DNA from: Chloroflexus sp. Y-396-1
Lineage (GTDB): Bacteria > Chloroflexota > Chloroflexia > Chloroflexales > Chloroflexaceae
Assembly: GCF_000516515.1 (NCBI RefSeq)
Contig: NZ_KI911784.1
Span: 558,001 to 622,000, forward strand
Direction of reading: 5' to 3'
DNA: 64,000 bases
In this document: piece by piece, positions 1 through 64,000 of the stretch
How positions within the stretch are numbered: position 1 is the first letter of the stretch
Layout of the letters: every line of letters begins with the position of its first letter
Made by a program: the position numbers and the translations under genes
Notes under the pieces: model-generated
The model's database searches: none
What the model was told of the DNA's origin: nothing
What the model saw: only the letters and a program-made list of their open reading frames with translations

Positions 1-468
1 GACGGCCAGTGGCACATAAAATGCAGCACGCGGATAGCGCTTGACCAGCGTTGTAGTCAGACGTACCACTGCATCGGTGAGCGGATCACCGGTTGCTGGT
101 GTTGCAAACAGACTCACTTCATCGGCATACACATCGGGACAGCGATAAATTGCATCAAGCTCAGGCAACAACAGCGCATCGGCGCCAAGCACACCAAGCG
201 CAGCGGCATCTTCAACCCGACGATAGGCCACGACAGATGATGGCGGCAATGCCCATCGTTCGTGAAGCGATTGTGCAAATGAACTGAATCCCGTGCGAGC
301 AGACGGCAAACCACTACAGACATTGACAACCAGCACTCGTTCGCCAGCCGCCGTCATACGAGCAATAAAACCGCCACAGGAAAGCGCCGCATCATCAAGA
401 TGCGGCGACAACACAATGTGGCAATAGCCATCAGGCAATGCCGTGGCCTGATCGGTAACAAGTGCCAT
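1..468 (-). CDS. PIG-L (LmbE-like) deacetylase, partial
   Basis: The reading frame starts with ATG at 468 and runs off the left edge of the window, leaving 156 residues. It is too open-ended to look like a closed ORF. The N-terminus carries PHLDDAAL at about residues 22-29, a variant of the PHPDD zinc-binding signature of the PIG-L/LmbE family. These enzymes deacetylate N-acetylglucosaminyl lipids or thiol precursors (GlcNAc-PI, MshB/BshB type). The usual second residue P is L here, while His23, Asp25 and Asp26 are kept. It follows the HEAT-repeat gene by 6 bases and is probably co-transcribed with it. The substrate cannot be told from the sequence. Confidence 0.8.
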   Translation of the reverse strand, partial: MALVTDQATALPDGYCHIVLSPHLDDAALSCGGFIARMTAAGERVLVVNVCSGLPSARTGFSSFAQSLHERWALPPSSVVAYRRVEDAAALGVLGADALLLPELDAIYRCPDVYADEVSLFATPATGDPLTDAVVRLTTTLVKRYPRAAFYVPLAV

Positions 469-474
469 ACTTCC

Positions 475-1386
475 TCAGAGGGTATCAAGGTCGAGTTCAG
501 CGAGCGCATCCTGGGCAACCTGAGCGCGTACCTCATCACGAGAACGGGCAATCCGTTGGAGAATGCGTCGTGCATCAGCCCCACCGACTTGGCCTAACGC
601 CCAAATCGCAGCCAGAGCAATCTCAGTATCTTCATCATCGACGAGCGGTAACAACGCAGGTAACAACTCCCGTCCATCTTCACCGATCTCACCAACGGCC
701 CGTGCTGCTTCATAACGCAACGATGGAGATGGACTTTTCAGCTCACGCAAGATATACGGAAACCACTGGCGCCGCATTGAACGGCCCATTGCCAGCACCG
801 CACTCTCGCGCATGTAGATGTCATCTGTGTTGTAGGCACGGTCAACCAATGCCTGCGCTTCCGAAGAATCGGCAAAATAGCCTAATGCCTCAATTGCCCG
901 GCGTCGCACCTCAAAAGGCTGCTCAGGATCAGTGGCCGCTCCAACCAAGACGTCATGCAAGCGCTGACCTGCACTCAGCGACAGGTCACCAACTTCAGCC
1001 CGATACGCAAACCGTGCCAGACTAAGCAACGCCGCAGCTCGCACCTCACCTGCCGGGTCGTGGAGCATCTGGATCAGCCGATCCATCATCTGCTCGTGGT
1101 CATCTTCCCATAATCCCTCGATGGCAAGAACCCGAATTTCAGCATCCTGATCGGCCAGGCACGCCCGAAAGATTGGCCGGTAATCAAGCTGAATCTGTTC
1201 TTCGGCCAGCTCAGCCAGTAAACGCATAATATGGCGTCGGCGTTCCAGACTGAAGCGCTGCCACTGCTCCCAAAAGATATATACGCTCTCTGGCCCTAAA
1301 TTGGCCAGCAACTTCAGATCAAGGCGTGTTGGCGCCTTCTCCATCGTATCGAGTTGGGCAACACGCTCGGCAAAACTCAGAGTCAT
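475..1386 (-). CDS. HEAT-repeat protein
   Basis: This is a 303-residue, soluble, mostly alpha-helical protein with no signal peptide. From about residue 60 onward it is a chain of HEAT-like repeats, recognisable by recurring patterns such as EVRAAALLSLARFA, EVRRRAIEALGYFA, SLRYEAARAVGEIGEDG and EIALAAIWALGQVGG. Such alpha-solenoids act as protein-binding scaffolds; phycobilin-lyase-like and PBS-lyase HEAT proteins have the same repeat form, but nothing here shows an enzymatic role. The start at 1386 (MTLSFAERV) is preferred to an in-frame upstream codon at 1443 because the extra 19 residues look non-coding. It sits 72 bases after the 652-aa gene and 6 bases before the PIG-L gene. Confidence 0.8.
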   Translation of the reverse strand: MTLSFAERVAQLDTMEKAPTRLDLKLLANLGPESVYIFWEQWQRFSLERRRHIMRLLAELAEEQIQLDYRPIFRACLADQDAEIRVLAIEGLWEDDHEQMMDRLIQMLHDPAGEVRAAALLSLARFAYRAEVGDLSLSAGQRLHDVLVGAATDPEQPFEVRRRAIEALGYFADSSEAQALVDRAYNTDDIYMRESAVLAMGRSMRRQWFPYILRELKSPSPSLRYEAARAVGEIGEDGRELLPALLPLVDDEDTEIALAAIWALGQVGGADARRILQRIARSRDEVRAQVAQDALAELDLDTL

Positions 1387-1458
1387 GGTAAACCTGCACG
1401 GGGAAACGCGACACAGCGACGATGCAGAGCCAAGACCCCACACCGTCGCCGGTCATGC

Positions 1459-3417
1459 TTACTCATCTTCATCAATATAACGACCACCCCGCCGACGTAC
1501 AGTAGGTTGGATTGGCTGGTCTTCCTCTTCCACATCCTCCTCTTCGGTATCGGTTCGTTCCACCTGCGGCAGGGTAAAGAAATACGTTCCAGACGCTGCA
1601 GGATCGGCTGTGATCGCCGGATGACTATCGAGCAACGCTTGCAAGAACGAACGTGAAGCCGGACGCAGCACGTTGTAGGCAACATATAAATCATTAAACG
1701 TCACCCGATACACCGGCTGCTCGCGGCTCCCACCCCGCTCGCCCATCACCTCGCAAACATGTTCAAGAACCATCTCGGCCTTACGCCGTTCACTCATCGG
1801 GAAAGCCTTCAGATTACGCAATTTCCCGTAGCGATTCTGGGTCGGCAATACATCCTCATCAATGGCACAGTAGAAGGTCAGGTTGGCAAATGCAAACCGG
1901 TTCTTCTTCTCATCAAACGTCAGCAAACGATCGGTTGTCTCACCACCCTCTTCGTAGCTGATGGTAAAGACATTCACCGCGTCAGTCCGACTAATCGTGA
2001 TCAAAGCGCCGGGCACGAGATGCTCGCGGAAGAAATCTTCTAGCCCCTGCAACCAACCGCCACGATTCCCGCTCGGATAGCGCACTTCAACCAGATACGT
2101 TCCGAAATGTTGCGATGACTCGAAGCGAAGGACTGCACTCCGTTGATCGGGGAAAACCGGTTTCGGCAGTAGGGTCGCCAATGCAGCATCTAGCGGAAGC
2201 ACCCCATATTCCCACTCAAAGAAGGTTAGCAAGCGAGTTACACTACCACTGGCCTGAATGGCCTCTGCACTCTGATCGGCTAGACTATCATCAAAGCCCT
2301 CGATCAGATACGAGGTCAGTTGGCCCATCTCAGATGCTTTCACCCGCTTAGATCCAATTGCCGGCAAACCCCTTGTTGACCAAATATTCGCGCCTTCTAC
2401 GCCCACGAATTCAAAATCTTTCTCCCGCGACAGGCGATAATTCAACGAAAAGCGAAAACCCTCGTAGTCGGGTTGGCGTGGATTATGGTAATACAGATCG
2501 GCAATGATCTCGGTATCGAGCAATGGCTCATTGCGTTCGAGGATGTAGTCACGGATCTTGCGCAAATCGTTCTTGCCAAAGCCAACCAGGCTCGCTTCCG
2601 GGTAATGCAATCGCCCGAAGCTAACGATCCGCCGGAGTGGATCTCGAGCCAATCGCTCGGCCAATATTCGCTCAAGAGCCGGGCCATGCTCAGCGACAAT
2701 CTCCGCTGGCGAGCGGCTCAGGTCAATTGTCAAACCGTCAACTGTCAGCACGGTTGAACGCTCGCTGGAAGTCGGCTCAGCAATAGGAGCTGCCGATGGT
2801 TCCTCACTAACACCAAGCATCGCAACCGGCTCTTCAACATCAGTTGGTGGCACCACCGCCACTCCTGGCTCTTCACCAACCAGCGCTGGGCTTGCCCCCT
2901 CAGCAACCGGCTGCTCGACAACTACCGGTGGTGTCACCGCAGCTTCTTGTGGTTCAGGCATCACTGCTGACTGTTCATCCATCTGCGCAGCCGCAATCAA
3001 CCGGGCCTGCTCGATCCAATAGTCTGAGATATAGACTGGTTCAACCGTTGTAATTGCCGGACGCGATGTAGAGACCACAACGCTCAAATCATCAATCGGC
3101 AACGGATTCTCCGGCTCGTAGAGTCGCTGCTTGAACGTATGCGGATCGGCAGTATCACGGGGAATGTACCGTCCCTGACGAGAGGTCACATAAATGACTT
3201 GACCGTTAACCTCTTCACGGGTAAAGCGCTCATCAGCCGCCAGAGCTGCTTCCAGTTCAGCCTGCACACTTGCCGGATCGCGTTGCAGCCGAGCGGCAAA
3301 GAATTCGACCAGATTACTCAGCGTCTGACGAATAGGGGCATCAATGGCGAAGAGGATTCCCTGTGCGGTCATCAGCCGCCATACTTCATCGGCCAGTGTT
3401 CCTGTGGTGGCAGTCAT
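1459..3417 (-). CDS. Conserved-looking protein of unknown function, 652 aa
   Basis: I do not recognise the family. The start at 3417 is set by a strong ribosome-binding site (GGAGGAGGG) ending a few bases upstream, and by an ATGA overlap with the 50-aa gene before it. Residues 1-110 look like a compact helical domain with a possible winged-helix character. Residues about 160-225 form a Pro/Val/Glu-rich, low-complexity linker. A larger mixed alpha/beta region follows, and the C-terminus is highly acidic with an arginine patch (about residues 625-652). There is no signal peptide or membrane segment. The linker suggests a modular cytoplasmic protein, and tight coupling to the microprotein suggests the two work together. 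Confidence 0.65.
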   Translation of the reverse strand: MTATTGTLADEVWRLMTAQGILFAIDAPIRQTLSNLVEFFAARLQRDPASVQAELEAALAADERFTREEVNGQVIYVTSRQGRYIPRDTADPHTFKQRLYEPENPLPIDDLSVVVSTSRPAITTVEPVYISDYWIEQARLIAAAQMDEQSAVMPEPQEAAVTPPVVVEQPVAEGASPALVGEEPGVAVVPPTDVEEPVAMLGVSEEPSAAPIAEPTSSERSTVLTVDGLTIDLSRSPAEIVAEHGPALERILAERLARDPLRRIVSFGRLHYPEASLVGFGKNDLRKIRDYILERNEPLLDTEIIADLYYHNPRQPDYEGFRFSLNYRLSREKDFEFVGVEGANIWSTRGLPAIGSKRVKASEMGQLTSYLIEGFDDSLADQSAEAIQASGSVTRLLTFFEWEYGVLPLDAALATLLPKPVFPDQRSAVLRFESSQHFGTYLVEVRYPSGNRGGWLQGLEDFFREHLVPGALITISRTDAVNVFTISYEEGGETTDRLLTFDEKKNRFAFANLTFYCAIDEDVLPTQNRYGKLRNLKAFPMSERRKAEMVLEHVCEVMGERGGSREQPVYRVTFNDLYVAYNVLRPASRSFLQALLDSHPAITADPAASGTYFFTLPQVERTDTEEEDVEEEDQPIQPTVRRRGGRYIDEDE

Positions 3418-3566
3418 TCGCCCTCCTCCGTCACCAGCTTGCAAAGAATTTCAAGATATTGCAGTAACAAGTCTCTTACATCTTTCGGTTCACCGCTTGC
3501 CCGTAGCCATTGGAGTAAGCGGTCGATGGCGGTATCGCCAAAAACGATCGTCTTTGCGTCCATCAT
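3414..3566 (-). CDS. Small 50-aa protein coupled to the 652-aa protein
   Basis: This short reading frame begins with two consecutive ATG codons (3566 or 3563). It encodes MMDAKTIVFGDTAIDRLLQW and continues with a leucine-rich amphipathic helix (DLLLQYLEILCKLVTEEGE). Its stop codon overlaps the next start in an ATGA arrangement, a typical translational-coupling junction. GAGGATTG lies about 8-12 bases upstream and could serve as the ribosome-binding site. Length, composition and coupling argue for a real gene. No domain is recognised. A coiled-coil or helical partner of the downstream protein is the simplest guess. Confidence 0.6.
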   Translation of the reverse strand: MMDAKTIVFGDTAIDRLLQWLRASGEPKDVRDLLLQYLEILCKLVTEEGE

Positions 3567-3723
3567 GCCCCACAATCCTCAACTCATAGACAACAGGAAA
3601 CAGAGAGGCGCAACTTGCCTCCCTGCTATCCGTAGGGTGTACGATATAGCTTGCTGTATTGTAGCATTGCTCAGCACGATATGCAAATAGTAGATCGTGC
3701 AGGGAGGGATTTTCAGCGTTCTC

Positions 3724-3861
3724 ATACCAATCCTGTTCGCGAAAACCGTGTATCCTGGTGTGCGAGCATCTGGATCCCCCTTCCCCCCGCAAGCGGGTGG
3801 ATGGAGGGGTACGAGCGGCGCTGGCAGGATGATACACGGCTTGCACAGATAGGATTGGTAT
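3724..3861. repeat. Long imperfect palindrome, MITE-like
   Basis: Outer arms ATACCAATCCT (3724-3734) and AGGATTGGTAT (3851-3861) are perfect reverse complements. Inner arms CCGTGTATCCT (3746-3756) and AGGATGATACACGG (3826-3839) pair imperfectly. The centre contains a C-rich/G-rich pair around GCAAGCGGG. The whole 138 bases could fold into one hairpin. Size and nested arms resemble a small non-autonomous element or a dispersed intergenic repeat, but no target duplication was identified. Confidence 0.5.
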
Positions 3862-4148
3862 CAGATACGGGTTTTATTCGATAACCGGACGATGCAAAAA
3901 ACCGAGTGACACCGACCACCATCACGCATCTGCTGCCGATGAATCCTGGTCCACGCGGCCACGTGGGTGCGCAGGCCTCCGGCCCACGTCGTGTGATGCA
4001 CATGGAGCACCCATCGGTTGACACATCAGCACACCATCATCCTCCAGGTCCCGATCCACCACCTCCTCCTACGTGCAGGGATACGAGTTGCGAACCCGCC
4101 ACGACCGTCGGGGGATAGGCAGACACTCCGGGATACGGCAGTGTTGCA

Positions 4149-4167
4149 GGCGGGTTGGGAACCCGCC
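4149..4167. repeat. GGCGGGTT-ggg-AACCCGCC palindrome
   Basis: Eight-base perfect arms flank GGG. Half or variant copies of GGTTGGGAACCCGCC lie nearby (about 4085-4098) and far away (about 41473-41488; a weaker one near 24106-24123), so this is a dispersed short motif. It lies 54 bases beyond the stop of the ROK gene and could end its transcript, but no T-run follows. Confidence 0.45.
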
Positions 4168-4220
4168 CCGACCATACGCTGACGATATGATGAAGAGAGA
4201 AGAGAGGTATATCAGCAGGA

Positions 4221-5192
4221 CTAATCTGACAAACTATCGAGTGCCATCGCAACAGCACCGATTGCGACACTGTCTGGCCCCAATATCGAAGCCACAACCG
4301 GCACTGGTCGAGCAAACTGGGGGGCAATGAAATGACTCACTTTGGAGGCAATTGCTTCGACGAAACTATCGCCGCCGATACGCACAACAATGCCTCCTAA
4401 GACGACCATCTCTGGATCAAGTAATGCAATAATCTGCGCAATTCTGGTTGCCATCAGATCAACCGTATGCTGGACAACCTTACGCGCCACCGGATGATCA
4501 CTAAAAATATCTTCAAGACGATTAGTCATCAGACCAGCAGCAGCAGCTCGTCGGAGTAATCCACCAATTGAGACCAATTCCTCAAGCGTCTCCGGGCGAC
4601 CATCACCATCCCAGCCATGACCTACGACCGCATGCCCAATTTCGCCTGCCATGGAATGAGCACCATGGTAGAGGCGACCGTTCAACACCGCTCCACCGCC
4701 CACACCACTGCTCAGGTGAACGTAAAAGAGATGCTGACACCCCTTCCCAACACCAAATACGGCTTCACCAAGTGCGATCAGGTTGGCATCGTTGTCGATC
4801 AAGGTTACTGTATCAAACGCCTGTTCAAAGCGTTCCTGGAGCGGATAGTTTTCCCAGCCCGGTCGGCGTGGCGCTAACCGAACGGTACCATGCCGGAGAT
4901 CGACTGGGCCGCTAAAGCCTACGCCAACCCGTACCAGCCGATCAACAGTCACCCCTTCCTGAGCCATCAAGCCACGAGCCAGCTCGATAACACGATTCAC
5001 GGTTGTTTCAGGGTCTTCGTGTTCGACCGATTCGATGGCAGCATTTTGATAGGTATGGTGCTGCAAGTCAACCAATGCAACCCGCAGACCGTAGCTACCC
5101 AGATCGATACCAAGAATATACCCTTGATTGCCAAGAACGCCCCACAGGTTCTGCGTCAACCGTTCACCTATCAGGGTAGGCAGATCTTTCAT
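4221..5192 (-). CDS. ROK family protein (sugar kinase-like)
   Basis: This 323-residue protein has the ROK/ASKHA architecture. A phosphate-1 loop lies in ILGIDLGSYGLRVALVD. The catalytic loop region contains IDNDANLIALGEA, which carries the expected NDAN. Next come a glycine-rich stretch (SSGVGGGAVLNG), AGEIGHAVVG, and the C-terminal VVLGGIV motif. ROK members phosphorylate glucose, fructose or N-acetylmannosamine, or act as repressors. No helix-turn-helix precedes the domain, so a kinase is more likely. The CxCGxxGCxE zinc motif usual after the GEIGH motif is missing; GHGWDGDGRPETLEELVS stands there. The start at 5192 has AGAGGAA upstream and is preferred to a TTG at 5216. It begins 51 bases after the LTD gene and may share its transcript. 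Confidence 0.8.
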   Translation of the reverse strand: MKDLPTLIGERLTQNLWGVLGNQGYILGIDLGSYGLRVALVDLQHHTYQNAAIESVEHEDPETTVNRVIELARGLMAQEGVTVDRLVRVGVGFSGPVDLRHGTVRLAPRRPGWENYPLQERFEQAFDTVTLIDNDANLIALGEAVFGVGKGCQHLFYVHLSSGVGGGAVLNGRLYHGAHSMAGEIGHAVVGHGWDGDGRPETLEELVSIGGLLRRAAAAGLMTNRLEDIFSDHPVARKVVQHTVDLMATRIAQIIALLDPEMVVLGGIVVRIGGDSFVEAIASKVSHFIAPQFARPVPVVASILGPDSVAIGAVAMALDSLSD

Positions 5193-5243
5193 AGGGGTGT
5201 TCCTCTCTGAATTCAACGTATGTTCGGCACCGGTATTGTGAGA

Positions 5244-8200
5244 TTATAGCACATCCTGATGGTCTCGCGCAGAACGCCGTGGTTTTGGTTCAGCAACAAA
5301 GATCAGGATGGCAATCACTCCCAACACTGCGGCAGTGATCCGCGACCATGACCATCGCGGTTGGGAACAGTCAGTACACATGCTTACGTTCGCCGCCGGT
5401 GGTGCAACGGTTGGCAGCGCAGTGGCAGTTCCTGTCAGGTAACCGGGCAATGGCGAACGTAGTGCTAGCGAAACAGGATGTCGTTCGGTAGGCCGTGAGG
5501 ATGTTGATGGCGAGGGCAACACAGTATCAGTTGTGGCAGGTATTTGCAGAGAGAGGTTGATCTCGTGCCCAGGGTCGGTTTGCAAAGAAGAAACCGTGAG
5601 TTGGCGCCAGATAATGTTATCAGTCGCTGCTGCTGAATAAGAAAATGTGTCTATCACGTTTCCCGTTGGATCGTGCAGGGTTACTGTATCACCGCTGTTG
5701 TTCAGAAAGGAGCGCGTGATCGGAATACGCACCGTTGCCCCTGCCGCCAGGGATTGCTCAGGAATCAAGCGACGTTGTCCACTCCCATCGGTAAAAAACC
5801 ATCCTTGCAGGTCGATAGGTTGTACGTACTGACTGCTGAGTTCAATCCACTCATATGTTCCGGTTGCTGGCGCCGGTAAGAGCGCACTGATGATTACCAC
5901 ACCGGTAGGCCAGGCCGTTGGCTTAGGAGTCGGCGATACGGTCGGCGTGCGAGTCGCGGTTGGCGTCTTCGTGGGCTTTGTTGTCCGGGTCGCGGTTGGC
6001 GTCTTCGTGACCGTTGGTGTCCGGGTCGCGGTTGGCGTCTTCGTGACCGTTGGTGTCCGGGTCGCGGTTGGCGTCTTCGTGACCGTTGGTGTCCGGGTCA
6101 CGGTTGAGGTGTACGTCGCAGTGGGCATAGTCGCTGCCGTAGCCGTAGCAGTCGCAAGTGGCGATGATGAGATCGTTGGCTCAGGAATGTTGTTGGTCAT
6201 CCCAGCCGTTGCCTGCTCACGCACCACCCACTCGGGTGCGCCATCGCGCACACGGGCATAGACCGTCGCTGCGCTGAGGGCCGGGTATTCGACCGCCGTG
6301 CTCATCGCCGTCGCCTGCCAGAACAGCGTCAGCCGCGCCCCGCCGTCGGGCAGCGTCCCTTTCGTAAGCGGTACCAGCAGCCATTCTCCTGCGGCCAGCC
6401 TCACCGTTGGCAACGAACGCACCACGCGGCTGCCCGTCGCACTCACCCGCTCAAGCTGCCACTCCGCCAGCTCGACCGCCGTCGGCCCGCGATTGTACAG
6501 CTCGATCCACTCCTCCTCACCGGCTGCCGCAATTTCGTTGATCACCACCTGATCCACGGCTGCCGACATTGTTGGCGTTGGCGTAGGCGTGGCCGTGGCC
6601 GTCGCGCTCGGGGTGGCCGTAGCCGTCGCGCTCGGTGTGGCCGTGGCCGTCGCGCTCGGTGTGGCCGTAGCTGTTGCGCTCGGTGTGGCCGTGGCAGGCA
6701 CATCATTCGTCATTCCAGCCGTCGTCTGCTCACGCACCACCCACTCGGGTGCGCCATCGCGCACACGGGCATAGACCGTCGCTGCGCTGAGGGCCGGGTA
6801 TTCGACCGCCGTACTCATCGCCGTCGCCTGCCAGAACAGCGTCAGCCGCGCCCCGCCGTCGGGCAGCGTCCCTTTCGTAAGCGGTACCAGCAGCCATTCT
6901 CCTGCGGCCAGCCTCACCGTTGGCAACGAACGCACCACGCGGCTGCCCGTCGCACTCACCCGCTCAAGCTGCCACTCCGCCAGCTCGACTGCCGTCAACC
7001 CGCGATTGTACAGCTCGATCCACTCCTCTTCACCGGCTGCCGCAATTTCGTTGATCACCACCTGATCCACGGCTGCCGACATTGTTGGCGATGGCGTTGG
7101 CGATGGCGTTGGCGTGGCCGTCGCGCTCGGTGTGGTCGTGGCCGTCGCGCTCGGTGTGGTCGTGGCCGTTGCGCTCGGTGTGGTCGTGGCCGTCGCGCTC
7201 GGTGTGGTCGTGGCCGTCGCGCTCGGTGTGGCCGTGGCAGGCACATCATTCGTCATCCCAGCCGTCGCCTGCTCACGCACCACCCACTCGGGTGCGCCAT
7301 CGCGCACACGGGCATAGACCGTCGCTGCGCTGAGGGCCGGGTATTCGACCGCCGTGCTCATCGCCGTCACCTGCCAGAACAGCGTCAGCCGCGCCCCGCC
7401 GTCGGGCAGCGTCCCTTTCGTGAGGGGTACCAGCAGCCATTCTCCTGCGGCCAGCCTCACCGTTGGCAACGAACGCACCACGCGGCTGCCCGTCGCACTC
7501 ACCCGCTCAAGCTGCCACTCCGCCAGCTCGACCGCCGTCGGCCCGCGATTGTACAGCTCGATCCACTCCTCCTCACCGGCTGCCGCAATTTCGTTGATCA
7601 CCACCTGATCCACGGCTGCCGACATTGTTGGCGTAGGCGACGACGTTGGCGATGGCGTAACCGTGGCCGTCGCGCTCGGTGTGGTCGTGGCCGTTGCGCT
7701 CGGTGTGGTCGTGGCTGTGTCCAGCGTGTCTGAGGTCGGCGTGACCGTCTCCAGAGCGCCGGAAGTTGACTCATTACCATCTGTAGCGACCGGTTCTGGC
7801 GTTGTCGGAATACCTGTGGCAGGTGGATTGCCACTATTCCAGATTCCCGGCGAAGGCGTACCTACCATCCAGGTATCGCTACCGTCAGGCTGGCGAGCGA
7901 TGGTCTGATCAGGTCGCAAAACGATCAGCAGACTCTGATCGATCACCTGACCGGTCGGATCGCTCAAGATAACTCGATCTGGATCGTTATTATTGAGAAT
8001 AGCACTGGTCAGTGGGATAACCAGCAAACTAGCCGGAGCAATAACCACGCCTTCACCGATCAGGGTATGGGGCCCGCCGATGACCGAATCATCAATCCGC
8101 CAACCACTCAAATTAACCGGCACGGTACCCGGATTATACAGCTCAACCCACTCTGCCCCTGATGACGGATAATGCATGACCTCATTGATCAATACTGGCG

Positions 8201-8276
8201 GCGATTGCGCATGAATTGGTTGAAGGGCAGCAATGAGCAGCCACAGGCTGATGAAGCTAATAGTAAAGAGACGCAC
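5244..8276 (-). CDS. Secreted multi-LTD surface protein with Thr/Pro linkers
   Basis: The product is about 1010 residues. The chosen start is GTG at 8276: it has GGAGAA about 7 bases upstream and opens directly into a signal peptide (VRLFTISFISLWLLIAALQ, cleavage near HAQ). Five lamin-tail-type (LTD) domains can be recognised by the INEV/INEI...EWVELYN...GW pattern. The first is near the N-terminus, the middle three are nearly identical, and a divergent one comes before the C-terminus. Ala/Thr/Pro/Ser linkers (ATATPSATAT, KTPTATRTPTV) separate them and may be glycosylated. A membrane segment (ITAAVLGVIAILIFVA) and a basic tail end the protein, so it is probably anchored with the bulk outside. 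LTD domains in bacteria are common on secreted nucleases and surface proteins; no nuclease domain is present. Confidence 0.85.
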   Translation of the reverse strand: MRLFTISFISLWLLIAALQPIHAQSPPVLINEVMHYPSSGAEWVELYNPGTVPVNLSGWRIDDSVIGGPHTLIGEGVVIAPASLLVIPLTSAILNNNDPDRVILSDPTGQVIDQSLLIVLRPDQTIARQPDGSDTWMVGTPSPGIWNSGNPPATGIPTTPEPVATDGNESTSGALETVTPTSDTLDTATTTPSATATTTPSATATVTPSPTSSPTPTMSAAVDQVVINEIAAAGEEEWIELYNRGPTAVELAEWQLERVSATGSRVVRSLPTVRLAAGEWLLVPLTKGTLPDGGARLTLFWQVTAMSTAVEYPALSAATVYARVRDGAPEWVVREQATAGMTNDVPATATPSATATTTPSATATTTPSATATTTPSATATTTPSATATPTPSPTPSPTMSAAVDQVVINEIAAAGEEEWIELYNRGLTAVELAEWQLERVSATGSRVVRSLPTVRLAAGEWLLVPLTKGTLPDGGARLTLFWQATAMSTAVEYPALSAATVYARVRDGAPEWVVREQTTAGMTNDVPATATPSATATATPSATATATPSATATATPSATATATPTPTPTMSAAVDQVVINEIAAAGEEEWIELYNRGPTAVELAEWQLERVSATGSRVVRSLPTVRLAAGEWLLVPLTKGTLPDGGARLTLFWQATAMSTAVEYPALSAATVYARVRDGAPEWVVREQATAGMTNNIPEPTISSSPLATATATAATMPTATYTSTVTRTPTVTKTPTATRTPTVTKTPTATRTPTVTKTPTATRTTKPTKTPTATRTPTVSPTPKPTAWPTGVVIISALLPAPATGTYEWIELSSQYVQPIDLQGWFFTDGSGQRRLIPEQSLAAGATVRIPITRSFLNNSGDTVTLHDPTGNVIDTFSYSAAATDNIIWRQLTVSSLQTDPGHEINLSLQIPATTDTVLPSPSTSSRPTERHPVSLALRSPLPGYLTGTATALPTVAPPAANVSMCTDCSQPRWSWSRITAAVLGVIAILIFVAEPKPRRSARDHQDVL
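6196..7630. repeat. Three near-identical 379-bp direct repeats inside the LTD gene
   Basis: Copies lie at about 6196-6574, 6709-7087 and 7252-7630, each encoding one LTD domain, and differ at only a handful of positions by eye. Between them are runs of an 18-base unit of the form GCCGTSGCGCTCGGTGTG encoding the TPSATA linkers, with different copy numbers. Such identity suggests recent expansion or ongoing gene conversion and makes length variation between strains likely. Assembly of this stretch from short reads would be unreliable. Confidence 0.85.
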
Positions 8277-8439
8277 GGTTGCTTCTCCAGTATGAGCCAC
8301 TTGTCCTACTAAAGAAACCGTGCAGAATGGCAAAAAGATTCGCTGATTTTAGGGGGAATTTGCTAAAAGATCGACCGGCACGCTCAGCATCTGCCCGTTT
8401 CGCACCTGCAAGCGGAAAAGTAGCAACCGTCTCTGCTGC

Positions 8440-9135
8440 TCACCCTTCCTCTTCCTGAAACGACGAGAAAGGAATAAGCGGGAGTTGATGTTCTGACGCC
8501 AGCCGATGCGCGAAACGAGTCGTTTCAGGAAGACGATACCGGGTCGTACAGGCCATCACCAATTCTGGCGCTTGAGCAAGGCTAACCCGATGACCGGGAG
8601 AGACAAAGACTGGCTGAGCAGTGGCGCGAGTACGTAATGCCCAGCCGATCTGTTCATGACCGTCGTACAACGGCTGGCGGGCGCCTCGTTCGGGAAGAGG
8701 GGGTGTAAATTGCCCAATCAGACGATGTTTGGCACAACCGATTGTTGGCAGATCGAGCAGCACACCGATATGACAGGCAATCCCACAACGTCGTGGGTGT
8801 GCGATCCCATGACCATCACAGATGATCAAGTCGGGAAACGTATGCAGACGATGGATTGCCGCAACGATGGCCGGCGCTTCGCGAAAGGCCAGCAGACCCG
8901 GTACGTATGGGAAGGTAACCGGCTGCCGTACCAGTGCATAATCAACCGGGATCAGATCGGGTAGACGCAAGACCACAACAGCAGCCCGAATAACCGTCCC
9001 CTCTGCTTCAAAGCCGGCATCAACACCGGCTACAAGGCGGAGTTCACCGTAGTCATCGTGTAACCGTACTCGCGTGCGTAGCACATGCTGTTCGGCAATT
9101 GCTGCCGCAATCTGCTCATCAAGCTCCTTAGTCAT
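8440..9135 (-). CDS. nfi: Endonuclease V
   Basis: This 231-residue protein matches the endonuclease V family along its length. The first metal-binding Asp is in VAGVDAGF. FREAPAIVAA carries the conserved Glu, and PDLIICDGHGIAHPRRCGIA carries the second Asp and the GHGIAHPR signature. GVLLDLPTIGCAKHRL follows, as expected. The enzyme nicks DNA one base 3' of deaminated adenine (hypoxanthine) and takes part in repair of deamination damage. The start at 9135 fits the family; 37 extra N-terminal residues from an in-frame codon at 9246 do not. Its first bases overlap the last codons of the molybdopterin oxidoreductase gene by 8, so the two are probably translated from one mRNA. Confidence 0.92.
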   Translation of the reverse strand: MTKELDEQIAAAIAEQHVLRTRVRLHDDYGELRLVAGVDAGFEAEGTVIRAAVVVLRLPDLIPVDYALVRQPVTFPYVPGLLAFREAPAIVAAIHRLHTFPDLIICDGHGIAHPRRCGIACHIGVLLDLPTIGCAKHRLIGQFTPPLPERGARQPLYDGHEQIGWALRTRATAQPVFVSPGHRVSLAQAPELVMACTTRYRLPETTRFAHRLASEHQLPLIPFSSFQEEEG

Positions 9136-9742
9136 CGGCGTAACGCTCTTCGCGCCAGGGATCGGCATTATTGTTATAGCCGTAGCGCTCCCAGAAACCG
9201 AGACGGTCGTGATCGAGAAATTCAATACCCCGTAGCCACTTAGCACTCTTCCAAAAATACTTTTTCGGCACCAGCAAGCGCAACGGATAACCGTGCTCTG
9301 GTGTCAGTTCCTGACCGTCATACTTATACGCTAACAGCACATCGTCATCGAGCAATACCTCAAGTGGTAGATTCGCCGTATAACCCTGCTCACTATGGGC
9401 AATCACAAAACGAGCCGAAGGCTTCAACGGCGGAATATGGCGGAGAAACTCGCGAAAACTTACCCCTTCCCAGACCGTATCAAGTTTACTCCAGCGCGTG
9501 ACACAGTGAATGTCGGTTTTGATGGTCGTGGTGGGCAATGCGCGAAACTCTCGAAAACTGAAGCGGATCGGTTCAGCCAATTCACCCCAGCAGCGCAGAT
9601 CCCATTGCTCTTCAACATTGGTATACTTAGGTACAGAACCATAGTGCAAGACAGGAAACTTATCGGTAACATATTGACCCGGCGGGACGCGATGACTCTG
9701 ATCCGACTGAACCTGATCTTTTCGCCTAAACGGGTTGAACAT
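9128..9742 (-). CDS. Sulfite-oxidase-fold molybdopterin oxidoreductase
   Basis: The 204-residue protein has the oxidoreductase molybdopterin-binding fold shared with sulfite oxidase and MsrP (YedY). Cys80 in KTDIHCVTRWS is the expected molybdenum ligand, followed by WEGVSFREFL and by GYPLRLLVPKKYFWKSAKWL, a conserved cofactor-binding segment. No Tat signal peptide is visible, so it probably acts in the cytoplasm, unlike MsrP. A clear ribosome-binding site (GGAGGG) precedes the start at 9742. It is divergent from the Rieske oxygenase gene across 76 bases. The physiological substrate is unknown for this short cytoplasmic subgroup. Confidence 0.85.
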   Translation of the reverse strand: MFNPFRRKDQVQSDQSHRVPPGQYVTDKFPVLHYGSVPKYTNVEEQWDLRCWGELAEPIRFSFREFRALPTTTIKTDIHCVTRWSKLDTVWEGVSFREFLRHIPPLKPSARFVIAHSEQGYTANLPLEVLLDDDVLLAYKYDGQELTPEHGYPLRLLVPKKYFWKSAKWLRGIEFLDHDRLGFWERYGYNNNADPWREERYADD

Positions 9743-9786
9743 TCGTCCCTCCTTCGAGACTATTGAGTAAGGATGAACTTTTCAAA

Positions 9787-9799
9787 CGATATTATATCG
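9787..9799. promoter_or_regulatory. Palindrome CGATATTATATCG in divergent promoter region
   Basis: A perfect 13-base palindrome lies between the divergent molybdopterin-enzyme and Rieske-oxygenase genes. It contains TATTAT/ATAATA, which could act as a -10 box on either strand. It may be an operator or simply AT-rich promoter sequence. Confidence 0.3.
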
Positions 9800-9818
9800 C
9801 AAAAGAAAGGGTGTAAGT

Positions 9819-10934
9819 ATGACGACCTTTGTTCGTGCATCGATTGATCGACCAGCTTACACGCTGCCCGGCCACTATTTTACCAGTTCAGAGGTGTTTG
9901 CCCGTGAACAAGAGCGCATTTTTGCCACACAGTGGATTTGCGTTGGACGTAGCGCCGAAGTACCAGACGCTGGCTGCTATCGATTAATAGAAGTCGCCAA
10001 CGAGAGCCTGATCCTGGTTCGCGATCATGATGGTCAGCTCTACGCCCATTATAACGTCTGTCGTCATAGAGGTGCGCGTCTCTGCACAGAAATGCAAGGT
10101 CAGTTTCATGAAACTATTCTGTGCCCGTACCATGCCTGGACCTATCGGCTCGACGGAACCCTAGCTGCTGCCCGTTACATGCAAGACTCGCCGGGTTTCC
10201 GGCGTGAAGACTGGCCGCTGATCAGAGCGGCAGTAGCCGAATGGGACGGCTTTATCTTCGTATCGCTGGCCGAGCAACCAACACCATTTACAGAAGCCTT
10301 TGCGCCGTTGATCGGCAAGTTTCAGGCATGGGAAATGAACCGTTTGCAACGTGGCGCGCAGATCGTCTATGAGGTTGCTGCCAACTGGAAACTGATTGTG
10401 GCCAACTATTCAGAATGCTATCACTGCCCACTTATCCACCCTGAGCTGGTGGCTGTCTCACCCTGGCAGAGCGGACGGAATGATCTGACCAGTGGTCCAT
10501 TTCTCGGCGGTTACATGGAGCTTACTTACGAAAGTATGACCCTGAACGGCCAGACTCGTCGACCGCCACTCCCCAGACTGGCTATTGAAGATCGCAAGCG
10601 CGTCTATTACTACTCCATTTTTCCCAATCTCTTGCTCAGTTTACATCCCGACTACGTGATGGCTCATCGGCTGATCCCCCGCCGCCCTGATGCCACAACC
10701 GTCATCTGTGAATGGTACTTTGATCCTGAAACGATGGCTTCACCAGACTTTGATCCATCTGATGCGGTAGAGTTTTGGGATCGCACAAACCGGCAGGACT
10801 GGCATGTCTGTGAACTATCGCAACAGGGAGTTAGTTCACGCGCCTACCGACCCGGCCCGTATGCACAATCAGAGGGACTACTATGGCAGTTTGATCAGGA
10901 ATATTTGCGGGTGATGGGTGAAATGGCATCGTGA
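9819..10934 (+). CDS. Rieske non-heme iron oxygenase, alpha subunit type
   Basis: The 371-residue protein is an aromatic-ring-hydroxylating-dioxygenase-type oxygenase. The N-terminal Rieske domain carries CRHRGARLC (Cys-x-His) and CPYHAWTY (Cys-x2-His), the ligands of the 2Fe-2S cluster, at about residues 86-111. The catalytic domain has NYSECYHCPLIHPEL, whose two histidines are the expected ligands of the mononuclear iron. No beta subunit, ferredoxin or reductase gene is adjacent. Members act on aromatic acids, choline/carnitine-type amines or terpenoids, and this sequence does not settle which. The start has AAAGAAAGGGTG upstream. A long hairpin follows 37 bases after the stop. Confidence 0.88.
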   Translation: MTTFVRASIDRPAYTLPGHYFTSSEVFAREQERIFATQWICVGRSAEVPDAGCYRLIEVANESLILVRDHDGQLYAHYNVCRHRGARLCTEMQGQFHETILCPYHAWTYRLDGTLAAARYMQDSPGFRREDWPLIRAAVAEWDGFIFVSLAEQPTPFTEAFAPLIGKFQAWEMNRLQRGAQIVYEVAANWKLIVANYSECYHCPLIHPELVAVSPWQSGRNDLTSGPFLGGYMELTYESMTLNGQTRRPPLPRLAIEDRKRVYYYSIFPNLLLSLHPDYVMAHRLIPRRPDATTVICEWYFDPETMASPDFDPSDAVEFWDRTNRQDWHVCELSQQGVSSRAYRPGPYAQSEGLLWQFDQEYLRVMGEMAS

Positions 10935-10971
10935 GGAGGGCTGAATATGTTCCTGTGCGATACCGGTCGTA

Positions 10972-11010
10972 ATTCCCCTTCTTCTCCTAAAATAGGGGAG
11001 GAAGGGGAAT
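10972..11010 (+). terminator. Hairpin after Rieske oxygenase gene
   Basis: ATTCCCCTTC (10972-10981) pairs perfectly with GAAGGGGAAT (11001-11010), and the inner TTCTCCTA/TAGGGGAG pairs mostly, around an AAA loop. It lies 37 bases past the stop codon. There is no downstream T-run, so it may be an RNA-stabilising hairpin or part of the palindromic-repeat island that follows. Confidence 0.4.
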
Positions 11011-11054
11011 GCGGCCAAGGGCATCCTGTGGCAAGAGTATTTTCAGCCACACTG

Positions 11055-12057
11055 TAGAGCATATCAAAAACCTGAACGGTTGATGTGGTTCTACAATGGC
11101 ATTCCAGTGATGGGAACCGTTGGGGGCAACGCATAGCGTCTCCACTAGGTGGTGGAAAAGGGGTTTAACGATTACAGGGCCAGTGCTGCCGAGCACGCCT
11201 GGTGGCCCTCACCTTCCCCCCAACCCCCTTCCTCTCCCGCGCTGCGGGAGAGGAAGGGGGGGGGAGGATGCCCCCGTACCTCGCTCGGATCAGTGGGCGT
11301 GGCTACGAGGGTGGGACTGAGAGAAAGAACGCTGGAAATCCCCTCACGTCAGAGTCGCACGGGCGCGGCACGTCCTAATGAGAAGTTTTTGATCACGCTC
11401 TTAGAGCATGATCAAAAACCTAGGCTGTTGATGAGGCTTGACCGTGACATCGCTATCATGGTCAGAGGAACGATGACGGCTACCGTATGCGGCTCCGCGA
11501 CATGCTGAAACAGGGGGGGCAACGGTTACAGGGCCAGTGCTGCCGAGCACGCCTGGTGGCCCTCACCTTCCCCCCAACCCCCTTCCCCTCCCGCGCTGCG
11601 GGAGAGGAAGGGGGGGAGGATGCCCCCGTACCTCGCCTAAATCGGCGGACGTGGTTCCGTGGTCGTAGGCTGCGGGAGAGCAAGGGGCAAGGTGCCCCGC
11701 ACCTCGCCTGGATCAGCGGGCGTGGCTACGTGGTCGTAGGCTGCGGGCGAGCAAGGAGCGAGGATGCCCCGCACCTTTCCCCTATCCCCTTCCTCTCCTT
11801 CACGGGGAGCGGAAGAGCGGAGGTTCGCGTAGCTATGGCGATCCTGCGCCTGCGTCTGTCAACGATACCGAGGATACCGAGACCACGACCACCCCGCTCC
11901 CGCGCTGCGGGAGCGGGGCCGGGGGTGAGGGCGGCTCGCTTAGCAGCGAGAATGTGCGACGGATGGCGGAATAGAACGTTGGCCCCCCAACGCAGTGGTT
12001 GCCCGGGTTCGGTACGTTCCCAATGAAAAATCCGAGTTTTTGATCACGCTCTTAGAG
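11055..12057. repeat. Two tandem TIR-bounded composite repeats carrying REP palindromes
   Basis: Unit 1 runs from TAGAGCATATCAAAAACC (11055) to GTTTTTGATCACGCTCTTAGA (ends 11405). Unit 2 runs from TTAGAGCATGATCAAAAACC (11401) to a second GTTTTTGATCACGCTCTTAGA-type end (12036-12057). The facing ends are inverted copies of each other, so the junction at 11385-11419 is itself a near-perfect 35-base palindrome. Both units contain the same segment (ACAGGGCCAGTGCTGCCGAG...GGTGGCCCTCACC, from about 11173 and 11527) and then a 17-base-arm palindrome with the core CTCCCGC-GCT-GCGGGAG (11224-11260; about 11580-11612). No coding capacity is apparent. The right end of unit 2 has a diverged copy, inverted, at 29874-29951. 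Confidence 0.7.
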
Positions 12058-12230
12058 GTGGGCAGGCACTGGCATAGCTTATGTCATGCCAACATCGGGG
12101 TCACCCGCTAAATTATGGTTATAGAAACGAGACGAAAAACACAATGCAGCACGAGCATTACTCGCTATCACGAGACCACAAGGCAACGAACCTTACCAGC
12201 TTTTCGATCAGAATCACTTAAAGACACGCT

Positions 12231-13463
12231 ATGCGCATCCTGATGTTCACCTACGGCAGTCGCGGTGATGTGCAGCCATTTCTTGCTCTTGGCGTAGCAC
12301 TTCGCCAGGCAGGGCACATACCGATTTTAGCAGCCCCAGAGCGCTTTGCACCATTTGCGATCTCACATCACATAGATGTTCTGCCGCTCCCAGGCAATAT
12401 CGAGACACTGGCTCGCCAGATCGCCGACGAAGCACGCAACCAACCTCTCCGCCTAGTATGGATCATCTATCGCTTTGCGATGCCAATTGGTGTAGAGATT
12501 GCCCGCCGCATCAAAAGAGCTGCACGTACCGTCGATATGATCGTATCCTCGTTTCTAACCGTTGCACTCAGTCACCTTTATGCCCAAGAATACGGTATTG
12601 CCGAATGCACTGTTGAACTCTTTCCCTTTTTCGACCCACCGGCCGAGATCGCCAGTATTATGTGGCCTACCGACCTCATTGGTCTCACCGGCAGACGCCT
12701 CAGCCACGTGTTTGCCCAGACCGTCTTTCGTTTGAGCCAAAGTCTGAGCTACCGGATTCTACGCTACCGTTCCCCCAATATTGGCCCTGCCCGTCTCCCG
12801 TGGGCTGCACCGGGACATCACTTTGGCTTGCTGCAAGCGTACAGCGCTGCGCTCGTTCCACCTGGTTGTGCACCTTTGACGGTACAAACCGGCACGTGGA
12901 TACTCTCCCAATCCGGATGGCAACCACCACCTGACCTGCAATCCTTTCTGGCCGCCGGCCCACCACCGGTTGTCGTCAGTTTTGGTAGCATGGCGACACG
13001 TGACACATCGCGGATTGCGACAATCGTTCTGGAAGCATTATGTCAAACAGGTTTACGCGGTATCGTCCAGCACGGATGGGCAGGCTTGACGTTTCAGCGC
13101 GTCCCTAATACGATTTACCTGGCCGATGAAATTCCCCACGATTGGTTGCTCCCCCAGGCAGCAGCGATAATTCATCACGGCGGTGCTGGCACTACTGCCA
13201 CTGCACTACGCGCCGGTGTGCCGTCAATCATCGTTCCATTCGCTGCCGACCAGCCATTCTGGGCGTGGCGTGCGCACAAAATCGGGGCCGCCCCACCACC
13301 TATTCCGGCGAATGAGCTATCGGTCGAACGATTGCAGAGCGCCTTGCAGCAGGCACTCGATCCGGTGTATCGCTCACGGGCAGCAATGGTTAGTGCGATA
13401 ATGCAAGCAGAAGGTGGTACTACCGCCGCAGTGCAACACATTGAGCGCTGGGCCAGGCGGTAG
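12231..13463 (+). CDS. UGT-type glycosyltransferase (GT1, MGT-like)
   Basis: The product has 410 residues and the two-Rossmann GT-B architecture of GT1 enzymes. It opens with MRILMFTYGSRGDVQPFLAL, typical of the sterol/macrolide/rhamnosyl-transferase group. The donor-binding signature is present: VVSFGSMA at about residues 250-257 and AAAIIHHGGAGTTATALRAG at about 307-326, followed by PSIIVPFAADQPFWAWRAH. Such enzymes move a sugar from a nucleotide donor to a lipid, carotenoid, sterol or macrolide. A carotenoid-glucoside role would fit the desaturase gene 3.4 kb away, but that is only inference. No ribosome-binding site is obvious upstream of 12231. Confidence 0.88.
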   Translation: MRILMFTYGSRGDVQPFLALGVALRQAGHIPILAAPERFAPFAISHHIDVLPLPGNIETLARQIADEARNQPLRLVWIIYRFAMPIGVEIARRIKRAARTVDMIVSSFLTVALSHLYAQEYGIAECTVELFPFFDPPAEIASIMWPTDLIGLTGRRLSHVFAQTVFRLSQSLSYRILRYRSPNIGPARLPWAAPGHHFGLLQAYSAALVPPGCAPLTVQTGTWILSQSGWQPPPDLQSFLAAGPPPVVVSFGSMATRDTSRIATIVLEALCQTGLRGIVQHGWAGLTFQRVPNTIYLADEIPHDWLLPQAAAIIHHGGAGTTATALRAGVPSIIVPFAADQPFWAWRAHKIGAAPPPIPANELSVERLQSALQQALDPVYRSRAAMVSAIMQAEGGTTAAVQHIERWARR

Positions 13464-13792
13464 AAGAGAAGGCATACATTTTCTCGTGCTGAGGGTTAGC
13501 TGTGGCAACAGCCCCGTCATCTCGTCGATCACACCCGGAACGGTAGGAGTTTAAACCTGCTCCAGTTCAGCGAAGCAGGGACACAACACCATTTTGCTTG
13601 GGGAGAGGCAGCGCCTCATCCCCACGAGTAAACACCGACCCTTGCCGAAGCCGAATAGCCTATGATTCCCATTGACGCTCGAACGTGATGGGCCTTCGGC
13701 GGATAGGCTCTGAAGACAGTAACAGTACTTCCTGATATTCCGCCGCAGAAATTGGGGAAGAGGAGCGTCAATCCCACGTATCACAGAACCGC
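13464..13792. other. Gene-free intergenic region
   Basis: No gene is supported here between convergent coding regions. CGGCGGATAGGCTCTGA (about 13696-13712) resembles the outer end of the IS5-type element at 22111-22124 and may be a solo scrap of one, but no partner end was found. Confidence 0.4.
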
Positions 13793-16700
13793 TCAGCGAA
13801 GAAGCGGTGTTAGATCAAACAGAAAAATCCCTTCATCACGAGTACTGACGGCGAGTTGTGCCCCATCAGGAGTTATAGCAACAGCCAACGCCGCGCCTGA
13901 ATCTGTTAAATCAATTTCGCGGAGTAACGTCCCGTCATCCCGCCGGTAAAACATCAAATGCCCACTTATCGTCCCTGCAACCAGCAAACGACCATCAGGA
14001 GTAACCGCCAGGCTGGTCAACCAGCCACGTTCTTCAGGAACGTTTATCTGGAATACCTCGGCATTATTGCGAGCCAGATCACGGACCCGTAACGAGCCAT
14101 CGCTACTGGCACTGAACAGCAGGTTGTCGAAGAAGATCACGCTGGTAATTGGCCCATTGTGACCACGCAAAATCTGGGGTTGACCGCCGCGAGCCACTTC
14201 CCAGACGGCAATCCGTGGGGCATCGGCGGGTTGATTCGTGAGCGCAGCAAGATACGTTCCATTCGTACTGAATGTCAGTGAGTAAACCGGCCCACCCAAA
14301 CCACTGAGACGACGTAAAAATTTGCGGCTCGCTGCCTCCCACAGATACACTTCACCCTGCTCGTTGCCAACCGCGATCAGGCTCCGATCTGAGCTAACTG
14401 TCAGATTAAGCGGGAAGCCACTCATCCCACTCAACTGCTCATTAGGACGCTGATTGGTCAAATCAATCGCAACAATCTCGCCAGCTTCACTGATCGCCAC
14501 CACTTCAGAATCACTGATGAAGTCGATGTACTGAGCCGTTGCCGCACCACCATCGAGACTAAGCGTGCGACCTGTATCGAGCATGTGAACCCGTACCGCA
14601 CCATTGGCGCCACTGGCAATCAGTAATTTGCCATCCGGCCCATACCGAACGCCGGTGACAACACCCTGGGTTACCTGAAAACTTTGCACGACCTGGGATG
14701 AATCAACGTCCCAGACCACTAGGTTCCCTCCCATATCACTCGACGCCAGGATGCGCGTGCCATCTGGATGCCAGCTCAGACCGAGCAGACGCAACCCTCG
14801 TTGCTGCAATACTCCGCGCTCTGCCCCACTCACCGGACTCCACAAACGGACGCTTCCATCAAGACTGGCGCTGGCTAACAGGCGACCATCAGGACTATAC
14901 GCCACACCCCGGATCACCACCCAACCATCGTGGCCACGCAATTCTCGCTGCACATTACCGGTTGCCGCATCGAGAAGGTAGACACTACCGTTAATCGATC
15001 CAACAGCGATCTGACGACCATCGGCAGAGAAGGCAATACCGGTTAACCAAAACGGCGTGTTCGTTTCGGGGTTCACCGGCGCACTAAAACGAAACGTCTC
15101 AATCTGGCGACCACTTGCTACATCCCACAAGCGCGCTGTACCATCACGCGATGCCGAAGCCAGCCGCTGCCCATCTGAACTGAACGCCACATTTCCGAGC
15201 AGATCGGTATGGCCACGAAGAACAGCCACTACCTGCCGTTTCTCTACATCCCAAATCCGAATCGTGCGGTCGGCGCTGCCCGACGCAAGCAACCGTCCAT
15301 CAACACTAAACGCCAGCGACCGAATCCAGTCTTCGTGACCGGCTAACTGCGCCAGCTCAAGGCCCCTACGCACATCCCACAACCGCACAACCGGATCATT
15401 TTGCGCACCGGAGGCCAATACTGCACCATCAGGACTAAACACCAGCGAACTCACTTCTCCTTTGTGACCGCTGAAGGTGGCCTGTATGTTCAGTGAGGTA
15501 GCATCACGCAATTGAACAGTCTGACCGACAGCTACCGCAATTAGTGAGCCATCAGGACTGTAAGTAGCTGCTCCCAAAGCATCTTCACGTAACTGATCGG
15601 TCTGAGTAATTGCCGCAACCTGTTGTAATAAATTGTCGGTTACAACGGTTTCAATAGTTGGCGGTGGAACAGTAGTCGGCACGGTGGCCAATGCACTTCC
15701 CGGCCAACCCGGTACAGAGACGTTAGTCAAATACAGCCCTACCAGCACAGCAAGGAGCACACAGACGCCAAGTGCAATTACCGCCAGAGCAGCCACCATC
15801 GCCAGCAAGCACGAGGTACTAATCAGTGGTCGTGATGGCGCTGCAACCGGCGCACTCCCGACAGAAGGAGCTACCGGCGTCGGTGGGGGGGCAGGCGGTA
15901 ACGTAGCTACCGATGTCGCTGTGGCGTAAGTTGGCGCGGTTGCAGGCGGTGTAGGAGCAGCCATGACCGGAGCAGCAGGCTTCTCAATAGGCGCTGTTGC
16001 CCCCATTGGCCGACCGGCCATCAAGCGCACCGTTTCTAGCGCGCTCCGCATCTCACTCACCCGTTGGTAGCGATTGGCCGGTTTCAGTTCCAATGCACGC
16101 AGCGTAAGTTGTTCGGCCAACATCGACACCTGCGGATTCAGCGCCCGCGGTGCATTGAGCGGCACCCCCGCCTGCCGCTGATGCGCGGGTGTTGGCGGCC
16201 AACCGGTGAGCAGGTGATAGAGCACCGCACCAATTGCATAAATATCACTTACCTGACTCGGTTCCACCGAATGATCGTACAGCTCAGGTGCGCGATAGGG
16301 TGTCACTTCAGTGCCAATGTGGCGTGCACAGGCAAACGGCGCCAGATTCAGACTACCCTCCGGTGAAGACCAGAGGTCACATGTTCGCAGATCACCCAGC
16401 AAGAGCGGTGGCTGATGCTGATGCAAACGCTCAATAACGAGAAGTAAACGTTCTACAATCGCCAGTGTCTCACTCTCAGGAAGCGGTGATCCCCGCTCAC
16501 GGGCGAAGCGTTCCAAATCTGTACCGCCGGGGTCGTCGGCAACCAGGTAGCACACCTGGTCAATCACAAAATAGTCGCGCAGCGCCAGAAATCCCGGCAT
16601 CTGGATTTGCGCCAATTCACGGGCCAGACGTAAAACATCCTCAAGTGCAGTCGGATCAGGTTGCGGCAACGCACTAATCAGCACTCGCAGAGAAAAACGC

Positions 16701-16795
16701 TGATCAATGGCTCGGTATAACTCGGCATCAGGATACGCAGCGAGTGCAACCGTAATCCGGTAATGCTCATTCAACAGTGAATCGATAGCGAGCAT
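13793..16795 (-). CDS. Membrane pseudokinase-WD40 protein
   Basis: The 1000-residue protein has three parts. Residues 1-270 follow the protein-kinase fold (TPYRAPELYDHS, QVSDIYAIGAVLYHLLTGWPP and the C-lobe helices). The active-site motifs are gone: the HRD/N loop reads LLLGDLRTCDLW, the DFG region reads LAPFACAR, and the VAIK lysine is not evident in RFSLRVLISALP. Residues 285-335 are a Pro/Ala/Thr linker, followed by a membrane segment (AALAVIALGVCVLLAVLVGL, about 345-365). From about 410 to the end come at least 12-14 WD40 blades (LASGSADRTIRIWDVE, LASASRDGTARLWDVA and others), probably two propellers. It may be a signalling scaffold whose kinase-like domain binds rather than phosphorylates. 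Confidence 0.88.
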   Translation of the reverse strand: MLAIDSLLNEHYRITVALAAYPDAELYRAIDQRFSLRVLISALPQPDPTALEDVLRLARELAQIQMPGFLALRDYFVIDQVCYLVADDPGGTDLERFARERGSPLPESETLAIVERLLLVIERLHQHQPPLLLGDLRTCDLWSSPEGSLNLAPFACARHIGTEVTPYRAPELYDHSVEPSQVSDIYAIGAVLYHLLTGWPPTPAHQRQAGVPLNAPRALNPQVSMLAEQLTLRALELKPANRYQRVSEMRSALETVRLMAGRPMGATAPIEKPAAPVMAAPTPPATAPTYATATSVATLPPAPPPTPVAPSVGSAPVAAPSRPLISTSCLLAMVAALAVIALGVCVLLAVLVGLYLTNVSVPGWPGSALATVPTTVPPPTIETVVTDNLLQQVAAITQTDQLREDALGAATYSPDGSLIAVAVGQTVQLRDATSLNIQATFSGHKGEVSSLVFSPDGAVLASGAQNDPVVRLWDVRRGLELAQLAGHEDWIRSLAFSVDGRLLASGSADRTIRIWDVEKRQVVAVLRGHTDLLGNVAFSSDGQRLASASRDGTARLWDVASGRQIETFRFSAPVNPETNTPFWLTGIAFSADGRQIAVGSINGSVYLLDAATGNVQRELRGHDGWVVIRGVAYSPDGRLLASASLDGSVRLWSPVSGAERGVLQQRGLRLLGLSWHPDGTRILASSDMGGNLVVWDVDSSQVVQSFQVTQGVVTGVRYGPDGKLLIASGANGAVRVHMLDTGRTLSLDGGAATAQYIDFISDSEVVAISEAGEIVAIDLTNQRPNEQLSGMSGFPLNLTVSSDRSLIAVGNEQGEVYLWEAASRKFLRRLSGLGGPVYSLTFSTNGTYLAALTNQPADAPRIAVWEVARGGQPQILRGHNGPITSVIFFDNLLFSASSDGSLRVRDLARNNAEVFQINVPEERGWLTSLAVTPDGRLLVAGTISGHLMFYRRDDGTLLREIDLTDSGAALAVAITPDGAQLAVSTRDEGIFLFDLTPLLR

Positions 16796-16832
16796 GGTAG
16801 CCCTTCAGCAAATGACTAGATACTTCTTTTAC

Positions 16833-16865
16833 CTAACCATCTCTCTGGCAGAGAGAGATGGTTAG
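16833..16865. terminator. 14-bp-stem inverted repeat after carotene desaturase gene
   Basis: CTAACCATCTCTCT (16833-16846) and AGAGAGATGGTTAG (16852-16865) are perfect reverse complements around GGCAG. The repeat lies just past the stop of the desaturase gene (minus strand) and just upstream of the start of the pseudokinase gene. It may stop transcription between them. It lacks a clear T-run, so a processing or operator role is possible too. Confidence 0.5.
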
Positions 16866-16893
16866 AGTCGCTACCATCAGTATACGGGATGTC

Positions 16894-18285
16894 TCAATCG
16901 GCTGCTGCCACAAAATACGGTTGCAAAACAAGATCACCGCGGGCCTGAGCTTCAGTGATCCGCTCGACACAGCGATTAGCACTAATCACTGCCCCCTCGA
17001 TAGAGGCCAGAAAATGCTGACGAGTGTAATCACCAGCTAGGAAGAAGTTGCGTACCGGTGTCGCCTGATCAGGGCGATATTGATCGACACCCGGCAACGC
17101 CTGATACACTGAGTTGGGGATGCGTACAATCGTGTGCTTCAGCAATTTCGCTTCACGCGCATTCGGATGGAGGCGAACAAATTCACTCATCACAAACTGT
17201 ACCAATTCATCGTCGGGCAGATTGATCAGCTCGGCTGCTGGCGCAACCACAAACTGCATAATACTCCGTTCACCTTTGTGGTACTCTGGCGCAACCATCG
17301 CCATATCAGCATAAACACTCAGGTGGGTTCCGGCACTGAAGAGAAGATTGTCAACTCCTGCAATCCGGCGATCAAAGAAGAGCTGCATCGTAATAACCGG
17401 TGAACCCTTCAGATGGCTCAGATTGGCAAAATAAGGCAGCTCACGCAACGCCAGTGGAATCACTTTGCGCAGATTATGGACCGGCATCGCCGACACATAC
17501 ACATCACCGGTTACCAGGCGTCCATCTGCCAGCCGAAAACCGGTCACCTGATTGGTTTCCTGATCGTATTCAATAGCCACTACGCGCGCATTCAGCTCTA
17601 CGCGACCACCCAGCCGTTCAATCTGAGCAATCAGCGGACGCCAGATGTTGGTATCGGGTGAACCCTTCACCAACGCCATCCGCGGCGCTTCCTTCTCGTG
17701 GGCAAAGTGCAGCATTGCGGTGAGCGGTAACTTTGCCGAAACCCGATCGGCACGCTGGAAGTTGAGTGCCAGGGCCATCGTGTGCATTACTTCATCGAGC
17801 GAACGCTGACCCATCCCATGGCGTAAATGCCAGGAGGCATAGGTTTCATGATCTTGCTCATCGACATACTTCTGGTCACCGAAGATCACCCGCAACAACC
17901 CAAGCCCCATCCGCAGCTTGTCACCTAATGACAACGGTTTAAAGGCTAACACGCCGGCCAGCCCGTTAAAGGGCGTCGGCAACCAGGGAACAAACCGAAT
18001 GGGCGCCAACCCGTGGCGTTCGGAAACAAAGATCATCTCGGCGGGCTTCCAATTGAAGGTATCACCAAGACCGTACCGATCTAGAAAGGCCAGAAGGTTA
18101 TGGTAAGCGCCAAAAAAGACATGGAGGCCACTCTCAATCCAATCGCCATCGGCATCCTGCCACGCCGATACTTTTCCACCTGGTACGTTACGCTTTTCTA
18201 ACACAATAACGTCGTGCCCGCGTTCGACCATCGTGCGAGCAACCACCATGCCGGCTGGACCGGCTCCTGCTATCACAATCCGCAT
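16894..18285 (-). CDS. Carotene desaturase / phytoene desaturase-like flavoprotein (plant type)
   Basis: This 463-residue flavoprotein begins with a dinucleotide-binding fold (MRIVIAGAGPAGMVVARTM, then an acidic residue in VIVLEKRNVPGG). It ends with the FAD signature FLAGDYTRQHFLASIEGAVI. Motifs such as ESGLHVFFGAYHNLLAFLDRYG and FKPLSLGDKLRMGLGLL place it with the plant/cyanobacterial phytoene and zeta-carotene desaturases (CrtP/CrtQ type), not bacterial CrtI. It would insert double bonds into a C40 carotene. Which step it catalyses cannot be fixed by eye. The start at 18285 is chosen because GGGAAG precedes it and the fold begins immediately; 11 upstream residues in frame look non-coding. 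Confidence 0.85.
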   Translation of the reverse strand: MRIVIAGAGPAGMVVARTMVERGHDVIVLEKRNVPGGKVSAWQDADGDWIESGLHVFFGAYHNLLAFLDRYGLGDTFNWKPAEMIFVSERHGLAPIRFVPWLPTPFNGLAGVLAFKPLSLGDKLRMGLGLLRVIFGDQKYVDEQDHETYASWHLRHGMGQRSLDEVMHTMALALNFQRADRVSAKLPLTAMLHFAHEKEAPRMALVKGSPDTNIWRPLIAQIERLGGRVELNARVVAIEYDQETNQVTGFRLADGRLVTGDVYVSAMPVHNLRKVIPLALRELPYFANLSHLKGSPVITMQLFFDRRIAGVDNLLFSAGTHLSVYADMAMVAPEYHKGERSIMQFVVAPAAELINLPDDELVQFVMSEFVRLHPNAREAKLLKHTIVRIPNSVYQALPGVDQYRPDQATPVRNFFLAGDYTRQHFLASIEGAVISANRCVERITEAQARGDLVLQPYFVAAAD

Positions 18286-18671
18286 AGTGCTGTCTTCCCA
18301 GTATTCAATGTGCAACAATGAACAACCTATATGGTTATAGCACGGTTAGCAGCTCTGCGCAAGGCAAATGAACAGTTCTTGCACAAGAAGCGAGGAGTGC
18401 GAAGAGAGATACAGCCCACATGTTCCCGTGCCAACGGCGGTCTACGGCCTCGTTTCCGACGTCCTGCTGATCATGCCCATCACCGCATCAGTCGGGGCAG
18501 GTTTCGGCCATCCACTACAGAACGCGGGCCGAAGGCTCGCGCTCCCAGGTAAACGGCATCTGAAAGCTGTGAAAAGCCCTGTGTTCAGACACGCAAATAC
18601 CCGTTCACCGATAGAATGTGATACAATCAAGTTGATCACCAACACCGTGCTCTTACCCTACAAACAAGTTC
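18286..18671. other. Divergent intergenic region
   Basis: The region lies between the divergent desaturase and glycosidase-like genes. No gene is supported. Overlapping short reading frames on both strands have no recognisable content. Confidence 0.45.
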
Positions 18672-19790
18672 ATGGTACGACATACTGCGCTTGCGCTCTT
18701 ACTCTTTTTGATTATGAGTGGGCAATTCTTCCTCCCTCGACTGCCCCGTCCACTCAATTTGCCACCGCCCCGTTCGGTTACAACAACTAATCCCCTGATC
18801 GGTGTCCACACCCGGCTCACCGGCATTGGCGACGAATCGTACATTCATCGTACCCTTGCCCAGGTCAACGAGATGGGTGCAAGCTGGATTGTGGAACTCT
18901 TTCCCTGGGCCTACATTCAACCTCGTTCACGCTACGGCTTTGACTGGACAGGCGCCGATATGGTGATCGCCCACGCCAGAGCACAGGGACTCAATATCGT
19001 GGCCCGCCTCGACATTGTTCCAGCCTGGGCGCGTCCACCTGACACAACCGACCGTTACCTCGACCGCGAACACTTTGCCGATTTTGCCCATTTCGCTGCT
19101 GCTTTTGCCGAGCGCTACGCGCCACTCGGTGTGCGTCATATTGTGATCTGGAACGAGCCAAATTTACGTTTCGAGTGGGGTGAACGCCCACCTGACCCTG
19201 GCGCGTATACCGACCTGCTTAAGCAGACATACCCGGCGATTAAAGCGGTAGCACCCCAGACCATCGTCATCGCCGGTGCACTCTCACCTGGTCCTAGCCT
19301 TGAAGGCGGTGCGCTGCGCATGGACGACATGCAATTTCTGGCTTCGCTTGCTGATGCCGGGGCATTCCCCTTCTTTGATATGTGGGCTGTGCATGCCTAC
19401 GGCGGTCGCGAACCGCCTGACGCCGAACCGGCGCCTGATCGCGTCAATTTCCGACGGATCGAGCTAGTTCGCGATCTGCTTGACCGGCTAGGTGGTAGTG
19501 ACAAGCGTATCATCATCACCGAAGGCGGCTACAACGACCACCCCCGCTGGATCGGTGCCGTGCGACCCGCCGACCGTCTGCGTTGGACAATCGCCACTTA
19601 TGAGCAGTCACGACGCTATTCCTGGTTAGAGGCAACGGTTCTCTGGCAGTTTAGTACTCCATTTCTGACCCGCTCGTATCCTGATGCTTGGAACTTTGTG
19701 GACCCTGATGGAACACCCCGCGCAATATATCTGGCGGTGCAAGAATATGCGCTTACCGGCCGAGTACCGAATGCTATTAGTGATAGGTAA
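18672..19790 (+). CDS. Secreted glycoside hydrolase-like protein (TIM-barrel)
   Basis: The 372-residue protein starts with a signal peptide or anchor (LALLLFLIMSGQFFLPRL). It then follows the clan GH-A barrel: HIVIWNEPNLRFEW contains the acid/base Glu of the NEP motif at about residue 163, and KRIIITEGGYNDHP contains the likely nucleophile Glu at about 281. FFDMWAVHAYGG lies between, as in GH39/GH5-related cellulase-fold proteins. It probably acts outside the membrane on a polysaccharide, possibly the cell's own envelope or sheath sugars. The family cannot be pinned down. There is no strong ribosome-binding site before the ATG. It is the only plus-strand gene between the desaturase and DUF3592-like genes. 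Confidence 0.78.
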   Translation: MVRHTALALLLFLIMSGQFFLPRLPRPLNLPPPRSVTTTNPLIGVHTRLTGIGDESYIHRTLAQVNEMGASWIVELFPWAYIQPRSRYGFDWTGADMVIAHARAQGLNIVARLDIVPAWARPPDTTDRYLDREHFADFAHFAAAFAERYAPLGVRHIVIWNEPNLRFEWGERPPDPGAYTDLLKQTYPAIKAVAPQTIVIAGALSPGPSLEGGALRMDDMQFLASLADAGAFPFFDMWAVHAYGGREPPDAEPAPDRVNFRRIELVRDLLDRLGGSDKRIIITEGGYNDHPRWIGAVRPADRLRWTIATYEQSRRYSWLEATVLWQFSTPFLTRSYPDAWNFVDPDGTPRAIYLAVQEYALTGRVPNAISDR

Positions 19791-19890
19791 ACGTTGTGAA
19801 CGCTACAATGGTGTGCTGAAGCAATTCGTTGTTCACCAACCCCTCCGCACAAACAGCGCGAGATTGTAAAGAAAGTGTACAAATCACCAC

Positions 19891-20289
19891 TCACTGTTCA
19901 GACGAGTCAAGGTTAGACTGCTCACCTGCCTGCTGTGCGGCTCGTGATTGATCAATCACTTCTTTGAAAAAGACAATATGTGGTCGCTGTGCTGAATACA
20001 CAACGTCGAGGCTGTCTCCTGGATGGAAGCGATGATATTCTGAGCGAAAGACGATACGATCTTTACGGTGCAGACGACCTGTTATGTCTCGGTATTCAAA
20101 CACAATCCGATTACGCCGATTACGAGTATATTTACGTACAACTTTGGCAGTCGTTGGTATCCCGTTGACCATTACTTCCCGCAAATGATTGATATGCTGA
20201 ACAAAACGAAATGCAATCAGACCGGTAGTAACTAGTGGGAGGAGGCAGCAAACGAGAATGAAGATAATGAGTAGAAGTTCTGCATGCAT
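19891..20289 (-). CDS. DUF3592-like membrane protein
   Basis: The 132-residue protein has an N-terminal membrane segment (LLLIIFILVCCLLPLVTTGLI). A small beta-rich domain follows with TTAKVVRKYTRNRRNRIVFEY and HRFHPGDSLDVVYSAQRPHI. That pattern (T/A-K-V ... F-x-Y-x-D ... F-x-x-G-D-x-V-x-V-x-Y-x-P) matches DUF3592 proteins, which have no assigned function. The start at 20289 is preferred to 20331 because AGGA lies 8 bases upstream and the membrane helix starts at once. It faces the WecG gene divergently. Confidence 0.65.
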   Translation of the reverse strand: MHAELLLIIFILVCCLLPLVTTGLIAFRFVQHINHLREVMVNGIPTTAKVVRKYTRNRRNRIVFEYRDITGRLHRKDRIVFRSEYHRFHPGDSLDVVYSAQRPHIVFFKEVIDQSRAAQQAGEQSNLDSSEQ

Positions 20290-20463
20290 GTGGTTATTCC
20301 TGATATGAACAGCTACTGGTATGAATAACATTATACCTGCATGTACGGCGTGTCAGGTGGATTCGGTTTGTGATGACGCAAACCTGCTATTACCTACATT
20401 TGTAGCCGAATGCGGTATGATGGAAAGCGGTAACATCGATCAGAGCAGGTACAGGTATTGGTG

Positions 20464-21213
20464 ATGGAAAAAAACCGGATCAAGATACTGGGTATACCAA
20501 TCGATGACATCACCGAGCAAGAGGCACTAGAGCGGGCAGATGCCATGATCAACGACGGTGCATGGCATCAGATCTGCACGGTTAATCCTGAATTCATTAT
20601 GGAGGCCCAGCGTAATCCATCCTTTCGGGCAGTATTGCAGGCTGCCGATCTAAACACTCCTGATGGATTTGGCGTACTGCTTGCAGCACGCTGGCTGGGA
20701 ACACCATTGCGTGGACGGGTGACAGGCGTAGAGTTGACACTAGGATTGGCGCGACTGGCAGCGATACGTGGGTATCGCATCTTTCTGCTGGGCGCGGCGC
20801 CGGGTGTAGCCGAGGCCGCCGCCGCCGCATTGGTGAAACGCTGGCCGACATTGTGTATCGCCGGTTGTTACTCTGGCTCACCTGCACCAGAGGATGATGA
20901 ACAGCAGCGCCAGATAATTACTCTGGCGCGTCCTCACATTCTGCTGGTAGCGTATGGGCATCCGCGCCAGGAATTATGGATTGCTCGCAACCAGCCTTTC
21001 TTACGGATTCCGCTAGCTATCGGTGTTGGGGGGACATTCGACTATCTGGCCGGTAAGGTGCCACGCGCACCGCATTTCATACGCCGGATCGGATTAGAAT
21101 GGGCATTCCGCCTAGCGATGCAACCGATACGCTGGCGACGGATCATTGACGCAGTACCGGCGTTTCTGTTCACTGTACTCTGGCAGGAAGGGATTCTACG
21201 ACACCGAGGTTAA
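20464..21213 (+). CDS. WecG/TagA/CpsF family glycosyltransferase
   Basis: The 249-residue enzyme is a GT26-family transferase. Diagnostic segments are ILGIPIDDITEQEALERAD at the start, QICTVNPEFIMEAQRNPSF, NTPDGFGVLLAARWLG and, near residue 170, LLVAYGHPRQELWIARNQP, followed by GVGGTFDYLAGKVPRAP. Family members add N-acetylmannosamine(uronic acid) or related sugars to a lipid-linked GlcNAc during exopolysaccharide or teichoic-acid assembly. Three start codons lie in a row (TTG 20458, GTG 20461, ATG 20464); AGGT about 8 bases before the ATG favours 20464. Its stop codon TAA is also the left copy of the target duplication of the IS element that follows. Confidence 0.88.
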   Translation: MEKNRIKILGIPIDDITEQEALERADAMINDGAWHQICTVNPEFIMEAQRNPSFRAVLQAADLNTPDGFGVLLAARWLGTPLRGRVTGVELTLGLARLAAIRGYRIFLLGAAPGVAEAAAAALVKRWPTLCIAGCYSGSPAPEDDEQQRQIITLARPHILLVAYGHPRQELWIARNQPFLRIPLAIGVGGTFDYLAGKVPRAPHFIRRIGLEWAFRLAMQPIRWRRIIDAVPAFLFTVLWQEGILRHRG

Positions 21214-22123
21214 GAGCCTATCCGAATAACCCGGCAGCACGCAAGGCAATCAAGCCACAGGCGAAGTGGAGGAAGGCAAGATAATGCTCAGGCTTTTTCT
21301 CCCAGCGTATCAGCAAACGACGGAACCGATTGAGCCAGCTGTGGCTGCGCTCAACCACCCAGCGCCGCGCACGCCTGCCCGCTTCACGTGCGTTCTCCTT
21401 CGCTTCCTCGCCGCGACTGCGAATGTGCGCCGTGAAGCCAAAGGCGCGCAAGGTCGCGCGCACTTCTGCATCATCATAGCCTTTATCCAGGCACATGCCG
21501 TGCGGTCGCTCCTCCGTCGGCTCCGGTCGCGCCACGACGATGCGCTCGATCGTCTCACGCACCGGTTTCATATCGTGGCGATTGGCTCCATCAATCGCCA
21601 CGCCGATGGGGACGCCATGCCCCTCGGTCAGCAACGACCGCTTGACGCCCGCTTGCCCGCGATCGGTTGGATGGGGGCCGGTTGTTTTCCCCCCCTAGCG
21701 GCGCCGTGGTCATCGCCCCGTCCATCCTCAGCCGGTCCCAATCAATGCCTTTCAGTTCATCAAACCGTTCGACGCCGACCTGCCAGCGTTTCAGGAACAC
21801 GCCAGCGGCGACCCACTCCCGAAAGCGATCATACGCCGTGGATTTGGGGCACCGGTCCGTCGCGTTTAACGCCGCCCACTGACAGCCGGTGCGGAGGACG
21901 TAAAAGATGGCGTCGGCGCAGCGGCGATCAGACACGCGGGGACGACCGCCGCCACACCGATGGGTGTTCACGCGGACCGGCAGGAGCGGTTCCAGCACGG
22001 CCCACAGGTCGTCCGAGATGCGAAAGTCGGTCGTGGTCTTGTTGTTTGGTGTGCGCGCACGCGTGCGCTTGGGTGTTGGTTCAGTGCTCATACGATAAGT
22101 ATACCAGTTTTTCGGATAGGCTC
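21214..22123 (-). mobile_element. IS5-family insertion sequence, 910 bp
   Basis: Terminal inverted repeats are GAGCCTATCCGAATAA at 21214-21229 and, read from the other end, GAGCCTATCCGAAAAA at 22108-22123 (13 identical bases, then one mismatch). TAA flanks the element on both sides (21211-21213 and 22124-22126), a 3-bp target duplication as in TNA-duplicating IS5 groups. It carries one transposase spread over two frames. Ends, target duplication and catalytic residues all look intact, so it may be active. Confidence 0.88.
21218..22091 (-). CDS. IS5-family transposase in two frames
   Basis: The upstream frame (22091 down to 21591) encodes about 135 meaningful residues: an N-terminal DUF4096-like DNA-binding region (ISDDLWAVLEPLLP, GRPRVSDRRCADAIFYVLRT) and the first catalytic Asp in DRLRMDGAMTT. 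The second frame, entered near a G7A4 run (complement of 21685-21695), continues with TTGPHPTDRGQAGVKRSLLT. It holds the second Asp in MCLDKGYDDAEV and the Glu in RRWVVERSHSWLNRFRRL, completing a DDE triad. The move is +1 relative to the first frame. It could be programmed slippage or a single extra G. A fused product would be about 290 residues. Confidence 0.88.
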
Positions 22124-22137
22124 TAAGACATCTGAAT

Positions 22138-22156
22138 GTCGGTAGTCATTACCGAC
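22138..22156. promoter_or_regulatory. Inverted repeat GTCGGTA-gtcat-TACCGAC before pccB
   Basis: Seven-base perfect arms around a 5-base centre lie 14 bases beyond the IS element and 23 bases before the pccB start. Its position fits an operator or a 5'-UTR hairpin. The IS has separated it from whatever originally lay upstream. Confidence 0.4.
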
Positions 22157-22179
22157 AATAAAAAGAAATGAGGAATGCT

Positions 22180-23733
22180 ATGGCTCAGACAACAGCAGAG
22201 AAGATCGCAGCCCTCCGTGAACGGCGTGAACGAGCACGCAATCAAGACCCGGTGGCAATTGCCCGGCAACATGAGCGGGGGAAATTAACTGCCCGTGAAC
22301 GCATTGATCGTCTGCTCGATCCCGGCTCGTTTGTTGAACTGGATGCGTTTGCCGTTCATCGTACTACGGCTTTCGGTATGGATCGACGCAAACCTCTCGG
22401 CGATGGGGTCATCACCGGTCATGGCACAATTGATGGCCGACCAGTCTGTATCTTTGCACAGGATTTTACTGTTTTCGGTGGTTCACTGGGTGAAGTCTTC
22501 GCCGAGAAGATCTGCAAAGTGATGGATCTGGCCTTACGGATGGGCGTCCCTTGCATTGGAATCAACGATAGCGGTGGTGCGCGCATCCAGGAAGGTGTGG
22601 TCAGCCTCGGCGGGTATGCCGAGATATTCTACCGAAACGTGCTTAGCAGCGGCGTGATCCCCCAACTCTCGATTATTGCTGGGCCATGTGCCGGCGGTGC
22701 TGTCTATTCGCCAGCTATGACCGATTTTATCTTTATGGTCAAAAATATCAGTCAGATGTTTATTACCGGACCTGATGTCATTAAGACGGTTACCGGTGAA
22801 GAAGTTGGCTTTGAAGAGTTGGGTGGGGCAATGACCCACAGTACCCGCAGCGGGGTAGCCCATTTTGCGGCTGATAGTGAAGATGAATGCTTCGACCAGT
22901 TACGGACTCTGCTTTCATTCCTGCCTTCCAACAATATGGAAGATCCACCCTACCAGCCGCCAACGGACGATCCAGAACGGATGGACGAAGACCTTCAGCG
23001 CATTATCCCCGACAATCCACGCAAAGCCTACGACATGATCAAAGTCATTGAGTCGGTGGTTGATGATGGGTTCTTCTTCGAGGTACAACCAGCATGGGCA
23101 CAGAACATTGTGATCGGTTTTGCCCGTCTTGACGGACATGTGGTTGGGGTTGTTGGAAACCAACCGCTACAGATGGCAGGGACACTCGACATCGACAGTT
23201 CGGTGAAAGCGGCCCGCTTTGTACGTTTCTGTGATGCGTTCAATATTCCCCTGATTACATTTGTCGATGTACCGGGCTTCTTGCCGGGGACGCAGCAAGA
23301 ATACGGTGGTATCATTCGCCATGGCGCAAAGCTCCTCTACGCCTATTGTGAAGCAACCGTGCCGAAATTAACAGTCATTACCCGCAAGGCGTATGGCGGC
23401 GCATACGACGTGATGGCGAGTAAACATATTCGAGCTGATTTTAACTTTGCCTGGCCCACCGCAGAAATCGCTGTAATGGGGGTTGATGCGGCAGTCCGGA
23501 TCATCTTCCGCAAAGAGCTGGCTGAGGCCGATGATCCGGCGGCCCGCCTGGCTGAGCTGGTCGAAGACTATCAGAATCGCTTTGCAAACCCGTATGTGGC
23601 CGCCGAACGTGGATACATTGATGCCGTTATCGAGCCACGCGAGACACGACCCGCTCTGATCCGTGCCCTGCGCCTGGCCCGCACGAAACGACAGAGCCTG
23701 CCAGCACGGAAACATGGCAATATTCCGCTGTAA
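22180..23733 (+). CDS. pccB: Acyl-CoA (propionyl/acetyl-CoA) carboxyltransferase, beta type
   Basis: The 517-residue protein is a biotin-dependent carboxyltransferase with two crotonase-fold halves. The N-terminal half shows [46 protein letters not shown] and [16 protein letters not shown]. The C-terminal half shows [33 protein letters not shown] and [10 protein letters not shown]. It transfers CO2 from carboxybiotin to acetyl- or propionyl-CoA; in Chloroflexus these carboxylations feed the 3-hydroxypropionate bi-cycle. The biotin carboxylase/carrier subunit is not nearby. The start at 22180 has TGAGGA 6 bases upstream; an alternative ATG at 22168 has a weaker site. The IS element ends 56 bases before it. 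Confidence 0.92.
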
Positions 23734-24253
23734 AAACAGGAGATGCGGAAGATGGCCTGCTGAAGCTATGTTTCAGCAGGCCATTGACCATAGCGCCAAC
23801 GGGAAATTCTCACCGAACTCACTGCGAGTCTATCCGAAATGGAGTAAGGGCCATTCGCGAACCGCCCCTACGGCAGGCAGGGCACCGTTAGGATTCACCT
23901 GTGGATACAAGGTGTCGTCTTCTCCTAATCCTGTCTATGCAGACTGTGAATGACACTCCCAACCACAATCCTTCAACGAGCAAAACGCGATGACTAGCCG
24001 TGGCGGGCTTTCAGTTTTCATCCTGCTCAGCGGTGGTGAGAATAGCGGGGAGCGGGCGGCAGTTTCTCCCGTCTTACCACTGACAACCGTTACCGAACGG
24101 GTGAGGCGGATTTGGAACCCGCGCCTTGAAGTGACCTTCTCCGCTATTGCACAACCGGCCAGAAAACTGGTAACATATTTGCCTGAGCCTATGCTATCAT
24201 ACAGCTACGGCTTTGATATTATCGGCATTCATCCATCAAACAGGATGGAAAGC
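23734..24253. other. Intergenic region with hairpin
   Basis: It contains the 33-base palindrome at 23752-23784, a sequence near 23826 (GAGTCTATCCGAAAT) resembling the IS5-type end, and a GGATTTGGAACCCGCGCC motif near 24107. A reading frame extends through it in frame with the RsbW-like gene, but the sequence before 24245 has no domain content. Confidence 0.45.
23752..23784. terminator. 33-base palindrome after pccB (copy 1)
   Basis: ATGGCCTGCTGAAGC-TATG-TTTCAGCAGGCCAT folds into a near-perfect hairpin 18 bases past the pccB stop. An equally long relative lies at 51497-51529 after another gene. It may end transcription or act as a REP-type element. Confidence 0.55.
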
Positions 24254-24721
24254 ATGAGCGGGGCAGATGGCGCGACAGAACAGGTAATCGAAATGCGCCT
24301 GCCAAGTCGGTTGGGTTACGAACGAATCGCCATGGATACTGCGGCTTCACTGGCAAGGCGCATGGGCTTCGCCCCAGACCGCATCGATGCACTGCGCACG
24401 GCCATTGGCGAAGCAGTGACCAACGCTATTGAACACGGTAATCAGGCCGATGCGGCAATGAAGGTAGTGGTTATCCTGACAGTACGAACTGACGAACTCA
24501 TCGTTAGTGTGGCCGATCAAGGACGGAAAGTGCTCGATCCAGCACAAACCCTATTGCAGCCGCGCATTACCGATGCGTTTCAGCGGGCAGATAAAGGGGG
24601 ATGGGGTATCTGGCTGATCCGCGAATTAATGGACGAAGTAGAATTTACCTTTGCTCCAGGTAGTGGCAATCAGGTTCGGATGGTTGTACATCTCGAGCGA
24701 CCACCGGTTATCAAACCATAG
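24254..24721 (+). CDS. RsbW-like anti-sigma serine/threonine kinase (HATPase)
   Basis: The 155-residue protein is a GHKL-type ATPase of the RsbW/SpoIIAB class. The N box reads RTAIGEAVTNAIEHGNQ, the G1 box reads VSVADQGRKV, and the G2 region reads DKGGWGIWLIRELMDEVEF. Such kinases bind a sigma factor or phosphorylate a STAS antagonist. The start at 24254 (MSGADGATEQVIEMRLPSR) is used because a long N-terminal extension in the same frame looks non-coding; ATG 24245 is also possible. It is followed 11 bases later by a second kinase of the same class and then a STAS gene, so the three form a partner-switching operon. Confidence 0.85.
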   Translation: MSGADGATEQVIEMRLPSRLGYERIAMDTAASLARRMGFAPDRIDALRTAIGEAVTNAIEHGNQADAAMKVVVILTVRTDELIVSVADQGRKVLDPAQTLLQPRITDAFQRADKGGWGIWLIRELMDEVEFTFAPGSGNQVRMVVHLERPPVIKP

Positions 24722-24732
24722 GCCAGGAAGCT

Positions 24733-25161
24733 ATGCAGCTCATTATTCCCAGTGTCCTTGGCTACGAGGTTGTTGTGCGCGATGCAGTGGCATCATTAGC
24801 GCAGCGGTATGGACTACCACCTGACCGAATCGAAGACATTAAGACGGTATTGTGCGAGGCATGTACAAACGCGATTGAACATGGTAACGGCTCCGATCAG
24901 CATCGCAGAGTTCGGGTCTGCTGTACCGCTGACGAGCAATCGCTGGTTATTGAAGTTTGTGATGAGGGAGGATTGCCACCGACATTGCCCGGAAAACCGG
25001 TAGAATGGTTCCCAATGCCCTATCCTTCACGCCGTGGCAGAGGTCTTAAGTTGATCGTCGCACTATCAGATGAGGTAAGCATCGCTAATGATCCAAGGTT
25101 TGGAACATGTATCCGTCTCGTCTTTTATCGTGATCCTCGTTCGGTGATACATACGTCCTGA
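24733..25161 (+). CDS. Second RsbW-like anti-sigma kinase (HATPase)
   Basis: The 142-residue protein has the same fold as its neighbour. The N box is KTVLCEACTNAIEHGNGSD, the G1 box is EVCDEGGLPP, and the G2 region is PSRRGRGLKLIVALSDEV. AGGAAG precedes the start. The two kinases share the EACTNAIEHGN / EAVTNAIEHGN core but are otherwise clearly diverged, so this is an old duplication or two specialised partners. It lies between the first kinase and the damaged STAS gene and is probably co-transcribed with both. Confidence 0.85.
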   Translation: MQLIIPSVLGYEVVVRDAVASLAQRYGLPPDRIEDIKTVLCEACTNAIEHGNGSDQHRRVRVCCTADEQSLVIEVCDEGGLPPTLPGKPVEWFPMPYPSRRGRGLKLIVALSDEVSIANDPRFGTCIRLVFYRDPRSVIHTS

Positions 25162-25196
25162 GCTTACTGAAAGACTTGCTAAATAAGGAGCGCTCC

Positions 25197-25564
25197 ATGT
25201 TGGAAGACGAGTTAACTGTAAATATCCGCCACCGTGATGGCGTCGCAGTCATCGATTTAATAGGTGATGTAACGACATTTGCTGAGGAGAAGATCAATAA
25301 TGCGTATCGCCAGGTCACAGACAAAGGTGAACGCTACATTCTCTTCAATTTTCGCCAAAACGATTATATCAATAGTGCGGGTATTGCCATCCTCATCGGT
25401 ATTGTCACAGAAGTTAATCAGAACGGGCAGCGTTTAGCGGTGAGTGGGTTATCCCCTCACTTTCAAAAATCTTTCGCATGGTAGGTCTTGCTCAGTACGC
25501 TGAGATTTATCAAACGGAAGACGAGGCGATCAGCGCATTTAAGCGCCTCAATACGCTTAGTTAA
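25197..25564 (+). pseudogene. STAS-domain anti-sigma antagonist with 1-nt frameshift
   Basis: The start at 25197 has AAGGAG upstream. The first frame encodes MLEDELTVNIRHRDGVAVID and a STAS core with DYINSAGIAILIGIV (phosphorylatable Ser region). It goes out of frame at an A5 run (25466-25470) and stops at 25484. Adding one A would give SPHFQKIFRMVGLAQYAEIY and a normal C-terminus ending at 25564, the expected length for RsbV/SpoIIAA proteins (about 122 residues). Either a real homopolymer deletion truncates the last third or this is a sequencing error. The Ser-containing loop and the core strands lie before the break. Confidence 0.8.
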
Positions 25565-25925
25565 TATCCAGGGCTTCTCAGAGTTCTCGGCTTCAGGTTC
25601 CATTCCGATGACTAAACGGCTAGGGAAGCGACATCGACGAATCACGCACCTGATACTGGTGATCGCAGACCCGTGCACCCGTGCGAGTTCCCTAGGAGCG
25701 CGGGTCTCTACCCTATAATCTGCGCTCAATAGCTGGCCCCGCTGCTGCCCTCGCTGGTAAGAGACAAGAAGTGGCGACCGCCCTTTCTCGATGTAGTGAT
25801 AGGCTTCAGCACGCCACCGTTGTTGCGCCGAAGATACAGGCCTCCTCACAAGCTCGGGTTGGGATGGGAAGTCAACCCTTCCTCTCACTCCTCCAAACAT
25901 ACGCTAAGAGGTAACCTCCCCCCAC
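25565..25925. other. Gene-free region between convergent genes
   Basis: No gene is supported between the STAS gene and the convergent PfkB-type kinase gene. There are no strong palindromes or repeats beyond short ones. Confidence 0.4.
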
Positions 25926-26954
25926 CTACCGCGATGGAGCAGAACGATCGCTGCTCACAATGGCAGCCCGTAGCTCCTCTGGCATGACAACCGCATTCCC
26001 CAAACGGCGTACTACCAGTGCCGCCGCAATATTAGCCAGTGTCGCCGCAGTGCGACCGCGACAACCGGCAGCAAGAGCAAGCGTTGCTACCGCAATGAAG
26101 GTATCACCGGCGCCGGTCGTATCGAAGACCTCACTCACGTGGTAGGCAGGGATATGTTGATATGGCTCGTCATCACCGACAAGAACTAATCCTGCTGGCC
26201 CCCGCGTCACGATAACCAGCCGAGCAGCCAGCTCGTGGTAAAGGCGGATAACACCGGCTGCCAGAGCTACTTCATCTGTTAGCGATATGCCTAATGCCGC
26301 AGCAGCTTCGGCGTCGTTACAGCGAAAGAGATCGGCGTGATGGTAGTAATGCGAATTCCCCTGCGCGTCAACGGTAAATAGAACATCATGCTGTCGGCAC
26401 AGAGTACGAATTGCAGCTACTACCTGCGGGGTAAGCAAACCAAGCTGGTAATCGGAACAGATAACGGCATCAGCATCAGGGAGTTGATCGGCCAATGCTG
26501 CAATAATCAGCGCTTCGGCATCGGATGATAAAGGACGACGGTCAAGGTAATCAAGGCGGGCAATTTGTTGGGGTAAGCGTGGCGCAGCATCGGCCAGAAT
26601 ACGGGTTTTACGAGTCGTAACTCGCTGAGGGAGCGTAATCACCCCTCGATCATCAACCTCAGCCGCCCGCAGCAGGGCACGCAACTGTTCTCCTTCCGCA
26701 TCGTCGCCAACAACCGCTACTAAACTGGCCTGCGAACCGAGGGCAACAATGTTACGCGCCGGATTGGCAGCTCCACCGAGGATCGTCTCACGACGCAGAA
26801 ATTCGAGCACCGGGATCGGCGCCTCACGGGAAAGACGAGTCGCTCGACCATACAGGTATTCGTCGAGCGTAATGTCACCCACCACGATAATGCGTTGACC
26901 GGCGAGAATAGCCGGGTCGGGGAGGTTATAATCAAAGTGGGGATCAACGGTCAT
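25926..26954 (-). CDS. PfkB-family kinase, RfaE/HldE N-domain type
   Basis: The 342-residue protein is a ribokinase-fold sugar kinase. IIVVGDITLDEYLYGRATRL and GGAANPARNIVALGSQASLV match the heptose-7-phosphate kinase (RfaE domain I) subgroup. VFDTTGAGDTFIAVATLAL near residue 285 is the PfkB signature with the catalytic Asp. The nucleotidyltransferase domain of bifunctional HldE is absent. It may phosphorylate D-glycero-D-manno-heptose 7-phosphate for S-layer or envelope glycans, or another sugar. Downstream it ends next to a gene-free region; upstream, 50 bases separate it from the aminotransferase gene. No good ribosome-binding site precedes 26954. Confidence 0.8.
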   Translation of the reverse strand: MTVDPHFDYNLPDPAILAGQRIIVVGDITLDEYLYGRATRLSREAPIPVLEFLRRETILGGAANPARNIVALGSQASLVAVVGDDAEGEQLRALLRAAEVDDRGVITLPQRVTTRKTRILADAAPRLPQQIARLDYLDRRPLSSDAEALIIAALADQLPDADAVICSDYQLGLLTPQVVAAIRTLCRQHDVLFTVDAQGNSHYYHHADLFRCNDAEAAAALGISLTDEVALAAGVIRLYHELAARLVIVTRGPAGLVLVGDDEPYQHIPAYHVSEVFDTTGAGDTFIAVATLALAAGCRGRTAATLANIAAALVVRRLGNAVVMPEELRAAIVSSDRSAPSR

Positions 26955-27004
26955 AAGAGTTAGCGAGGGCGGCTACCGTTGGCAGAGCCGCCCATCTGTT
27001 GCTA

Positions 27005-28225
27005 TCAGGGATGATCGCCGAGTACAGCATCGCGGAATCGCTGCATACCAACCCGAATCTCATCACTGCCGGTCGCATACGACAGGCGTAGATAGCCGGG
27101 CGCACCAAAGGCTTCACCGGCCACACAGGCAATATGCGCCTCTTCAAGCAGATAGAGATTCAGCTCGTCGCTGGTAGTGCAGACCTTCCCATTGCGTAGT
27201 GGTCGGTTGAGCAGTGCACTCACGTTAGGAAACACGTAGAACGCACCATCGGGAACCGTGCAGGTAATGCCGGGAATGTCAGCCAGGAGACTGAGGATCA
27301 GATCACGACGTCGCCGGAACTCAGCCGTCATTGCGGCAACCGTAGCTTCGATAGCCGGATCTGGCGTGTAAGCGGCCAGTGCTGCATCTTGCGAGATGCT
27401 AGAGGTGTGGGTACTGGTGTGGCTCTGAATAGCCTTGATCGCCTCGATGATCGGTTGCGGACCGGCAACATAGCCAACACGCCAGCCGGTCATCGCATAC
27501 GCTTTGGCTGCACCATTAACGACCAACGTGCGGTCGGCGAGATCAGGGGCTATACGTAACAGACGTGCGTAGGGCACATACGAAATCGCATCATAAATCT
27601 CATCGGTAATGATAATCGCCGGATGATCGCGCAACACTGCCGCCAACGCAGCAAGCTCTTCGGCGCTATACACAGCACCGGTCGGATTTGAAGGCGAATT
27701 GAGAACCACAATCCGCGTTCGTTTGCTCAAGCTAGCACGCAATTGATCAGGGGTCAGCTTAAAACCGGTCTGTTCGGTTGTCTGAGGCGTAACAGGGGTT
27801 GCCCCAGCCAGCTTTGCCTGTTCAACATAACTTACCCAGTATGGTGCGGGAATAACCGCTTCATCACCCTCATCGCAGAGCGCCTGAAACGTAAGGTAGA
27901 GGGCTTCTTTCGCACCGGTCGTCACCGTCACCTGACCAATTCCGTAGCTTAGCCCTTGATCAGCACTTACACGAGCAGCAATCGCCTCACGTAACTCAAT
28001 CGTACCACCGGTAGGCGTATAGTGCGTATGGTTGGCGTGAATACCGGCAATCGCAGCCTGCTTGATCGGTTCTGGAGTATCGAAATCTGGTTCACCAACA
28101 CTAAACGAGATCACCTTAATGCCGGCCGCCCGCATTTGGGCAACACGCGCAGTCATTGCCGCCGTAGCCGAAGCCTCAAGCGAAGCGAGCCGACGGGCAA
28201 AGCGATATTCCATCTTGGCTGACAT
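27005..28225 (-). CDS. aspC: Aspartate aminotransferase (class I, PLP)
   Basis: The 406-residue enzyme is a fold-type I aminotransferase of the 1-beta subgroup. Markers are ISFSVGEPDFDTPEPIKQA near the N-terminus, VVLNSPSNPTGAVYS, IIITDEIYDAISY (Asp contacting the PLP ring), VNGAAKAYAMTGWRVGY with the Schiff-base lysine, and the C-terminal GAPGYLRLSYATG with the carboxylate-binding Arg. It would interconvert aspartate and oxaloacetate, possibly prephenate/arogenate as well. AGGAGCGATC stands before the start at 28225. It is upstream of, and may be co-transcribed with, the PfkB kinase gene. Confidence 0.9.
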   Translation of the reverse strand: MSAKMEYRFARRLASLEASATAAMTARVAQMRAAGIKVISFSVGEPDFDTPEPIKQAAIAGIHANHTHYTPTGGTIELREAIAARVSADQGLSYGIGQVTVTTGAKEALYLTFQALCDEGDEAVIPAPYWVSYVEQAKLAGATPVTPQTTEQTGFKLTPDQLRASLSKRTRIVVLNSPSNPTGAVYSAEELAALAAVLRDHPAIIITDEIYDAISYVPYARLLRIAPDLADRTLVVNGAAKAYAMTGWRVGYVAGPQPIIEAIKAIQSHTSTHTSSISQDAALAAYTPDPAIEATVAAMTAEFRRRRDLILSLLADIPGITCTVPDGAFYVFPNVSALLNRPLRNGKVCTTSDELNLYLLEEAHIACVAGEAFGAPGYLRLSYATGSDEIRVGMQRFRDAVLGDHP

Positions 28226-28701
28226 GATCGCTCCTGTCTACGTGCATGGTTTGTGTAAACGTCAGTATAACGAATACATTTAAAGCGATTATACCAGAGA
28301 CGGTACATCATGAGATCGCGAGCGGCAGCAATACAGCGCATCTCGTCGTTGTCAGCTTGTTCAACGACGGATCAACGCCGACGAACGTCACCCGTTCGCT
28401 GACGATAGCGCCTAACCTGCGTGTTCAGCTAGGTGTGTGAGAAATCAGGAGCGGAAGGGATAGCTAGGGTGGGTGAGGGACAACCGCGTCTACAACATGC
28501 AATGCCTTCCACGTGAACCTTTCGCTGGGTAGGATGAAACCTTCAAAAACCTTTACAGCGTTGTCCTCTTGTTTTGTTATAGACATGCCAAATCGTAGCA
28601 CAGTTGAGATCACAGGGGGAAATCCGAAACGTGCGGTACTGTTACTAAGGAATCGCCGACGCACTCCCTAAGAGGACACCTTTTGTAACCAGGCAGGTCG
28701 G
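28226..28701. other. Gene-free region
   Basis: This upstream region of the aminotransferase gene should contain its promoter. No gene or strong repeat is seen. A 66-codon minus-strand frame (28464-28664) has no recognisable content. Confidence 0.4.
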
Positions 28702-29772
28702 TTAACGCCGTGGACGTATCTCCATCCCAAGCATCTCGAGTGCAGTAATAATGCCTTCGCGCAGCGTTCCCCGACTACGAACATCACCGAGATCAATCCC
28801 AAGGCTGATCATTGTCTGGGCAATAGCAGCACGAATGCCGGTAATAATAATTTGGGTTCCCAACAATCGGGCAGCACGAATTGTCTGAAGCAAATGATTG
28901 GCTACTGCCGTATCGACCATTGGCACACCGGTAATATCGATAATTACCACGTCGGCCATATACTCGGCAATGCCTGATAACAAATGCTCCATAATATACT
29001 GCGAACGACGGGAGTCAATGCTGCCGATGAGTGGAAGCAACAACACACCCTCAAACAACGGTACGACTGGCGCTCCGAGTTGGGCGATGGTCTCTTCAAG
29101 CGTGCCCTGACGTTCGGCAAGAGCCTGTACTTCGGCCACCAACTGCCGTTGTTGGTCGTAACGTCGCTGCATGTGGGCAACAATCTCAGCAACAATTTGC
29201 GTAAGGTACGGGCCCATTGGCGCACGTGGGGGAAATCGGGTACGCGCATGGATCAGCTCGGCTGCCCGATCAGGCCGATAACGTTCAACAACCGGAATGA
29301 GTGCATCGAGCACGTTCGAGACAACCTCGGGTTGAAAGGTAAGCAGGGTAGCGAAGCTACGATCGGCTTCGTTTTCGACCGGGATTTGGTTGTCGAGACC
29401 ACATAACACCGCACAGAACCACTCGGTCAACACGAGTAAGAACCACTCTTGACGGAGCGGATCATCGATAGAGAGAGTGACGGCAATATGGCGCTCCTCC
29501 GGAACCGGGGGTTTACCACCGGCAAAAATACAGATCGTGCTGGCGATATTCGCCAATTCTAGGTAGCGTTGGGTCTCTTTCCGCCAGTGACTGCTCTCCT
29601 GGAAACCGGTAAAGATTACAGCAGGTAATTGATTACGCAGAATACAATCTTCGAGGGTGTGACTCAGATCGACCAGCGTTGCTTTACTGGCCATAAACGG
29701 TTGCACGTCTGGCGCCAGTGTATTTTTGATCAAATTGAAGAGAGAAGGGAGACGCTGATTCTCACCTATCAC
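28702..29772 (-). CDS. DICT-STAS signalling protein (RsbR-like)
   Basis: The 356-residue protein begins with a DICT sensory domain (about residues 15-130). The pattern ASKATLVDLSHTLEDCI...AVIFTGFQESSHW...TICIFAG is typical of DICT modules found with cyclases and two-component proteins. A helical linker follows (QQRQLVAEVQALAERQ). The C-terminus is a STAS domain of the RsbR/RsbT co-antagonist type (VVPLFEGVLLLPLIGSIDS, IIDITGVPMVDTAVANHLLQ, GTQIIITGIRAAIAQTMISL). The usual phosphorylatable Ser/Thr after the VPMVD motif is T (DTAVAN). The start is GTG at 29772 with CAGGAG upstream. It may work with the partner-switching genes 4 kb away. Confidence 0.85.
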   Translation of the reverse strand: MIGENQRLPSLFNLIKNTLAPDVQPFMASKATLVDLSHTLEDCILRNQLPAVIFTGFQESSHWRKETQRYLELANIASTICIFAGGKPPVPEERHIAVTLSIDDPLRQEWFLLVLTEWFCAVLCGLDNQIPVENEADRSFATLLTFQPEVVSNVLDALIPVVERYRPDRAAELIHARTRFPPRAPMGPYLTQIVAEIVAHMQRRYDQQRQLVAEVQALAERQGTLEETIAQLGAPVVPLFEGVLLLPLIGSIDSRRSQYIMEHLLSGIAEYMADVVIIDITGVPMVDTAVANHLLQTIRAARLLGTQIIITGIRAAIAQTMISLGIDLGDVRSRGTLREGIITALEMLGMEIRPRR

Positions 29773-29873
29773 AGATAACTCCTGGCATAAGGTTGAGCCC
29801 TTAATATAGGGATGCGCTTAAGTGTAATTCTTTCCTGCCGGTTGTCAAGATGTCTTGCAAGATTCTTAGCGCC

Positions 29874-29951
29874 TGATCAAACACCCGGATTTCTTCTTGA
29901 GAACGTATCGTGCTCGGGCAACCACGGCGTTGGGGGCCATCGTTCTGTTCC
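29874..29951 (-). repeat. Diverged copy of the composite element's right end
   Basis: Read on the minus strand, this stretch contains TGGCCCCCAACGCCGTGGTT, then GCCCGAGCACGATACGTTCTC and GAAATCCGGGTGTTTGATCA. It parallels 11970-12045 (GGCCCCCCAACGCAGTGGTT, then CCCGGGTTCGGTACGTTCCC and AAATCCGAGTTTTTGATCA). So an inverted copy of the same element begins here and runs into the REP tandem array at 29952. Confidence 0.65.
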
Positions 29952-30131
29952 GCCCTCACCCCCAGCCCCGCTCCCGCGCTGCGGGCGGCCCTCACCCCCA
30001 GCCCCGCTCCCGCGCTGCGGGCGGCCCTCACCTCCAGCCCCGCTCCCGCGCTGCGGGCCGCCCTCACCCCCAGCCCCGCTCCCGCGCTGCGGGAGGCCCT
30101 CACCCCCAGCCCCGCTCCCGCGCTGCGGGAG
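29952..30131. repeat. Five tandem 36-bp REP units
   Basis: The unit GCCCTCACCCCCAGCCCCGC followed by TCCCGCGCTGCGGGCG is repeated five times with one to three changes per unit (starts 29952, 29988, 30024, 30060, 30096). There are no spacers. Each unit contains the CCCGC-gct-GCGGG palindrome. It looks like tandem amplification of one REP core. Confidence 0.85.
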
Positions 30132-30206
30132 AGGGGGTAGCTGGTTGGTGGTCTCGGTATCGTTGACAGACGCAGGCGCAGAGTCGCCACTGCTACGCTA
30201 ACCTTA

Positions 30207-30393
30207 CCCCTTCCGCTCGTCGTGGAGGAGCGGAAGAGGGCCAGAGGGAAGGTCGGGGGCAGCATCCCCCCCTTCCGCTCGCCGTGGAGGAGCTGAAGAG
30301 GGCCAGAGGGAAGGTCGGGGGCAGCATCCCCCCCCTTCCGCTCGCCGTGGAGGAGCTGAAGAGGGCCAGAGGGAAGGTACGGGGGCAGCATCC
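30207..30393. repeat. Three tandem ~62-bp units
   Basis: The unit contains CCCTTCCGCTCGCCGTGGAG, GAGCTGAAGAGGGCCAGAGG and GAAGGTCGGGGGCAGCATCC, and occurs three times with few changes. A CTCTCCCGCAGTGCGGGAGAG palindrome follows at about 30400-30421. No gene is present. Confidence 0.8.
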
Positions 30394-30799
30394 CCCCTTC
30401 CTCTCCCGCAGTGCGGGAGAGGAAGGGGGTTGGGGGGAAGGTGAGGGCCACCAAAGGAAGGAGTGAGAGGAATGTCCGCAACGTGGGCAACGGACAGTGG
30501 TCTCTGGTCAGGCCCTTGGTCGTGCGCCGATTATCCCCGTAAGCGTATGCTAAGGGTAGGTCGGGCGTCATCGGCGAGCCAAACAGGGGGCAGCGCACGA
30601 TCGGAACAGGAAGCAGTGCGCCTCCGTAGGCACTGCCGACGAGCTGGAAGTCTTGCCATATTCTTCATTCCGCTCCGCACATGAGCGTTACCAAGCACGG
30701 TGAAAACGTTGAAAAGCCCTGGTGAAAGGAGAGCGCAGGCGCATTCCATTGCAAAGACACTGAAAACTCTGAAAGCCCCAAGATGTTCAAGCAAAAACC

Positions 30800-30829
30800 T
30801 TGACGACGTAGTGAACTGTATGCTATAAT
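30800..30829 (+). promoter_or_regulatory. Sigma70-type promoter for ssb
   Basis: TTGACG (30800-30805) and TATAAT (30824-30829) are separated by 18 bases, about 90 bases before the ssb start. Confidence 0.7.
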
Positions 30830-30918
30830 TCGCACAATAGTTCGAGATCGTGCGGGAAAGCTCTCGCTCGGTTCGGTACAGATGGGACGATAACACACGG
30901 GAGACGAGGAGGGTTGAT

Positions 30919-31440
30919 ATGGCAAAGGATCTAAACAAGGTACAACTGACGGGTCATCTCGGCGCCGATCCGGAAATGCGTTACACTGCACAAGGGAGTG
31001 CTGTAACCACCTTCCGAGTAGCGAGCAACCGCACGTGGCGTGACAAGGACGGCAATACCCACGAAGAGACTGAATGGTTCCGCATTGTCGCGTGGGACAA
31101 ACTCGGTGAAATCTGCAATCAATACCTCACCAAAGGAACCCGCGTCTATATCGAGGGTCGCCTCCAGACCCGCAAGTGGACAGACCGCGACGGTCAAGAT
31201 CGGTACACCACCGAGGTCATTGCTCAAGATATGATCATTCTCTCCCCGAAAGGCGAACGTGGCCCTGTTCCTGATGTCGAACCATCATACGAGGAGCCGG
31301 CTGATGAGCCAGTACGCCGTACCCCCCCGCCGGCTAATCCGCGCCCGGCAAACACTCCACCTCCAGCCCGTACATCAGCGAGCAAGATACCAGCGCGGAA
31401 TCAGCCACAACCAATTGACGATGAGGATATTCCGTTCTAG
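30919..31440 (+). CDS. ssb: Single-stranded DNA-binding protein
   Basis: The 173-residue protein has a classic OB-fold SSB domain in residues 1-110: LNKVQLTGHLGADPEMRYT, FRVASNRTWRDKDGN, ETEWFRIVAWDKLGEICNQY, KGTRVYIEGRLQTRKW. A Pro-rich linker follows, ending in the acidic tip DDEDIPF that recruits repair and replication proteins. The start at 30919 has a GAGGAGGG ribosome-binding site; the 23 upstream codons in frame are non-coding by appearance. It stands alone between two repeat islands and has its own promoter at 30800-30829. Confidence 0.95.
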   Translation: MAKDLNKVQLTGHLGADPEMRYTAQGSAVTTFRVASNRTWRDKDGNTHEETEWFRIVAWDKLGEICNQYLTKGTRVYIEGRLQTRKWTDRDGQDRYTTEVIAQDMIILSPKGERGPVPDVEPSYEEPADEPVRRTPPPANPRPANTPPPARTSASKIPARNQPQPIDDEDIPF

Positions 31441-31482
31441 CCTTCATCAACGCGAGAAGGTTCACCGATAGAGGCGGTAAAC

Positions 31483-31663
31483 GTTTTTTTCCTAGTCAGC
31501 AGGGGTAAGCAGGTGTGACAACTGTAAGCGGCTCTGACACACAGACGGCGCGCTGGTTTTCCTCGTTCAGCAGGGGCGTGCGGGTGTGACCTTCACCACG
31601 TGCTCATGCACGCGATAAAGCACGGCTGGTTTTCCTCGTTCAGCAGGGGTGTGCGGATGTGAC
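31483..31663 (-). CRISPR. CRISPR-like mini-array: three ~36-bp repeats, two spacers
   Basis: Repeat copies lie at 31483-31519 (degenerate), 31555-31590 and 31628-31663. Copies 2 and 3 differ at two positions in 36, and share TTTTCCTCGTTCAGCAGGGG and GTGAC at the end. The intervals are 35 bp (31520-31554) and 37 bp (31591-31627) and are unrelated to each other. Repeat length, spacer length and one decayed terminal repeat fit a short CRISPR array. If the decayed copy is the trailer end, the leader is on the 31664 side and transcription is leftward. A further weak resemblance (TTTTTCACCGGTCAGCAGG, about 31722-31740) may be another decayed repeat. There are no cas genes in the window. Confidence 0.55.
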
Positions 31664-32089
31664 AGAGCGAGTTTCCACGCCGTCCATCCGCGCCATCCCG
31701 CGCCAATAGGGAGGATCGCGCTTTTTCACCGGTCAGCAGGTCATTCCCGGTCAGATTGATGTGCCATCCGAACATGTCATCTCCCTGAAATGCGACGACG
31801 TTCGGTATCACCGGCTCAATGCCCATCGTCGTGAACCATTTGTAGGGCGAGGCACTGCCTCACCCCGACTAGCTACCGTGCCTACACAGCTCACGCCACA
31901 GCACCGCCCTCAAGCGCCGCCTCTGATCCATCGTCCCGGTGGATAGCGGCGCAACGGATACCGCTCCGACCGATGTATCCCGGTCGGGGCGCAGCGGCGC
32001 TGCACACTGAACATCTTCTACCAATTGCCGAGCCAGAGTTCATAAATGAGGAACCCTTACACCATACTTCGCACATCAGCAGAACACCG
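31664..32089. other. Gene-free region before IS630 remnant
   Basis: No gene is supported. A GGCGCAGCGGCGCTGC-like palindrome related to the dispersed GGGC...GCCC family occurs near 31987-32003. The leader of the CRISPR-like array would lie in the first 100-200 bases if it exists. Confidence 0.4.
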
Positions 32090-33222
32090 ATGAGCGGACG
32101 AAAACTCACTGGAGACTGGAAACACACTGCCGAAGAACTCTACGCACACTACAACAACACACCCAACACCCAAATTGCCCAACGCTTCCAAGCACTCGCC
32201 CTGCTCTAACGAGGCAGAACCCCGAAAGAAACTGTCGCAATCGTCGGCGTGTGCATCCGCACTATCCAGCAATCGGCGCACGTGGTATCGCACCGGCGGA
32301 CTGGACGAACTCACCCGTCGCACGTGCGGGGACAATCGAACCCCGATGCGCCCGTTGCTGCCCCCCGACCAACCAGCACCGTTGATGTAGCACGCCTCGA
32401 CGCAGGGCTTCCGCACTCTCCGCGAGGCCGTGTCGTGGTGTCACGAGGCACTGGGCGTTGCGCTGTCGGAGACGCAGATGCGACAGCTCTTTCATCGGCT
32501 GGGGTTTCGGCGCAAGGTGCTGCGTCCGATGGCGGTGCGTGCCGACGCTGCGCTGCAAGTGCAGTGGAAAAAAGGGGGTTTGGCGAGGCGTTGAACGCGC
32601 ACGGGGTGCGCTTGTGTCAGCGAGTGGTGTTGGTGGACGAGATGCGGGTGGGGCTGCTGGGTCAGGTGCATCGGCGTTGGACGGCGCGTGAGGGCAAGGT
32701 GTGTCAACGGGTGGAGCGTCAGTTCAAGTGGCGGTACGTGCAGGTGGCAGTTGACCTGTTGTCGGATCAGGTGTAGTGGCGTTGGTCGGAGCGGTTGGGT
32801 CGGGGGGAGGCGGTGGCGGCGTGGTTGGCGTGGCATGCTTTGGGGTAGTGGAGGTAGTGGGGGATAACGCGGGGTCGCATCGGGTGCGTGAGGTGTGGGA
32901 GGTGGGTGTGCCGTTGGTGTCCTTGCCTGCGTATTCTCCTGAGTTAAACTCTGTGGAGCGTGTGTTTTGTGAGGTGCGTCGTTGTGTAGAGGGTGTGGTG
33001 TATGGGTCGTTGGAAGCGAAGATGGCGGCGGTGGAGGGTGCGTTGCGTGGGTTGTGTGATTGTATGGTGCGTTTAGTACGTTGGGACTGGATACGGGAGG
33101 CGTTTGGAGGGCTTACCGTGCGATTAACGAACTATGGTGCGGTGATTGGTATTACGCAGAACAACCCTGCCTCCTTCCTGCATCCTTCTAGGCCGCACAC
33201 ATTGAGCAAAGGCTTGCCGTAA
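32090..33222 (+). pseudogene. IS630-family transposase remnant
   Basis: Fragments of one transposase appear in several frames. There is an N-terminal piece from ATG 32090 (MSGRKLTGDWKHTAEELYAH, stop at 32207-32209). A middle piece has RVVLVDEMRVGLLGQVHRRW (first catalytic Asp region) and stops near 32776. A C-terminal piece has VVEVVGDNAGSHRVREVWE and LPAYSPELNSVERVFCEVRR (second Asp, then Glu). These are the DDE motifs of IS630/Tc1-mariner. Multiple stops and frame changes rule out function. The 3' half is unusually G/T-rich on the plus strand, unlike its neighbours. Terminal repeats were not identified. Confidence 0.85.
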
Positions 33223-33314
33223 GCTGTGGGATCGTTGGGGAAGATGTCAATACCGAGCGAGATGACCCATTTCAGACGAAGGTACAGTCATCGCCGGGTG
33301 TATCCTGTAACCGA

Positions 33315-34337
33315 TCACACACCAACTGTAGCACGGGCGATCCGGAGGGCAGCCTCGGGATTCGGCGCCGTCACTATCTCTTCCAGACCGATATTGAGAT
33401 GAACCAGCGTTTGCGCTACCGCAGGACCGATGCCACTGATCAACGTGCGTGCACCGAGTAACCGAATCGCCGTAGCGGTATCGATCAATGCTCGGGCAAC
33501 CGCCGTATCGATGATTGTAATTCCGGTGACATCAATAATGACTGCATGCGCACGACGTTCCGCAACCATCTTCAGCACACGCTGACGTAACGCCTCGGCT
33601 CGCCGACTATCAAGGTGTCCGACGAGCGGTACCAGCAAAATCCGCTCGTCAATCGTCAATACTGGCAACTCAAGAACGGCAACCAGTTCAAGCAATCGTT
33701 GCTGCTCGAGTGCACGCCGCTCAATCTCCTGGCGGGCAGTCTCTGCTGTATTCCGAGCAGCTTCAGCCTCTTCCGCACGCTGATCAGCAATCTGCAATGC
33801 CTGCATTTGCGCGGCAAGGATGCGGTCAAGAAAGGCCCAAAGGGCGATGAATAGAGCAGAAATACTACTGATACGAAGAAACTGAAGCAATTGTAGCGGA
33901 ATTCGAGAATCTGCTTCAGTTTGCCCAATAATAACAACCACAAATGCAAAGACAATACATAAGACCAATACACTGACCGTGAAAGAACGTTGGCGTAATA
34001 GACTCGTTAACAAAATAGCAACTGATAGAAACGGTAATGTCGCAAGTAGCAATTCAGGTAACCAGATTGCGATGACAGATTCAGCGCCGACAATGGAAAT
34101 AACAAAGGGTAAAATCATCTGCCAGAGTGGTCGTTGACGCAGAAGGAGAGTCAGGCCACAACCAGCAGCCGATACAAGAGCAATTCCTGTGATTACGGCA
34201 ACAAAGACATTGGCACTAAACAATAGTGTTACAGACGTAATCACGATTGTTGCAGCATCAAGTATCAGTACCCACAAAGCAATGCGAGAGACAATACGGC
34301 GGTAAAGTTGTTCGACAAACTGGCCTGACGATGTCAT
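33315..34337 (-). CDS. Membrane-anchored STAS protein (RsbR-like)
   Basis: The 340-residue protein has five to six membrane helices in residues 20-180 (IVITSVTLLFSANVFVAVIT, ITGIALVSAAGCGLTLLL and more). A coiled-coil linker rich in E/A/R follows (ADQRAEEAEAARNTAETARQ), then a C-terminal STAS domain (LLVPLVGHLDSRRAEALRQR, VIIDVTGITIIDTAVARALI, LGARTLISGIGPAVAQTLVH). It resembles the STAS half of the DICT-STAS protein at 28.7 kb. The start at 34337 has GGAGG upstream; 34373 is an inferior alternative. It probably senses a membrane or extracellular signal and passes it to a partner-switching kinase. It is divergent from the UbiA-like gene with shared operator-like sites. Confidence 0.82.
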   Translation of the reverse strand: MTSSGQFVEQLYRRIVSRIALWVLILDAATIVITSVTLLFSANVFVAVITGIALVSAAGCGLTLLLRQRPLWQMILPFVISIVGAESVIAIWLPELLLATLPFLSVAILLTSLLRQRSFTVSVLVLCIVFAFVVVIIGQTEADSRIPLQLLQFLRISSISALFIALWAFLDRILAAQMQALQIADQRAEEAEAARNTAETARQEIERRALEQQRLLELVAVLELPVLTIDERILLVPLVGHLDSRRAEALRQRVLKMVAERRAHAVIIDVTGITIIDTAVARALIDTATAIRLLGARTLISGIGPAVAQTLVHLNIGLEEIVTAPNPEAALRIARATVGV

Positions 34338-34386
34338 TTTCAACCTCCAGGAATTTTCACAAAAGTATATCACAGTTACAGACGTG

Positions 34387-34437
34387 TACTAGTATTTTTC
34401 GATTTCTGTACTATAATGTGTAGTATTTGTACTAGTA
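34387..34437 (+). promoter_or_regulatory. Promoter with paired TACTAGTA sites, STAS/UbiA-like divergent region
   Basis: TATAAT at 34412-34417 is a consensus -10 box for the UbiA-like gene (start 34456). Two identical 8-base palindromes TACTAGTA (34387-34394 and 34430-34437) flank it, centred 43 bases apart: one over the -35 area and one just downstream of the expected transcription start. No good -35 box is present. The arrangement fits a regulated promoter, possibly also serving the divergent membrane STAS gene. Confidence 0.5.
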
Positions 34438-34455
34438 GTGTACAGGAGCTACACT

Positions 34456-35262
34456 ATGAATCCTCTTCTCAACAATACGTTCCGCCTCTACGGCCCACGT
34501 TGGTTCCACGCCATCCAATCTGAAATCATCCTACTCTGGCGGTTTAATCGGTACGATCTCTCATCTACCCTTATTCCAGCCATACTCTTCTGGCTAGCTG
34601 CATGGCATAGTGAGCAGCCTGACTGGCACGATCTGCCATACAAGTTGGCATGGGGTATCCTGTATTTCTGGCTATACTGTAGTAGCTTCTGTATCTCGAA
34701 CCAGCTAGCTGGTGAGTCAGAAGATAAAGTCAATAAACCAGATCGACCTTTACCATCAGGAATGGTAAGTCGCAATGGGGCTTGGATACGTTGGCTGGTA
34801 GTTATGGTACTTTTTACCACTGTTGGCTGGTATCTAAAAGTTCTCGAATGGACATTACTTTGGCAGATCAGCTTAATTCTACACAATTTCGGGCACTGGT
34901 CAAATCACTACGTAACAAAAAACATTGTCATGACATTAGGGACAATCGCTCAGTTAGCAGCAGCCTGGCAAATTGTTCGACCGATTACACCAATCGCCTG
35001 GCAATGGATTCTCCTACCAGCATTAACGTTCCTGACACATATTTCCGTACAAGATCTGCGTGACATAGCGGGAGATCGTGTTTTGGGCAGGAGGACATTC
35101 CCGATAGTTTTCGGTGAGATGCCGAGTAGGAGGTTTTTAGCAATAGCTTTCGTGCTTTTACCATTGATAATCCCTGGCGGTCTTTTTTTACCATTTGGTC
35201 TGACATCAGGTACAATTATTTTTGGTTGTATTTTAACAGGTTTGTGCTGGATCATTGCCTAG
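34456..35262 (+). CDS. UbiA-like membrane prenyltransferase (variant motif)
   Basis: The 268-residue protein has 7-9 hydrophobic helices. It carries the two loops expected of the UbiA superfamily: ISNQLAGESEDKVNKPDRPL at about residues 85-104, and ISVQDLRDIAGDRVLGRRTF at about 196-215. UbiA enzymes use aspartates in these loops to bind Mg-prenyl diphosphate. Loop 2 keeps DxxDxxGD. Loop 1 has NQxxGExED instead of NDxxDxxxD, as in a divergent subgroup. It could make a prenylquinone, tetrapyrrole ester or terpenoid; nothing here decides. The start at 34456 has AGGAG upstream. Its base composition is more AT-rich than its neighbours, which hints at acquisition. Confidence 0.75.
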   Translation: MNPLLNNTFRLYGPRWFHAIQSEIILLWRFNRYDLSSTLIPAILFWLAAWHSEQPDWHDLPYKLAWGILYFWLYCSSFCISNQLAGESEDKVNKPDRPLPSGMVSRNGAWIRWLVVMVLFTTVGWYLKVLEWTLLWQISLILHNFGHWSNHYVTKNIVMTLGTIAQLAAAWQIVRPITPIAWQWILLPALTFLTHISVQDLRDIAGDRVLGRRTFPIVFGEMPSRRFLAIAFVLLPLIIPGGLFLPFGLTSGTIIFGCILTGLCWIIA

Positions 35263-35387
35263 CGGCTTATTTTCTTATGCAATCCCAAGGCTGATCACAT
35301 TTCATATATGCTTTTTACATATTGGTATTGCTTTTTTCTTGCTTCCGCAATTGTGTTATTGTAGCTTATATTTCAGCTAGAATGTTG

Positions 35388-35415
35388 AACCGTGAGACGG
35401 ATTTGTCTCACGGTT
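35388..35415 (+). terminator. Hairpin terminator-like, after UbiA-like gene
   Basis: AACCGTGAGAC (35388-35398) and GTCTCACGGTT (35405-35415) are perfect 11-base arms around GGATTT. It lies 125 bases past the UbiA-like stop. The downstream sequence ACTTTCG has only a short T-run. Confidence 0.55.
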
Positions 35416-35603
35416 ACTTTCGTGAGCCCCTCAACTGAAAAAATTTTTTGACCAACATCAATTGAGGTAACACTCAGCAACACGACGAATGACGGGTTAT
35501 TATTAGAGCGATTCAAACACTCCTCATTCGCCGGTTAATCTTGCCGTATTCAGCCGCTTCTCTTACCAATTTTGAGAGCAGATAGGGATTAGAACTATAA
35601 TAA

Positions 35604-35720
35604 GCGCTTATCCGAATAATCGTCTCACGGTACAGCGGATGAAACCTGACAGATGTACGGGCACAGCGCCGCTGTGCCCCAACCGATCTCCTTTTGCAAC
35701 AGGGTATTTCAGATAGCCTC
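35604..35720. mobile_element. 117-bp MITE-like element related to the IS5-type IS
   Basis: The left end GCGCTTATCCGAATAA and, read from the other side, the right end GAGGCTATCTGAAATA resemble the IS5 ends GAGCCTATCCGAATAA. TAA flanks both sides (35601-35603, 35721-35723), the same target duplication as the IS at 21.2 kb. The interior has no gene and contains a GGGCACAG-CGCCG-CTGTGCCC palindrome (about 35659-35679). It could be a non-autonomous passenger mobilised by this transposase. Confidence 0.55.
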
Positions 35721-35737
35721 TAAGTCCAAAACCGTCT

Positions 35738-35862
35738 CTACAAGTACTGATTCGTTATTTCGTGGCGGAATTGCGCTTCGACATGCTTGATCAGTGTCCC
35801 CGACTGCCGTAGACAACGGTCGGCAACGGTCAGCTTGAGATCGGTAAACCGGCTATGAAATA
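35738..35862 (-). pseudogene. Duplicated 3' fragment of glutamine synthetase
   Basis: On the minus strand this encodes HSRFTDLKLTVADRCLRQSG then TLIKHVEAQFRHEITNQYL, nearly the same as the C-terminus of the intact glutamine synthetase next door (HSRFADLKLTVADRCPRKLG then TLIKRAEVQFHHEVTNQYLW). The DNA matches over about 125 bases with scattered changes, and the final TGG codon has become TAG. Upstream of about 35862 the sequence no longer matches. It is a partial tandem duplication lying just downstream of the parent gene. Confidence 0.85.
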
Positions 35863-35943
35863 CTATCTCGCCCTCACTAACGTCAGGATCAAGAAAAAGG
35901 GATCGCGCCATTGCGTTCCCTTTTGCACGTCGGTCAGCGGTAT

Positions 35944-37368
35944 TTAAAACCGGCTCCACAAGTACTGATTCGTTACTTCGTGGTGGAATTGCACTTCAGC
36001 ACGCTTGATCAGCGTCCCTAACTTCCGCGGACAACGGTCGGCAACGGTCAGCTTGAGATCGGCAAACCGGCTGTGTACCCCTTCACCGAGAATACTCGTC
36101 ATAAATGCACTCTGGCGGAAGTTGGTAATAGCGTCGTAGATATTATCGGGAAGTGTTGCTGTACCATTACGAACGTCAGTAGTTGGTAGTGGTCCTTCAA
36201 GACCGGTGCGCAGTAAGGCATAGATCGCCATATAGGGGTTGGCATCAGGAGCAATCGAGCGCACTTCAATCCGGGCCGAGCGAGCGTTCCCGATCGGGAT
36301 GCGGATCATCGAGCCGCGGTCTGTCGGTGAGGCTTTGATCTGATTGGGTGCCTCGAAATGAGGATCGAGCCGTCGGTATGCATTGACGCTCGAATTCAAG
36401 ATCAAACAGAGATCCTGAGCACTATTGAGAATGCGATCAATGAAGCTCCAAGCTAATTCTGAGAGGTGTTCAGGGCCATTGGCATCGTAGAAGAGATTGA
36501 CGCCCTGGCGCGATAGCGAGATGTTCGTGTGCATCCCATTACCATTCACACCGGTAACGGGCTTAGGCAAGAAACAGGCCGTCATATCGAGCTTGCTGGC
36601 TACCTGACGACAGATCAACTTGTAAAGCAGAATCTGGTCGGCAGCGATGGTGGCTTCGGTGTAGCTGTAATTCATCTCGAACTGCGACGGCGCCACCTCT
36701 GGGTGATCTTTCTCATTCTCAAACCCCATTGCTCGCTGCGCTTCCGCTGCCATGTCGATAAACTGACGGAGCGGATCACCCGGTAGCGAGTGGTAATAGC
36801 CACCGGTGCTGACCATCGTAAACTCACCGGTTTCGCGGAAGCGTTGCTCGGCGTTGCGACCTTTGAACAAAAACCCTTCGATCTCAGCCGCAATATTACA
36901 GGTGAGACCATCGCGCTGGTACAATTCCTGCACGTAGCGGTGCAGCCGTCCACGCATATCGGCTTCATAAGGCGTACCATCTTGATTGAGGACATACCCA
37001 AACACCAGAACTTTCCCTGGCCCAAAAATATCAGCCGGTAGCCAATAGAAGGCCGACCAGTCAATCGCGAGCCGTAGATCCGATTCGGCCTGCACCGAAA
37101 AGCCGCGTACCGACGAACCATCAAACGTGAGGTTGTCAGCCGAAGCCAGGAGAAACTTTTTGTCGTAGTCGAGCATGTGCAAGCGGCCTTCGAGATCGGT
37201 AAAACAGACGGTTACCGCCTTGATCCGGCGCTCATCGGTTAGATAGCGCATCCGCTCTTCGCGCATCACCTCCGGCGCGACTCTGGCCAGGCGCTGGCGC
37301 TTGACGCTCAAGTTCAGCTCTTCCAACTGTTCATAGGGAATTTCGAGGAAATCACGTAGCTCTGCCAT
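35944..37368 (-). CDS. glnA: Glutamine synthetase
   Basis: The 474-residue enzyme shows the glutamine synthetase beta-grasp domain (VCFTDLEGRLHMLDYDKKFL, FDGSSVRGFSVQAESDLRL) and catalytic domain. Metal and substrate motifs include AAEIEGFLF, NGNGMHTNISL, ARSARIEVRSIAPDANPYMA and MGFENEKDHPEVAPSQFEMN. It makes glutamine from glutamate and ammonia with ATP. It lacks the adenylylation-loop tyrosine context of the E. coli enzyme as far as can be judged. The start at 37368 is followed by MAELRDFLEIPYEQLEEL. It has a TATAAT -10 box at 37413-37418 and an inverted repeat overlapping the -35 area. A damaged copy of its 3' end follows it. Confidence 0.93.
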   Translation of the reverse strand: MAELRDFLEIPYEQLEELNLSVKRQRLARVAPEVMREERMRYLTDERRIKAVTVCFTDLEGRLHMLDYDKKFLLASADNLTFDGSSVRGFSVQAESDLRLAIDWSAFYWLPADIFGPGKVLVFGYVLNQDGTPYEADMRGRLHRYVQELYQRDGLTCNIAAEIEGFLFKGRNAEQRFRETGEFTMVSTGGYYHSLPGDPLRQFIDMAAEAQRAMGFENEKDHPEVAPSQFEMNYSYTEATIAADQILLYKLICRQVASKLDMTACFLPKPVTGVNGNGMHTNISLSRQGVNLFYDANGPEHLSELAWSFIDRILNSAQDLCLILNSSVNAYRRLDPHFEAPNQIKASPTDRGSMIRIPIGNARSARIEVRSIAPDANPYMAIYALLRTGLEGPLPTTDVRNGTATLPDNIYDAITNFRQSAFMTSILGEGVHSRFADLKLTVADRCPRKLGTLIKRAEVQFHHEVTNQYLWSRF

Positions 37369-37412
37369 GGTTGTTCCTTTGCGTTCAACAGCGATAATGA
37401 TTGTTGCTGCGT

Positions 37413-37464
37413 ATTATACTCTGAACCGCAACCTACGCTGCGACGAGGGTCAGTTGCGGTTCAG
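37413..37464 (-). promoter_or_regulatory. glnA promoter with 12-bp-arm inverted repeat
   Basis: On the minus strand TATAAT (37418 to 37413) lies 44 bases before the glnA start. CTGAACCGCAAC (37421-37432) and GTTGCGGTTCAG (37453-37464) are perfect reverse complements 20 bases apart, covering the -35 area where no consensus box exists. This fits an operator for a nitrogen-responsive regulator. The repeat might instead end the upstream gene's transcript, which stops 26 bases away. Confidence 0.5.
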
Positions 37465-37490
37465 ATGGTTTCACACCTGTGGTCATCGTC

Positions 37491-37922
37491 CTACGGATCG
37501 GAATGGGATAACCGGATTTCAGAGACCTGCCAGCCTCGTGCGGTGAAGGTGACCGTGACCGCAAACTGTTCCTTCCCGTGGTGACAGGTTAGTTGAAGTG
37601 GGATCACCAGCTCAGCGCCGGGGAACGGAAATGCAGGAGACCGGTACGGCCCTAAGACGATGATCGGTGGTTGATGAGCCTGCTGCCAGGCCTGACGCAG
37701 CAGGTGCAGCGCAGCCGGTTGACGCAGCCGGATAGCCACACGACGAATCGCTAGTTGATCCTGACGGTCGATCTGGTCGAGTAGCTCGTAGATCGGTGTC
37801 GTGGGTTGGTAAAACGCTCGGATCTGTTGCACGATGCTGTCTACCAGATGGTCTGATCGTACTGGCGTAAAGCAGAAACAGATAAACAGGCCTGCTAACC
37901 CCACAAGCAAAGAGCGCTGCAT
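37491..37922 (-). CDS. Secreted protein of unknown function, 143 aa
   Basis: An N-terminal signal peptide (LLVGLAGLFICFCFTPVRS) is followed by a small domain with no family I recognise. There is an alpha-helical part (YELLDQIDRQDQLAIRRVAI) and a beta-rich part (ELVIPLQLTCHHGKEQFAVT...FTARGWQVSEIRLS) that resembles the end of SnoaL/NTF2-like or DUF4878-like lumazine-fold proteins. AGGAAC precedes the start. It follows the cytochrome c gene by 71 bases in the same direction and may share its transcript. Confidence 0.65.
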   Translation of the reverse strand: MQRSLLVGLAGLFICFCFTPVRSDHLVDSIVQQIRAFYQPTTPIYELLDQIDRQDQLAIRRVAIRLRQPAALHLLRQAWQQAHQPPIIVLGPYRSPAFPFPGAELVIPLQLTCHHGKEQFAVTVTFTARGWQVSEIRLSHSDP

Positions 37923-37993
37923 AACAAGTTCCTGACCATATGGTAAAACTCAACCGGCGGTGATCGTGATGATCGCCGCCGGTTGATCGTGAG

Positions 37994-38437
37994 TTACTTC
38001 AGGGTACGTAAGTAAGCCATCAAATCGGCCATTTGCTGGTCGGTAAGGTCGTGGGGTGGCATGTAGCCAATCCGACCGGTACCACCGACACGAATCCATT
38101 CGGCGATATTGGCTTCACTGCGCTCTTTACCGTTAGGCAATAGTCCTTTGTAATCAACCCCTTTCGGCAATACCGGACCTTCGGCACTAAACAAACCGGC
38201 CAATCCTGGCCCCACCAGGACTTCTTTCGTTGTTGTATGACAGGCAGTACACTGACCGAAGACTTCTTTCCCTTTCTGGACATCACCTTTGGCCGAGATC
38301 GAAGTATCACGGAGCGCTGCCGGCAGTTCGTTGGCTGATGCCGAGGTTGATGACGAAGTGGCCTGATTACCACCACCGCAGCCAGTGATGACAGCGATTA
38401 GAAACAGGGTAAACAGCCATGCACTCAAACGGTTCAT
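37994..38437 (-). CDS. Lipoprotein cytochrome c (mono-heme)
   Basis: The 147-residue protein has a lipoprotein signal (LFLIAVITGC, lipidated Cys20) and a low-complexity Ser/Thr linker. Next comes a class I cytochrome c domain with CTACH at about residues 64-68 (heme attachment) and a likely Met ligand in GRIGYMPPHDLTDQQMADLM. It would be anchored to the outer face of the membrane and carry electrons, possibly alongside a heme-copper oxidase or photosynthetic electron transfer. AAGGAGG precedes the start. There is no neighbour that names its partner; the next minus-strand gene upstream may be a small membrane protein. Confidence 0.88.
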   Translation of the reverse strand: MNRLSAWLFTLFLIAVITGCGGGNQATSSSTSASANELPAALRDTSISAKGDVQKGKEVFGQCTACHTTTKEVLVGPGLAGLFSAEGPVLPKGVDYKGLLPNGKERSEANIAEWIRVGGTGRIGYMPPHDLTDQQMADLMAYLRTLK

Positions 38438-38512
38438 TGGTGTCCTCCTTATTCACTTGAACGCACCTATCCCAAAGAAAGACCGACAACGTCTAAGTCA
38501 GGGTTTAAACAA

Positions 38513-38938
38513 TCAAGCAGTCTGGAAAAGCGGGAGGGTGCGCGGTGGCGGTGTTGGAGGATCACAGGAGAGTCTGGGTAAAAGTGAGGGGGAAGACAGA
38601 TGAAACAGCAGTATCACAACGATGATCACAAGAGCAGTCATTTGCACTGGTGGCAGCGTTTCAAAAACCGCCCGTGGTCGCACTGTTTCGATAGGCGACG
38701 ATGTCGGCAACTCGTGCTCAGGTATTGCAGATGATGATGGAGCATCGCAGAGAAAAATGCTGGTCTGACCATGCTCACGCAGGAGGTCGTGAAAGAAACA
38801 ATGTAAGACACAGCTCAGCGGGCTAAGTAACCCTAGCTCGATCACAACCAGAACGGCGAGGGTGTGAATCCCCCGTTCACCCAGTCGGTATAATTGCCGA
38901 AACCTGCGGCCTTTGTGCGATATCGTGCCATTTTTCAC
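38513..38938 (-). CDS. Possible small membrane protein
   Basis: The frame carries two clear hydrophobic segments (TLAVLVVIELGLLSPLSCVL and MTALVIIVVILLFHLSSPSL). A Cys/His-containing stretch (SCVLHCFFHDLL ... IFLCD) lies between them, and the C-terminus is Pro-rich. This hydrophobic pattern is unlikely to be chance, though no family is recognised; the Cys/His spacing loosely recalls DUF2946-type metal-related proteins. The start is uncertain: GTG at 38938 is used because the frame upstream looks non-coding, but no ribosome-binding site supports it. It ends 75 bases before the cytochrome c gene. Confidence 0.45.
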   Translation of the reverse strand: MKNGTISHKGRRFRQLYRLGERGIHTLAVLVVIELGLLSPLSCVLHCFFHDLLREHGQTSIFLCDAPSSSAIPEHELPTSSPIETVRPRAVFETLPPVQMTALVIIVVILLFHLSSPSLLPRLSCDPPTPPPRTLPLFQTA

Positions 38939-39717
38939 GCTTTTATGATGCGACAGGGAAGGTCGTTTGTCAAGCACTGAGGGGAATGGCTCCTGGAGAT
39001 GAACGTTAACCTGGATCACCATCTGATCGATCATTGTTGTCAGTAACAATTGCAGAGTCTGTACCGGCTTATACCACTTCTGGTATGAAGAACCAGCTCT
39101 CATCGTGCCACCCGCCTGCCCCACCGCTTCCATGCGTTCACACCGTTCCGTTCGTCGACGCAGGAGGGTGGGTGCACGAAACCTCCAGACGCAGTCCGAA
39201 TGGGCCGTAGCGCCACTCCGCGCCATGCGGTGAAGGGAGAGGCCAATCAGGGATGATTGTCGCCGTACCGTTCTGCGAGAAACACGACGGTGCTGGAGAA
39301 ACGCTGGCCGCCGATCTGCCCCATCGTGGTAGTTGCCACCTGCCACGGCCACTGTGAGACCAAACGATGCGATACATCCCTATCCCCACAGTGGCGGCGG
39401 AACGACAGACGCGGGTGGTATGGTCACAGTGGTACTATGCCCTACCAGGCGGCACCATGCTCTACAGGTCGGCTATCAGGTTCCATTCAGCGCTGGCAGG
39501 TAGTATATTTCTTCTATATAATGTGCTGGTACGAGAAGAGTACGAGATATGGAGGAAGGTTTAAGGTAGGGAAGGAGGTTTCGCCATCATCGCCCTCTGG
39601 CATGCCGGCGTCTCGCTCTTGCAGAATATCCGCCGGGAGGATGCGTTCGCCCCTGTTCCCGTGCTGTTCAAATCCTAACGACTCACCTTGCCACTCGCTG
39701 CTCACAAGGAGGAATAC
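38939..39717. other. Gene-free region before the decayed ATPase gene
   Basis: No gene is supported. A TATAAT box occurs at 39517-39522, about 200 bases before the ruined start codon of the DUF499-like gene, and may be its old promoter. Short frames on both strands have no recognisable content. Confidence 0.4.
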
Positions 39718-41072
39718 ACGGCCATCACCAACTAGGAACGGATCGGGAAAGCGCTCGAACTGCTGCGTCAGGGGCTACAACCCTTCATCGAGCGTGAGTT
39801 GCAGAATCACTACGGCAAATATTGGGTGACGGAAGTTACCAGTACCTGGCGCAATGAGCTGACCTGGCGTGACGATGATACCCCTCACCTCGATACTGCG
39901 GCGCTCCTGAAGATCATGTGGGAGCAGTGGAATGAGGTGTTTCGGAAGACCCTGGGATTCACCGAACGTAGTCTGTTCAGTGAGCTCCGCGAGTGGCGCA
40001 ACAAATGGGCACACCAGGAGTCGTTCTCAACCGATGATACCTACCGGGCACTTGACTCAGCAGGCCGATTGCTTGTGGCAGTTTCCGCCGCGGCGCAGGA
40101 TGATGAGATAGAACGAATGAAGTTCGATCTGCTGCGGGTTCGGTTTGACGAGCAGGTGCGGAGCGAGAAACGGAAGGCAGGCGGCTCGCTGATCGAGGCT
40201 GCGGCCAGTGGGATGCTGAAGCCCTGGCGCGAGGTCGTGACACCGCATCCCGATGTGGCCAGCGGACGCTACCAGCAGGCCGAGTTTGCTGCCGATCTGT
40301 GGCAGGTGCATCTCGGTGAAGGGAGTGACGAGTATCGCGATCCGATCGAGTTTTTCCGTCGTACCTATCTCACCGAGAGCCTGAAGCGACTCCTGGTGAG
40401 TGCCGTCAAGCGACTCACGGGCAAGGACGGCGATCCGGTGGTGCAGTTGCAGACCAACTTCGGCGGCGGGAAGACCCACTCGATGCTGGCGCTGTATTAT
40501 CTCTTTTCTGGGTATCGTCCTGCGGATTTGCCCGGCGTGGATACGGTGCTCACCGAGGCCGGTGTGACGGAGATTCCAACGGTACGGCGGGTGGTGTTGG
40601 TCGGCAATAAACTATCGCCCGGTAACCCAACGGTCAAACCCGATGGAACGGTCGTGCGGACTCTGTGGGGGGAGCTGGCCTATCAACTTGGCGGCAACGA
40701 TGCCTATGCCCGGATTGCGCACGACGACGAACGCGCCACCAACCCCGGCGACCGGTTGCGTGAGTTGTTCAACGCCTATGGCCCGTGTCTCATCCTGATT
40801 GACGAATGGGTGGCGTATGCTCGCCAGCTCCACGACCAGAGCGACCTGCCCGGAGGAAGTTTCGAGACGCAGTTCACCTTTGCGCAGGCGCTGAACGAGT
40901 CGGCAAAACTGGCGAGTCGCTGTTTGCTGGTCATCTCGTTACCGGCCTCCGATACTGCAACCTCCTCACCGGCCGATGATGTGGAAGTCGGTGGGATTCG
41001 TGGTCGTGAAGCGCTGAATCGGCTGCGGAACGTTGTCGGGCGTGTCGAGTCGTCGTGGCGTCCGGAATCGGC
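39718..41072 (+). pseudogene. Decayed DUF499-type ATPase with Swt1-like HEPN N-terminus
   Basis: The protein starts (in the ancestor) TAITN-x-ERIGKALELLRQGLQ, a Swt1-family HEPN-like beginning. It continues with EFAADLWQVHLGEGSDEYRD and FFRRTYLTESLKRLL, a P-loop (QLQTNFGGGKTHSMLALYYL), ERATNPGDRLRELFNAYGPC, LILIDEWVAYARQL (Walker B) and GREALNRLRNVVGRVESSWR. DUF499 ATPases of roughly 1000 residues occur in defence islands with DUF1156 methyltransferases and helicases. Here AAGGAGG is followed by ACG where ATG is expected (39718). Codon 6 is TAG (39733-39735) where CAG is expected. The gene is cut after about 450 codons by REP repeats. No methyltransferase or helicase partner remains. Confidence 0.8.
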
Positions 41073-41500
41073 ACCCCTCACCTTCCCCCCCAGCCCCCCT
41101 TCCTCTCCCGCGCTGCGGGAGAGGAAGGGGGGAGGTGCCCCCCTCACCTTCCCCCCAGCCCGCTGCCGCTCCCACGCTGCGGGAGAGGAAGGGGGGGAGG
41201 TGCTCCCTTACCTTACCCCCATAGCCTCCTTCCGCTCTCATACGGGGAGAGAAAGGGGGAGTTGAGCGTAGGAGTGGCGCTCCTGCGTCTTTAACGATAC
41301 CGAGTTCACGAACCAGATCACCCCTCTCCCGCAGCGCGGCAGCGGGGCCGGGGGTGAGGAGCACCCCTCTCCCGCAGCGCGGCAGCGGGGCTGGGGGTGA
41401 GGGCCGCCCGCAGCGCGGCAGCGGGGCCGGGGGTGAGGGCCTCCCGCAGCGCAGGAGCGGGAAACCAAGGCCGGTTGGGAACCCGCCCTTCCCCTCACTC
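41073..41500. repeat. REP-type repeat island truncating the ATPase gene
   Basis: Several copies of the CTCCCGCGCTGCGGGAG-type palindrome with CCCTCACCTTCCCCCCAGCC flanks occur in both orientations. The module GTGGCGCTCCTGCGTCTTTA ... ACGATACCGAGTTCACGAACC ... AGATCACCCC (about 41275-41325) also occurs, inverted, at 58.2-58.7 kb. A GGTTGGGAACCCGCC motif is at about 41473-41488. No gene is present. Confidence 0.75.
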
Positions 41501-41557
41501 CTCTTCTCCCTTACCGCCCGTCGTCTCCTTACACCGCCGAACATCGCAGAAAAGATG

Positions 41558-42211
41558 CTACGGCAGCCACTGTTCCAGCCGATACGCACTATCCCAGAAC
41601 ATCCACTCCAGGCGTGATGAATAGATAAAGGCATCGCGCATGCGCTGTTGTTGAGTCGCCGAGACCTGTTCGGCGATACTGTCGGTCAACGTAATTGCCT
41701 GCTTGACGACCTCATCAAATTCTTGTCCGGCGTAGGTGTCGATCCACTTCTGATAGGGGTTGTTGGGGGCTGCTCGACGGTAGATGTCATGACCGACTTC
41801 CCAATAGATCCAGAAACAGGGTAGGAGTGCCGCCATCCCTTCTTCATAACTACGAGTAGCTACGGTAGCCAGTAAGAAATTGGTATACGCAAAGCATGCT
41901 GGTGCTTGTTGGCGGGTTGGAGTATCGATCCCAAATTCGCGGAAATAGGTGTTATGCAACGAACGTTCGACAACCGCTACCCCTTCAGCAAAGTGAACAA
42001 ACTGAAGGATCGCAGCTTCGTCGGGTGATCGTCCGGCCATTGTTGCTAGCGCTCGCGCAAAATCAGCCAGGTAGAGCGCGTCTTGCTGCATGTAGAAGGC
42101 GAATTTCTCGCGTGGGAGTGTACCCTGGGCCAACTCTTCATTGAAGGGGTGCTGAATAATCGCCTTGTAAATGTCGGTAATCGATTCCCAAAGTGTTTCG
42201 GTGAAACGCAT
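41558..42211 (-). CDS. tenA: TenA aminopyrimidine aminohydrolase / thiaminase II
   Basis: The 217-residue helical protein matches TenA: FNEELAQGTLPREKFAFYMQ, QDALYLADFARALA, and LLPCFWIYWEVG with the catalytic Cys. NPYQKWIDTYAGQEF and the C-terminal RLEWMFWDSAY carrying the Glu-Tyr pair complete the match. It hydrolyses aminomethyl-aminopyrimidine from degraded thiamine to HMP. The start at 42211 has AGGGAGG 7-8 bases upstream; the in-frame codon at 42265 is not supported. A TPP riboswitch and a TTGACA/TATATT promoter lie upstream, so it is repressed when TPP is plentiful. No terminator is seen between riboswitch and start, so control may be at translation. Confidence 0.93.
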   Translation of the reverse strand: MRFTETLWESITDIYKAIIQHPFNEELAQGTLPREKFAFYMQQDALYLADFARALATMAGRSPDEAAILQFVHFAEGVAVVERSLHNTYFREFGIDTPTRQQAPACFAYTNFLLATVATRSYEEGMAALLPCFWIYWEVGHDIYRRAAPNNPYQKWIDTYAGQEFDEVVKQAITLTDSIAEQVSATQQQRMRDAFIYSSRLEWMFWDSAYRLEQWLP

Positions 42212-42311
42212 CACAATCCTCCCTGCGTATAGATGAGACACTTGCCCGCAGGAAGCACATTGCACGAGAGGGGAAAAGCGGCGGTACCGGGGGATATTGT
42301 TCAGATCCGTT

Positions 42312-42395
42312 CCGATTTCCTACGCCGGCATTACCCGGATCAGGTGCAAGGGTCCCTCTCAGCCTCGCATACATCGCGAAGCGCCCCTACGGAAC
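42312..42395 (-). promoter_or_regulatory. TPP riboswitch of tenA
   Basis: On the minus strand the aptamer reads GGGGCGCTTCGCG ... GCTGAGAGGGACCCTTGC ... ACCTGATCCGGGTAATGCCG ... GCGTAGGAAA, containing the THI-box core CTGAGA and ACCTGATCxxGxTAATxCxxGCG. It ends about 100 bases before tenA. Confidence 0.92.
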
Positions 42396-42402
42396 ATTTG
42401 TA

Positions 42403-42432
42403 AATATATCCGAAGACGAGCATGCGTGTCAA
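42403..42432 (-). promoter_or_regulatory. Sigma70-type promoter of the tenA riboswitch
   Basis: On the minus strand TTGACA (42432 to 42427) and TATATT (42408 to 42403) are separated by 18 bases and lie immediately upstream of the riboswitch. Confidence 0.7.
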
Positions 42433-42850
42433 GCGGTTTTTGGGTTCGTCAGGGCTGTTCGAGGTGTTCAAGTTTTGGTTGAGTTTGTTAACGGATGTTG
42501 TTCGTATCTGCATAACGAGACTACCGGTTTGCGCCGGGTGGGCATGCGAGAAAAGAACCCTTTGGAAGCGGGCATGACGAGAAGAGGGAAGATTGGGAAA
42601 TGAGAGGAACTGATGCTCTCGCTACGACCCTTTCGCTTCCTGTGTGGGTGAAGAAGAACCGCGCATTCCAGTCCATCTCCTTTCCCTGCCCTCGGTGGAA
42701 GGTTGAAAGGGGTTGGTGAGGAGAGGTGAAACCGGCCCTACCGTGTACTGCGTTGACGGCATGCTGATAGCGTGGTGTGACGACGCGAAACTGTGGGGTG
42801 GCGAAAGACATTCCTCGACGAACACCGCCAAAACCCAAAAAACGCCGGCG
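42433..42850. other. Gene-free region
   Basis: No gene or strong repeat is seen between the tenA promoter and the 3' end of the LysR-type gene. Overlapping short frames on both strands lack any domain. Confidence 0.4.
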
Positions 42851-43756
42851 TTAACCTCTACTAACTGCCGTCAATCCGCTTACAGCGAGTCTATCGTGAA
42901 CCATTGCGACAAATGCCTGTGTTGCCGCACAACGATAGCTGTGGTGGCGGAAGAGGAAACCAACCGTTCGTCGTGGGGTTGGGTCTACAAGTGGAATGCC
43001 GATCAGGTCGGGTTGATTACATAACACGAAGGAGGGTAACACAGTGGCCACTGAGAGTTGCCGCACCGCAGCCAGAATATTGCTGATCGTATTCATTTCG
43101 ACCAGTACTTGCGGCTCAATTCCTGCCGTGTGGGCACAATGATCCCACAACCGCCGGGTACAGAATGCAGGCGAGAGGAGGATCAACGGCTGTTGGTGTA
43201 ACGCCTGTACCGGTACTTGCGGCAGATGTGCCCATGGATGCTGCCTGCCAACGATCAGAACCAGCTCTTCCGTGAACAAGTCTTCACCGACAACTCCGTC
43301 TGCTTCGGTGGGTGTGAAACCGATACCGAATTGTAATCGTCCCTCAGCCACACCCTGCTCAATATCGCCGGTCGCTAACTCTTCGATGTGTAGACGAATA
43401 GCCGGATAAGTGGTGGTAAAAGCGGCAACGAGGTCTGGCATCAGATAGGCATTCACTGTCTGTACTACACCGATATGTAGGTTCCCGCGTTGCAACCCGG
43501 CCAGTTCGGAGAGGGCAACGTGCGCTTCCGCCAATTCTTGCAAAGCACGACGAGCATGGGTGGCGAGGATTTCTCCTGCAGCAGTCAGGCGAATGCGGCG
43601 TCCAATGCGTTCAAACAACACTGCACCGATTTCCTCTTCGAGCAACTTGATCTGTTGCGATAAGGCCGGTTGTGAAATGTAGAGCTTTTCAGCGGCGCGG
43701 GTGAAATGGCCTTCATCGACGACAGCTAGGAAATAACGTAGTTGGCGAAGTTCCAT
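42851..43756 (-). CDS. LysR-family transcriptional regulator
   Basis: The 301-residue regulator starts MELRQLRYFLAVVDEGHFTR and has the LysR winged helix-turn-helix (AAEKLYISQPALSQQIKLLE) in residues 1-60. A periplasmic-binding-protein-like effector domain follows (GNLHIGVVQTVNAYLMPDLV to the C-terminus). It resembles the CynR/CbbR-like branch, but the effector is unknown. It is transcribed divergently from the protoglobin gene across 122 bases that hold two ATAAG/CTTAT inverted repeats. It probably regulates that gene and itself. Confidence 0.9.
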   Translation of the reverse strand: MELRQLRYFLAVVDEGHFTRAAEKLYISQPALSQQIKLLEEEIGAVLFERIGRRIRLTAAGEILATHARRALQELAEAHVALSELAGLQRGNLHIGVVQTVNAYLMPDLVAAFTTTYPAIRLHIEELATGDIEQGVAEGRLQFGIGFTPTEADGVVGEDLFTEELVLIVGRQHPWAHLPQVPVQALHQQPLILLSPAFCTRRLWDHCAHTAGIEPQVLVEMNTISNILAAVRQLSVATVLPSFVLCNQPDLIGIPLVDPTPRRTVGFLFRHHSYRCAATQAFVAMVHDRLAVSGLTAVSRG

Positions 43757-43762
43757 CGTCTG

Positions 43763-43808
43763 ATAAGCAAAACTTATTGAAAGAATAAGAACCTTCTATT
43801 TTACTTAT
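43763..43808. promoter_or_regulatory. Candidate LysR operator repeats
   Basis: ATAAG-CAAAA-CTTAT (43763-43777) is a perfect 15-base T-N11-A-type inverted repeat. A second pair, ATAAG (43785-43789) and CTTAT (43804-43808), follows with 14 bases between. Both lie in the LysR/protoglobin divergent region, as expected for recognition and activation sites of a LysR regulator. Confidence 0.6.
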
Positions 43809-43878
43809 CATCATAGCGCGGCTAGACTGATCTTGTCAAACGCAAGACAAGAATAAGAACAAACCAGGAAGGGTAGCG

Positions 43879-44469
43879 ATGAGTGATGTAACCATTCCAG
43901 GCTACACGTATGGCACGGCGGCAGTAGCCCAATCGCCGATCGGTGAGGAAGAATTTGCTTTGTTGAAACAAACCGTATTGTGGAGTGACGAAGACGAGCG
44001 GTATTTGCGCATGGCGGGTGAGGTGCTCAAAGATCAGGTTGAGGCAATTCTCGACCTATGGTACGGTTTTGTCGGTTCACATAAGCATCTACTCTACTAC
44101 TTCACCGGTCCTGATGGGCAGCCGATAGAACACTATCTGGCGCGAGTTCGTCAACGTTTTGGGCAGTGGATTCTCGATGCGTGTCAGCGCCCTTACGATC
44201 AGGATTGGTTGAACTATCAGATGGAGATTGCACTTCGTCACTACCGTACCAAGAAAAATCAGACTGACGATGTGTCGTCAGTGCCGATGATTCCATTGCG
44301 CTACATGATTGCCTTCATCTATCCCATAACTGCGACAATCAAAGATTTTCTCGCTCGCAAAGGACATTCGGTTACTGAAGTAGAGCACATGTATCAGGCC
44401 TGGTTCAAGTCAATTGTCCTGCAAGTGACGTTGTGGAGTTATCCATATGCTAAAGAAGGCGATTTCTGA
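43879..44469 (+). CDS. Protoglobin
   Basis: The 196-residue heme protein matches the protoglobin family: YTYGTAAVAQSPIGEEEFAL, WSDEDERYLRMAGEVLKDQV, EAILDLWYGFVGSHKHLLYY, and WLNYQMEIALRHYRTKKNQT containing the probable proximal His. PMIPLRYMIAFIYPITATI and the C-terminal helix follow. Length equals that of stand-alone protoglobins (about 195). They bind O2, CO and NO, so a role in gas sensing or NO/O2 handling is plausible. AGGAAGGG precedes the start. The linked LysR gene suggests inducible expression. Confidence 0.9.
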   Translation: MSDVTIPGYTYGTAAVAQSPIGEEEFALLKQTVLWSDEDERYLRMAGEVLKDQVEAILDLWYGFVGSHKHLLYYFTGPDGQPIEHYLARVRQRFGQWILDACQRPYDQDWLNYQMEIALRHYRTKKNQTDDVSSVPMIPLRYMIAFIYPITATIKDFLARKGHSVTEVEHMYQAWFKSIVLQVTLWSYPYAKEGDF

Positions 44470-44855
44470 GCAGAGACCGCGATAAATCCCTTGTCGGACG
44501 TGATACGGGTGTGAAACCACTCTCCTCCTGCCAATGCCGTATCCCTGGCGGTCCTATCCCTCCGGCAATGCTGACCCTCGGCGGTGTCGGTAAGTGTTAT
44601 CGTCTAGGGCTGAGGTGTTTCAGTTATTATGTCCGTTCCCGCAACCGGAGGGATGGGCGCCGACCCCGCCTTCACCGGTGTGCTTAGACGCTCACCGCTC
44701 CTGCCCGTCGCACACCACCTAACGTCCGCCGGAAGCCTGCGTCCCCAGGGCACGCGGTGAATAGTGGAGCTTATTGTGCGCGGACGAACAATCTTCATGA
44801 ATGAACACGACCCAACACCGAGAACGCTAAACAGCCACTATTGGTGTGCTGAGGC
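44470..44855. other. Gene-free region
   Basis: No gene is supported between the protoglobin gene and the cytX promoter. The sequence is GC-rich with no strong palindrome. Confidence 0.4.
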
Positions 44856-44885
44856 TTGACAGATGCCACAACAGCAGCATATAAT
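44856..44885 (+). promoter_or_regulatory. Sigma70-type promoter of the cytX operon
   Basis: TTGACA (44856-44861) and TATAAT (44880-44885) with an 18-base spacer are full consensus boxes, about 58 bases before the riboswitch. Confidence 0.8.
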
Positions 44886-44942
44886 ATCGCTCAACTACCG
44901 TCACGTGATCGGTAAAACAAATGAATATGTGTGTATGAGGGA

Positions 44943-45024
44943 TCTCGGGGAGCCGGGCTGAGAGGATGGTCACATCCACCATCGACCTCATGAACCTGCT
45001 CTGGGTAATGCCAGCGAAGGGAAT
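44943..45024 (+). promoter_or_regulatory. TPP riboswitch of the cytX-thiW-ecf operon
   Basis: The aptamer reads TCGGGGAGCCGGGCTGAGAG, then GATGGTCACATCCACCATC (P3a stem), then ATGAACCTGCTCTGGGTAAT and GCCAGCGAAGGGAA. The THI-box elements CTGAGAG and ACCTGCTCTGGGTAATGCCAGCGAAGG are complete. It is followed by an intrinsic terminator, so TPP probably stops transcription. Confidence 0.94.
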
Positions 45025-45058
45025 ACACCGTTGTACTGCCGTTCCTACACGGTATTCA

Positions 45059-45084
45059 CGCCACCCTTCGCGGGTGGCGTTTTT
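45059..45084 (+). terminator. Riboswitch-controlled intrinsic terminator
   Basis: CGCCACCC (45059-45066), TTCGC loop, GGGTGGCG (45072-45079) and TTTTT (45080-45084) form a classic terminator 15 bases before the cytX start. CACGGTATTCAC just upstream could serve in the alternative antiterminator pairing. Confidence 0.9.
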
Positions 45085-45099
45085 AATTGGAGGAAAGGT

Positions 45100-46428
45100 A
45101 TGTCATTGCAAACCCGTTTGCGCGAATGGCTACCGCGCTTGCAAGCTCCACCCACTTGGGGGGTTGATCCTGTTCCTGCCGAGCATCGCCGTTTGCGCTG
45201 GTTCGACATCTTTGTGCTGTGGTCGAGTCTTGGTGTTGGGTTACTGGTGTTGGAAGCAGGAGCGTTGCTAGTGCCCGGCTTGAGTTTGCTACAAGCACTA
45301 CTGGCAATTCTGGTCGGAACGGCAATTGGCACCCTCTTGCTGGCGCTGGTTGGGATATTGGGAAGTGAGCACGGTATCCCCACGATGGTTCTGCTCCGCT
45401 CGGTGTTTGGAAAGCAAGGTTCTTATCTGGCAACAATCTTTAATGTTGTACAACTGGTGGGCTGGACAGCCTTCGAGCTATGGGTGATTGGCTTAGCTGC
45501 CGATCAGGTCGGGCAGGCCCTGTTTGGCGTGAGTAATCGTACTCTTTGGGTAGCAGTCTTCGCAGTCTGGTGTACCCTGCTCGCTCTCGGTGGTCCCCTT
45601 GTCGTCGTGCGAGAATGGCTAGAGAAATTTGGTATCTGGATTGTGTATGCGGTGACAATCTGGATGACGATCTATCTGTTTACCCATTACGACATCCTGG
45701 CGCTGTTGAGTCGGCCGGGGACAGGCGAGATGCCATTTTGGTTGGGTGTTGATCTGGTAGCGGCGATGCCCATCTCCTGGATACCGCTCGTGGCCGATTA
45801 TAACCGGTTTGTCCGTCGCTCGAAGGATAGTTTCTGGGGGACTTACCTTGGTTTTGCGCTGACCAATATCTGGTTTTACAGCCTTGGCGCACTCTTTTTG
45901 TTAACCGCAAATGTGAGTGAGCCGACCCCTGAGCATCTCATCACGGCAATTATGGCGATGACGGGAGGCATCGTAGCGCTGGCGGTCATTCTGGTTGATG
46001 AGACCGACAATGCGTTTGCCGACATCTACTCGACAGCAATTTCGATCCAAAATATCTTTCCGCAATTCAACCAACGTCTCTTGATCATCCTCACCGGCGT
46101 CATCGGTTTTATCTTCGCTACCTTCCTCACCATGAGCGAATACTTCAACTTTTTGCTATTGATCGGTTCGCTATTCGTACCGCTCTTCGGCATCGTACTG
46201 GCAGATTATTTCGTGGTACGTCGCTGGGGATTGGCCGAAGAGGCCGGTGAATGGCGGATCAGCGCTCTGGTCGCATGGTTGGCAGGTGTCTTGATCTATC
46301 AAGCGATTACGCAGTGGGCACCGCAGATTGGGGCCAGTATTCCCTGTTTTCTGCTGACGTTCTTGTTGTACACCGGTTTACGTCGGCTCTGGCAACAGCG
46401 GCTGGTGCGTGTCTCACGTGAAGGATGA
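45100..46428 (+). CDS. cytX: NCS1-family HMP/thiamine-precursor permease CytX
   Basis: The 442-residue protein has about 12 membrane helices and the nucleobase:cation symporter-1 fold. PTWGVDPVPAEHRRLRWFDI at the start, GSEHGIPTMVLLRSVFGKQG, NVVQLVGWTAFELWVIGLAA and MPISWIPLVADYNRFVRRSK match the CytX branch, a CodB relative found under TPP riboswitches. It is expected to import HMP or a related pyrimidine for thiamine synthesis. AGGAAAGGT precedes the start at 45100. It is the first gene behind the riboswitch and terminator; thiW follows after 166 bases. Confidence 0.9.
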   Translation: MSLQTRLREWLPRLQAPPTWGVDPVPAEHRRLRWFDIFVLWSSLGVGLLVLEAGALLVPGLSLLQALLAILVGTAIGTLLLALVGILGSEHGIPTMVLLRSVFGKQGSYLATIFNVVQLVGWTAFELWVIGLAADQVGQALFGVSNRTLWVAVFAVWCTLLALGGPLVVVREWLEKFGIWIVYAVTIWMTIYLFTHYDILALLSRPGTGEMPFWLGVDLVAAMPISWIPLVADYNRFVRRSKDSFWGTYLGFALTNIWFYSLGALFLLTANVSEPTPEHLITAIMAMTGGIVALAVILVDETDNAFADIYSTAISIQNIFPQFNQRLLIILTGVIGFIFATFLTMSEYFNFLLLIGSLFVPLFGIVLADYFVVRRWGLAEEAGEWRISALVAWLAGVLIYQAITQWAPQIGASIPCFLLTFLLYTGLRRLWQQRLVRVSREG

Positions 46429-46594
46429 CGAGTGGGAAGGGGAGTAAATCTTCTTGTGTACAGGCAACGGGGGGCGGTTACCGATGTTTTTGGAGAGCGA
46501 AGGTCAGAGCCTTCGTTCACCGTTCATCGCAAACCTCTCTGCAAGACAGATGAGCTGATCGTTTACCGGTATTTGTCAAGAGAAAGGAATAGCC

Positions 46595-47104
46595 GTGAAG
46601 ACACGTCTTATTGCTCAGGCGGTCGTGCTCATTGCGCTGGGGGTGGCATTAGCGCCGTTTACCTCATTTCCGGTTGGTATCGCCCGTATCAATCCTACCC
46701 AACACTTCATTAATGTGATCGCTGCCGTGTTGCTGGGTCCGTGGTGGGCAACCGGCATAGCCGGTGTAATCGCTGTGCTGCGCATTTCAATGGGGGTTGG
46801 CACAGTCCTCGCGTTTCCAGGTGGGATGATCGGTGCGCTGCTAGCCGGTTTGATCTTTCGTTTCACGCGCAATATCTATCTGGCCGCGCTAGGCGAGATT
46901 GTTGGTACTGGCATCATTGCCGCACTGGTGAGCGGTCTGTGGGTTGCGCCGGTCTTTATGCAGCGATCGATGGCTCTGAGCTTGTTGATAGCCTCGTTCC
47001 TCGGTAGTACGATCATTGGATCGGTGATTGGATTGATCGTTCTAAAAGCGCTTGAGCGTGCCGGTGTGGTTCGTCTTGTCGAGCAACGTGGGAGTGTCAA
47101 TTGA
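46595..47104 (+). CDS. thiW: ECF transporter S component ThiW
   Basis: The 169-residue membrane protein has five to six helices and starts with GTG at 46595 (AAAGGAA upstream). PFTSFPVGIARINPTQHFIN and VIAAVLLGPWWATGIAGVIA are characteristic of ThiW, the thiazole (HET)-specific S component of ECF transporters. It binds substrate and docks on the EcfT-ATPase module encoded right after it. Its stop overlaps the TTG start of the ATPase gene (TTGA), indicating translational coupling. Confidence 0.9.
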   Translation: MKTRLIAQAVVLIALGVALAPFTSFPVGIARINPTQHFINVIAAVLLGPWWATGIAGVIAVLRISMGVGTVLAFPGGMIGALLAGLIFRFTRNIYLAALGEIVGTGIIAALVSGLWVAPVFMQRSMALSLLIASFLGSTIIGSVIGLIVLKALERAGVVRLVEQRGSVN

Positions 47105-48780
47105 CCGGTAGCCAAATTGAAGTTCGCCGTTTTTCCTATCGCTATCCGCAGTTGGGATCGCAATGGGCGTTGCGCAACATCGAAGTGCAGATCAACGCTG
47201 GCGAGTATGTGTTGCTCTGTGGAGCGAGTGGCAGTGGTAAATCGACACTTGTGCGGGCACTCACCGGCCTTATCCCTCACGGGTACGATGGGGTTATTGA
47301 GGGTTCAATCACGATTGACGGGATTGATACCCGCAGCCGACCGCTCGCCGAGTGGTTGACGACGGTCGGTGTGGTGTTTCAGTCACCGCAGTGGCAACTC
47401 TTTAACAGCACCGTTACCCGTGAGCTGGCCTTTGGCTTAGAGAGTCTGGGTTGTCAACGACAAGTAATGCGGCAGCGGATTAATGCAGTTGCTGCTCAGC
47501 TTGGGATTGATCATTTACTCGAACGCAACCCACAACAACTTTCTGCCGGTGAACAGCTTCTGGTTGCGTTAGGGACGGTGCTGGTGGTCGGTGCACGGAT
47601 TATTGTGCTTGATGAACCGTTTGCCAATCTCGACGGTGTGCATGTGGCCCAGGTTCAGGCGATCCTGCGCACACTGCATCAACAGGGCGTGACGATCATT
47701 GTGGCCGAGCATCGTCTTGGCCTGGTTGCTGCCGATACTACTCGGATGATCGTCTTGCACGCAGGGCAGATTGCACTCGATGGGCCACCCGCCGACGTTT
47801 TGGCTCACGATCTTCGTCGATACCATCTCGAACCACCGCTACCGACGCAGATCGGTCGCATTTTGGGGCTTACTCCACTGCCGCTCACAGTTGAGGCATT
47901 GCTAGCACGGGTTGATCGGCGGCAGCTTGTGGAAGTGTATCAGCCATCGGTTATGACTTCTCAGCGGGGCAATGGCGCGCCCATCCTCAGTACAGATCGG
48001 CTCTCTTACGCTATCGAGCAACGTCAATTGCTCGCCAGCATTCATTTGCAAGTGCATGCAGGTGAGAGTGTCGCTATTGTTGGCGCTAATGGTGCCGGCA
48101 AGACTACCCTGATCAAACACTTCAACGGCCTCTACCGTCCACAACACGGTCGCGTGAGCGTATTGGGTCGCGATACGCGCACCACCCCGGTTTCGGTGCT
48201 GGCCCGCTCGGTAGGCATGGTGTTCCAAAATCCCGATGATCAACTGTTTCGTACCAATGTGCGCGATGAGATCGCAATTGGCGCCAGAGCGATGGGTGTC
48301 TTCGATCCGGCGCGGCTGAGAGAGGTTTTGCAAGCACTTCAGCTTGAACCGCTTGCCGACCGGTCGCCCTTCGCGCTCAGCGCCGGCGAGAAACGGCGTC
48401 TGACGCTGGCTGCGGCAATGGTGATCGATCCGCCCATTCTGGTGCTCGATGAACCAACCACCGGTCTCGATTGGCCTGCTCGCCAGGCATTGACAACGTA
48501 TATTCGTGAACAGGCTGCCGCTGGACGAACGATAGTGATTGTTACTCATGATTTGGATCTCGCCGGCACAGTGGCGTCGCGCTGGTTGGTGATGGCCGGC
48601 GGACGATTGATTGCCGAAGACTCTCCGCTCGCTATCATCAGCGATCCGGCGCGTATCGCGCTGGCTAAGCTGTTGTTGACCGACCGTTACCGACTGACCC
48701 TGGCGTTACATGGGAGCGGTTTGGTGCCGGTAACAAACATTAGTTCGTATGAGAAACTTTATGCCGACCCTACAGCTTGA
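47101..48780 (+). CDS. ecfA: ECF transporter ATPase, fused EcfA1-EcfA2
   Basis: The 559-residue protein holds two ABC ATPase domains in one chain. Domain 1 (about 1-235) has Walker A GASGSGKST, the signature region QLSAGEQLLVALG, Walker B IIVLDEPFANLD and the switch His in IVAEHRLG. Domain 2 (about 290-530) has GANGAGKTT, ALSAGEKRRLTLA, ILVLDEPTTGLD and IVTHDLDL. Both signatures have SAGE where many ABC proteins have SGGQ. It powers uptake through ThiW and EcfT. The start is TTG at 47101, overlapping the thiW stop codon by four bases; the following ecfT gene overlaps its end. Confidence 0.92.
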   Translation: MTGSQIEVRRFSYRYPQLGSQWALRNIEVQINAGEYVLLCGASGSGKSTLVRALTGLIPHGYDGVIEGSITIDGIDTRSRPLAEWLTTVGVVFQSPQWQLFNSTVTRELAFGLESLGCQRQVMRQRINAVAAQLGIDHLLERNPQQLSAGEQLLVALGTVLVVGARIIVLDEPFANLDGVHVAQVQAILRTLHQQGVTIIVAEHRLGLVAADTTRMIVLHAGQIALDGPPADVLAHDLRRYHLEPPLPTQIGRILGLTPLPLTVEALLARVDRRQLVEVYQPSVMTSQRGNGAPILSTDRLSYAIEQRQLLASIHLQVHAGESVAIVGANGAGKTTLIKHFNGLYRPQHGRVSVLGRDTRTTPVSVLARSVGMVFQNPDDQLFRTNVRDEIAIGARAMGVFDPARLREVLQALQLEPLADRSPFALSAGEKRRLTLAAAMVIDPPILVLDEPTTGLDWPARQALTTYIREQAAAGRTIVIVTHDLDLAGTVASRWLVMAGGRLIAEDSPLAIISDPARIALAKLLLTDRYRLTLALHGSGLVPVTNISSYEKLYADPTA

Positions 48781-49426
48781 TCCACGGGCAAACATGGTGA
48801 TCGCGCTAATCTGGACGGTCGCGATGACGATGGTTGAGAGTATTGCGGCCCTGATCTTGGGTCTGATCCCGATCATTGTCATCGTCTACTGGTGCAGACA
48901 ACAGCAGGCGTTTGTGCGCTGGCTCCGCATGATTGTGGTGATAATCGCCGGTTGGGTAATAATTGCCATACTCACCCTGGATTGGCAGATAGCGTTGCAG
49001 ATTGGCTTGCGGATTCTGGTGCTGGCAGGAATCTTTTTCGTATTCCTGCGCACCACTTCACCGGAAGACCTAGGTGGCGCGTTGCAGCAGATAGGTGTAC
49101 CGTTTTCCATCACCTTCCTGCTCACCGCTTCCTTGCAGTACGTTGGTGTGATGGAACATCGTATTCGCCAGATTATCGATGCTCAACGGGCGAGGGGCAT
49201 TCCACTTGAACCGGGGTGGCATGCGCTCCGTTTTTACCCAGCATTACTCATTCCACTCCTTGCCCAATCTTTCATTGCTGCCGAACACCTGGCGGCAGCT
49301 ATGGAGGCACGAGGGTTCAGCCGATTGGGTCGTACTCAACTGGTTGTATATCACTGGCGTTATCGCGACACCATTGCGGTTGGGGTAACGTTACTGGCGG
49401 CACTTTTGATCTGGTCTCAATGTTGA
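48761..49426 (+). CDS. ecfT: ECF transporter transmembrane component EcfT
   Basis: The 221-residue membrane protein has about five helices and the two cytoplasmic coupling motifs of EcfT proteins, each ending in ARG (IIDAQRARGIPLEPG and AAMEARGFSRLG). It joins the fused ATPase and ThiW into one importer. The start at 48761 is preferred because GAGAA lies 5 bases upstream; ATG 48749 in the same frame is possible. Either way the start lies inside the end of the ATPase gene, so the two are coupled. It is the last gene of the riboswitch operon. Confidence 0.9.
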   Translation: MPTLQLDPRANMVIALIWTVAMTMVESIAALILGLIPIIVIVYWCRQQQAFVRWLRMIVVIIAGWVIIAILTLDWQIALQIGLRILVLAGIFFVFLRTTSPEDLGGALQQIGVPFSITFLLTASLQYVGVMEHRIRQIIDAQRARGIPLEPGWHALRFYPALLIPLLAQSFIAAEHLAAAMEARGFSRLGRTQLVVYHWRYRDTIAVGVTLLAALLIWSQC

Positions 49427-49647
49427 ATGGGAGTGGCATAACACAACGTGTCAACGATATGATATACTCTCCGAGCCGACGAGCAGATAACCCCCGCGCT
49501 TATCTTGTGCGGTGTCTCAGCACTGAGTTGCGGAAAACAGGTTTTGTGCCATGCCGTGCACAGCAACTGAGGCGATCAATGGTCTGATCGCGTCGGTGGG
49601 TGTTTTGTGTTCAAAAAGGAAGTCCTGGCGAGATATTGGAGGTGTCT

Positions 49648-51444
49648 ATGATGCACAGATGGCGTTTGTCGTGGTCCATCCTTCTGGTCGTGACGGTCAT
49701 CATCTTTGCCGGATGTGGTGCGCCGCAATCGCAGGTGCTACCAACGAGCATACCGACAGTAGTACCAACCACTACACCACTACCAACCACGGTACCAACC
49801 GCAGCGCCGACGTCTAATGAGAAACAGAAACTCACGATTCTTTCCTGGCAAGCGGTGACGACGCTTAACCCGCATCTAGCAACCGGCGTAAAAGACTTTA
49901 ACGGCGCGACGGTCATTCTCGAACCACTGGCTCGCTACGATGAGAATGATGCGTTGGTCCCATTTCTGGCGGCTGAGATACCGACTATCGAGAATGGTGG
50001 TATCGCTCCCGATGGTACCAGCGTGATATGGAAGATCAAACCGGGCTTGAAGTGGTCGGACGGCAGTGATTTCACGATTGATGACATCATCTTCACCTGG
50101 CGCTATTGTGCCGACGAAGCAACTGGCTGTACCAACAAGACATCTTTTGACCCGATTGCCAACATCGAGAAGATTGACGAGACGACCTTCAAGATTACGT
50201 GGAAGGAACCTAACCCCAATCCGTACATCTCCTTTGTTGGCTCGGCTGGCATGATCCTGCAACAGAAGCAGTTTGCGAACTGTATCGGCGCAGCTGCCAA
50301 CACCAGCGCCGAGTGTCAGGCGGCAAATCTGGCGCCGATAGGTACGAATGCCTGGAAAGTGAAGGAGTTTCGTCCGGGCGATACCGTGATCTACGAGCGC
50401 AACCCTTTCTATCGCGATGCCGATACGGTCTTCTTCGATGAAGTTGAGTTGAAAGGAGGGGGAGATGCAGCCTCAGCAGCGCGTGCAGTCTGTACTACAG
50501 GAGAAGGTGATTTTGCATTGAACTTACAGGTACCCAAAGCAGTTCTCGAACCAATTCTGAAAGGTGGTACCTGCGATGTAATTGCCGGTGGCTCAACAGG
50601 AGGTGTAGAGCGGATTGTGATCAACTTTGCCAATCCCGATCCAGCGTTGGGCGACAAGCGTAGTGAGCCTGATCAGCCACATCCATTCCTGGCCGATCCG
50701 GTCGTGCGGAAGGCGATCGCACTGGCGATTGACCGCAAGGCCATTGCCGAACAGCTCTACGGCCCGACCGGTGCGCCAACCTGTAATTTGCTCGTAGTGC
50801 CGGCAAGTGCCAATTCGCCTAACACCACGTGTGAGCGCAATGTTGAGGAAGCAAAACGCCTGCTAGATGAGGCCGGTTGGGTGCTTAAGGGTTCCGTGCG
50901 TGAAAAGGATGGGGTGAAGTTAGTTGTTACGCTTCAGACCAGTATCAATACCTTGCGCCAGAGCACGCAAGCCATCATTAAGTCGAACCTAGCCGAGATC
51001 GGGATTCAGACGTACCTTAAAGCGATTGATCCCGCTGTCTTTTTCAGTGGCGATCCGGGGAATCCGGACACCTTGAACAAATTTTATGCTGATCTACAAA
51101 TGTATACCTTTGGCCCAAGCTCACCCGATCCGCAATCGTACCTGGAGGGTTGGATCTGCGCCGAAGTAACTTCATCGGCTAACCGCTGGAATGGAAATAA
51201 CGTTAGCCGTTATTGCAATCCGGCCTACGATGAACTCTTTGCCAAGTTAAAGAGCGAATTTGATCCGCAGCGCCGCATGGAACTGGCGATTCAGATGAAC
51301 GATCTGTTGGTTAACGACGTGGTAGAAATACCGTTGATTAACCGGTATACGCCGGCGGTCAAGCTAAAGAACCTGGCCGGCCCCACCTTCAATACGTTTG
51401 ACAGTAGTTTGTGGAACATCGCGACCTGGCGACGAGTTCCGTAG
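49648..51444 (+). CDS. ABC transporter solute-binding lipoprotein, family 5 (copy 1)
   Basis: The 598-residue protein has a lipoprotein signal (LLVVTVIIFAGC) and a Thr/Pro linker. It then has a family-5 (oligopeptide/nickel-type) binding domain: TILSWQAVTTLNPHLATGVK, IKPGLKWSDGSDFTIDDIIF, DPVVRKAIALAIDRKAIAEQ. The start at 49648 has GGAGG upstream. It is closely related over its full length to the binding protein at 55958-57799 (both end NTFDSSxWNIATWRRVP). No permease gene stands next to this copy, so it may use the permeases at 53.5-55.5 kb. The substrate is unknown; peptides are typical. Confidence 0.9.
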   Translation: MMHRWRLSWSILLVVTVIIFAGCGAPQSQVLPTSIPTVVPTTTPLPTTVPTAAPTSNEKQKLTILSWQAVTTLNPHLATGVKDFNGATVILEPLARYDENDALVPFLAAEIPTIENGGIAPDGTSVIWKIKPGLKWSDGSDFTIDDIIFTWRYCADEATGCTNKTSFDPIANIEKIDETTFKITWKEPNPNPYISFVGSAGMILQQKQFANCIGAAANTSAECQAANLAPIGTNAWKVKEFRPGDTVIYERNPFYRDADTVFFDEVELKGGGDAASAARAVCTTGEGDFALNLQVPKAVLEPILKGGTCDVIAGGSTGGVERIVINFANPDPALGDKRSEPDQPHPFLADPVVRKAIALAIDRKAIAEQLYGPTGAPTCNLLVVPASANSPNTTCERNVEEAKRLLDEAGWVLKGSVREKDGVKLVVTLQTSINTLRQSTQAIIKSNLAEIGIQTYLKAIDPAVFFSGDPGNPDTLNKFYADLQMYTFGPSSPDPQSYLEGWICAEVTSSANRWNGNNVSRYCNPAYDELFAKLKSEFDPQRRMELAIQMNDLLVNDVVEIPLINRYTPAVKLKNLAGPTFNTFDSSLWNIATWRRVP

Positions 51445-51496
51445 CGGGGAGCTAGGGTAAGACAGGTTGGGTGCATGCCCGGTTGATACGGCGATT

Positions 51497-51529
51497 ATGG
51501 ACTGCTGAAGCGATGCTTCAGCAGTCCAT
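51497..51529. terminator. 33-base palindrome after solute-binding gene (copy 2)
   Basis: ATGGACTGCTGAAGC-GAT-GCTTCAGCAGTCCAT is a perfect hairpin, 53 bases past the stop. It matches the pccB-downstream palindrome at 23752-23784 in length and most positions. The changes are compensatory in part (GGC/GCC versus GGA/TCC in the stem), which suggests selection for the fold. Confidence 0.6.
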
Positions 51530-51586
51530 CCTACACTTCGGCTCTCGCTCGGTATAGCAGGAACCTATCGGCTGGCGCATCAGCGC

Positions 51587-51865
51587 ACCATCGTTACCTC
51601 ACCCCCAAGGCCCCCGCGTGCGGAGGAGACTGAGGCGATGGCCTGGCTACGCGGGCCACTGGCCCGCCTGGTGCAGAGGGCAAAACCATCGTTACCTCAC
51701 CCCCAGGCCCCGCGTGCGGGGGTAGACCGAGGCGATGGCTTGGCTACGCGGGCCACTGGCCCGCCTGGTGCAGGGGGCAGCACCATCGTTACCCCCAGGC
51801 CCCCGCGTGCGGAGGAGACTGAGGCGATGGCCTGGCTACGCGGGCCACTGGCCCGCCTGGTGCGG
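51587..51865. repeat. Three tandem ~90-97-bp repeats
   Basis: Units start at about 51587, 51684 and 51781. Each contains ACCATCGTTACC, a CCCCCGCGTGCGGAGGAGAC-like palindrome, GAGGCGATGGCCTGGCTACG and CGGGCCACTGGCCCGCCTGG. A strong GCGGGCCACTGGCCCGC palindrome occurs in every unit. The array fills the space between the stop of the solute-binding gene and the stop of the PLD gene. Confidence 0.85.
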
Positions 51866-51870
51866 AACGC

Positions 51871-53028
51871 CTACTGACAACGGGTCGGATTATTGGCCTG
51901 CTCAAATACCCGCTCGAACTCGGCAAGATACGCCGCGGCCAGGGTTGGGTCATCAATAATCAATAGATTCTCATCATTAGTGCGCTCGGCCCGGCTGGTG
52001 AAATTGTACGAACCGGTAATCACAATCCGCTCATCAATCACGATCACTTTGTGGTGCATCGTATAACAATTCCCATCGGGCAAGACATTCAAACCTGCGT
52101 CTCGCAACGGGCCGAATTCAGAACCAACGCCCTCAGCGTTGCGTTTCTCGAAGACGCCGCGTACCGGAATGCCAGCCTGGTGACGGGCAATCATCGCACC
52201 GGCAATCTCGTCACTGGTGAACGAAAAGGCCATGAATATCACCGACCGGCGGGCATTGGCGATGAGTTCGACAATGCGGGTTGCCGGTCGTTCTCGTGGC
52301 GTAAAGTAGTTCTCAATCGTGGCCTGAGCAGTGGTGAGGCGCGAAAACGGTGTCGTAGCCTGCTTGCTGTTGCCAAACCGACCAGCCGCCATCTCGGCAA
52401 ATTCGACGCGATAATTTTCAACGATTGCGGGAATAGTAATTCGCAACAGATTGTTGTTGTTGCGATAAGTGTCGTTGATCGTCACATTCCACGAGCCAGT
52501 CCAGACAATACGCTGATCGATAATGATAAACTTACTGTGTAAGAAGGCTGTTGTTTCTTCCCAACTTATCGGGATACCTGCTTCTTCGATAATACCGGCG
52601 AATTTTGCGTCAACCGGGTCTTCCAGACTCTCACGGTCGAGGGCCAGATGGACGCGCACACCGCGTCGGTAAGCGGCAACTAGCGCCTCGGCGACCGGCT
52701 GCAACGTGTATTCAAACGTTGCCAATTCAATGCTCTGGCGAGCATTGGCAATGTCGGTCAGAATATCGCGCAGAAATGGCGGCGTGACCCGATTGCGCGG
52801 TACATCGGGGTAGACCAGCGATGGGGTGGTAAAATAGACCGCGATCTCGCCGCTAACTTCAGGTTTGGGTTGGGTCTCGATACCAAATGTCGCCGGATCA
52901 AGACCAAAACGGCGCAGATCAATAATTCCCGCGTTAATCAGGTAGCCGAGGGCGAGCAGCAGAAACAGCAGAATGATTTGGGTACGATTGAGCCGACGGG
53001 GTTGCGAAGGAGGTGACTTACGGGTCAT
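51871..53028 (-). CDS. Phospholipase D-like protein with two HxK motifs
   Basis: The 385-residue protein has an N-terminal membrane anchor (QIILLFLLLALGYLINAGII) and two PLDc-like halves: TTAFLHSKFIIIDQRIVWTG SW and YTMHHKVIVIDERIVITGSY followed by NFTSRAERTNDEN. Such a pair forms one active site and can cleave phosphodiesters (nuclease, cardiolipin synthase or phospholipase). The spacing and NFTSRAERTNDEN are typical of the Nuc/PLD nuclease-like group. It probably faces outward from the membrane. Its start overlaps the preceding small gene (ATGA), and it lies at the end of the ABC permease cluster. Confidence 0.85.
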   Translation of the reverse strand: MTRKSPPSQPRRLNRTQIILLFLLLALGYLINAGIIDLRRFGLDPATFGIETQPKPEVSGEIAVYFTTPSLVYPDVPRNRVTPPFLRDILTDIANARQSIELATFEYTLQPVAEALVAAYRRGVRVHLALDRESLEDPVDAKFAGIIEEAGIPISWEETTAFLHSKFIIIDQRIVWTGSWNVTINDTYRNNNNLLRITIPAIVENYRVEFAEMAAGRFGNSKQATTPFSRLTTAQATIENYFTPRERPATRIVELIANARRSVIFMAFSFTSDEIAGAMIARHQAGIPVRGVFEKRNAEGVGSEFGPLRDAGLNVLPDGNCYTMHHKVIVIDERIVITGSYNFTSRAERTNDENLLIIDDPTLAAAYLAEFERVFEQANNPTRCQ

Positions 53029-53462
53029 ACGTTTCTCGATAGGCGGCGACCCAGGTGGGCCAGTAGGCTAAGCGGTAATGCGGCCAGCCAGCGACGCGGG
53101 TATACCGGTGTCGTTGTTTTTTGCGGTGAGTTGTCGCTATCAGGTGCAGTGGCCCCTTGCTCGCCATTACCACCGAGGATCGGCACAACCGGCGATACCG
53201 GTACCATCTGCGCCAACAGGCGTTCGGCGGTAGAGACCGAACCATCGGCCTGTAGTGCGGCGCGCACTGCTTTCCGAATAGCCAGGGCTACCTCTTCGGC
53301 GCTAGCTTCGTCATCAGCCGTGTGCGTCAACTCGATTGCACGCGCCGTTGCCCATTGCAACCACTGTCTGGCCTGTTCATCGTTCAGGCCAGCCGTCAAT
53401 CGCTCATCCTCCTGTAAGGCTTCTACTGCCAGGCGTTGCAGTGGTGTCAGCTCGCGGCTCAT
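53025..53462 (-). CDS. Small protein of unknown function, 145 aa
   Basis: No family is recognised. Residues 1-80 are helical and acidic (LTPLQRLAVEALQEDERLTA, LNDEQARQWLQWATARAIEL, VALAIRKAVRAALQADG). A Pro/Ser/Thr linker follows, then a basic, hydrophobic tail (RRWLAALPLSLLAHLGRRLS). It sits between the ABC permease gene (14 bases upstream) and the PLD-like gene, which it overlaps by ATGA. The coupling suggests joint expression with the PLD-like protein. Confidence 0.7.
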   Translation of the reverse strand: MSRELTPLQRLAVEALQEDERLTAGLNDEQARQWLQWATARAIELTHTADDEASAEEVALAIRKAVRAALQADGSVSTAERLLAQMVPVSPVVPILGGNGEQGATAPDSDNSPQKTTTPVYPRRWLAALPLSLLAHLGRRLSRNV

Positions 53463-53476
53463 ACCCTTACCCGGTG

Positions 53477-54505
53477 TTATAAACGTGAACGCGGATCGAG
53501 TGCATCACGCAATCCGTCACCGACAAAATTAATACTGAGCACGGTGAGAAAGATCAGAGCGCCGGGGAAGAGGGCAAGCCACGGCGCAGCCTGCAAATAC
53601 TGACTCCCGTCGGTCACTAATCGGCCCCACGTTGGTGTATCAGGCGGGAAGCCAACACCCAGGAACGACAGCGTTGACTCGGTAATGATCGCACTCCCGA
53701 CTTCCAGAGTCGCGGCTACGATAATTGGGCCGATAGCGTTGGGCAGAATATGACGAAACATAATTGCCGGACGACTGACCCCTAGCACAATCGCTGCCTC
53801 GACGAATTCCTTCTCTTTGAGCGAGAGGAAGGTCGCCCGCACAATGCGCGCCGTACTCATCCAGGCCAGGCTGCCGATCACAGTCACAACAATCGTGAAG
53901 ATACCGGCTTCGGGTGATCCCATCAATTGAATAACGGGGTCACGGAAGAGATAGACCACCAGCAGGGTTAGGGGAATGACCGGTAGTGACAAAAAAAGAT
54001 CGGTGATACGCATTAAAATCTGATCGACTACTCCACCCAGAAAACCAGCCGTCGCCCCAATGATCGTTCCCAGCGAAATCGCAATTGCCATAGCGGTCAA
54101 GCCGACCAACAGCGAAACGCGACCGCCGTAAAGGGCCCGTGCCAGCAAATCGCGGCCAAGGTCATCGGTCCCAAACGGATGGATTGCACTCGGTGCCGAC
54201 AGGATATTAAGAAAATCGAGATGATCAATCGCGGTCTGTAAATCAACCCGATCCTGGATAAAGGGTGAGCCAATAGCCTCTAATTCGGCGGCCAGCCTTG
54301 GTACATAAACATATGGCCCCACAAAGGAGAACAAGGCCAATGTGAACAAGACAATGACGCCGATCATGGCCATCCGATGCTTGCGAAAACGCCGCCAGGC
54401 ATCACTGAGTAGGGTACGTGGCCTGGGTGATAGCCGGCTCGTCATTTGTTGCGCACGGGTACTTACTGACAGCCCCACTGTGCCATTCATCTCTATTTCA
54501 GACAT
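53477..54505 (-). CDS. ABC transporter permease, DppC/OppC type
   Basis: The 342-residue protein has an N-terminal cytoplasmic stretch, about six membrane helices and the binding-protein-dependent permease domain. The EAA loop is EAAIVLGVSRPAIMFRHILP. FGTDDLGRDLLARALYGGRV and the C-terminal SINFVGDGLRDALDPRSRL are hallmarks of the DppC group. It pairs with the DppB-type permease encoded 35 bases upstream and with the family-5 binding protein(s). The ATPases (DppD/DppF) are not in the window. GGAAGGGG precedes the start region. Confidence 0.93.
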   Translation of the reverse strand: MSEIEMNGTVGLSVSTRAQQMTSRLSPRPRTLLSDAWRRFRKHRMAMIGVIVLFTLALFSFVGPYVYVPRLAAELEAIGSPFIQDRVDLQTAIDHLDFLNILSAPSAIHPFGTDDLGRDLLARALYGGRVSLLVGLTAMAIAISLGTIIGATAGFLGGVVDQILMRITDLFLSLPVIPLTLLVVYLFRDPVIQLMGSPEAGIFTIVVTVIGSLAWMSTARIVRATFLSLKEKEFVEAAIVLGVSRPAIMFRHILPNAIGPIIVAATLEVGSAIITESTLSFLGVGFPPDTPTWGRLVTDGSQYLQAAPWLALFPGALIFLTVLSINFVGDGLRDALDPRSRL

Positions 54506-54540
54506 AGCTAAACCCCTTCCGGTCGGTCAGCGTGTAGTCT

Positions 54541-55500
54541 CTAGGAATAGCGTACCCGTGGATCGAGCACACCGTAAAGAATATCAGCGATCAGGTTGAA
54601 CACCACGGTCAGAATGGCAAAGATAAAGGTCAGGGCCATCACGACCGGCGTATCGGAATTGTTGATTGAAGTAATCAGCAATGCCCCCAATCCGTTTACG
54701 CGGAAGAGATTCTCAGTGATAATCGCACCGGCGAAAATTGTCGGAATACCCAGCGCGATTAGGGTGACCACCGGTATCAGACTGTTTCGTAGCACGTGAC
54801 GTAGCACAACCATCCGATCACTCAGACCTTTTGCCCGTGCCGTGCGCACATAATCGAGTGACAGATTATCAAGCATTGATGAGCGCATAAAGCGGGTGAG
54901 CGCAGCCGTCTGCTGTACAACTAGCACCGTCACCGGTAAGGTCATCTGGCGTACTTGCTGGGTAAAGGTTTCCCAGTCAACCACCTGGAGAGTCGTATTG
55001 TATACGATTGGAAACCAGCGCAAATTGATCGCAAATACCAGCATCAGAACCAGACCAGTAAAGAATGACGGTACCGAAAATCCAATAAAAGCGAAAAATG
55101 TAGCAATATTGTCGAAAATCGAGTATTGCTTAACGGCTGAAATAATCCCTATCGGAATAGCGAGGAGCACCGCGATCAGATACGCCGTACCAACGACGGT
55201 TAGCGTTTGTGGCAACCGTTGCCAGATCAGGTCGATCACCGGGCCGCGAGTGCCAAACGAAAAGCCCCAATCACCTCGCATTAACGAGGTGAGCCAACGC
55301 ACGTAGCGTTCTGGCCAAGGCCGGTCAAGCCCGAATTGAATCCGGATTAGCTCGCGGGTTGATTCGGGAATTGCCGGGTTCAGTGCGAATTGGGCCAGCG
55401 GGTCGCCAGGGGCAAGCGCAAGCACGGCAAAAATAACAAAGCTGATAATCAAGAGCGTTGGAATAGCAATCAAAATCCGTCGAATAATGTATTGCAACAT
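54541..55500 (-). CDS. ABC transporter permease, DppB/OppB type
   Basis: The 319-residue protein begins MLQYIIRRILIAIPTLLIIS, the standard DppB start. It has six helices with the EAA loop YVRTARAKGLSDRMVVLRHV and ends in IADILYGVLDPRVRYS. FGLDRPWPERYVRWLTSLMR is the conserved periplasmic segment. It forms a heterodimer with the DppC-type protein. It is preceded by a 450-base stretch of REP repeats separating it from the binding-protein gene, so the operon has a repeat-filled gap at the usual site of differential expression. Confidence 0.93.
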   Translation of the reverse strand: MLQYIIRRILIAIPTLLIISFVIFAVLALAPGDPLAQFALNPAIPESTRELIRIQFGLDRPWPERYVRWLTSLMRGDWGFSFGTRGPVIDLIWQRLPQTLTVVGTAYLIAVLLAIPIGIISAVKQYSIFDNIATFFAFIGFSVPSFFTGLVLMLVFAINLRWFPIVYNTTLQVVDWETFTQQVRQMTLPVTVLVVQQTAALTRFMRSSMLDNLSLDYVRTARAKGLSDRMVVLRHVLRNSLIPVVTLIALGIPTIFAGAIITENLFRVNGLGALLITSINNSDTPVVMALTFIFAILTVVFNLIADILYGVLDPRVRYS

Positions 55501-55957
55501 AGTCGTTGCCCCTGTTTTATTTCATTCCAAAAGGCCGCCCTCACCTACCCCCCAGCCCCCCTTCCTCTCCCACGCTGCGGGAGCGGAAGGGGGGAGGTTA
55601 GCGTAGTAGTGGCGATTCTGCGCCTACGTCTGTCTACGATGGCGCCTCCATCCCCCCCCCCAGATCACCCCTCGCCCGCAGTGCGGGAGAGGGGCCGGGG
55701 GTGAGGGCCGCCCTCACTGCTTCACTCGCCACCTGGCGTTCTGATGCGACGGGCAGGCATGATGGTTGTCGGCGTCGCTCCCTCACCTTCCCCCAAGCCC
55801 CTCTTACTCTTCCACCAGAGGCGAAGAAGTAGGGCGCTAAAGTGAGGGAACCGATTCCTTCTCTATCTTCTCTCCTCCATTTCCTATTCCTACACGTACT
55901 GGAAGCAAAGGCGGGGAGCAGCAGGTATTTACCCGCTCCTCCCCGTCGGCAAACCGA
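55501..55957. repeat. REP repeats between binding-protein and permease genes
   Basis: Between about 55538 and 55830 are CTCACCTACCCCCCAGCCCC, a CTCTCCCACGCTGCGGGAGC palindrome, the GTAGTAGTGGCGATTCTGCG ... CGTCTGTCTACGATGGCGCC module and CGCCCGCAGTGCGGGAGAGG, all seen in the other repeat islands. The stretch lies inside an ABC operon. Because binding proteins are usually made in excess of permeases, such hairpins may stabilise the upstream mRNA or reduce read-through. Confidence 0.75.
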
Positions 55958-57799
55958 TTACGGCACGCGCCGCCAGGTTGCAATATTCCAAATGCTGCTG
56001 TCGAAGGTATTGAAGGTTGGGCCTTCAAGATTCTTCAGCTTCGCATTCGGCGTGCGGCGGTTGATCAGCGGGATCACGGCCACATCGTTGACCAGGAGGT
56101 CATTCATCTTGATTGCCAGCTCTTCCCGCTTCTTCAGATCAAGCTCCTTCTTCAACTGCTCGAAGAGCGCATCGTATTCGGGGTTGCAGTAGCGACCGTC
56201 GTTGTTGCCGTTCCACTGGTTCGCCGACGATGCGACTTCGGCGCAGATCCAACCTTGCAAGTATTGCTGTGGATCGGTTGAAGACGGACCGTTGGTGTAC
56301 ATTTGCAGGTCGGCATAGAACTTGTTCAGTGTATCAGGATTACCCGGATCGCCACCGAAGAAGACCGCGGCGTCAATGGCCTTGTTGTTCACCTGAATCC
56401 CGATCTCGGCCAGGTTCGATTTGATAATTGCTTGCTCACCCTGGCGCAGCGTATTGATACTGGTCTGGAAGGAGACGACCAACCGCACGCCGTTCTTCTC
56501 GCGTACTTGACCATTGAGCTTCCAGCCAGCCTCTTCTAGCAGACGCTTGGCCTCTTCGACGTTACGTTCGCAAGTGGTGTTCGGCGAGTTGACGTTCGCC
56601 GGTACAACCAGAATATTGCACGTTGGTTCACCGGTCGGGCCGTAGAGCTGCTCGGCAATCGCCTTGCGGTCAATTGCTAGTGCGATCGCCTTCCGCACTG
56701 CCGGATCGGTCAGGAACGGATGCGGTTGATCAGGCTCGCTGCGCTTGTCGCCTAGCGCCGGATCAGGATTGGCAAAGTTGACTACAATCCGTTCGACGCC
56801 GAACGAACCGCCAGCGATGGCGTCGCATTTGCCACTGGCCAGGATTGGTTCGAGCACGGCCTTTGGAATCTGCAAGTTCCAGGCAAAATCAACTTCACCC
56901 GTTTCGCAGACGGCGCGGGCGGCTGAGGTAGCATCACCACCACCCTTGATCTCTACCTCGTCGAAGAAGACCTTATCGGCATCACGGAAGAAGGGGTTGC
57001 GCTCGTAGATAACCGTATCACCAGGGCGGAACTCCTTGAGCTTCCACGCATTGGTTCCGATTGGCGCCAGGTTCGCGGCCTGACACTCGGCGCTGGTGCT
57101 AGCAGCGGCACCGATGCAGTTCCCAAACTGCTTCTTCTGCAAGATCATGCCGAGCGGCCCAACAAAGGAGATGTAGGGGTTGGCGTTCGGCTCCTTCCAA
57201 ATGATCTTGAAGGTCGTGTCATCAATCTTCTCGATGTTGGCAATCGGATCGAATGCCGCCTTTGTGGTACAGGCTGTAGCCTCATCAGCGCAGTACTGCC
57301 AGGTAAAGATAATGTCGTCAATCGTGAAGTCACTGCCGTCCGACCACTTCAGGCCTGGCTTGAGCTTCCAGGTTACGCTGGTACCATCGGCAGCCACACC
57401 ACCATTTTCCAGGGTCGGGATTTCGGCGGCGAGGAAGGGAACCAGCTCGTCTTTTTCGTTGTAGCGGGCCAGTGGTTCAAGAATAACCGTTGCCCCATCA
57501 AAGTCTTTGGTACCGGTTGCCAGGTGTGGGTTGAGCGTTGTGACCGCTTGCCAGTAGAGGATGGTCAGTTTACCACCTTTCGCCGGCGCGGCTGTTGGCG
57601 CAGCGGTCGGCTGAGGGGCAGCGGTCGGCTGAGGGGCAGCAGTTGGCTGCGGCGCAGCAGTTGGCTGGGGGGCCGTCGTCGCTTGCGCTGCCGGAGCAGT
57701 GGTGGGCTGAGCCTGGGGTTGTTGCGTACCACAGGCGGCGAGGATCATTGCCACCATTGCCAGGAGGGTCATCCATACCCAAAATCGTTTGTGCGACAC
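55958..57799 (-). CDS. ABC transporter solute-binding lipoprotein, family 5 (copy 2)
   Basis: The 613-residue protein starts with GTG at 57799, preceded by GAGGAGG at the right distance; an ATG at 57829 is less likely. It has a lipoprotein signal (LLAMVAMILAAC) and an AAPQPT linker made of four tandem 18-base units. The family-5 domain is nearly the same as in copy 1 (TILYWQAVTTLNPHLATGTK, LKPGLKWSDGSDFTIDDIIF). This copy stands upstream of the two permease genes and is probably the original partner. Substrate is unknown; oligopeptides or similar are usual. Confidence 0.92.
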   Translation of the reverse strand: MSHKRFWVWMTLLAMVAMILAACGTQQPQAQPTTAPAAQATTAPQPTAAPQPTAAPQPTAAPQPTAAPTAAPAKGGKLTILYWQAVTTLNPHLATGTKDFDGATVILEPLARYNEKDELVPFLAAEIPTLENGGVAADGTSVTWKLKPGLKWSDGSDFTIDDIIFTWQYCADEATACTTKAAFDPIANIEKIDDTTFKIIWKEPNANPYISFVGPLGMILQKKQFGNCIGAAASTSAECQAANLAPIGTNAWKLKEFRPGDTVIYERNPFFRDADKVFFDEVEIKGGGDATSAARAVCETGEVDFAWNLQIPKAVLEPILASGKCDAIAGGSFGVERIVVNFANPDPALGDKRSEPDQPHPFLTDPAVRKAIALAIDRKAIAEQLYGPTGEPTCNILVVPANVNSPNTTCERNVEEAKRLLEEAGWKLNGQVREKNGVRLVVSFQTSINTLRQGEQAIIKSNLAEIGIQVNNKAIDAAVFFGGDPGNPDTLNKFYADLQMYTNGPSSTDPQQYLQGWICAEVASSANQWNGNNDGRYCNPEYDALFEQLKKELDLKKREELAIKMNDLLVNDVAVIPLINRRTPNAKLKNLEGPTFNTFDSSIWNIATWRRVP

Positions 57800-58139
57800 A
57801 GAAACCTCCTCTTTTTCAAAACGAACCATATATTTGTGAGCAATGTTGGCCGCAGCGACAACGACTAACTTGGTCGGCGATCATTAGCCGGAACCACAGA
57901 ACATCTGTACGTACATTTCGTTGTGCTGTGCCAACCTGTCACCAATGGTTTATGTGCCGACGGCAGGAGCATTGCCCTGAACTGTGGGTACGCCGAACAG
58001 GCGGTTGATCCATCTTCGATCAGTTCCGCTGTGCATTGCCGGGCACGACCGTCCATGACGCAACTCTATCGTCCTTGATATATCACCTTCACGCAGGTGC
58101 AGAGTGGTTGAACAGTACCACAGGGTTGGCGAGTTGTCA
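57800..58139. other. Upstream region of solute-binding gene
   Basis: No gene is supported here. It should hold the promoter of the ABC operon, but no consensus pair was convincing. Confidence 0.35.
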
Positions 58140-58908
58140 AGGAGCAAGGGTAGGCTGGCCCCACTCCCGCGCTGCGGGCCGCCCTCACCCCTAGCCCCGC
58201 TCCCGCGCTGCGGGAGAGGGGTGATCTGGTTTGTGGACGCGGTATCGTTGAAAGACGCAGAAGCGCCACTGCTAGGCTCATCTCCCCCTTCCTCTCCTCG
58301 TCTGGGAACGGAAGGGGGTCGGGGGGAAGGTGAGGGGGCACCCTCCCCCTTCCTCTCCCGCAGCGTGGGAGAGGAAGGGGGCTGGGGGGAAGGTGAGGGC
58401 CGCCCTCACCCCTAGCCCCGCTCCCGCGCTGCGGGAGCGGGGTGATCTGGTTTGAGGACGCGGCATCGTTGAAAGACGCAGAATCACCACTGCTAGGCTC
58501 ATCTCCCCCTTGCTCTCCTCGTCTGGGAACGGAAGGGGGCCGGGGGAAGGTGAGGGGGCACCCTCCCCCTTCCTCTCCCGCAGCGTGGGAGAGGAAGGGG
58601 GCTGGGGGGAAGGTGAGGGCCGCCCTCACCCCTAGCCCCGCTCCCGCGCTGCGGGAGAGGGGTGATCTGGTTTGTGGACGCGGCATCGTTGAAAGACGCA
58701 GAATCGCCACTGCTAGGCTCATCTCCCCCTTGCTCTCCCCGTATGGGAGCGGAAGGGGGATCAGGGAGAAGGTGAGGGAGCACCCGCCCCCTTCCTCTCC
58801 CCGTATGGAACAGGAAGGGGAGCTGGAGGGTAGGTGAGGGAGCACCCTCCCCCCTTCCTCTCCCGCAGCGTGGGAGAGGAAGGGGGCTGGGGGGAAGGTG
58901 AGGGGGGC
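58140..58908. repeat. Array of ~220-bp composite repeats
   Basis: A unit is made of four parts. First is a REP palindrome (CCGCTCCCGCGCTGCGGGAG). Second is GTGATCTGGTTTGTGGACGC then GGTATCGTTGAAAGACGCAG. Third is CGCCACTGCTAGGCTCATCT. Fourth are two G/C-rich palindromes (GGAACGGAAGGGG; CTCTCCCGCAGCGTGGGAGAG). It is present three times (from about 58177, 58402 and 58621). The middle modules also occur at 41.3, 55.6, 30.15 and 11.85 kb. Overlapping long frames here are repeat artefacts. Confidence 0.85.
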
Positions 58909-59396
58909 TAAGGCGCAGGCGCCACCGCCCGCTCGACAGCCGCAATCAGCCACCGACTCACCTGTATTTCTTGCTCAATGCGCGACTGCTGGCTTAGCGC
59001 GAGGTGTTCGATATTGAGCGTCGTTGCGCTTTGGATGGCGAGAAAAGCATGATCTGTCCCCCGTCGTTGGCGGTCGGTGCGAATAGCGGCGGTTAGACCA
59101 ACACCGAGGAGCGGCCAATTGCCTTCGCTCAGTGCTTGCGCCCGCCGGTAAGCCCAGGTCGCCATTGCCTGCGCGGTAGCAGCACTGACGGCAGGAGCTG
59201 CTAGATGGTCGGTAATGTCGGCCAACGAACGTGGTGCGTAGGCGTCAACCGCTTCCAGGATTGTGCGTGATGAACCGGCAATTGCGTGTAGCCAGGCCAG
59301 CCCTAAACTGCCGGCGCCGGCAAAGACAAGCACCAACCGCGTCGGTGACGCATGAATGGCAGAGATCTGAGTAGCAATGTCGTTGGGGACAATCAT
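58908..59396 (-). CDS. CinA-like protein (C-terminal domain type)
   Basis: The 162-residue protein has LVLVFAGAGSLGLAWLHAIA, GSSRTILEAVDAYAPRSLAD, AVSAATAQAMATWAYRRAQA and PLLGVGLTAAIRTDRQRRGT. The pattern (ggGx...W...pGaSRTvLE...Y...al...G.....s...A..mA..A) resembles the CinA-like/NMN-amidohydrolase-related small proteins, which are poorly characterised. Cofactor or substrate is not clear. Its ATG overlaps the stop of the preceding lipoprotein gene (ATGA). Its 3' end abuts the repeat array, and the last few codons lie at the edge of it. Confidence 0.6.
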   Translation of the reverse strand: MIVPNDIATQISAIHASPTRLVLVFAGAGSLGLAWLHAIAGSSRTILEAVDAYAPRSLADITDHLAAPAVSAATAQAMATWAYRRAQALSEGNWPLLGVGLTAAIRTDRQRRGTDHAFLAIQSATTLNIEHLALSQQSRIEQEIQVSRWLIAAVERAVAPAP

Positions 59397-60832
59397 GGCA
59401 TCACACTACGTCGTAAGAGCATCTGCCAGCCTGCACAATCAATCGTGTCTCCTGGTTCAAGACTATTCGCTATCCGAAAGGCGCGCACTGCCGCTGCCGT
59501 CAGCGGGCCAAACATCCCATCAATCGGGCCGGGATCAAAACCGAGCGCCGCTAGGCGGGCCTGGATGTCGGTAACTGCTGGATCGAACTGCGGAGTTGGC
59601 TGTGGGGCCAGGTCGGTGAAGCTGCTGCAATCGCGCGCAGTCAGATTGGTCGGAGGTACCCACGTGAAAGCAAAGCCTTCGGCGAGGGTAGTCTGCATCG
59701 GGAGCGTTGGGTCAGTCGGTAGCCAAACCAACGTGTCGGCAGTTGCAAACTGTACCAACGCGCCGTGTGCCTGTGCATCCCAGAGCACCACTACCGGTTC
59801 AGGGAGAGGATCGCCGCGCAGTGGTGTGATCGTCCCGTCGTTGGTGATGCGCACCATCCGAGGTTGAAAAGGGTATTCCCAGGTGTAGCTATCGGTTGGT
59901 ACCAACTCGACGAAAGCATAGATGGCGCCATCGGCCAGACGCTGTGGTGCGCGTACCAGCGGGATGGTCGTCGCCGTCGGCGCCAAAACAGCCTTTTCTG
60001 CACCGCTGGCGGCATCAATCAAGTGAAGGCCAAACCGTACATCTGGGCCAGGGCCGCCACCGGCCACTGCGATGTCACGTCCATCTATGCTCCACAGCTC
60101 CTCTTCACAACAACTGAAGGTGCGCACTGACGGTTCATCTGGACCAATGATCACCGCTTCGCCACCGGGAATGCCCATTTCTGGTCGCATGACGGCGTAG
60201 AGAAGCAATCGATCCCCGGTCGGAGACCACGCCACCGGAATATACCGCCAGGCCGGATTGGTGAAATCGGCTACCTCCGGTTCAGGGTCATCGGCGATGA
60301 GCAGACCGGGCCGTCCACCGGTTATCTGGCTCAGGTAGACACCATCGGGCGAATCGTCGCGCCCAATAACAAGGCCTGGCGTGGGTTTGGTCAGATGATA
60401 CACAATCTGTTGGCCATCGGGTGAGATCCGTGGCCGACTGATCTCCTGCTCGCGCAACAGGGTGCGCCGACCGTTGCCGTCGAGCGCTACCAACTCATTG
60501 CCGGTCAGGTAGACCAGCGTCCCGTTCGCAGCGACGCTTAAATCGTGTACCGGTTGGGGTTCGTAGGTAATCTGGGTCAAGCGGTTGCCGTCAGGTTCCA
60601 GGCGCATCACCTGCTCGTTGGCGATGAGGTACACTGGTGCGGGGAGGCCGGTAACGGCTGGTACTGTGGTTAGTGGGATGGTTGAAGCGGCGGTTGGAAA
60701 GACAGTCGGTACCGCAGTTGGTTGCTCTACCGATGGCGTGGCCGTGGAGCGGAGGGGAGCCGCACCAGGCGCCGATGTGCAGGACGTGCAGAGAATGATG
60801 AACAACCACCAGATATACCGGTAACGTTTCAC
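59393..60832 (-). CDS. Lipoprotein with PD40 beta-propeller and peptidoglycan-binding domain
   Basis: The 479-residue protein starts with GTG at 60832 (CAGGAG upstream); a longer in-frame extension to 61228 looks non-coding. A lipoprotein signal (YIWWLFIILCTSC) and a Thr/Pro linker come first. TolB/PD40-like blades follow (LTQITYEPQPVHDLSVAANG, RPRISPDGQQIVYHL, AWSPTGDRLLLYAV). The C-terminal 65 residues are a peptidoglycan-binding domain (DIQARLAALGFDPGPIDGMF, GPLTAAAVRAFRIAN). It probably links the membrane to the wall. It is coupled to the CinA-like gene by an ATGA overlap. Confidence 0.82.
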   Translation of the reverse strand: MKRYRYIWWLFIILCTSCTSAPGAAPLRSTATPSVEQPTAVPTVFPTAASTIPLTTVPAVTGLPAPVYLIANEQVMRLEPDGNRLTQITYEPQPVHDLSVAANGTLVYLTGNELVALDGNGRRTLLREQEISRPRISPDGQQIVYHLTKPTPGLVIGRDDSPDGVYLSQITGGRPGLLIADDPEPEVADFTNPAWRYIPVAWSPTGDRLLLYAVMRPEMGIPGGEAVIIGPDEPSVRTFSCCEEELWSIDGRDIAVAGGGPGPDVRFGLHLIDAASGAEKAVLAPTATTIPLVRAPQRLADGAIYAFVELVPTDSYTWEYPFQPRMVRITNDGTITPLRGDPLPEPVVVLWDAQAHGALVQFATADTLVWLPTDPTLPMQTTLAEGFAFTWVPPTNLTARDCSSFTDLAPQPTPQFDPAVTDIQARLAALGFDPGPIDGMFGPLTAAAVRAFRIANSLEPGDTIDCAGWQMLLRRSVMP

Positions 60833-60856
60833 AAGATAACTCCTGGTGCGAAGTAC

Positions 60857-60914
60857 GGGCGTAGTGCTGCTACGCCCCTGCCTCACGATGTACGGGCGCA
60901 GCGCTGCTGCGCCC
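60857..60914. repeat. Two GGGCGnAG...CTnCGCCC palindromes
   Basis: GGGCGTAG-TGCTG-CTACGCCC (60857-60877) and GGGCGCAG-CGCTG-CTGCGCCC (60894-60914), each preceded by TAC. A relative, GGGCACAG-CGCCG-CTGTGCCC, lies inside the MITE-like element at about 35659-35679. The arm changes are compensatory. They lie in the divergent region between the lipoprotein gene and nth. Confidence 0.7.
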
Positions 60915-61118
60915 CGCTTGTGGCTCTCCATTCTTTGCTGCAACGTGGCACTCATGATACCAAAAGCTAACACCCCCCAAATATAGACTAGCGCAGATTC
61001 GTAGATAGTGGTATAACACTGTAGACTATGCACATCCTCGCGACCATCTGCGCTAATGTAGAGGTCGTCGGCCAGTATCTCGTGTGACAGATAAGGCTCT
61101 TTGTTGTGAGATACATTC

Positions 61119-61823
61119 ATGCGTAAACCTTCATCGTCACCCACATCGCCCTCCGCACCACTCCCTGCGCAACCATTTCCGATTGAGCAAGCGCTTGACA
61201 CACTCGAACGCGAACTGACCCGCTTCACACCACCGCTGATCGATCAGATGGGTGAAGTAAGTCAAACACCGTTTCGGATTCTGATCGCAACCATCCTCAG
61301 TCTCCGCACCAAAGACACATTGACGGCAGTTGTCGCGCCGCGACTGTTCGCTGTTGCCGATACACCAGCAGCAATGCTGGCGCTTGGCGTAGAGCGGATT
61401 GCCGAATTGATCTACCCGGTCGGCTTTTACCGGGTTAAGGCGCGGCAGATTGTTGCTATCTGCCAGATATTGCTTGAACGCTACGGCGGTGAAGTGCCGT
61501 CTGATCTCGATGAACTCTTGAAGCTCCCTGGCGTCGGTCGCAAGACGGCCAATTTGGTGGTGACGGCTGGCTTTGGTTTGCCAGGAATCTGTGTTGATAT
61601 TCATGTCCACCGCATTTGCAATCGGTGGGGGTATGTTCAGACACGCACGCCCGAAGAGACTGAGATGGCCCTACGGGCCAGATTACCGCAGCGCTACTGG
61701 ACACCTATCAACCGTCTGCTGGTTACATTGGGACAGAACATCTGTCATCCAACCTCACCACGTTGCAGCATCTGCCCGATCCGCGATCTGTGTCCACGCA
61801 TCGGCGTCACGCGCAGCCGGTAA
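61119..61823 (+). CDS. nth: Endonuclease III
   Basis: The 234-residue DNA glycosylase/AP lyase has the helix-hairpin-helix LLKLPGVGRKTANLVVTAGF with the catalytic Lys. GICVDIHVHRICNRWG carries the catalytic Asp, and the iron-sulfur loop CHPTSPRCSICPIRDLC has four cysteines. It removes oxidised pyrimidines from DNA. An N-terminal Ser/Pro-rich extension of about 25 residues precedes the standard start (FPIEQALDTLERELTRF). No strong ribosome-binding site is seen before ATG 61119. It converges on the hydrolase gene with only 5 bases between stops. Confidence 0.93.
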   Translation: MRKPSSSPTSPSAPLPAQPFPIEQALDTLERELTRFTPPLIDQMGEVSQTPFRILIATILSLRTKDTLTAVVAPRLFAVADTPAAMLALGVERIAELIYPVGFYRVKARQIVAICQILLERYGGEVPSDLDELLKLPGVGRKTANLVVTAGFGLPGICVDIHVHRICNRWGYVQTRTPEETEMALRARLPQRYWTPINRLLVTLGQNICHPTSPRCSICPIRDLCPRIGVTRSR

Positions 61824-61828
61824 TATGT

Positions 61829-62659
61829 TCAGCGTACCGGCGCCAGAAAACCACTCAACAGGCCACGAAAGGGACGAACTGCCTCGATGTGGGGAAAATG
61901 GCCACAGTGCGGAATCACGACGAGCTGGGCGCCAGGAATCTCACGGCGGGCGGTTTCGGCGTAAGACAGCGGGAAGACGCGGTCATGCGCGCCCCAAATC
62001 AGCAATGTTGGGATGCGCAGCTCACCGAGACGTGCCCGCAAGCCGGTCAGGCTCAGATCGGTTGCCGCGTACCGCCGACTAAGGCTGGTGAGCGCGCGGC
62101 GGTTCGCGGTACCGCTAATAGCAGCGCGTCCGCGTTCGATCAGTTCGGCCGTCAGGTACGGTTCAGGGTTGTGGAAGGCCGCAGCGAGAAAAGCTCGCAC
62201 AATTGCCGGATGAGCCGAAAGCCAGAGGATCGCTTCACCTACTATCGGCCAGCCGCCTATAATCGTGAGTGGTGATGGTTCAACAAAGCCGTCAGTTGCC
62301 ACGAGCGCCAGTCGGCTTACCCGTTGCGGATGACGTAGTGCCGTGGCAAGCGCATATTTACCGCCCATTGAATGGGCAACAAAGACAGCCTGCTCGATAC
62401 CGAGTGTGTTGAGTAGTGCAGCGTAGAGATCGCTTTGCAGATCAAGTCCATACGGTGCATTGACCGGCTTTTCCGAATGACCAAAGCCGAGTGCATCAAC
62501 TGCCAGGGCTCGATAGCCCTGGCTGGCCAGCCAGTCTACTGTTGGCGCCCAATCATCACACGAACCGGCAAAACCGTGCAAAAACACCACTGCCGGCCCA
62601 TATCCGGCTTCGATCCAGTGCAGTTGATAGCCCTTAACGCGCAACCATCGTGAGCGCAT
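61829..62659 (-). CDS. Alpha/beta-fold hydrolase
   Basis: The 276-residue protein has the alpha/beta-hydrolase fold: oxyanion-hole HGFAGSCDDW, nucleophile elbow FVAHSMGGKYALA (Ser), acid in LLIWGAHDRVFPLSYA (Asp), and the catalytic His in PHCGHFPHIEAV. Members are esterases, lactonases, haloperoxidases, dehalogenases or BchO-like proteins. The overall look (AVVFLHGFAGSCDDWAPTVD) recalls BchO/MenH-type enzymes, but no specific assignment is justified. The start at 62659 has GAGGAAC upstream; 62698 is an unsupported alternative. Confidence 0.85.
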   Translation of the reverse strand: MRSRWLRVKGYQLHWIEAGYGPAVVFLHGFAGSCDDWAPTVDWLASQGYRALAVDALGFGHSEKPVNAPYGLDLQSDLYAALLNTLGIEQAVFVAHSMGGKYALATALRHPQRVSRLALVATDGFVEPSPLTIIGGWPIVGEAILWLSAHPAIVRAFLAAAFHNPEPYLTAELIERGRAAISGTANRRALTSLSRRYAATDLSLTGLRARLGELRIPTLLIWGAHDRVFPLSYAETARREIPGAQLVVIPHCGHFPHIEAVRPFRGLLSGFLAPVR

Positions 62660-62941
62660 ACTATGTTCCTCATCAAGCCAGGTAGCAGTTGTTAGCATTC
62701 TCTACGGCGACATCATATCACAGGAAGCAATGGGAGCTAGAAAACAGCCTTCAGCATTCTGCTACAAGGGAGCTGCTATATCGCTGCGATCTTTCTCTCA
62801 TTCCCGGTATGCTTGACTCTCAATGCAGGGCGTAGTATAGTTCGGATAACAATAGCCTAATACATCATCCCTCTTCTCAAACCATCAACGGCACCATAGA
62901 CTAATGCCCGTATGACAGCGTAGTCTACACAGGAGGTTGCA

Positions 62942-64000
62942 ATGGTCACCTGGCGCCCAGACCCAACATTCTATCCCTCACCACGAATGGCGGTGAAAGC
63001 CCCCGCCGAGAAGCTCGCTTATGTAGTACGTCTCAACCCGAAATCAAATGGTCAGGCTGATGCGATGTGTGTGGTTGATGTCGATCCACAGTCGAGCACC
63101 TTCGGCAAAGTTGTCGGTGTGACTGAGATGCCATATACGGGCGGCGAATTGCATCACTTTGGTTGGAATGCGTGCAGTTCAATGTTGTGCCCGAACGCCC
63201 CCCATCCGCATGTCGAGCGACGCTATCTGGTTGTCCCCGACATTCGGAGTTCGCACATTACCATTCTCGATACGAAACCCGATCCGACACAACCGAAGGT
63301 AGTGAAGGTCATTGAACCGACGGAGCTGTCAGAACGAACAGGGTATTCACGACCACACACCGTTCATTGTGGCCCCGACGGCATCTACATCTCGGCCCTG
63401 GGATCTCCAGAGGGCGAGGGTCCTGGTGGCATTTTCATTCTCGATCACGATAATCTGGAAGTGCTTGGACGGTGGGAGATTGATCGCGGCGATCAATATC
63501 TGCACTACGATTTCTGGTGGCATTTAGGGTACGATACCCTTATCAGTAGCGAATGGGGAACCCCACGGATGGTTGAGAGCGGCGTACTCGGCGATGAACT
63601 CCTGGCTGGGAAGTATGGTCATCGTCTCCACATCTGGGACCTCTACCGCCGTCGCCACCTCCAGACCCTCGATCTCGGCGCCGAACATCAGATGGCGCTC
63701 GAATTACGACCAGCGCATGATCCGACAAAGGCTTACGGCTTTATGAATAGTGTCGTGAGCCTTAAAGACCTCTCGGCATCGATCTGGTTGTGGTACCGCG
63801 ATAATGGTTCCTGGCATCTGAAAAAAGTCATCGACATCCCCGCCGAACCGGCAAGCGAAGAGCAACTACCCGATATTCTGAAACCATTTAAAGCAGTGCC
63901 ACCCCTGGTAACCGATATTAACCTGAGTGTTGATGACCGTTTCCTGTACGTCTCTTGCTGGGGAACAGGGGAGTTGCATCAGTATGATGTATCAGACCCG
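62942..64000 (+). CDS. Selenium-binding protein / methanethiol oxidase family, partial
   Basis: ATG at 62942 follows a strong ribosome-binding site (AGGAGG). The 353 visible residues match SBP56 from the N-terminus: FYPSPRMAVKAPAEKLAYVV, MCVVDVDPQSSTFGKVVGV, ELHHFGWNACSSMLC, RPHTVHCGPDGIYISALG and YDFWWHLGYDTLISSEWGTP, then GKYGHRLHIWDLYRRRHLQT. The family is a seven-bladed propeller of about 460 residues. Bacterial members include a copper-dependent methanethiol oxidase (MtoX). The gene runs off the right edge, so about 100 residues are missing. Confidence 0.9.
   Translation, partial: MVTWRPDPTFYPSPRMAVKAPAEKLAYVVRLNPKSNGQADAMCVVDVDPQSSTFGKVVGVTEMPYTGGELHHFGWNACSSMLCPNAPHPHVERRYLVVPDIRSSHITILDTKPDPTQPKVVKVIEPTELSERTGYSRPHTVHCGPDGIYISALGSPEGEGPGGIFILDHDNLEVLGRWEIDRGDQYLHYDFWWHLGYDTLISSEWGTPRMVESGVLGDELLAGKYGHRLHIWDLYRRRHLQTLDLGAEHQMALELRPAHDPTKAYGFMNSVVSLKDLSASIWLWYRDNGSWHLKKVIDIPAEPASEEQLPDILKPFKAVPPLVTDINLSVDDRFLYVSCWGTGELHQYDVSDP

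What the first reader, a model, noticed from the sequence alone, without database searches (positions are those of the whole stretch)
39718..41072. Fossil of a defence-type ATPase: start codon and a Gln codon lost by C/T changes, then cut by REP DNA
A good ribosome-binding site leads into ACG instead of ATG, codon 6 is TAG where the family context predicts CAG, and the gene stops at a REP island half-way. The remaining 400+ codons are otherwise clean, including Walker A and B. So the decay is recent, and the organism once had a DUF499-type system.
Basis: partly seen in the sequence, partly recalled or inferred. Interest (0 to 1): 0.6.

Follow-up and report, generated by a model that had tools for sequence, protein, structure and literature searches.

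The report
Broken antiviral ATPase gene in Chloroflexus
This stretch is the front 40% of a broken gene from a known bacterial antivirus system (Hma); its start signal and one early codon are mutated and its back half is gone, so it is an ordinary gene fossil rather than a new kind of system.

Summary
Window 39718-41065 is the 5' part (about 450 of 1,100 codons) of hmaC, the Swt1-HEPN + DUF499 ATPase of the Hma (Type-1 BREX-related) defence system. In 89 of 89 related loci examined the codon that is ACG here is a start codon (87 ATG, 1 GTG, 1 TTG) and codon 6 is not a stop; the three nearest read CAG there. Homology ends at about 41065, where a dispersed REP-like repeat begins; 74 of 77 relatives not cut by a contig end encode 1,098-1,180 residues. 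No hmaB match and no hmaA-grade match was found in the genome, while a relative in the same genus keeps hmaA-hmaB-cargo-hmaC. The remaining codons still look constrained, so the loss is recent relative to divergence. Not shown: that REP DNA caused the cut, or that this lineage ever held the full system; the fragment lies at a synteny break and its nearest kin are in another family. Ordinary as a fossil. A better lead lies in intact relatives: an often-filled cargo slot between hmaB and hmaC, in two loci holding a Cas10-RAMP-CARF/HEPN cassette.

The parts
39706..39713 (+). ribosome-binding-site-like AAGGAGGA; 39691-39713 shares 22 of 23 nt with the G042 relative
39718..39720 (+). ACG where 89 of 89 loci have a start codon (87 ATG, 1 GTG, 1 TTG)
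39733..39735 (+). TAG at codon 6; CAG in the three nearest relatives, not a stop in any of 89 loci
39718..41065 (+). 5' fragment (about 450 codons) of hmaC, pseudogene
39748..40086 (+). Swt1-like HEPN domain (PF18731), with RNKWAH (Rx4H) at 39997-40014
   Evidence: motif read
40213..41064 (+). part of the AAA+ region matching PADLOC HmaC positions 2-277 of 941; Walker A 40462-40479, Walker B 40789-40806
41066..41500 (.). REP-like repeat island (64-nt and 43/36-nt palindromic units) at the truncation point; dispersed over the genome
38633..38986 (.). last piece of the left block with translated similarity to the cytochrome c neighbourhood of five genus members
41558..42202 (-). TENA/THI-4 family gene, first gene of the right syntenic block

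Best explanation
A decayed, truncated copy of hmaC. Hma (Type-1 BR) is a three-gene restriction-like phage defence: a DUF1156 DNA methylase marks self, a SNF2-type helicase(-nuclease) attacks unmarked DNA, and the HEPN-DUF499 ATPase is thought to assemble the scanning complex and, through its HEPN RNase, to shut the cell down as a last resort (published proposal, not tested here). In this genome only the first 40% of hmaC remains. The start codon and a Gln codon are lost by one transition each, the rest is missing from about 41065, and a REP-like repeat island fills the break. Shown: homology, lost start, in-frame stop, truncation at the repeat, no hmaB match and no hmaA-grade match in the genome, constrained-looking remaining codons. 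Inferred: that it makes no functional protein; the order of events (likely truncation or loss of partners first, point changes later under no selection); that the repeats took part in the deletion; that an intact system was once resident.
For: HEPN_Swt1 139.6 bits, DUF499 43.3 bits; HmaC 414.3 bits. Start codon at the same place in 89 of 89 loci, no stop at codon 6 in 89 of 89, CAG in the three nearest. Full length in 74 of 77 frames not cut by a contig end. Homology ends where the dispersed repeat begins. No hmaB match in the genome, and the HmaC profile finds only this fragment and one separate scrap; hmaA only as helicase hits of at most 127 bits, a profile that rings in 14 of 14 control genomes, against 1,580 bits in G003. 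hmaA-hmaB-cargo-hmaC in G003 of the same genus. Pairwise dN/dS (NG86) with the two nearest is 0.08 and 0.09, like that pair itself (0.10).
Against: A 488-aa frame from TTG 39799 stays open, so a shortened product cannot be excluded by sequence alone. N/S on the fragment's side does not differ from the intact G003 side (9/42 against 16/67, p = 1.0), so there is no positive signal of relaxed selection beyond the disabling changes; against the two nearest lineages together it is higher, not significantly (9/42 against 3/49, p = 0.07; 7/42 without start and stop codon, p = 0.19). Leaning the other way: three of 114 otherwise invariant sites differ, joint second highest of 90 rows, one of them at the junction, and its end branch (0.12) is five times those of its two nearest relatives though like G003's 0.11.
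Confidence: 0.93

Rival explanations
1. The gene reached this site already broken (by transfer or rearrangement), so this lineage never ran a full Hma system; the pseudogene is real but the 'organism once had the system' step is wrong.
For: No hmaB match and no hmaA-grade match in the genome. Nearest relatives are in another family (G042, G054; 89-90% protein identity, 84-85% at DNA level), not in the genus (G003, 83% and 79%). GC3 is 0.70 against 0.51-0.61 for six neighbouring genes. The fragment lies between two blocks that are not linked in the genus stretches fetched.
Against: DNA shared with G042 begins at 39691, 27 nt before the start, and covers the ribosome-binding site, so a normal gene start was present. 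HmaC frames of full length occur in four other genomes of the genus, so resident systems are common there.
Confidence: 0.3
2. A shortened HEPN-ATPase protein is still made from TTG 39799 or another start, with a tail coded by the repeat, and has some use.
For: The frame is open for 488 codons; HEPN RNKWAH and both Walker motifs are intact; changes look constrained.
Against: In 89 of 89 loci the start codon lies 27 codons earlier; the shortened form lacks the first part of the HEPN domain (the domain match begins 17 codons upstream of the TTG) and about 60% of the protein; partners not found.
Confidence: 0.05
3. Sequencing or assembly error.
For: Two single-base disabling changes close together.
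Against: Single-contig genome of 4,890,986 bases, 99.98% complete; a third, independent defect (loss of the 3' part at a repeat) cannot come from base errors.
Confidence: 0.02

Closest known systems
Hma system, HmaC (PADLOC; PMC8565338, passages read)
   Same: HmaC profile matched from its first positions; the same-genus relative has HmaA, HmaB and HmaC in order.
   Different: Only the first 40% is left; start lost, early stop, no partners found.
Type-1 DUF499-centred BREX-related (BR) system, HEPN-fused variant (PMC12839542, passages read)
   Same: N-terminal HEPN fused to a DUF499 ATPase, as that paper reports for 1,370 taxa.
   Different: What follows the ATPase core is missing (the paper describes wHTH and RRM-like parts there).
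HEPN-DUF499 (Ava_2192 type) of PMC3710099 (passages read)
   Same: Swt1-like HEPN fused to the AAA+ domain called DUF499.
   Different: The fossil is truncated and without R-M neighbours.
NCBIfam NF042962, anti-phage DUF499 protein
   Same: Weak match in the ATPase part (69.5 bits).
   Different: Far under the curated cut-off of 1,200 bits; not a member by that test, though a truncated protein could hardly reach it.

Membership tests
HmaC / HEPN-fused Type-1 BR ATPase | N-terminal Swt1-like HEPN domain | tested here: met
   PF18731 139.6 bits, profile 1-115 of 115
HmaC / HEPN-fused Type-1 BR ATPase | HmaC/DUF499 AAA+ ATPase with Walker A and B | tested here: met
   HmaC 414.3 bits, positions 2-277 of 941; motifs
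HmaC / HEPN-fused Type-1 BR ATPase | full length about 1,100 residues with C-terminal part | tested here: not met
   homology ends at about 41065; relatives 1,098-1,180 aa in 74 of 77 uncut frames
HmaC / HEPN-fused Type-1 BR ATPase | translatable start at the conserved place | tested here: not met
   ACG, then TAG at codon 6
Hma system | adjacent HmaB (DUF1156 methylase) | tested here: not met
   no match at E 0.001 in the whole genome; only chance-level matches in 38401-41700
Hma system | adjacent HmaA helicase | tested here: not met
   only helicase matches of at most 127 bits far away; only chance-level matches in 38401-41700
Hma system | anti-phage activity | not testable with these tools
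   needs experiments
NCBIfam NF042962 anti-phage DUF499 | score over the curated cut-off | tested here: not met
   69.5 bits against 1,200; intact relatives were not scored with this model

The most novel reading that the evidence does not exclude
The fossil comes from a family of Hma operons whose hmaB-hmaC junction is a cargo slot for exchangeable effector modules. In two phyla the slot holds a whole Cas10-RAMP-CARF/HEPN cassette, with no CRISPR array seen in the stretches checked, which may be a type III-like signalling module slaved to the Hma ATPase/methylase.
Probability: 0.3. Interest if true: 0.6.

Novelty: new member of a known kind. Interest (0 to 1): 0.2.

Why it matters
As a fossil it is one more case of gain and loss of defence operons in Chloroflexia: of eight genomes of the genus (this one included), HmaC frames of full length are seen in four, a fossil in this one and no match in three. 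It also settles how to name the frame (hmaC pseudogene) so that it is not counted as an active system. The side finding in intact relatives (cargo between hmaB and hmaC, with a Cas10 module in two loci) would matter more: it would tie Hma to nucleotide-signal-type effectors and is directly testable.

Tried and rejected
Looked for the missing 3' part of hmaC and for partners elsewhere in the genome: the HmaC profile found only this fragment and a separate 56-position piece at G000:C1:891915; HmaB had no match. Looked for remnants of HmaA, HmaB, HEC-03, Cas10, RAMP and CARF proteins in window 38401-41700: only chance-level matches (best E 0.45) apart from hmaC itself. Looked for the empty site: the left block (to about 38986) and the right block (from 41559) are each syntenic with genus members but in different places, so no clean empty site was found. 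Considered TTG 39799 as the true start and rejected it. Considered relaxed selection as positive proof of decay: not demonstrated. The careful tree did not finish; the quick tree was used. Structure prediction and fold search were not used.

Full report
What is there. Window 39718-41265 holds one frame that is open apart from a TAG at codon 6, with ACG at its conserved start. The translation from codon 7 matches Swt1-like HEPN (PF18731, 139.6 bits, whole profile) and DUF499 (43.3 bits) and PADLOC HmaC (414.3 bits, positions 2-277 of 941). It is far below the cut-off of NCBIfam NF042962 (69.5 against 1,200 bits).

Comparison with relatives. Among 61 genomes (own included), 29 have a match. The best are G054 and G042 (91 and 90% identity, another family of the same order), then G003 (84%, same genus). 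A capped scan of named genomes gave 579 confirmed relatives, of which the best 80 were kept, from many phyla. The ACG-equivalent codon is a start codon in 89 of 89 (87 ATG, 1 GTG, 1 TTG) and codon 6 is a sense codon in 89 of 89 (CAG in 18). The three nearest read ATG...CAG. Against these, both disabling changes are transitions, T to C and C to T.

Truncation. Twelve of the 89 frames run into a contig end; of the other 77, 74 are 1,098-1,180 residues long and three are shorter (L067, L085, L113; not examined). The fossil follows its relatives up to TGGCGTCCGG (41056-41065) and then departs. From 41071-41074 on the DNA is a palindromic repeat island (64-nt and 43/36-nt units). A search with 41060-41500 reported 205 matches in the genome, itself, both strands and overlaps included, 40 of 197 candidate places scored. 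The repeat marks the break; that it caused it is not shown. No clear copy of this repeat was found in the stretches around the G003, G042 and G054 operons.

Partners. In G003, same genus, HmaA (1,580 bits; the frame is cut by the end of the stretch), HmaB with DUF1156 (1,498 bits), two HEC-03 genes and HmaC (1,144 bits) stand in a row. In the window's genome HmaB has no match at E 0.001. HmaA gives only helicase hits (best 127 bits; that profile also rings in 14 of 14 control genomes). The HmaC profile, which rings in 1 of 14 controls, finds only the fossil and a 56-position piece at 891915.

Setting. The left block is shared with the cytochrome c neighbourhood of five genus members (DNA level, where one of the five, G002, shows only the neighbouring gene; to about 38986 by translated comparison). 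The right block, from 41559, matches the TENA neighbourhood of G003 as far as 57665, and TENA alone in G004 and G006. The two are not linked in the stretches fetched. The DNA 38440-39717 has no match at E 0.001 in the seven other genus genomes; one search finds a 54-nt piece of it at 80% in the G005 stretch. The fossil thus lies at a synteny break. GC3 of the fragment is 0.70, against 0.51-0.61 for six neighbouring genes, 0.80 for G042/G054 and 0.75 for G003. Transfer between families is likely.

Timing. At codons identical in the three comparison sequences the fossil has 42 synonymous and 9 nonsynonymous private changes (the 9 include start and stop); G003, unpolarised, has 67 and 16; the two nearest lineages with their common branch have 49 and 3. 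Under neutrality about 36 of 51 would be nonsynonymous. The share of the lineage that evolved neutrally has an upper bound of 18% or 35%, depending on the intact yardstick. These counts are rough. Two hints of looser constraint: 3 of 114 otherwise invariant sites differ, and the end branch is 0.12 against 0.02 for the two nearest, though 0.11 for G003. 'Recent' is therefore relative.

How the intact system is thought to work. PMC12839542 (passages read) describes Type-1 BR, which it equates with Hma: methylase for self-marking, helicase-nuclease for attack, DUF499 ATPase as assembling and sensing part, HEPN as last-resort RNase. It credits PMC3710099 (passages) with first noting the HEPN-DUF499 fusion. 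PMC8565338 (passages) named Hma and reports it in 26 phyla. None of this function was tested here.

Side lead. In 77 of 89 loci an HmaB match precedes hmaC; the spacer is under 150 nt in 38, 150-599 nt in 7 and at least 600 nt in 32 (L039/L046, both in the last group, are one record). Some long spacers hold no clear gene, and the loci were chosen for likeness to the fossil. Ten cargo proteins that I picked from eight of the 32 loci gave Schlafen AlbA_2, AAA with PHP, AAA_21, zeta toxin, nucleotidyltransferase, DUF4143 and DuOB domains, in keeping with the auxiliary effectors of PMC12839542 (passages). Two loci, L036 (G054) and L088 (a Myxococcota MAG), hold Cas10, three RAMP-type genes and a CARF/HEPN gene, 46-70% identical between the two, directly between hmaB and hmaC (family profiles were run for L036 only). 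Both Cas10 frames keep GGDD (motif name recalled). A search for direct repeats found none in 10000-21338 of L088 and three short families of 2-4 copies in 17000-19217 of L036, not array-like; the rest of those genomes was not searched for arrays. Of 400 Chloroflexota genomes, 2 have this Cas10 at E 1e-20; the second (G018) is on a 5.6-kb contig with no hma match, so the link is not universal. Papers holding both 'Cas10' and 'DUF1156': none in the library; one search listed three papers for wider terms; 'Cas10' and 'RAMP' do not occur in the main text of PMC12839542. Other wording was not searched.

Verdict. Ordinary as a finding; the cargo slot of the intact relatives is the better lead.

Noticed in passing
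L036:6489-15661 and L088:845-9983: A Cas10 (GGDD kept), three RAMP-type proteins and a CARF/HEPN protein sit directly between hmaB and hmaC in a Chloroflexota and a Myxococcota genome; no CRISPR array seen in the stretches checked.
   Followed up: partly
77 loci among L034-L122 with hmaB upstream of hmaC: The hmaB-hmaC spacer is two-peaked: under 150 nt in 38, at least 600 nt in 32, 7 between; cargo includes Schlafen AlbA_2, PHP-AAA, zeta-toxin and nucleotidyltransferase genes.
   Followed up: partly
L135:6868-7077 (G000:C1:891867-892076): A second, separate HmaC-like scrap of about 70 codons (40% identical) in the same genome; near it a gene that looks like a REP-associated (Y1-type) transposase and another transposase-like frame (labels recalled, not tested by profile).
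   Followed up: partly
L035:7025-12293 (G042): In one of the two nearest relatives hmaC is full length but hmaB is a 464-codon frame matching the end of HmaB, and no hmaA match was found in the 19-kb stretch, so that operon also looks decayed.
   Followed up: partly
G012:C46:35594, G051:C111:5154, G048:C23:1425: Three other genomes of the order give HmaC-like matches with a stop inside, two of them very short and weak, so loss of this gene may recur.
   Followed up: no
window 38987-41558: Synteny break: the left block follows several genus members, the right block follows G003, and the two are unlinked in the stretches fetched.
   Followed up: partly
literature on HmaB: HmaB is called an m5C methyltransferase in PMC8565338 (passage) but an adenine methylase in PADLOC-DB's description and an N6-methyltransferase in PMC12839542 (passage).
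   Followed up: no
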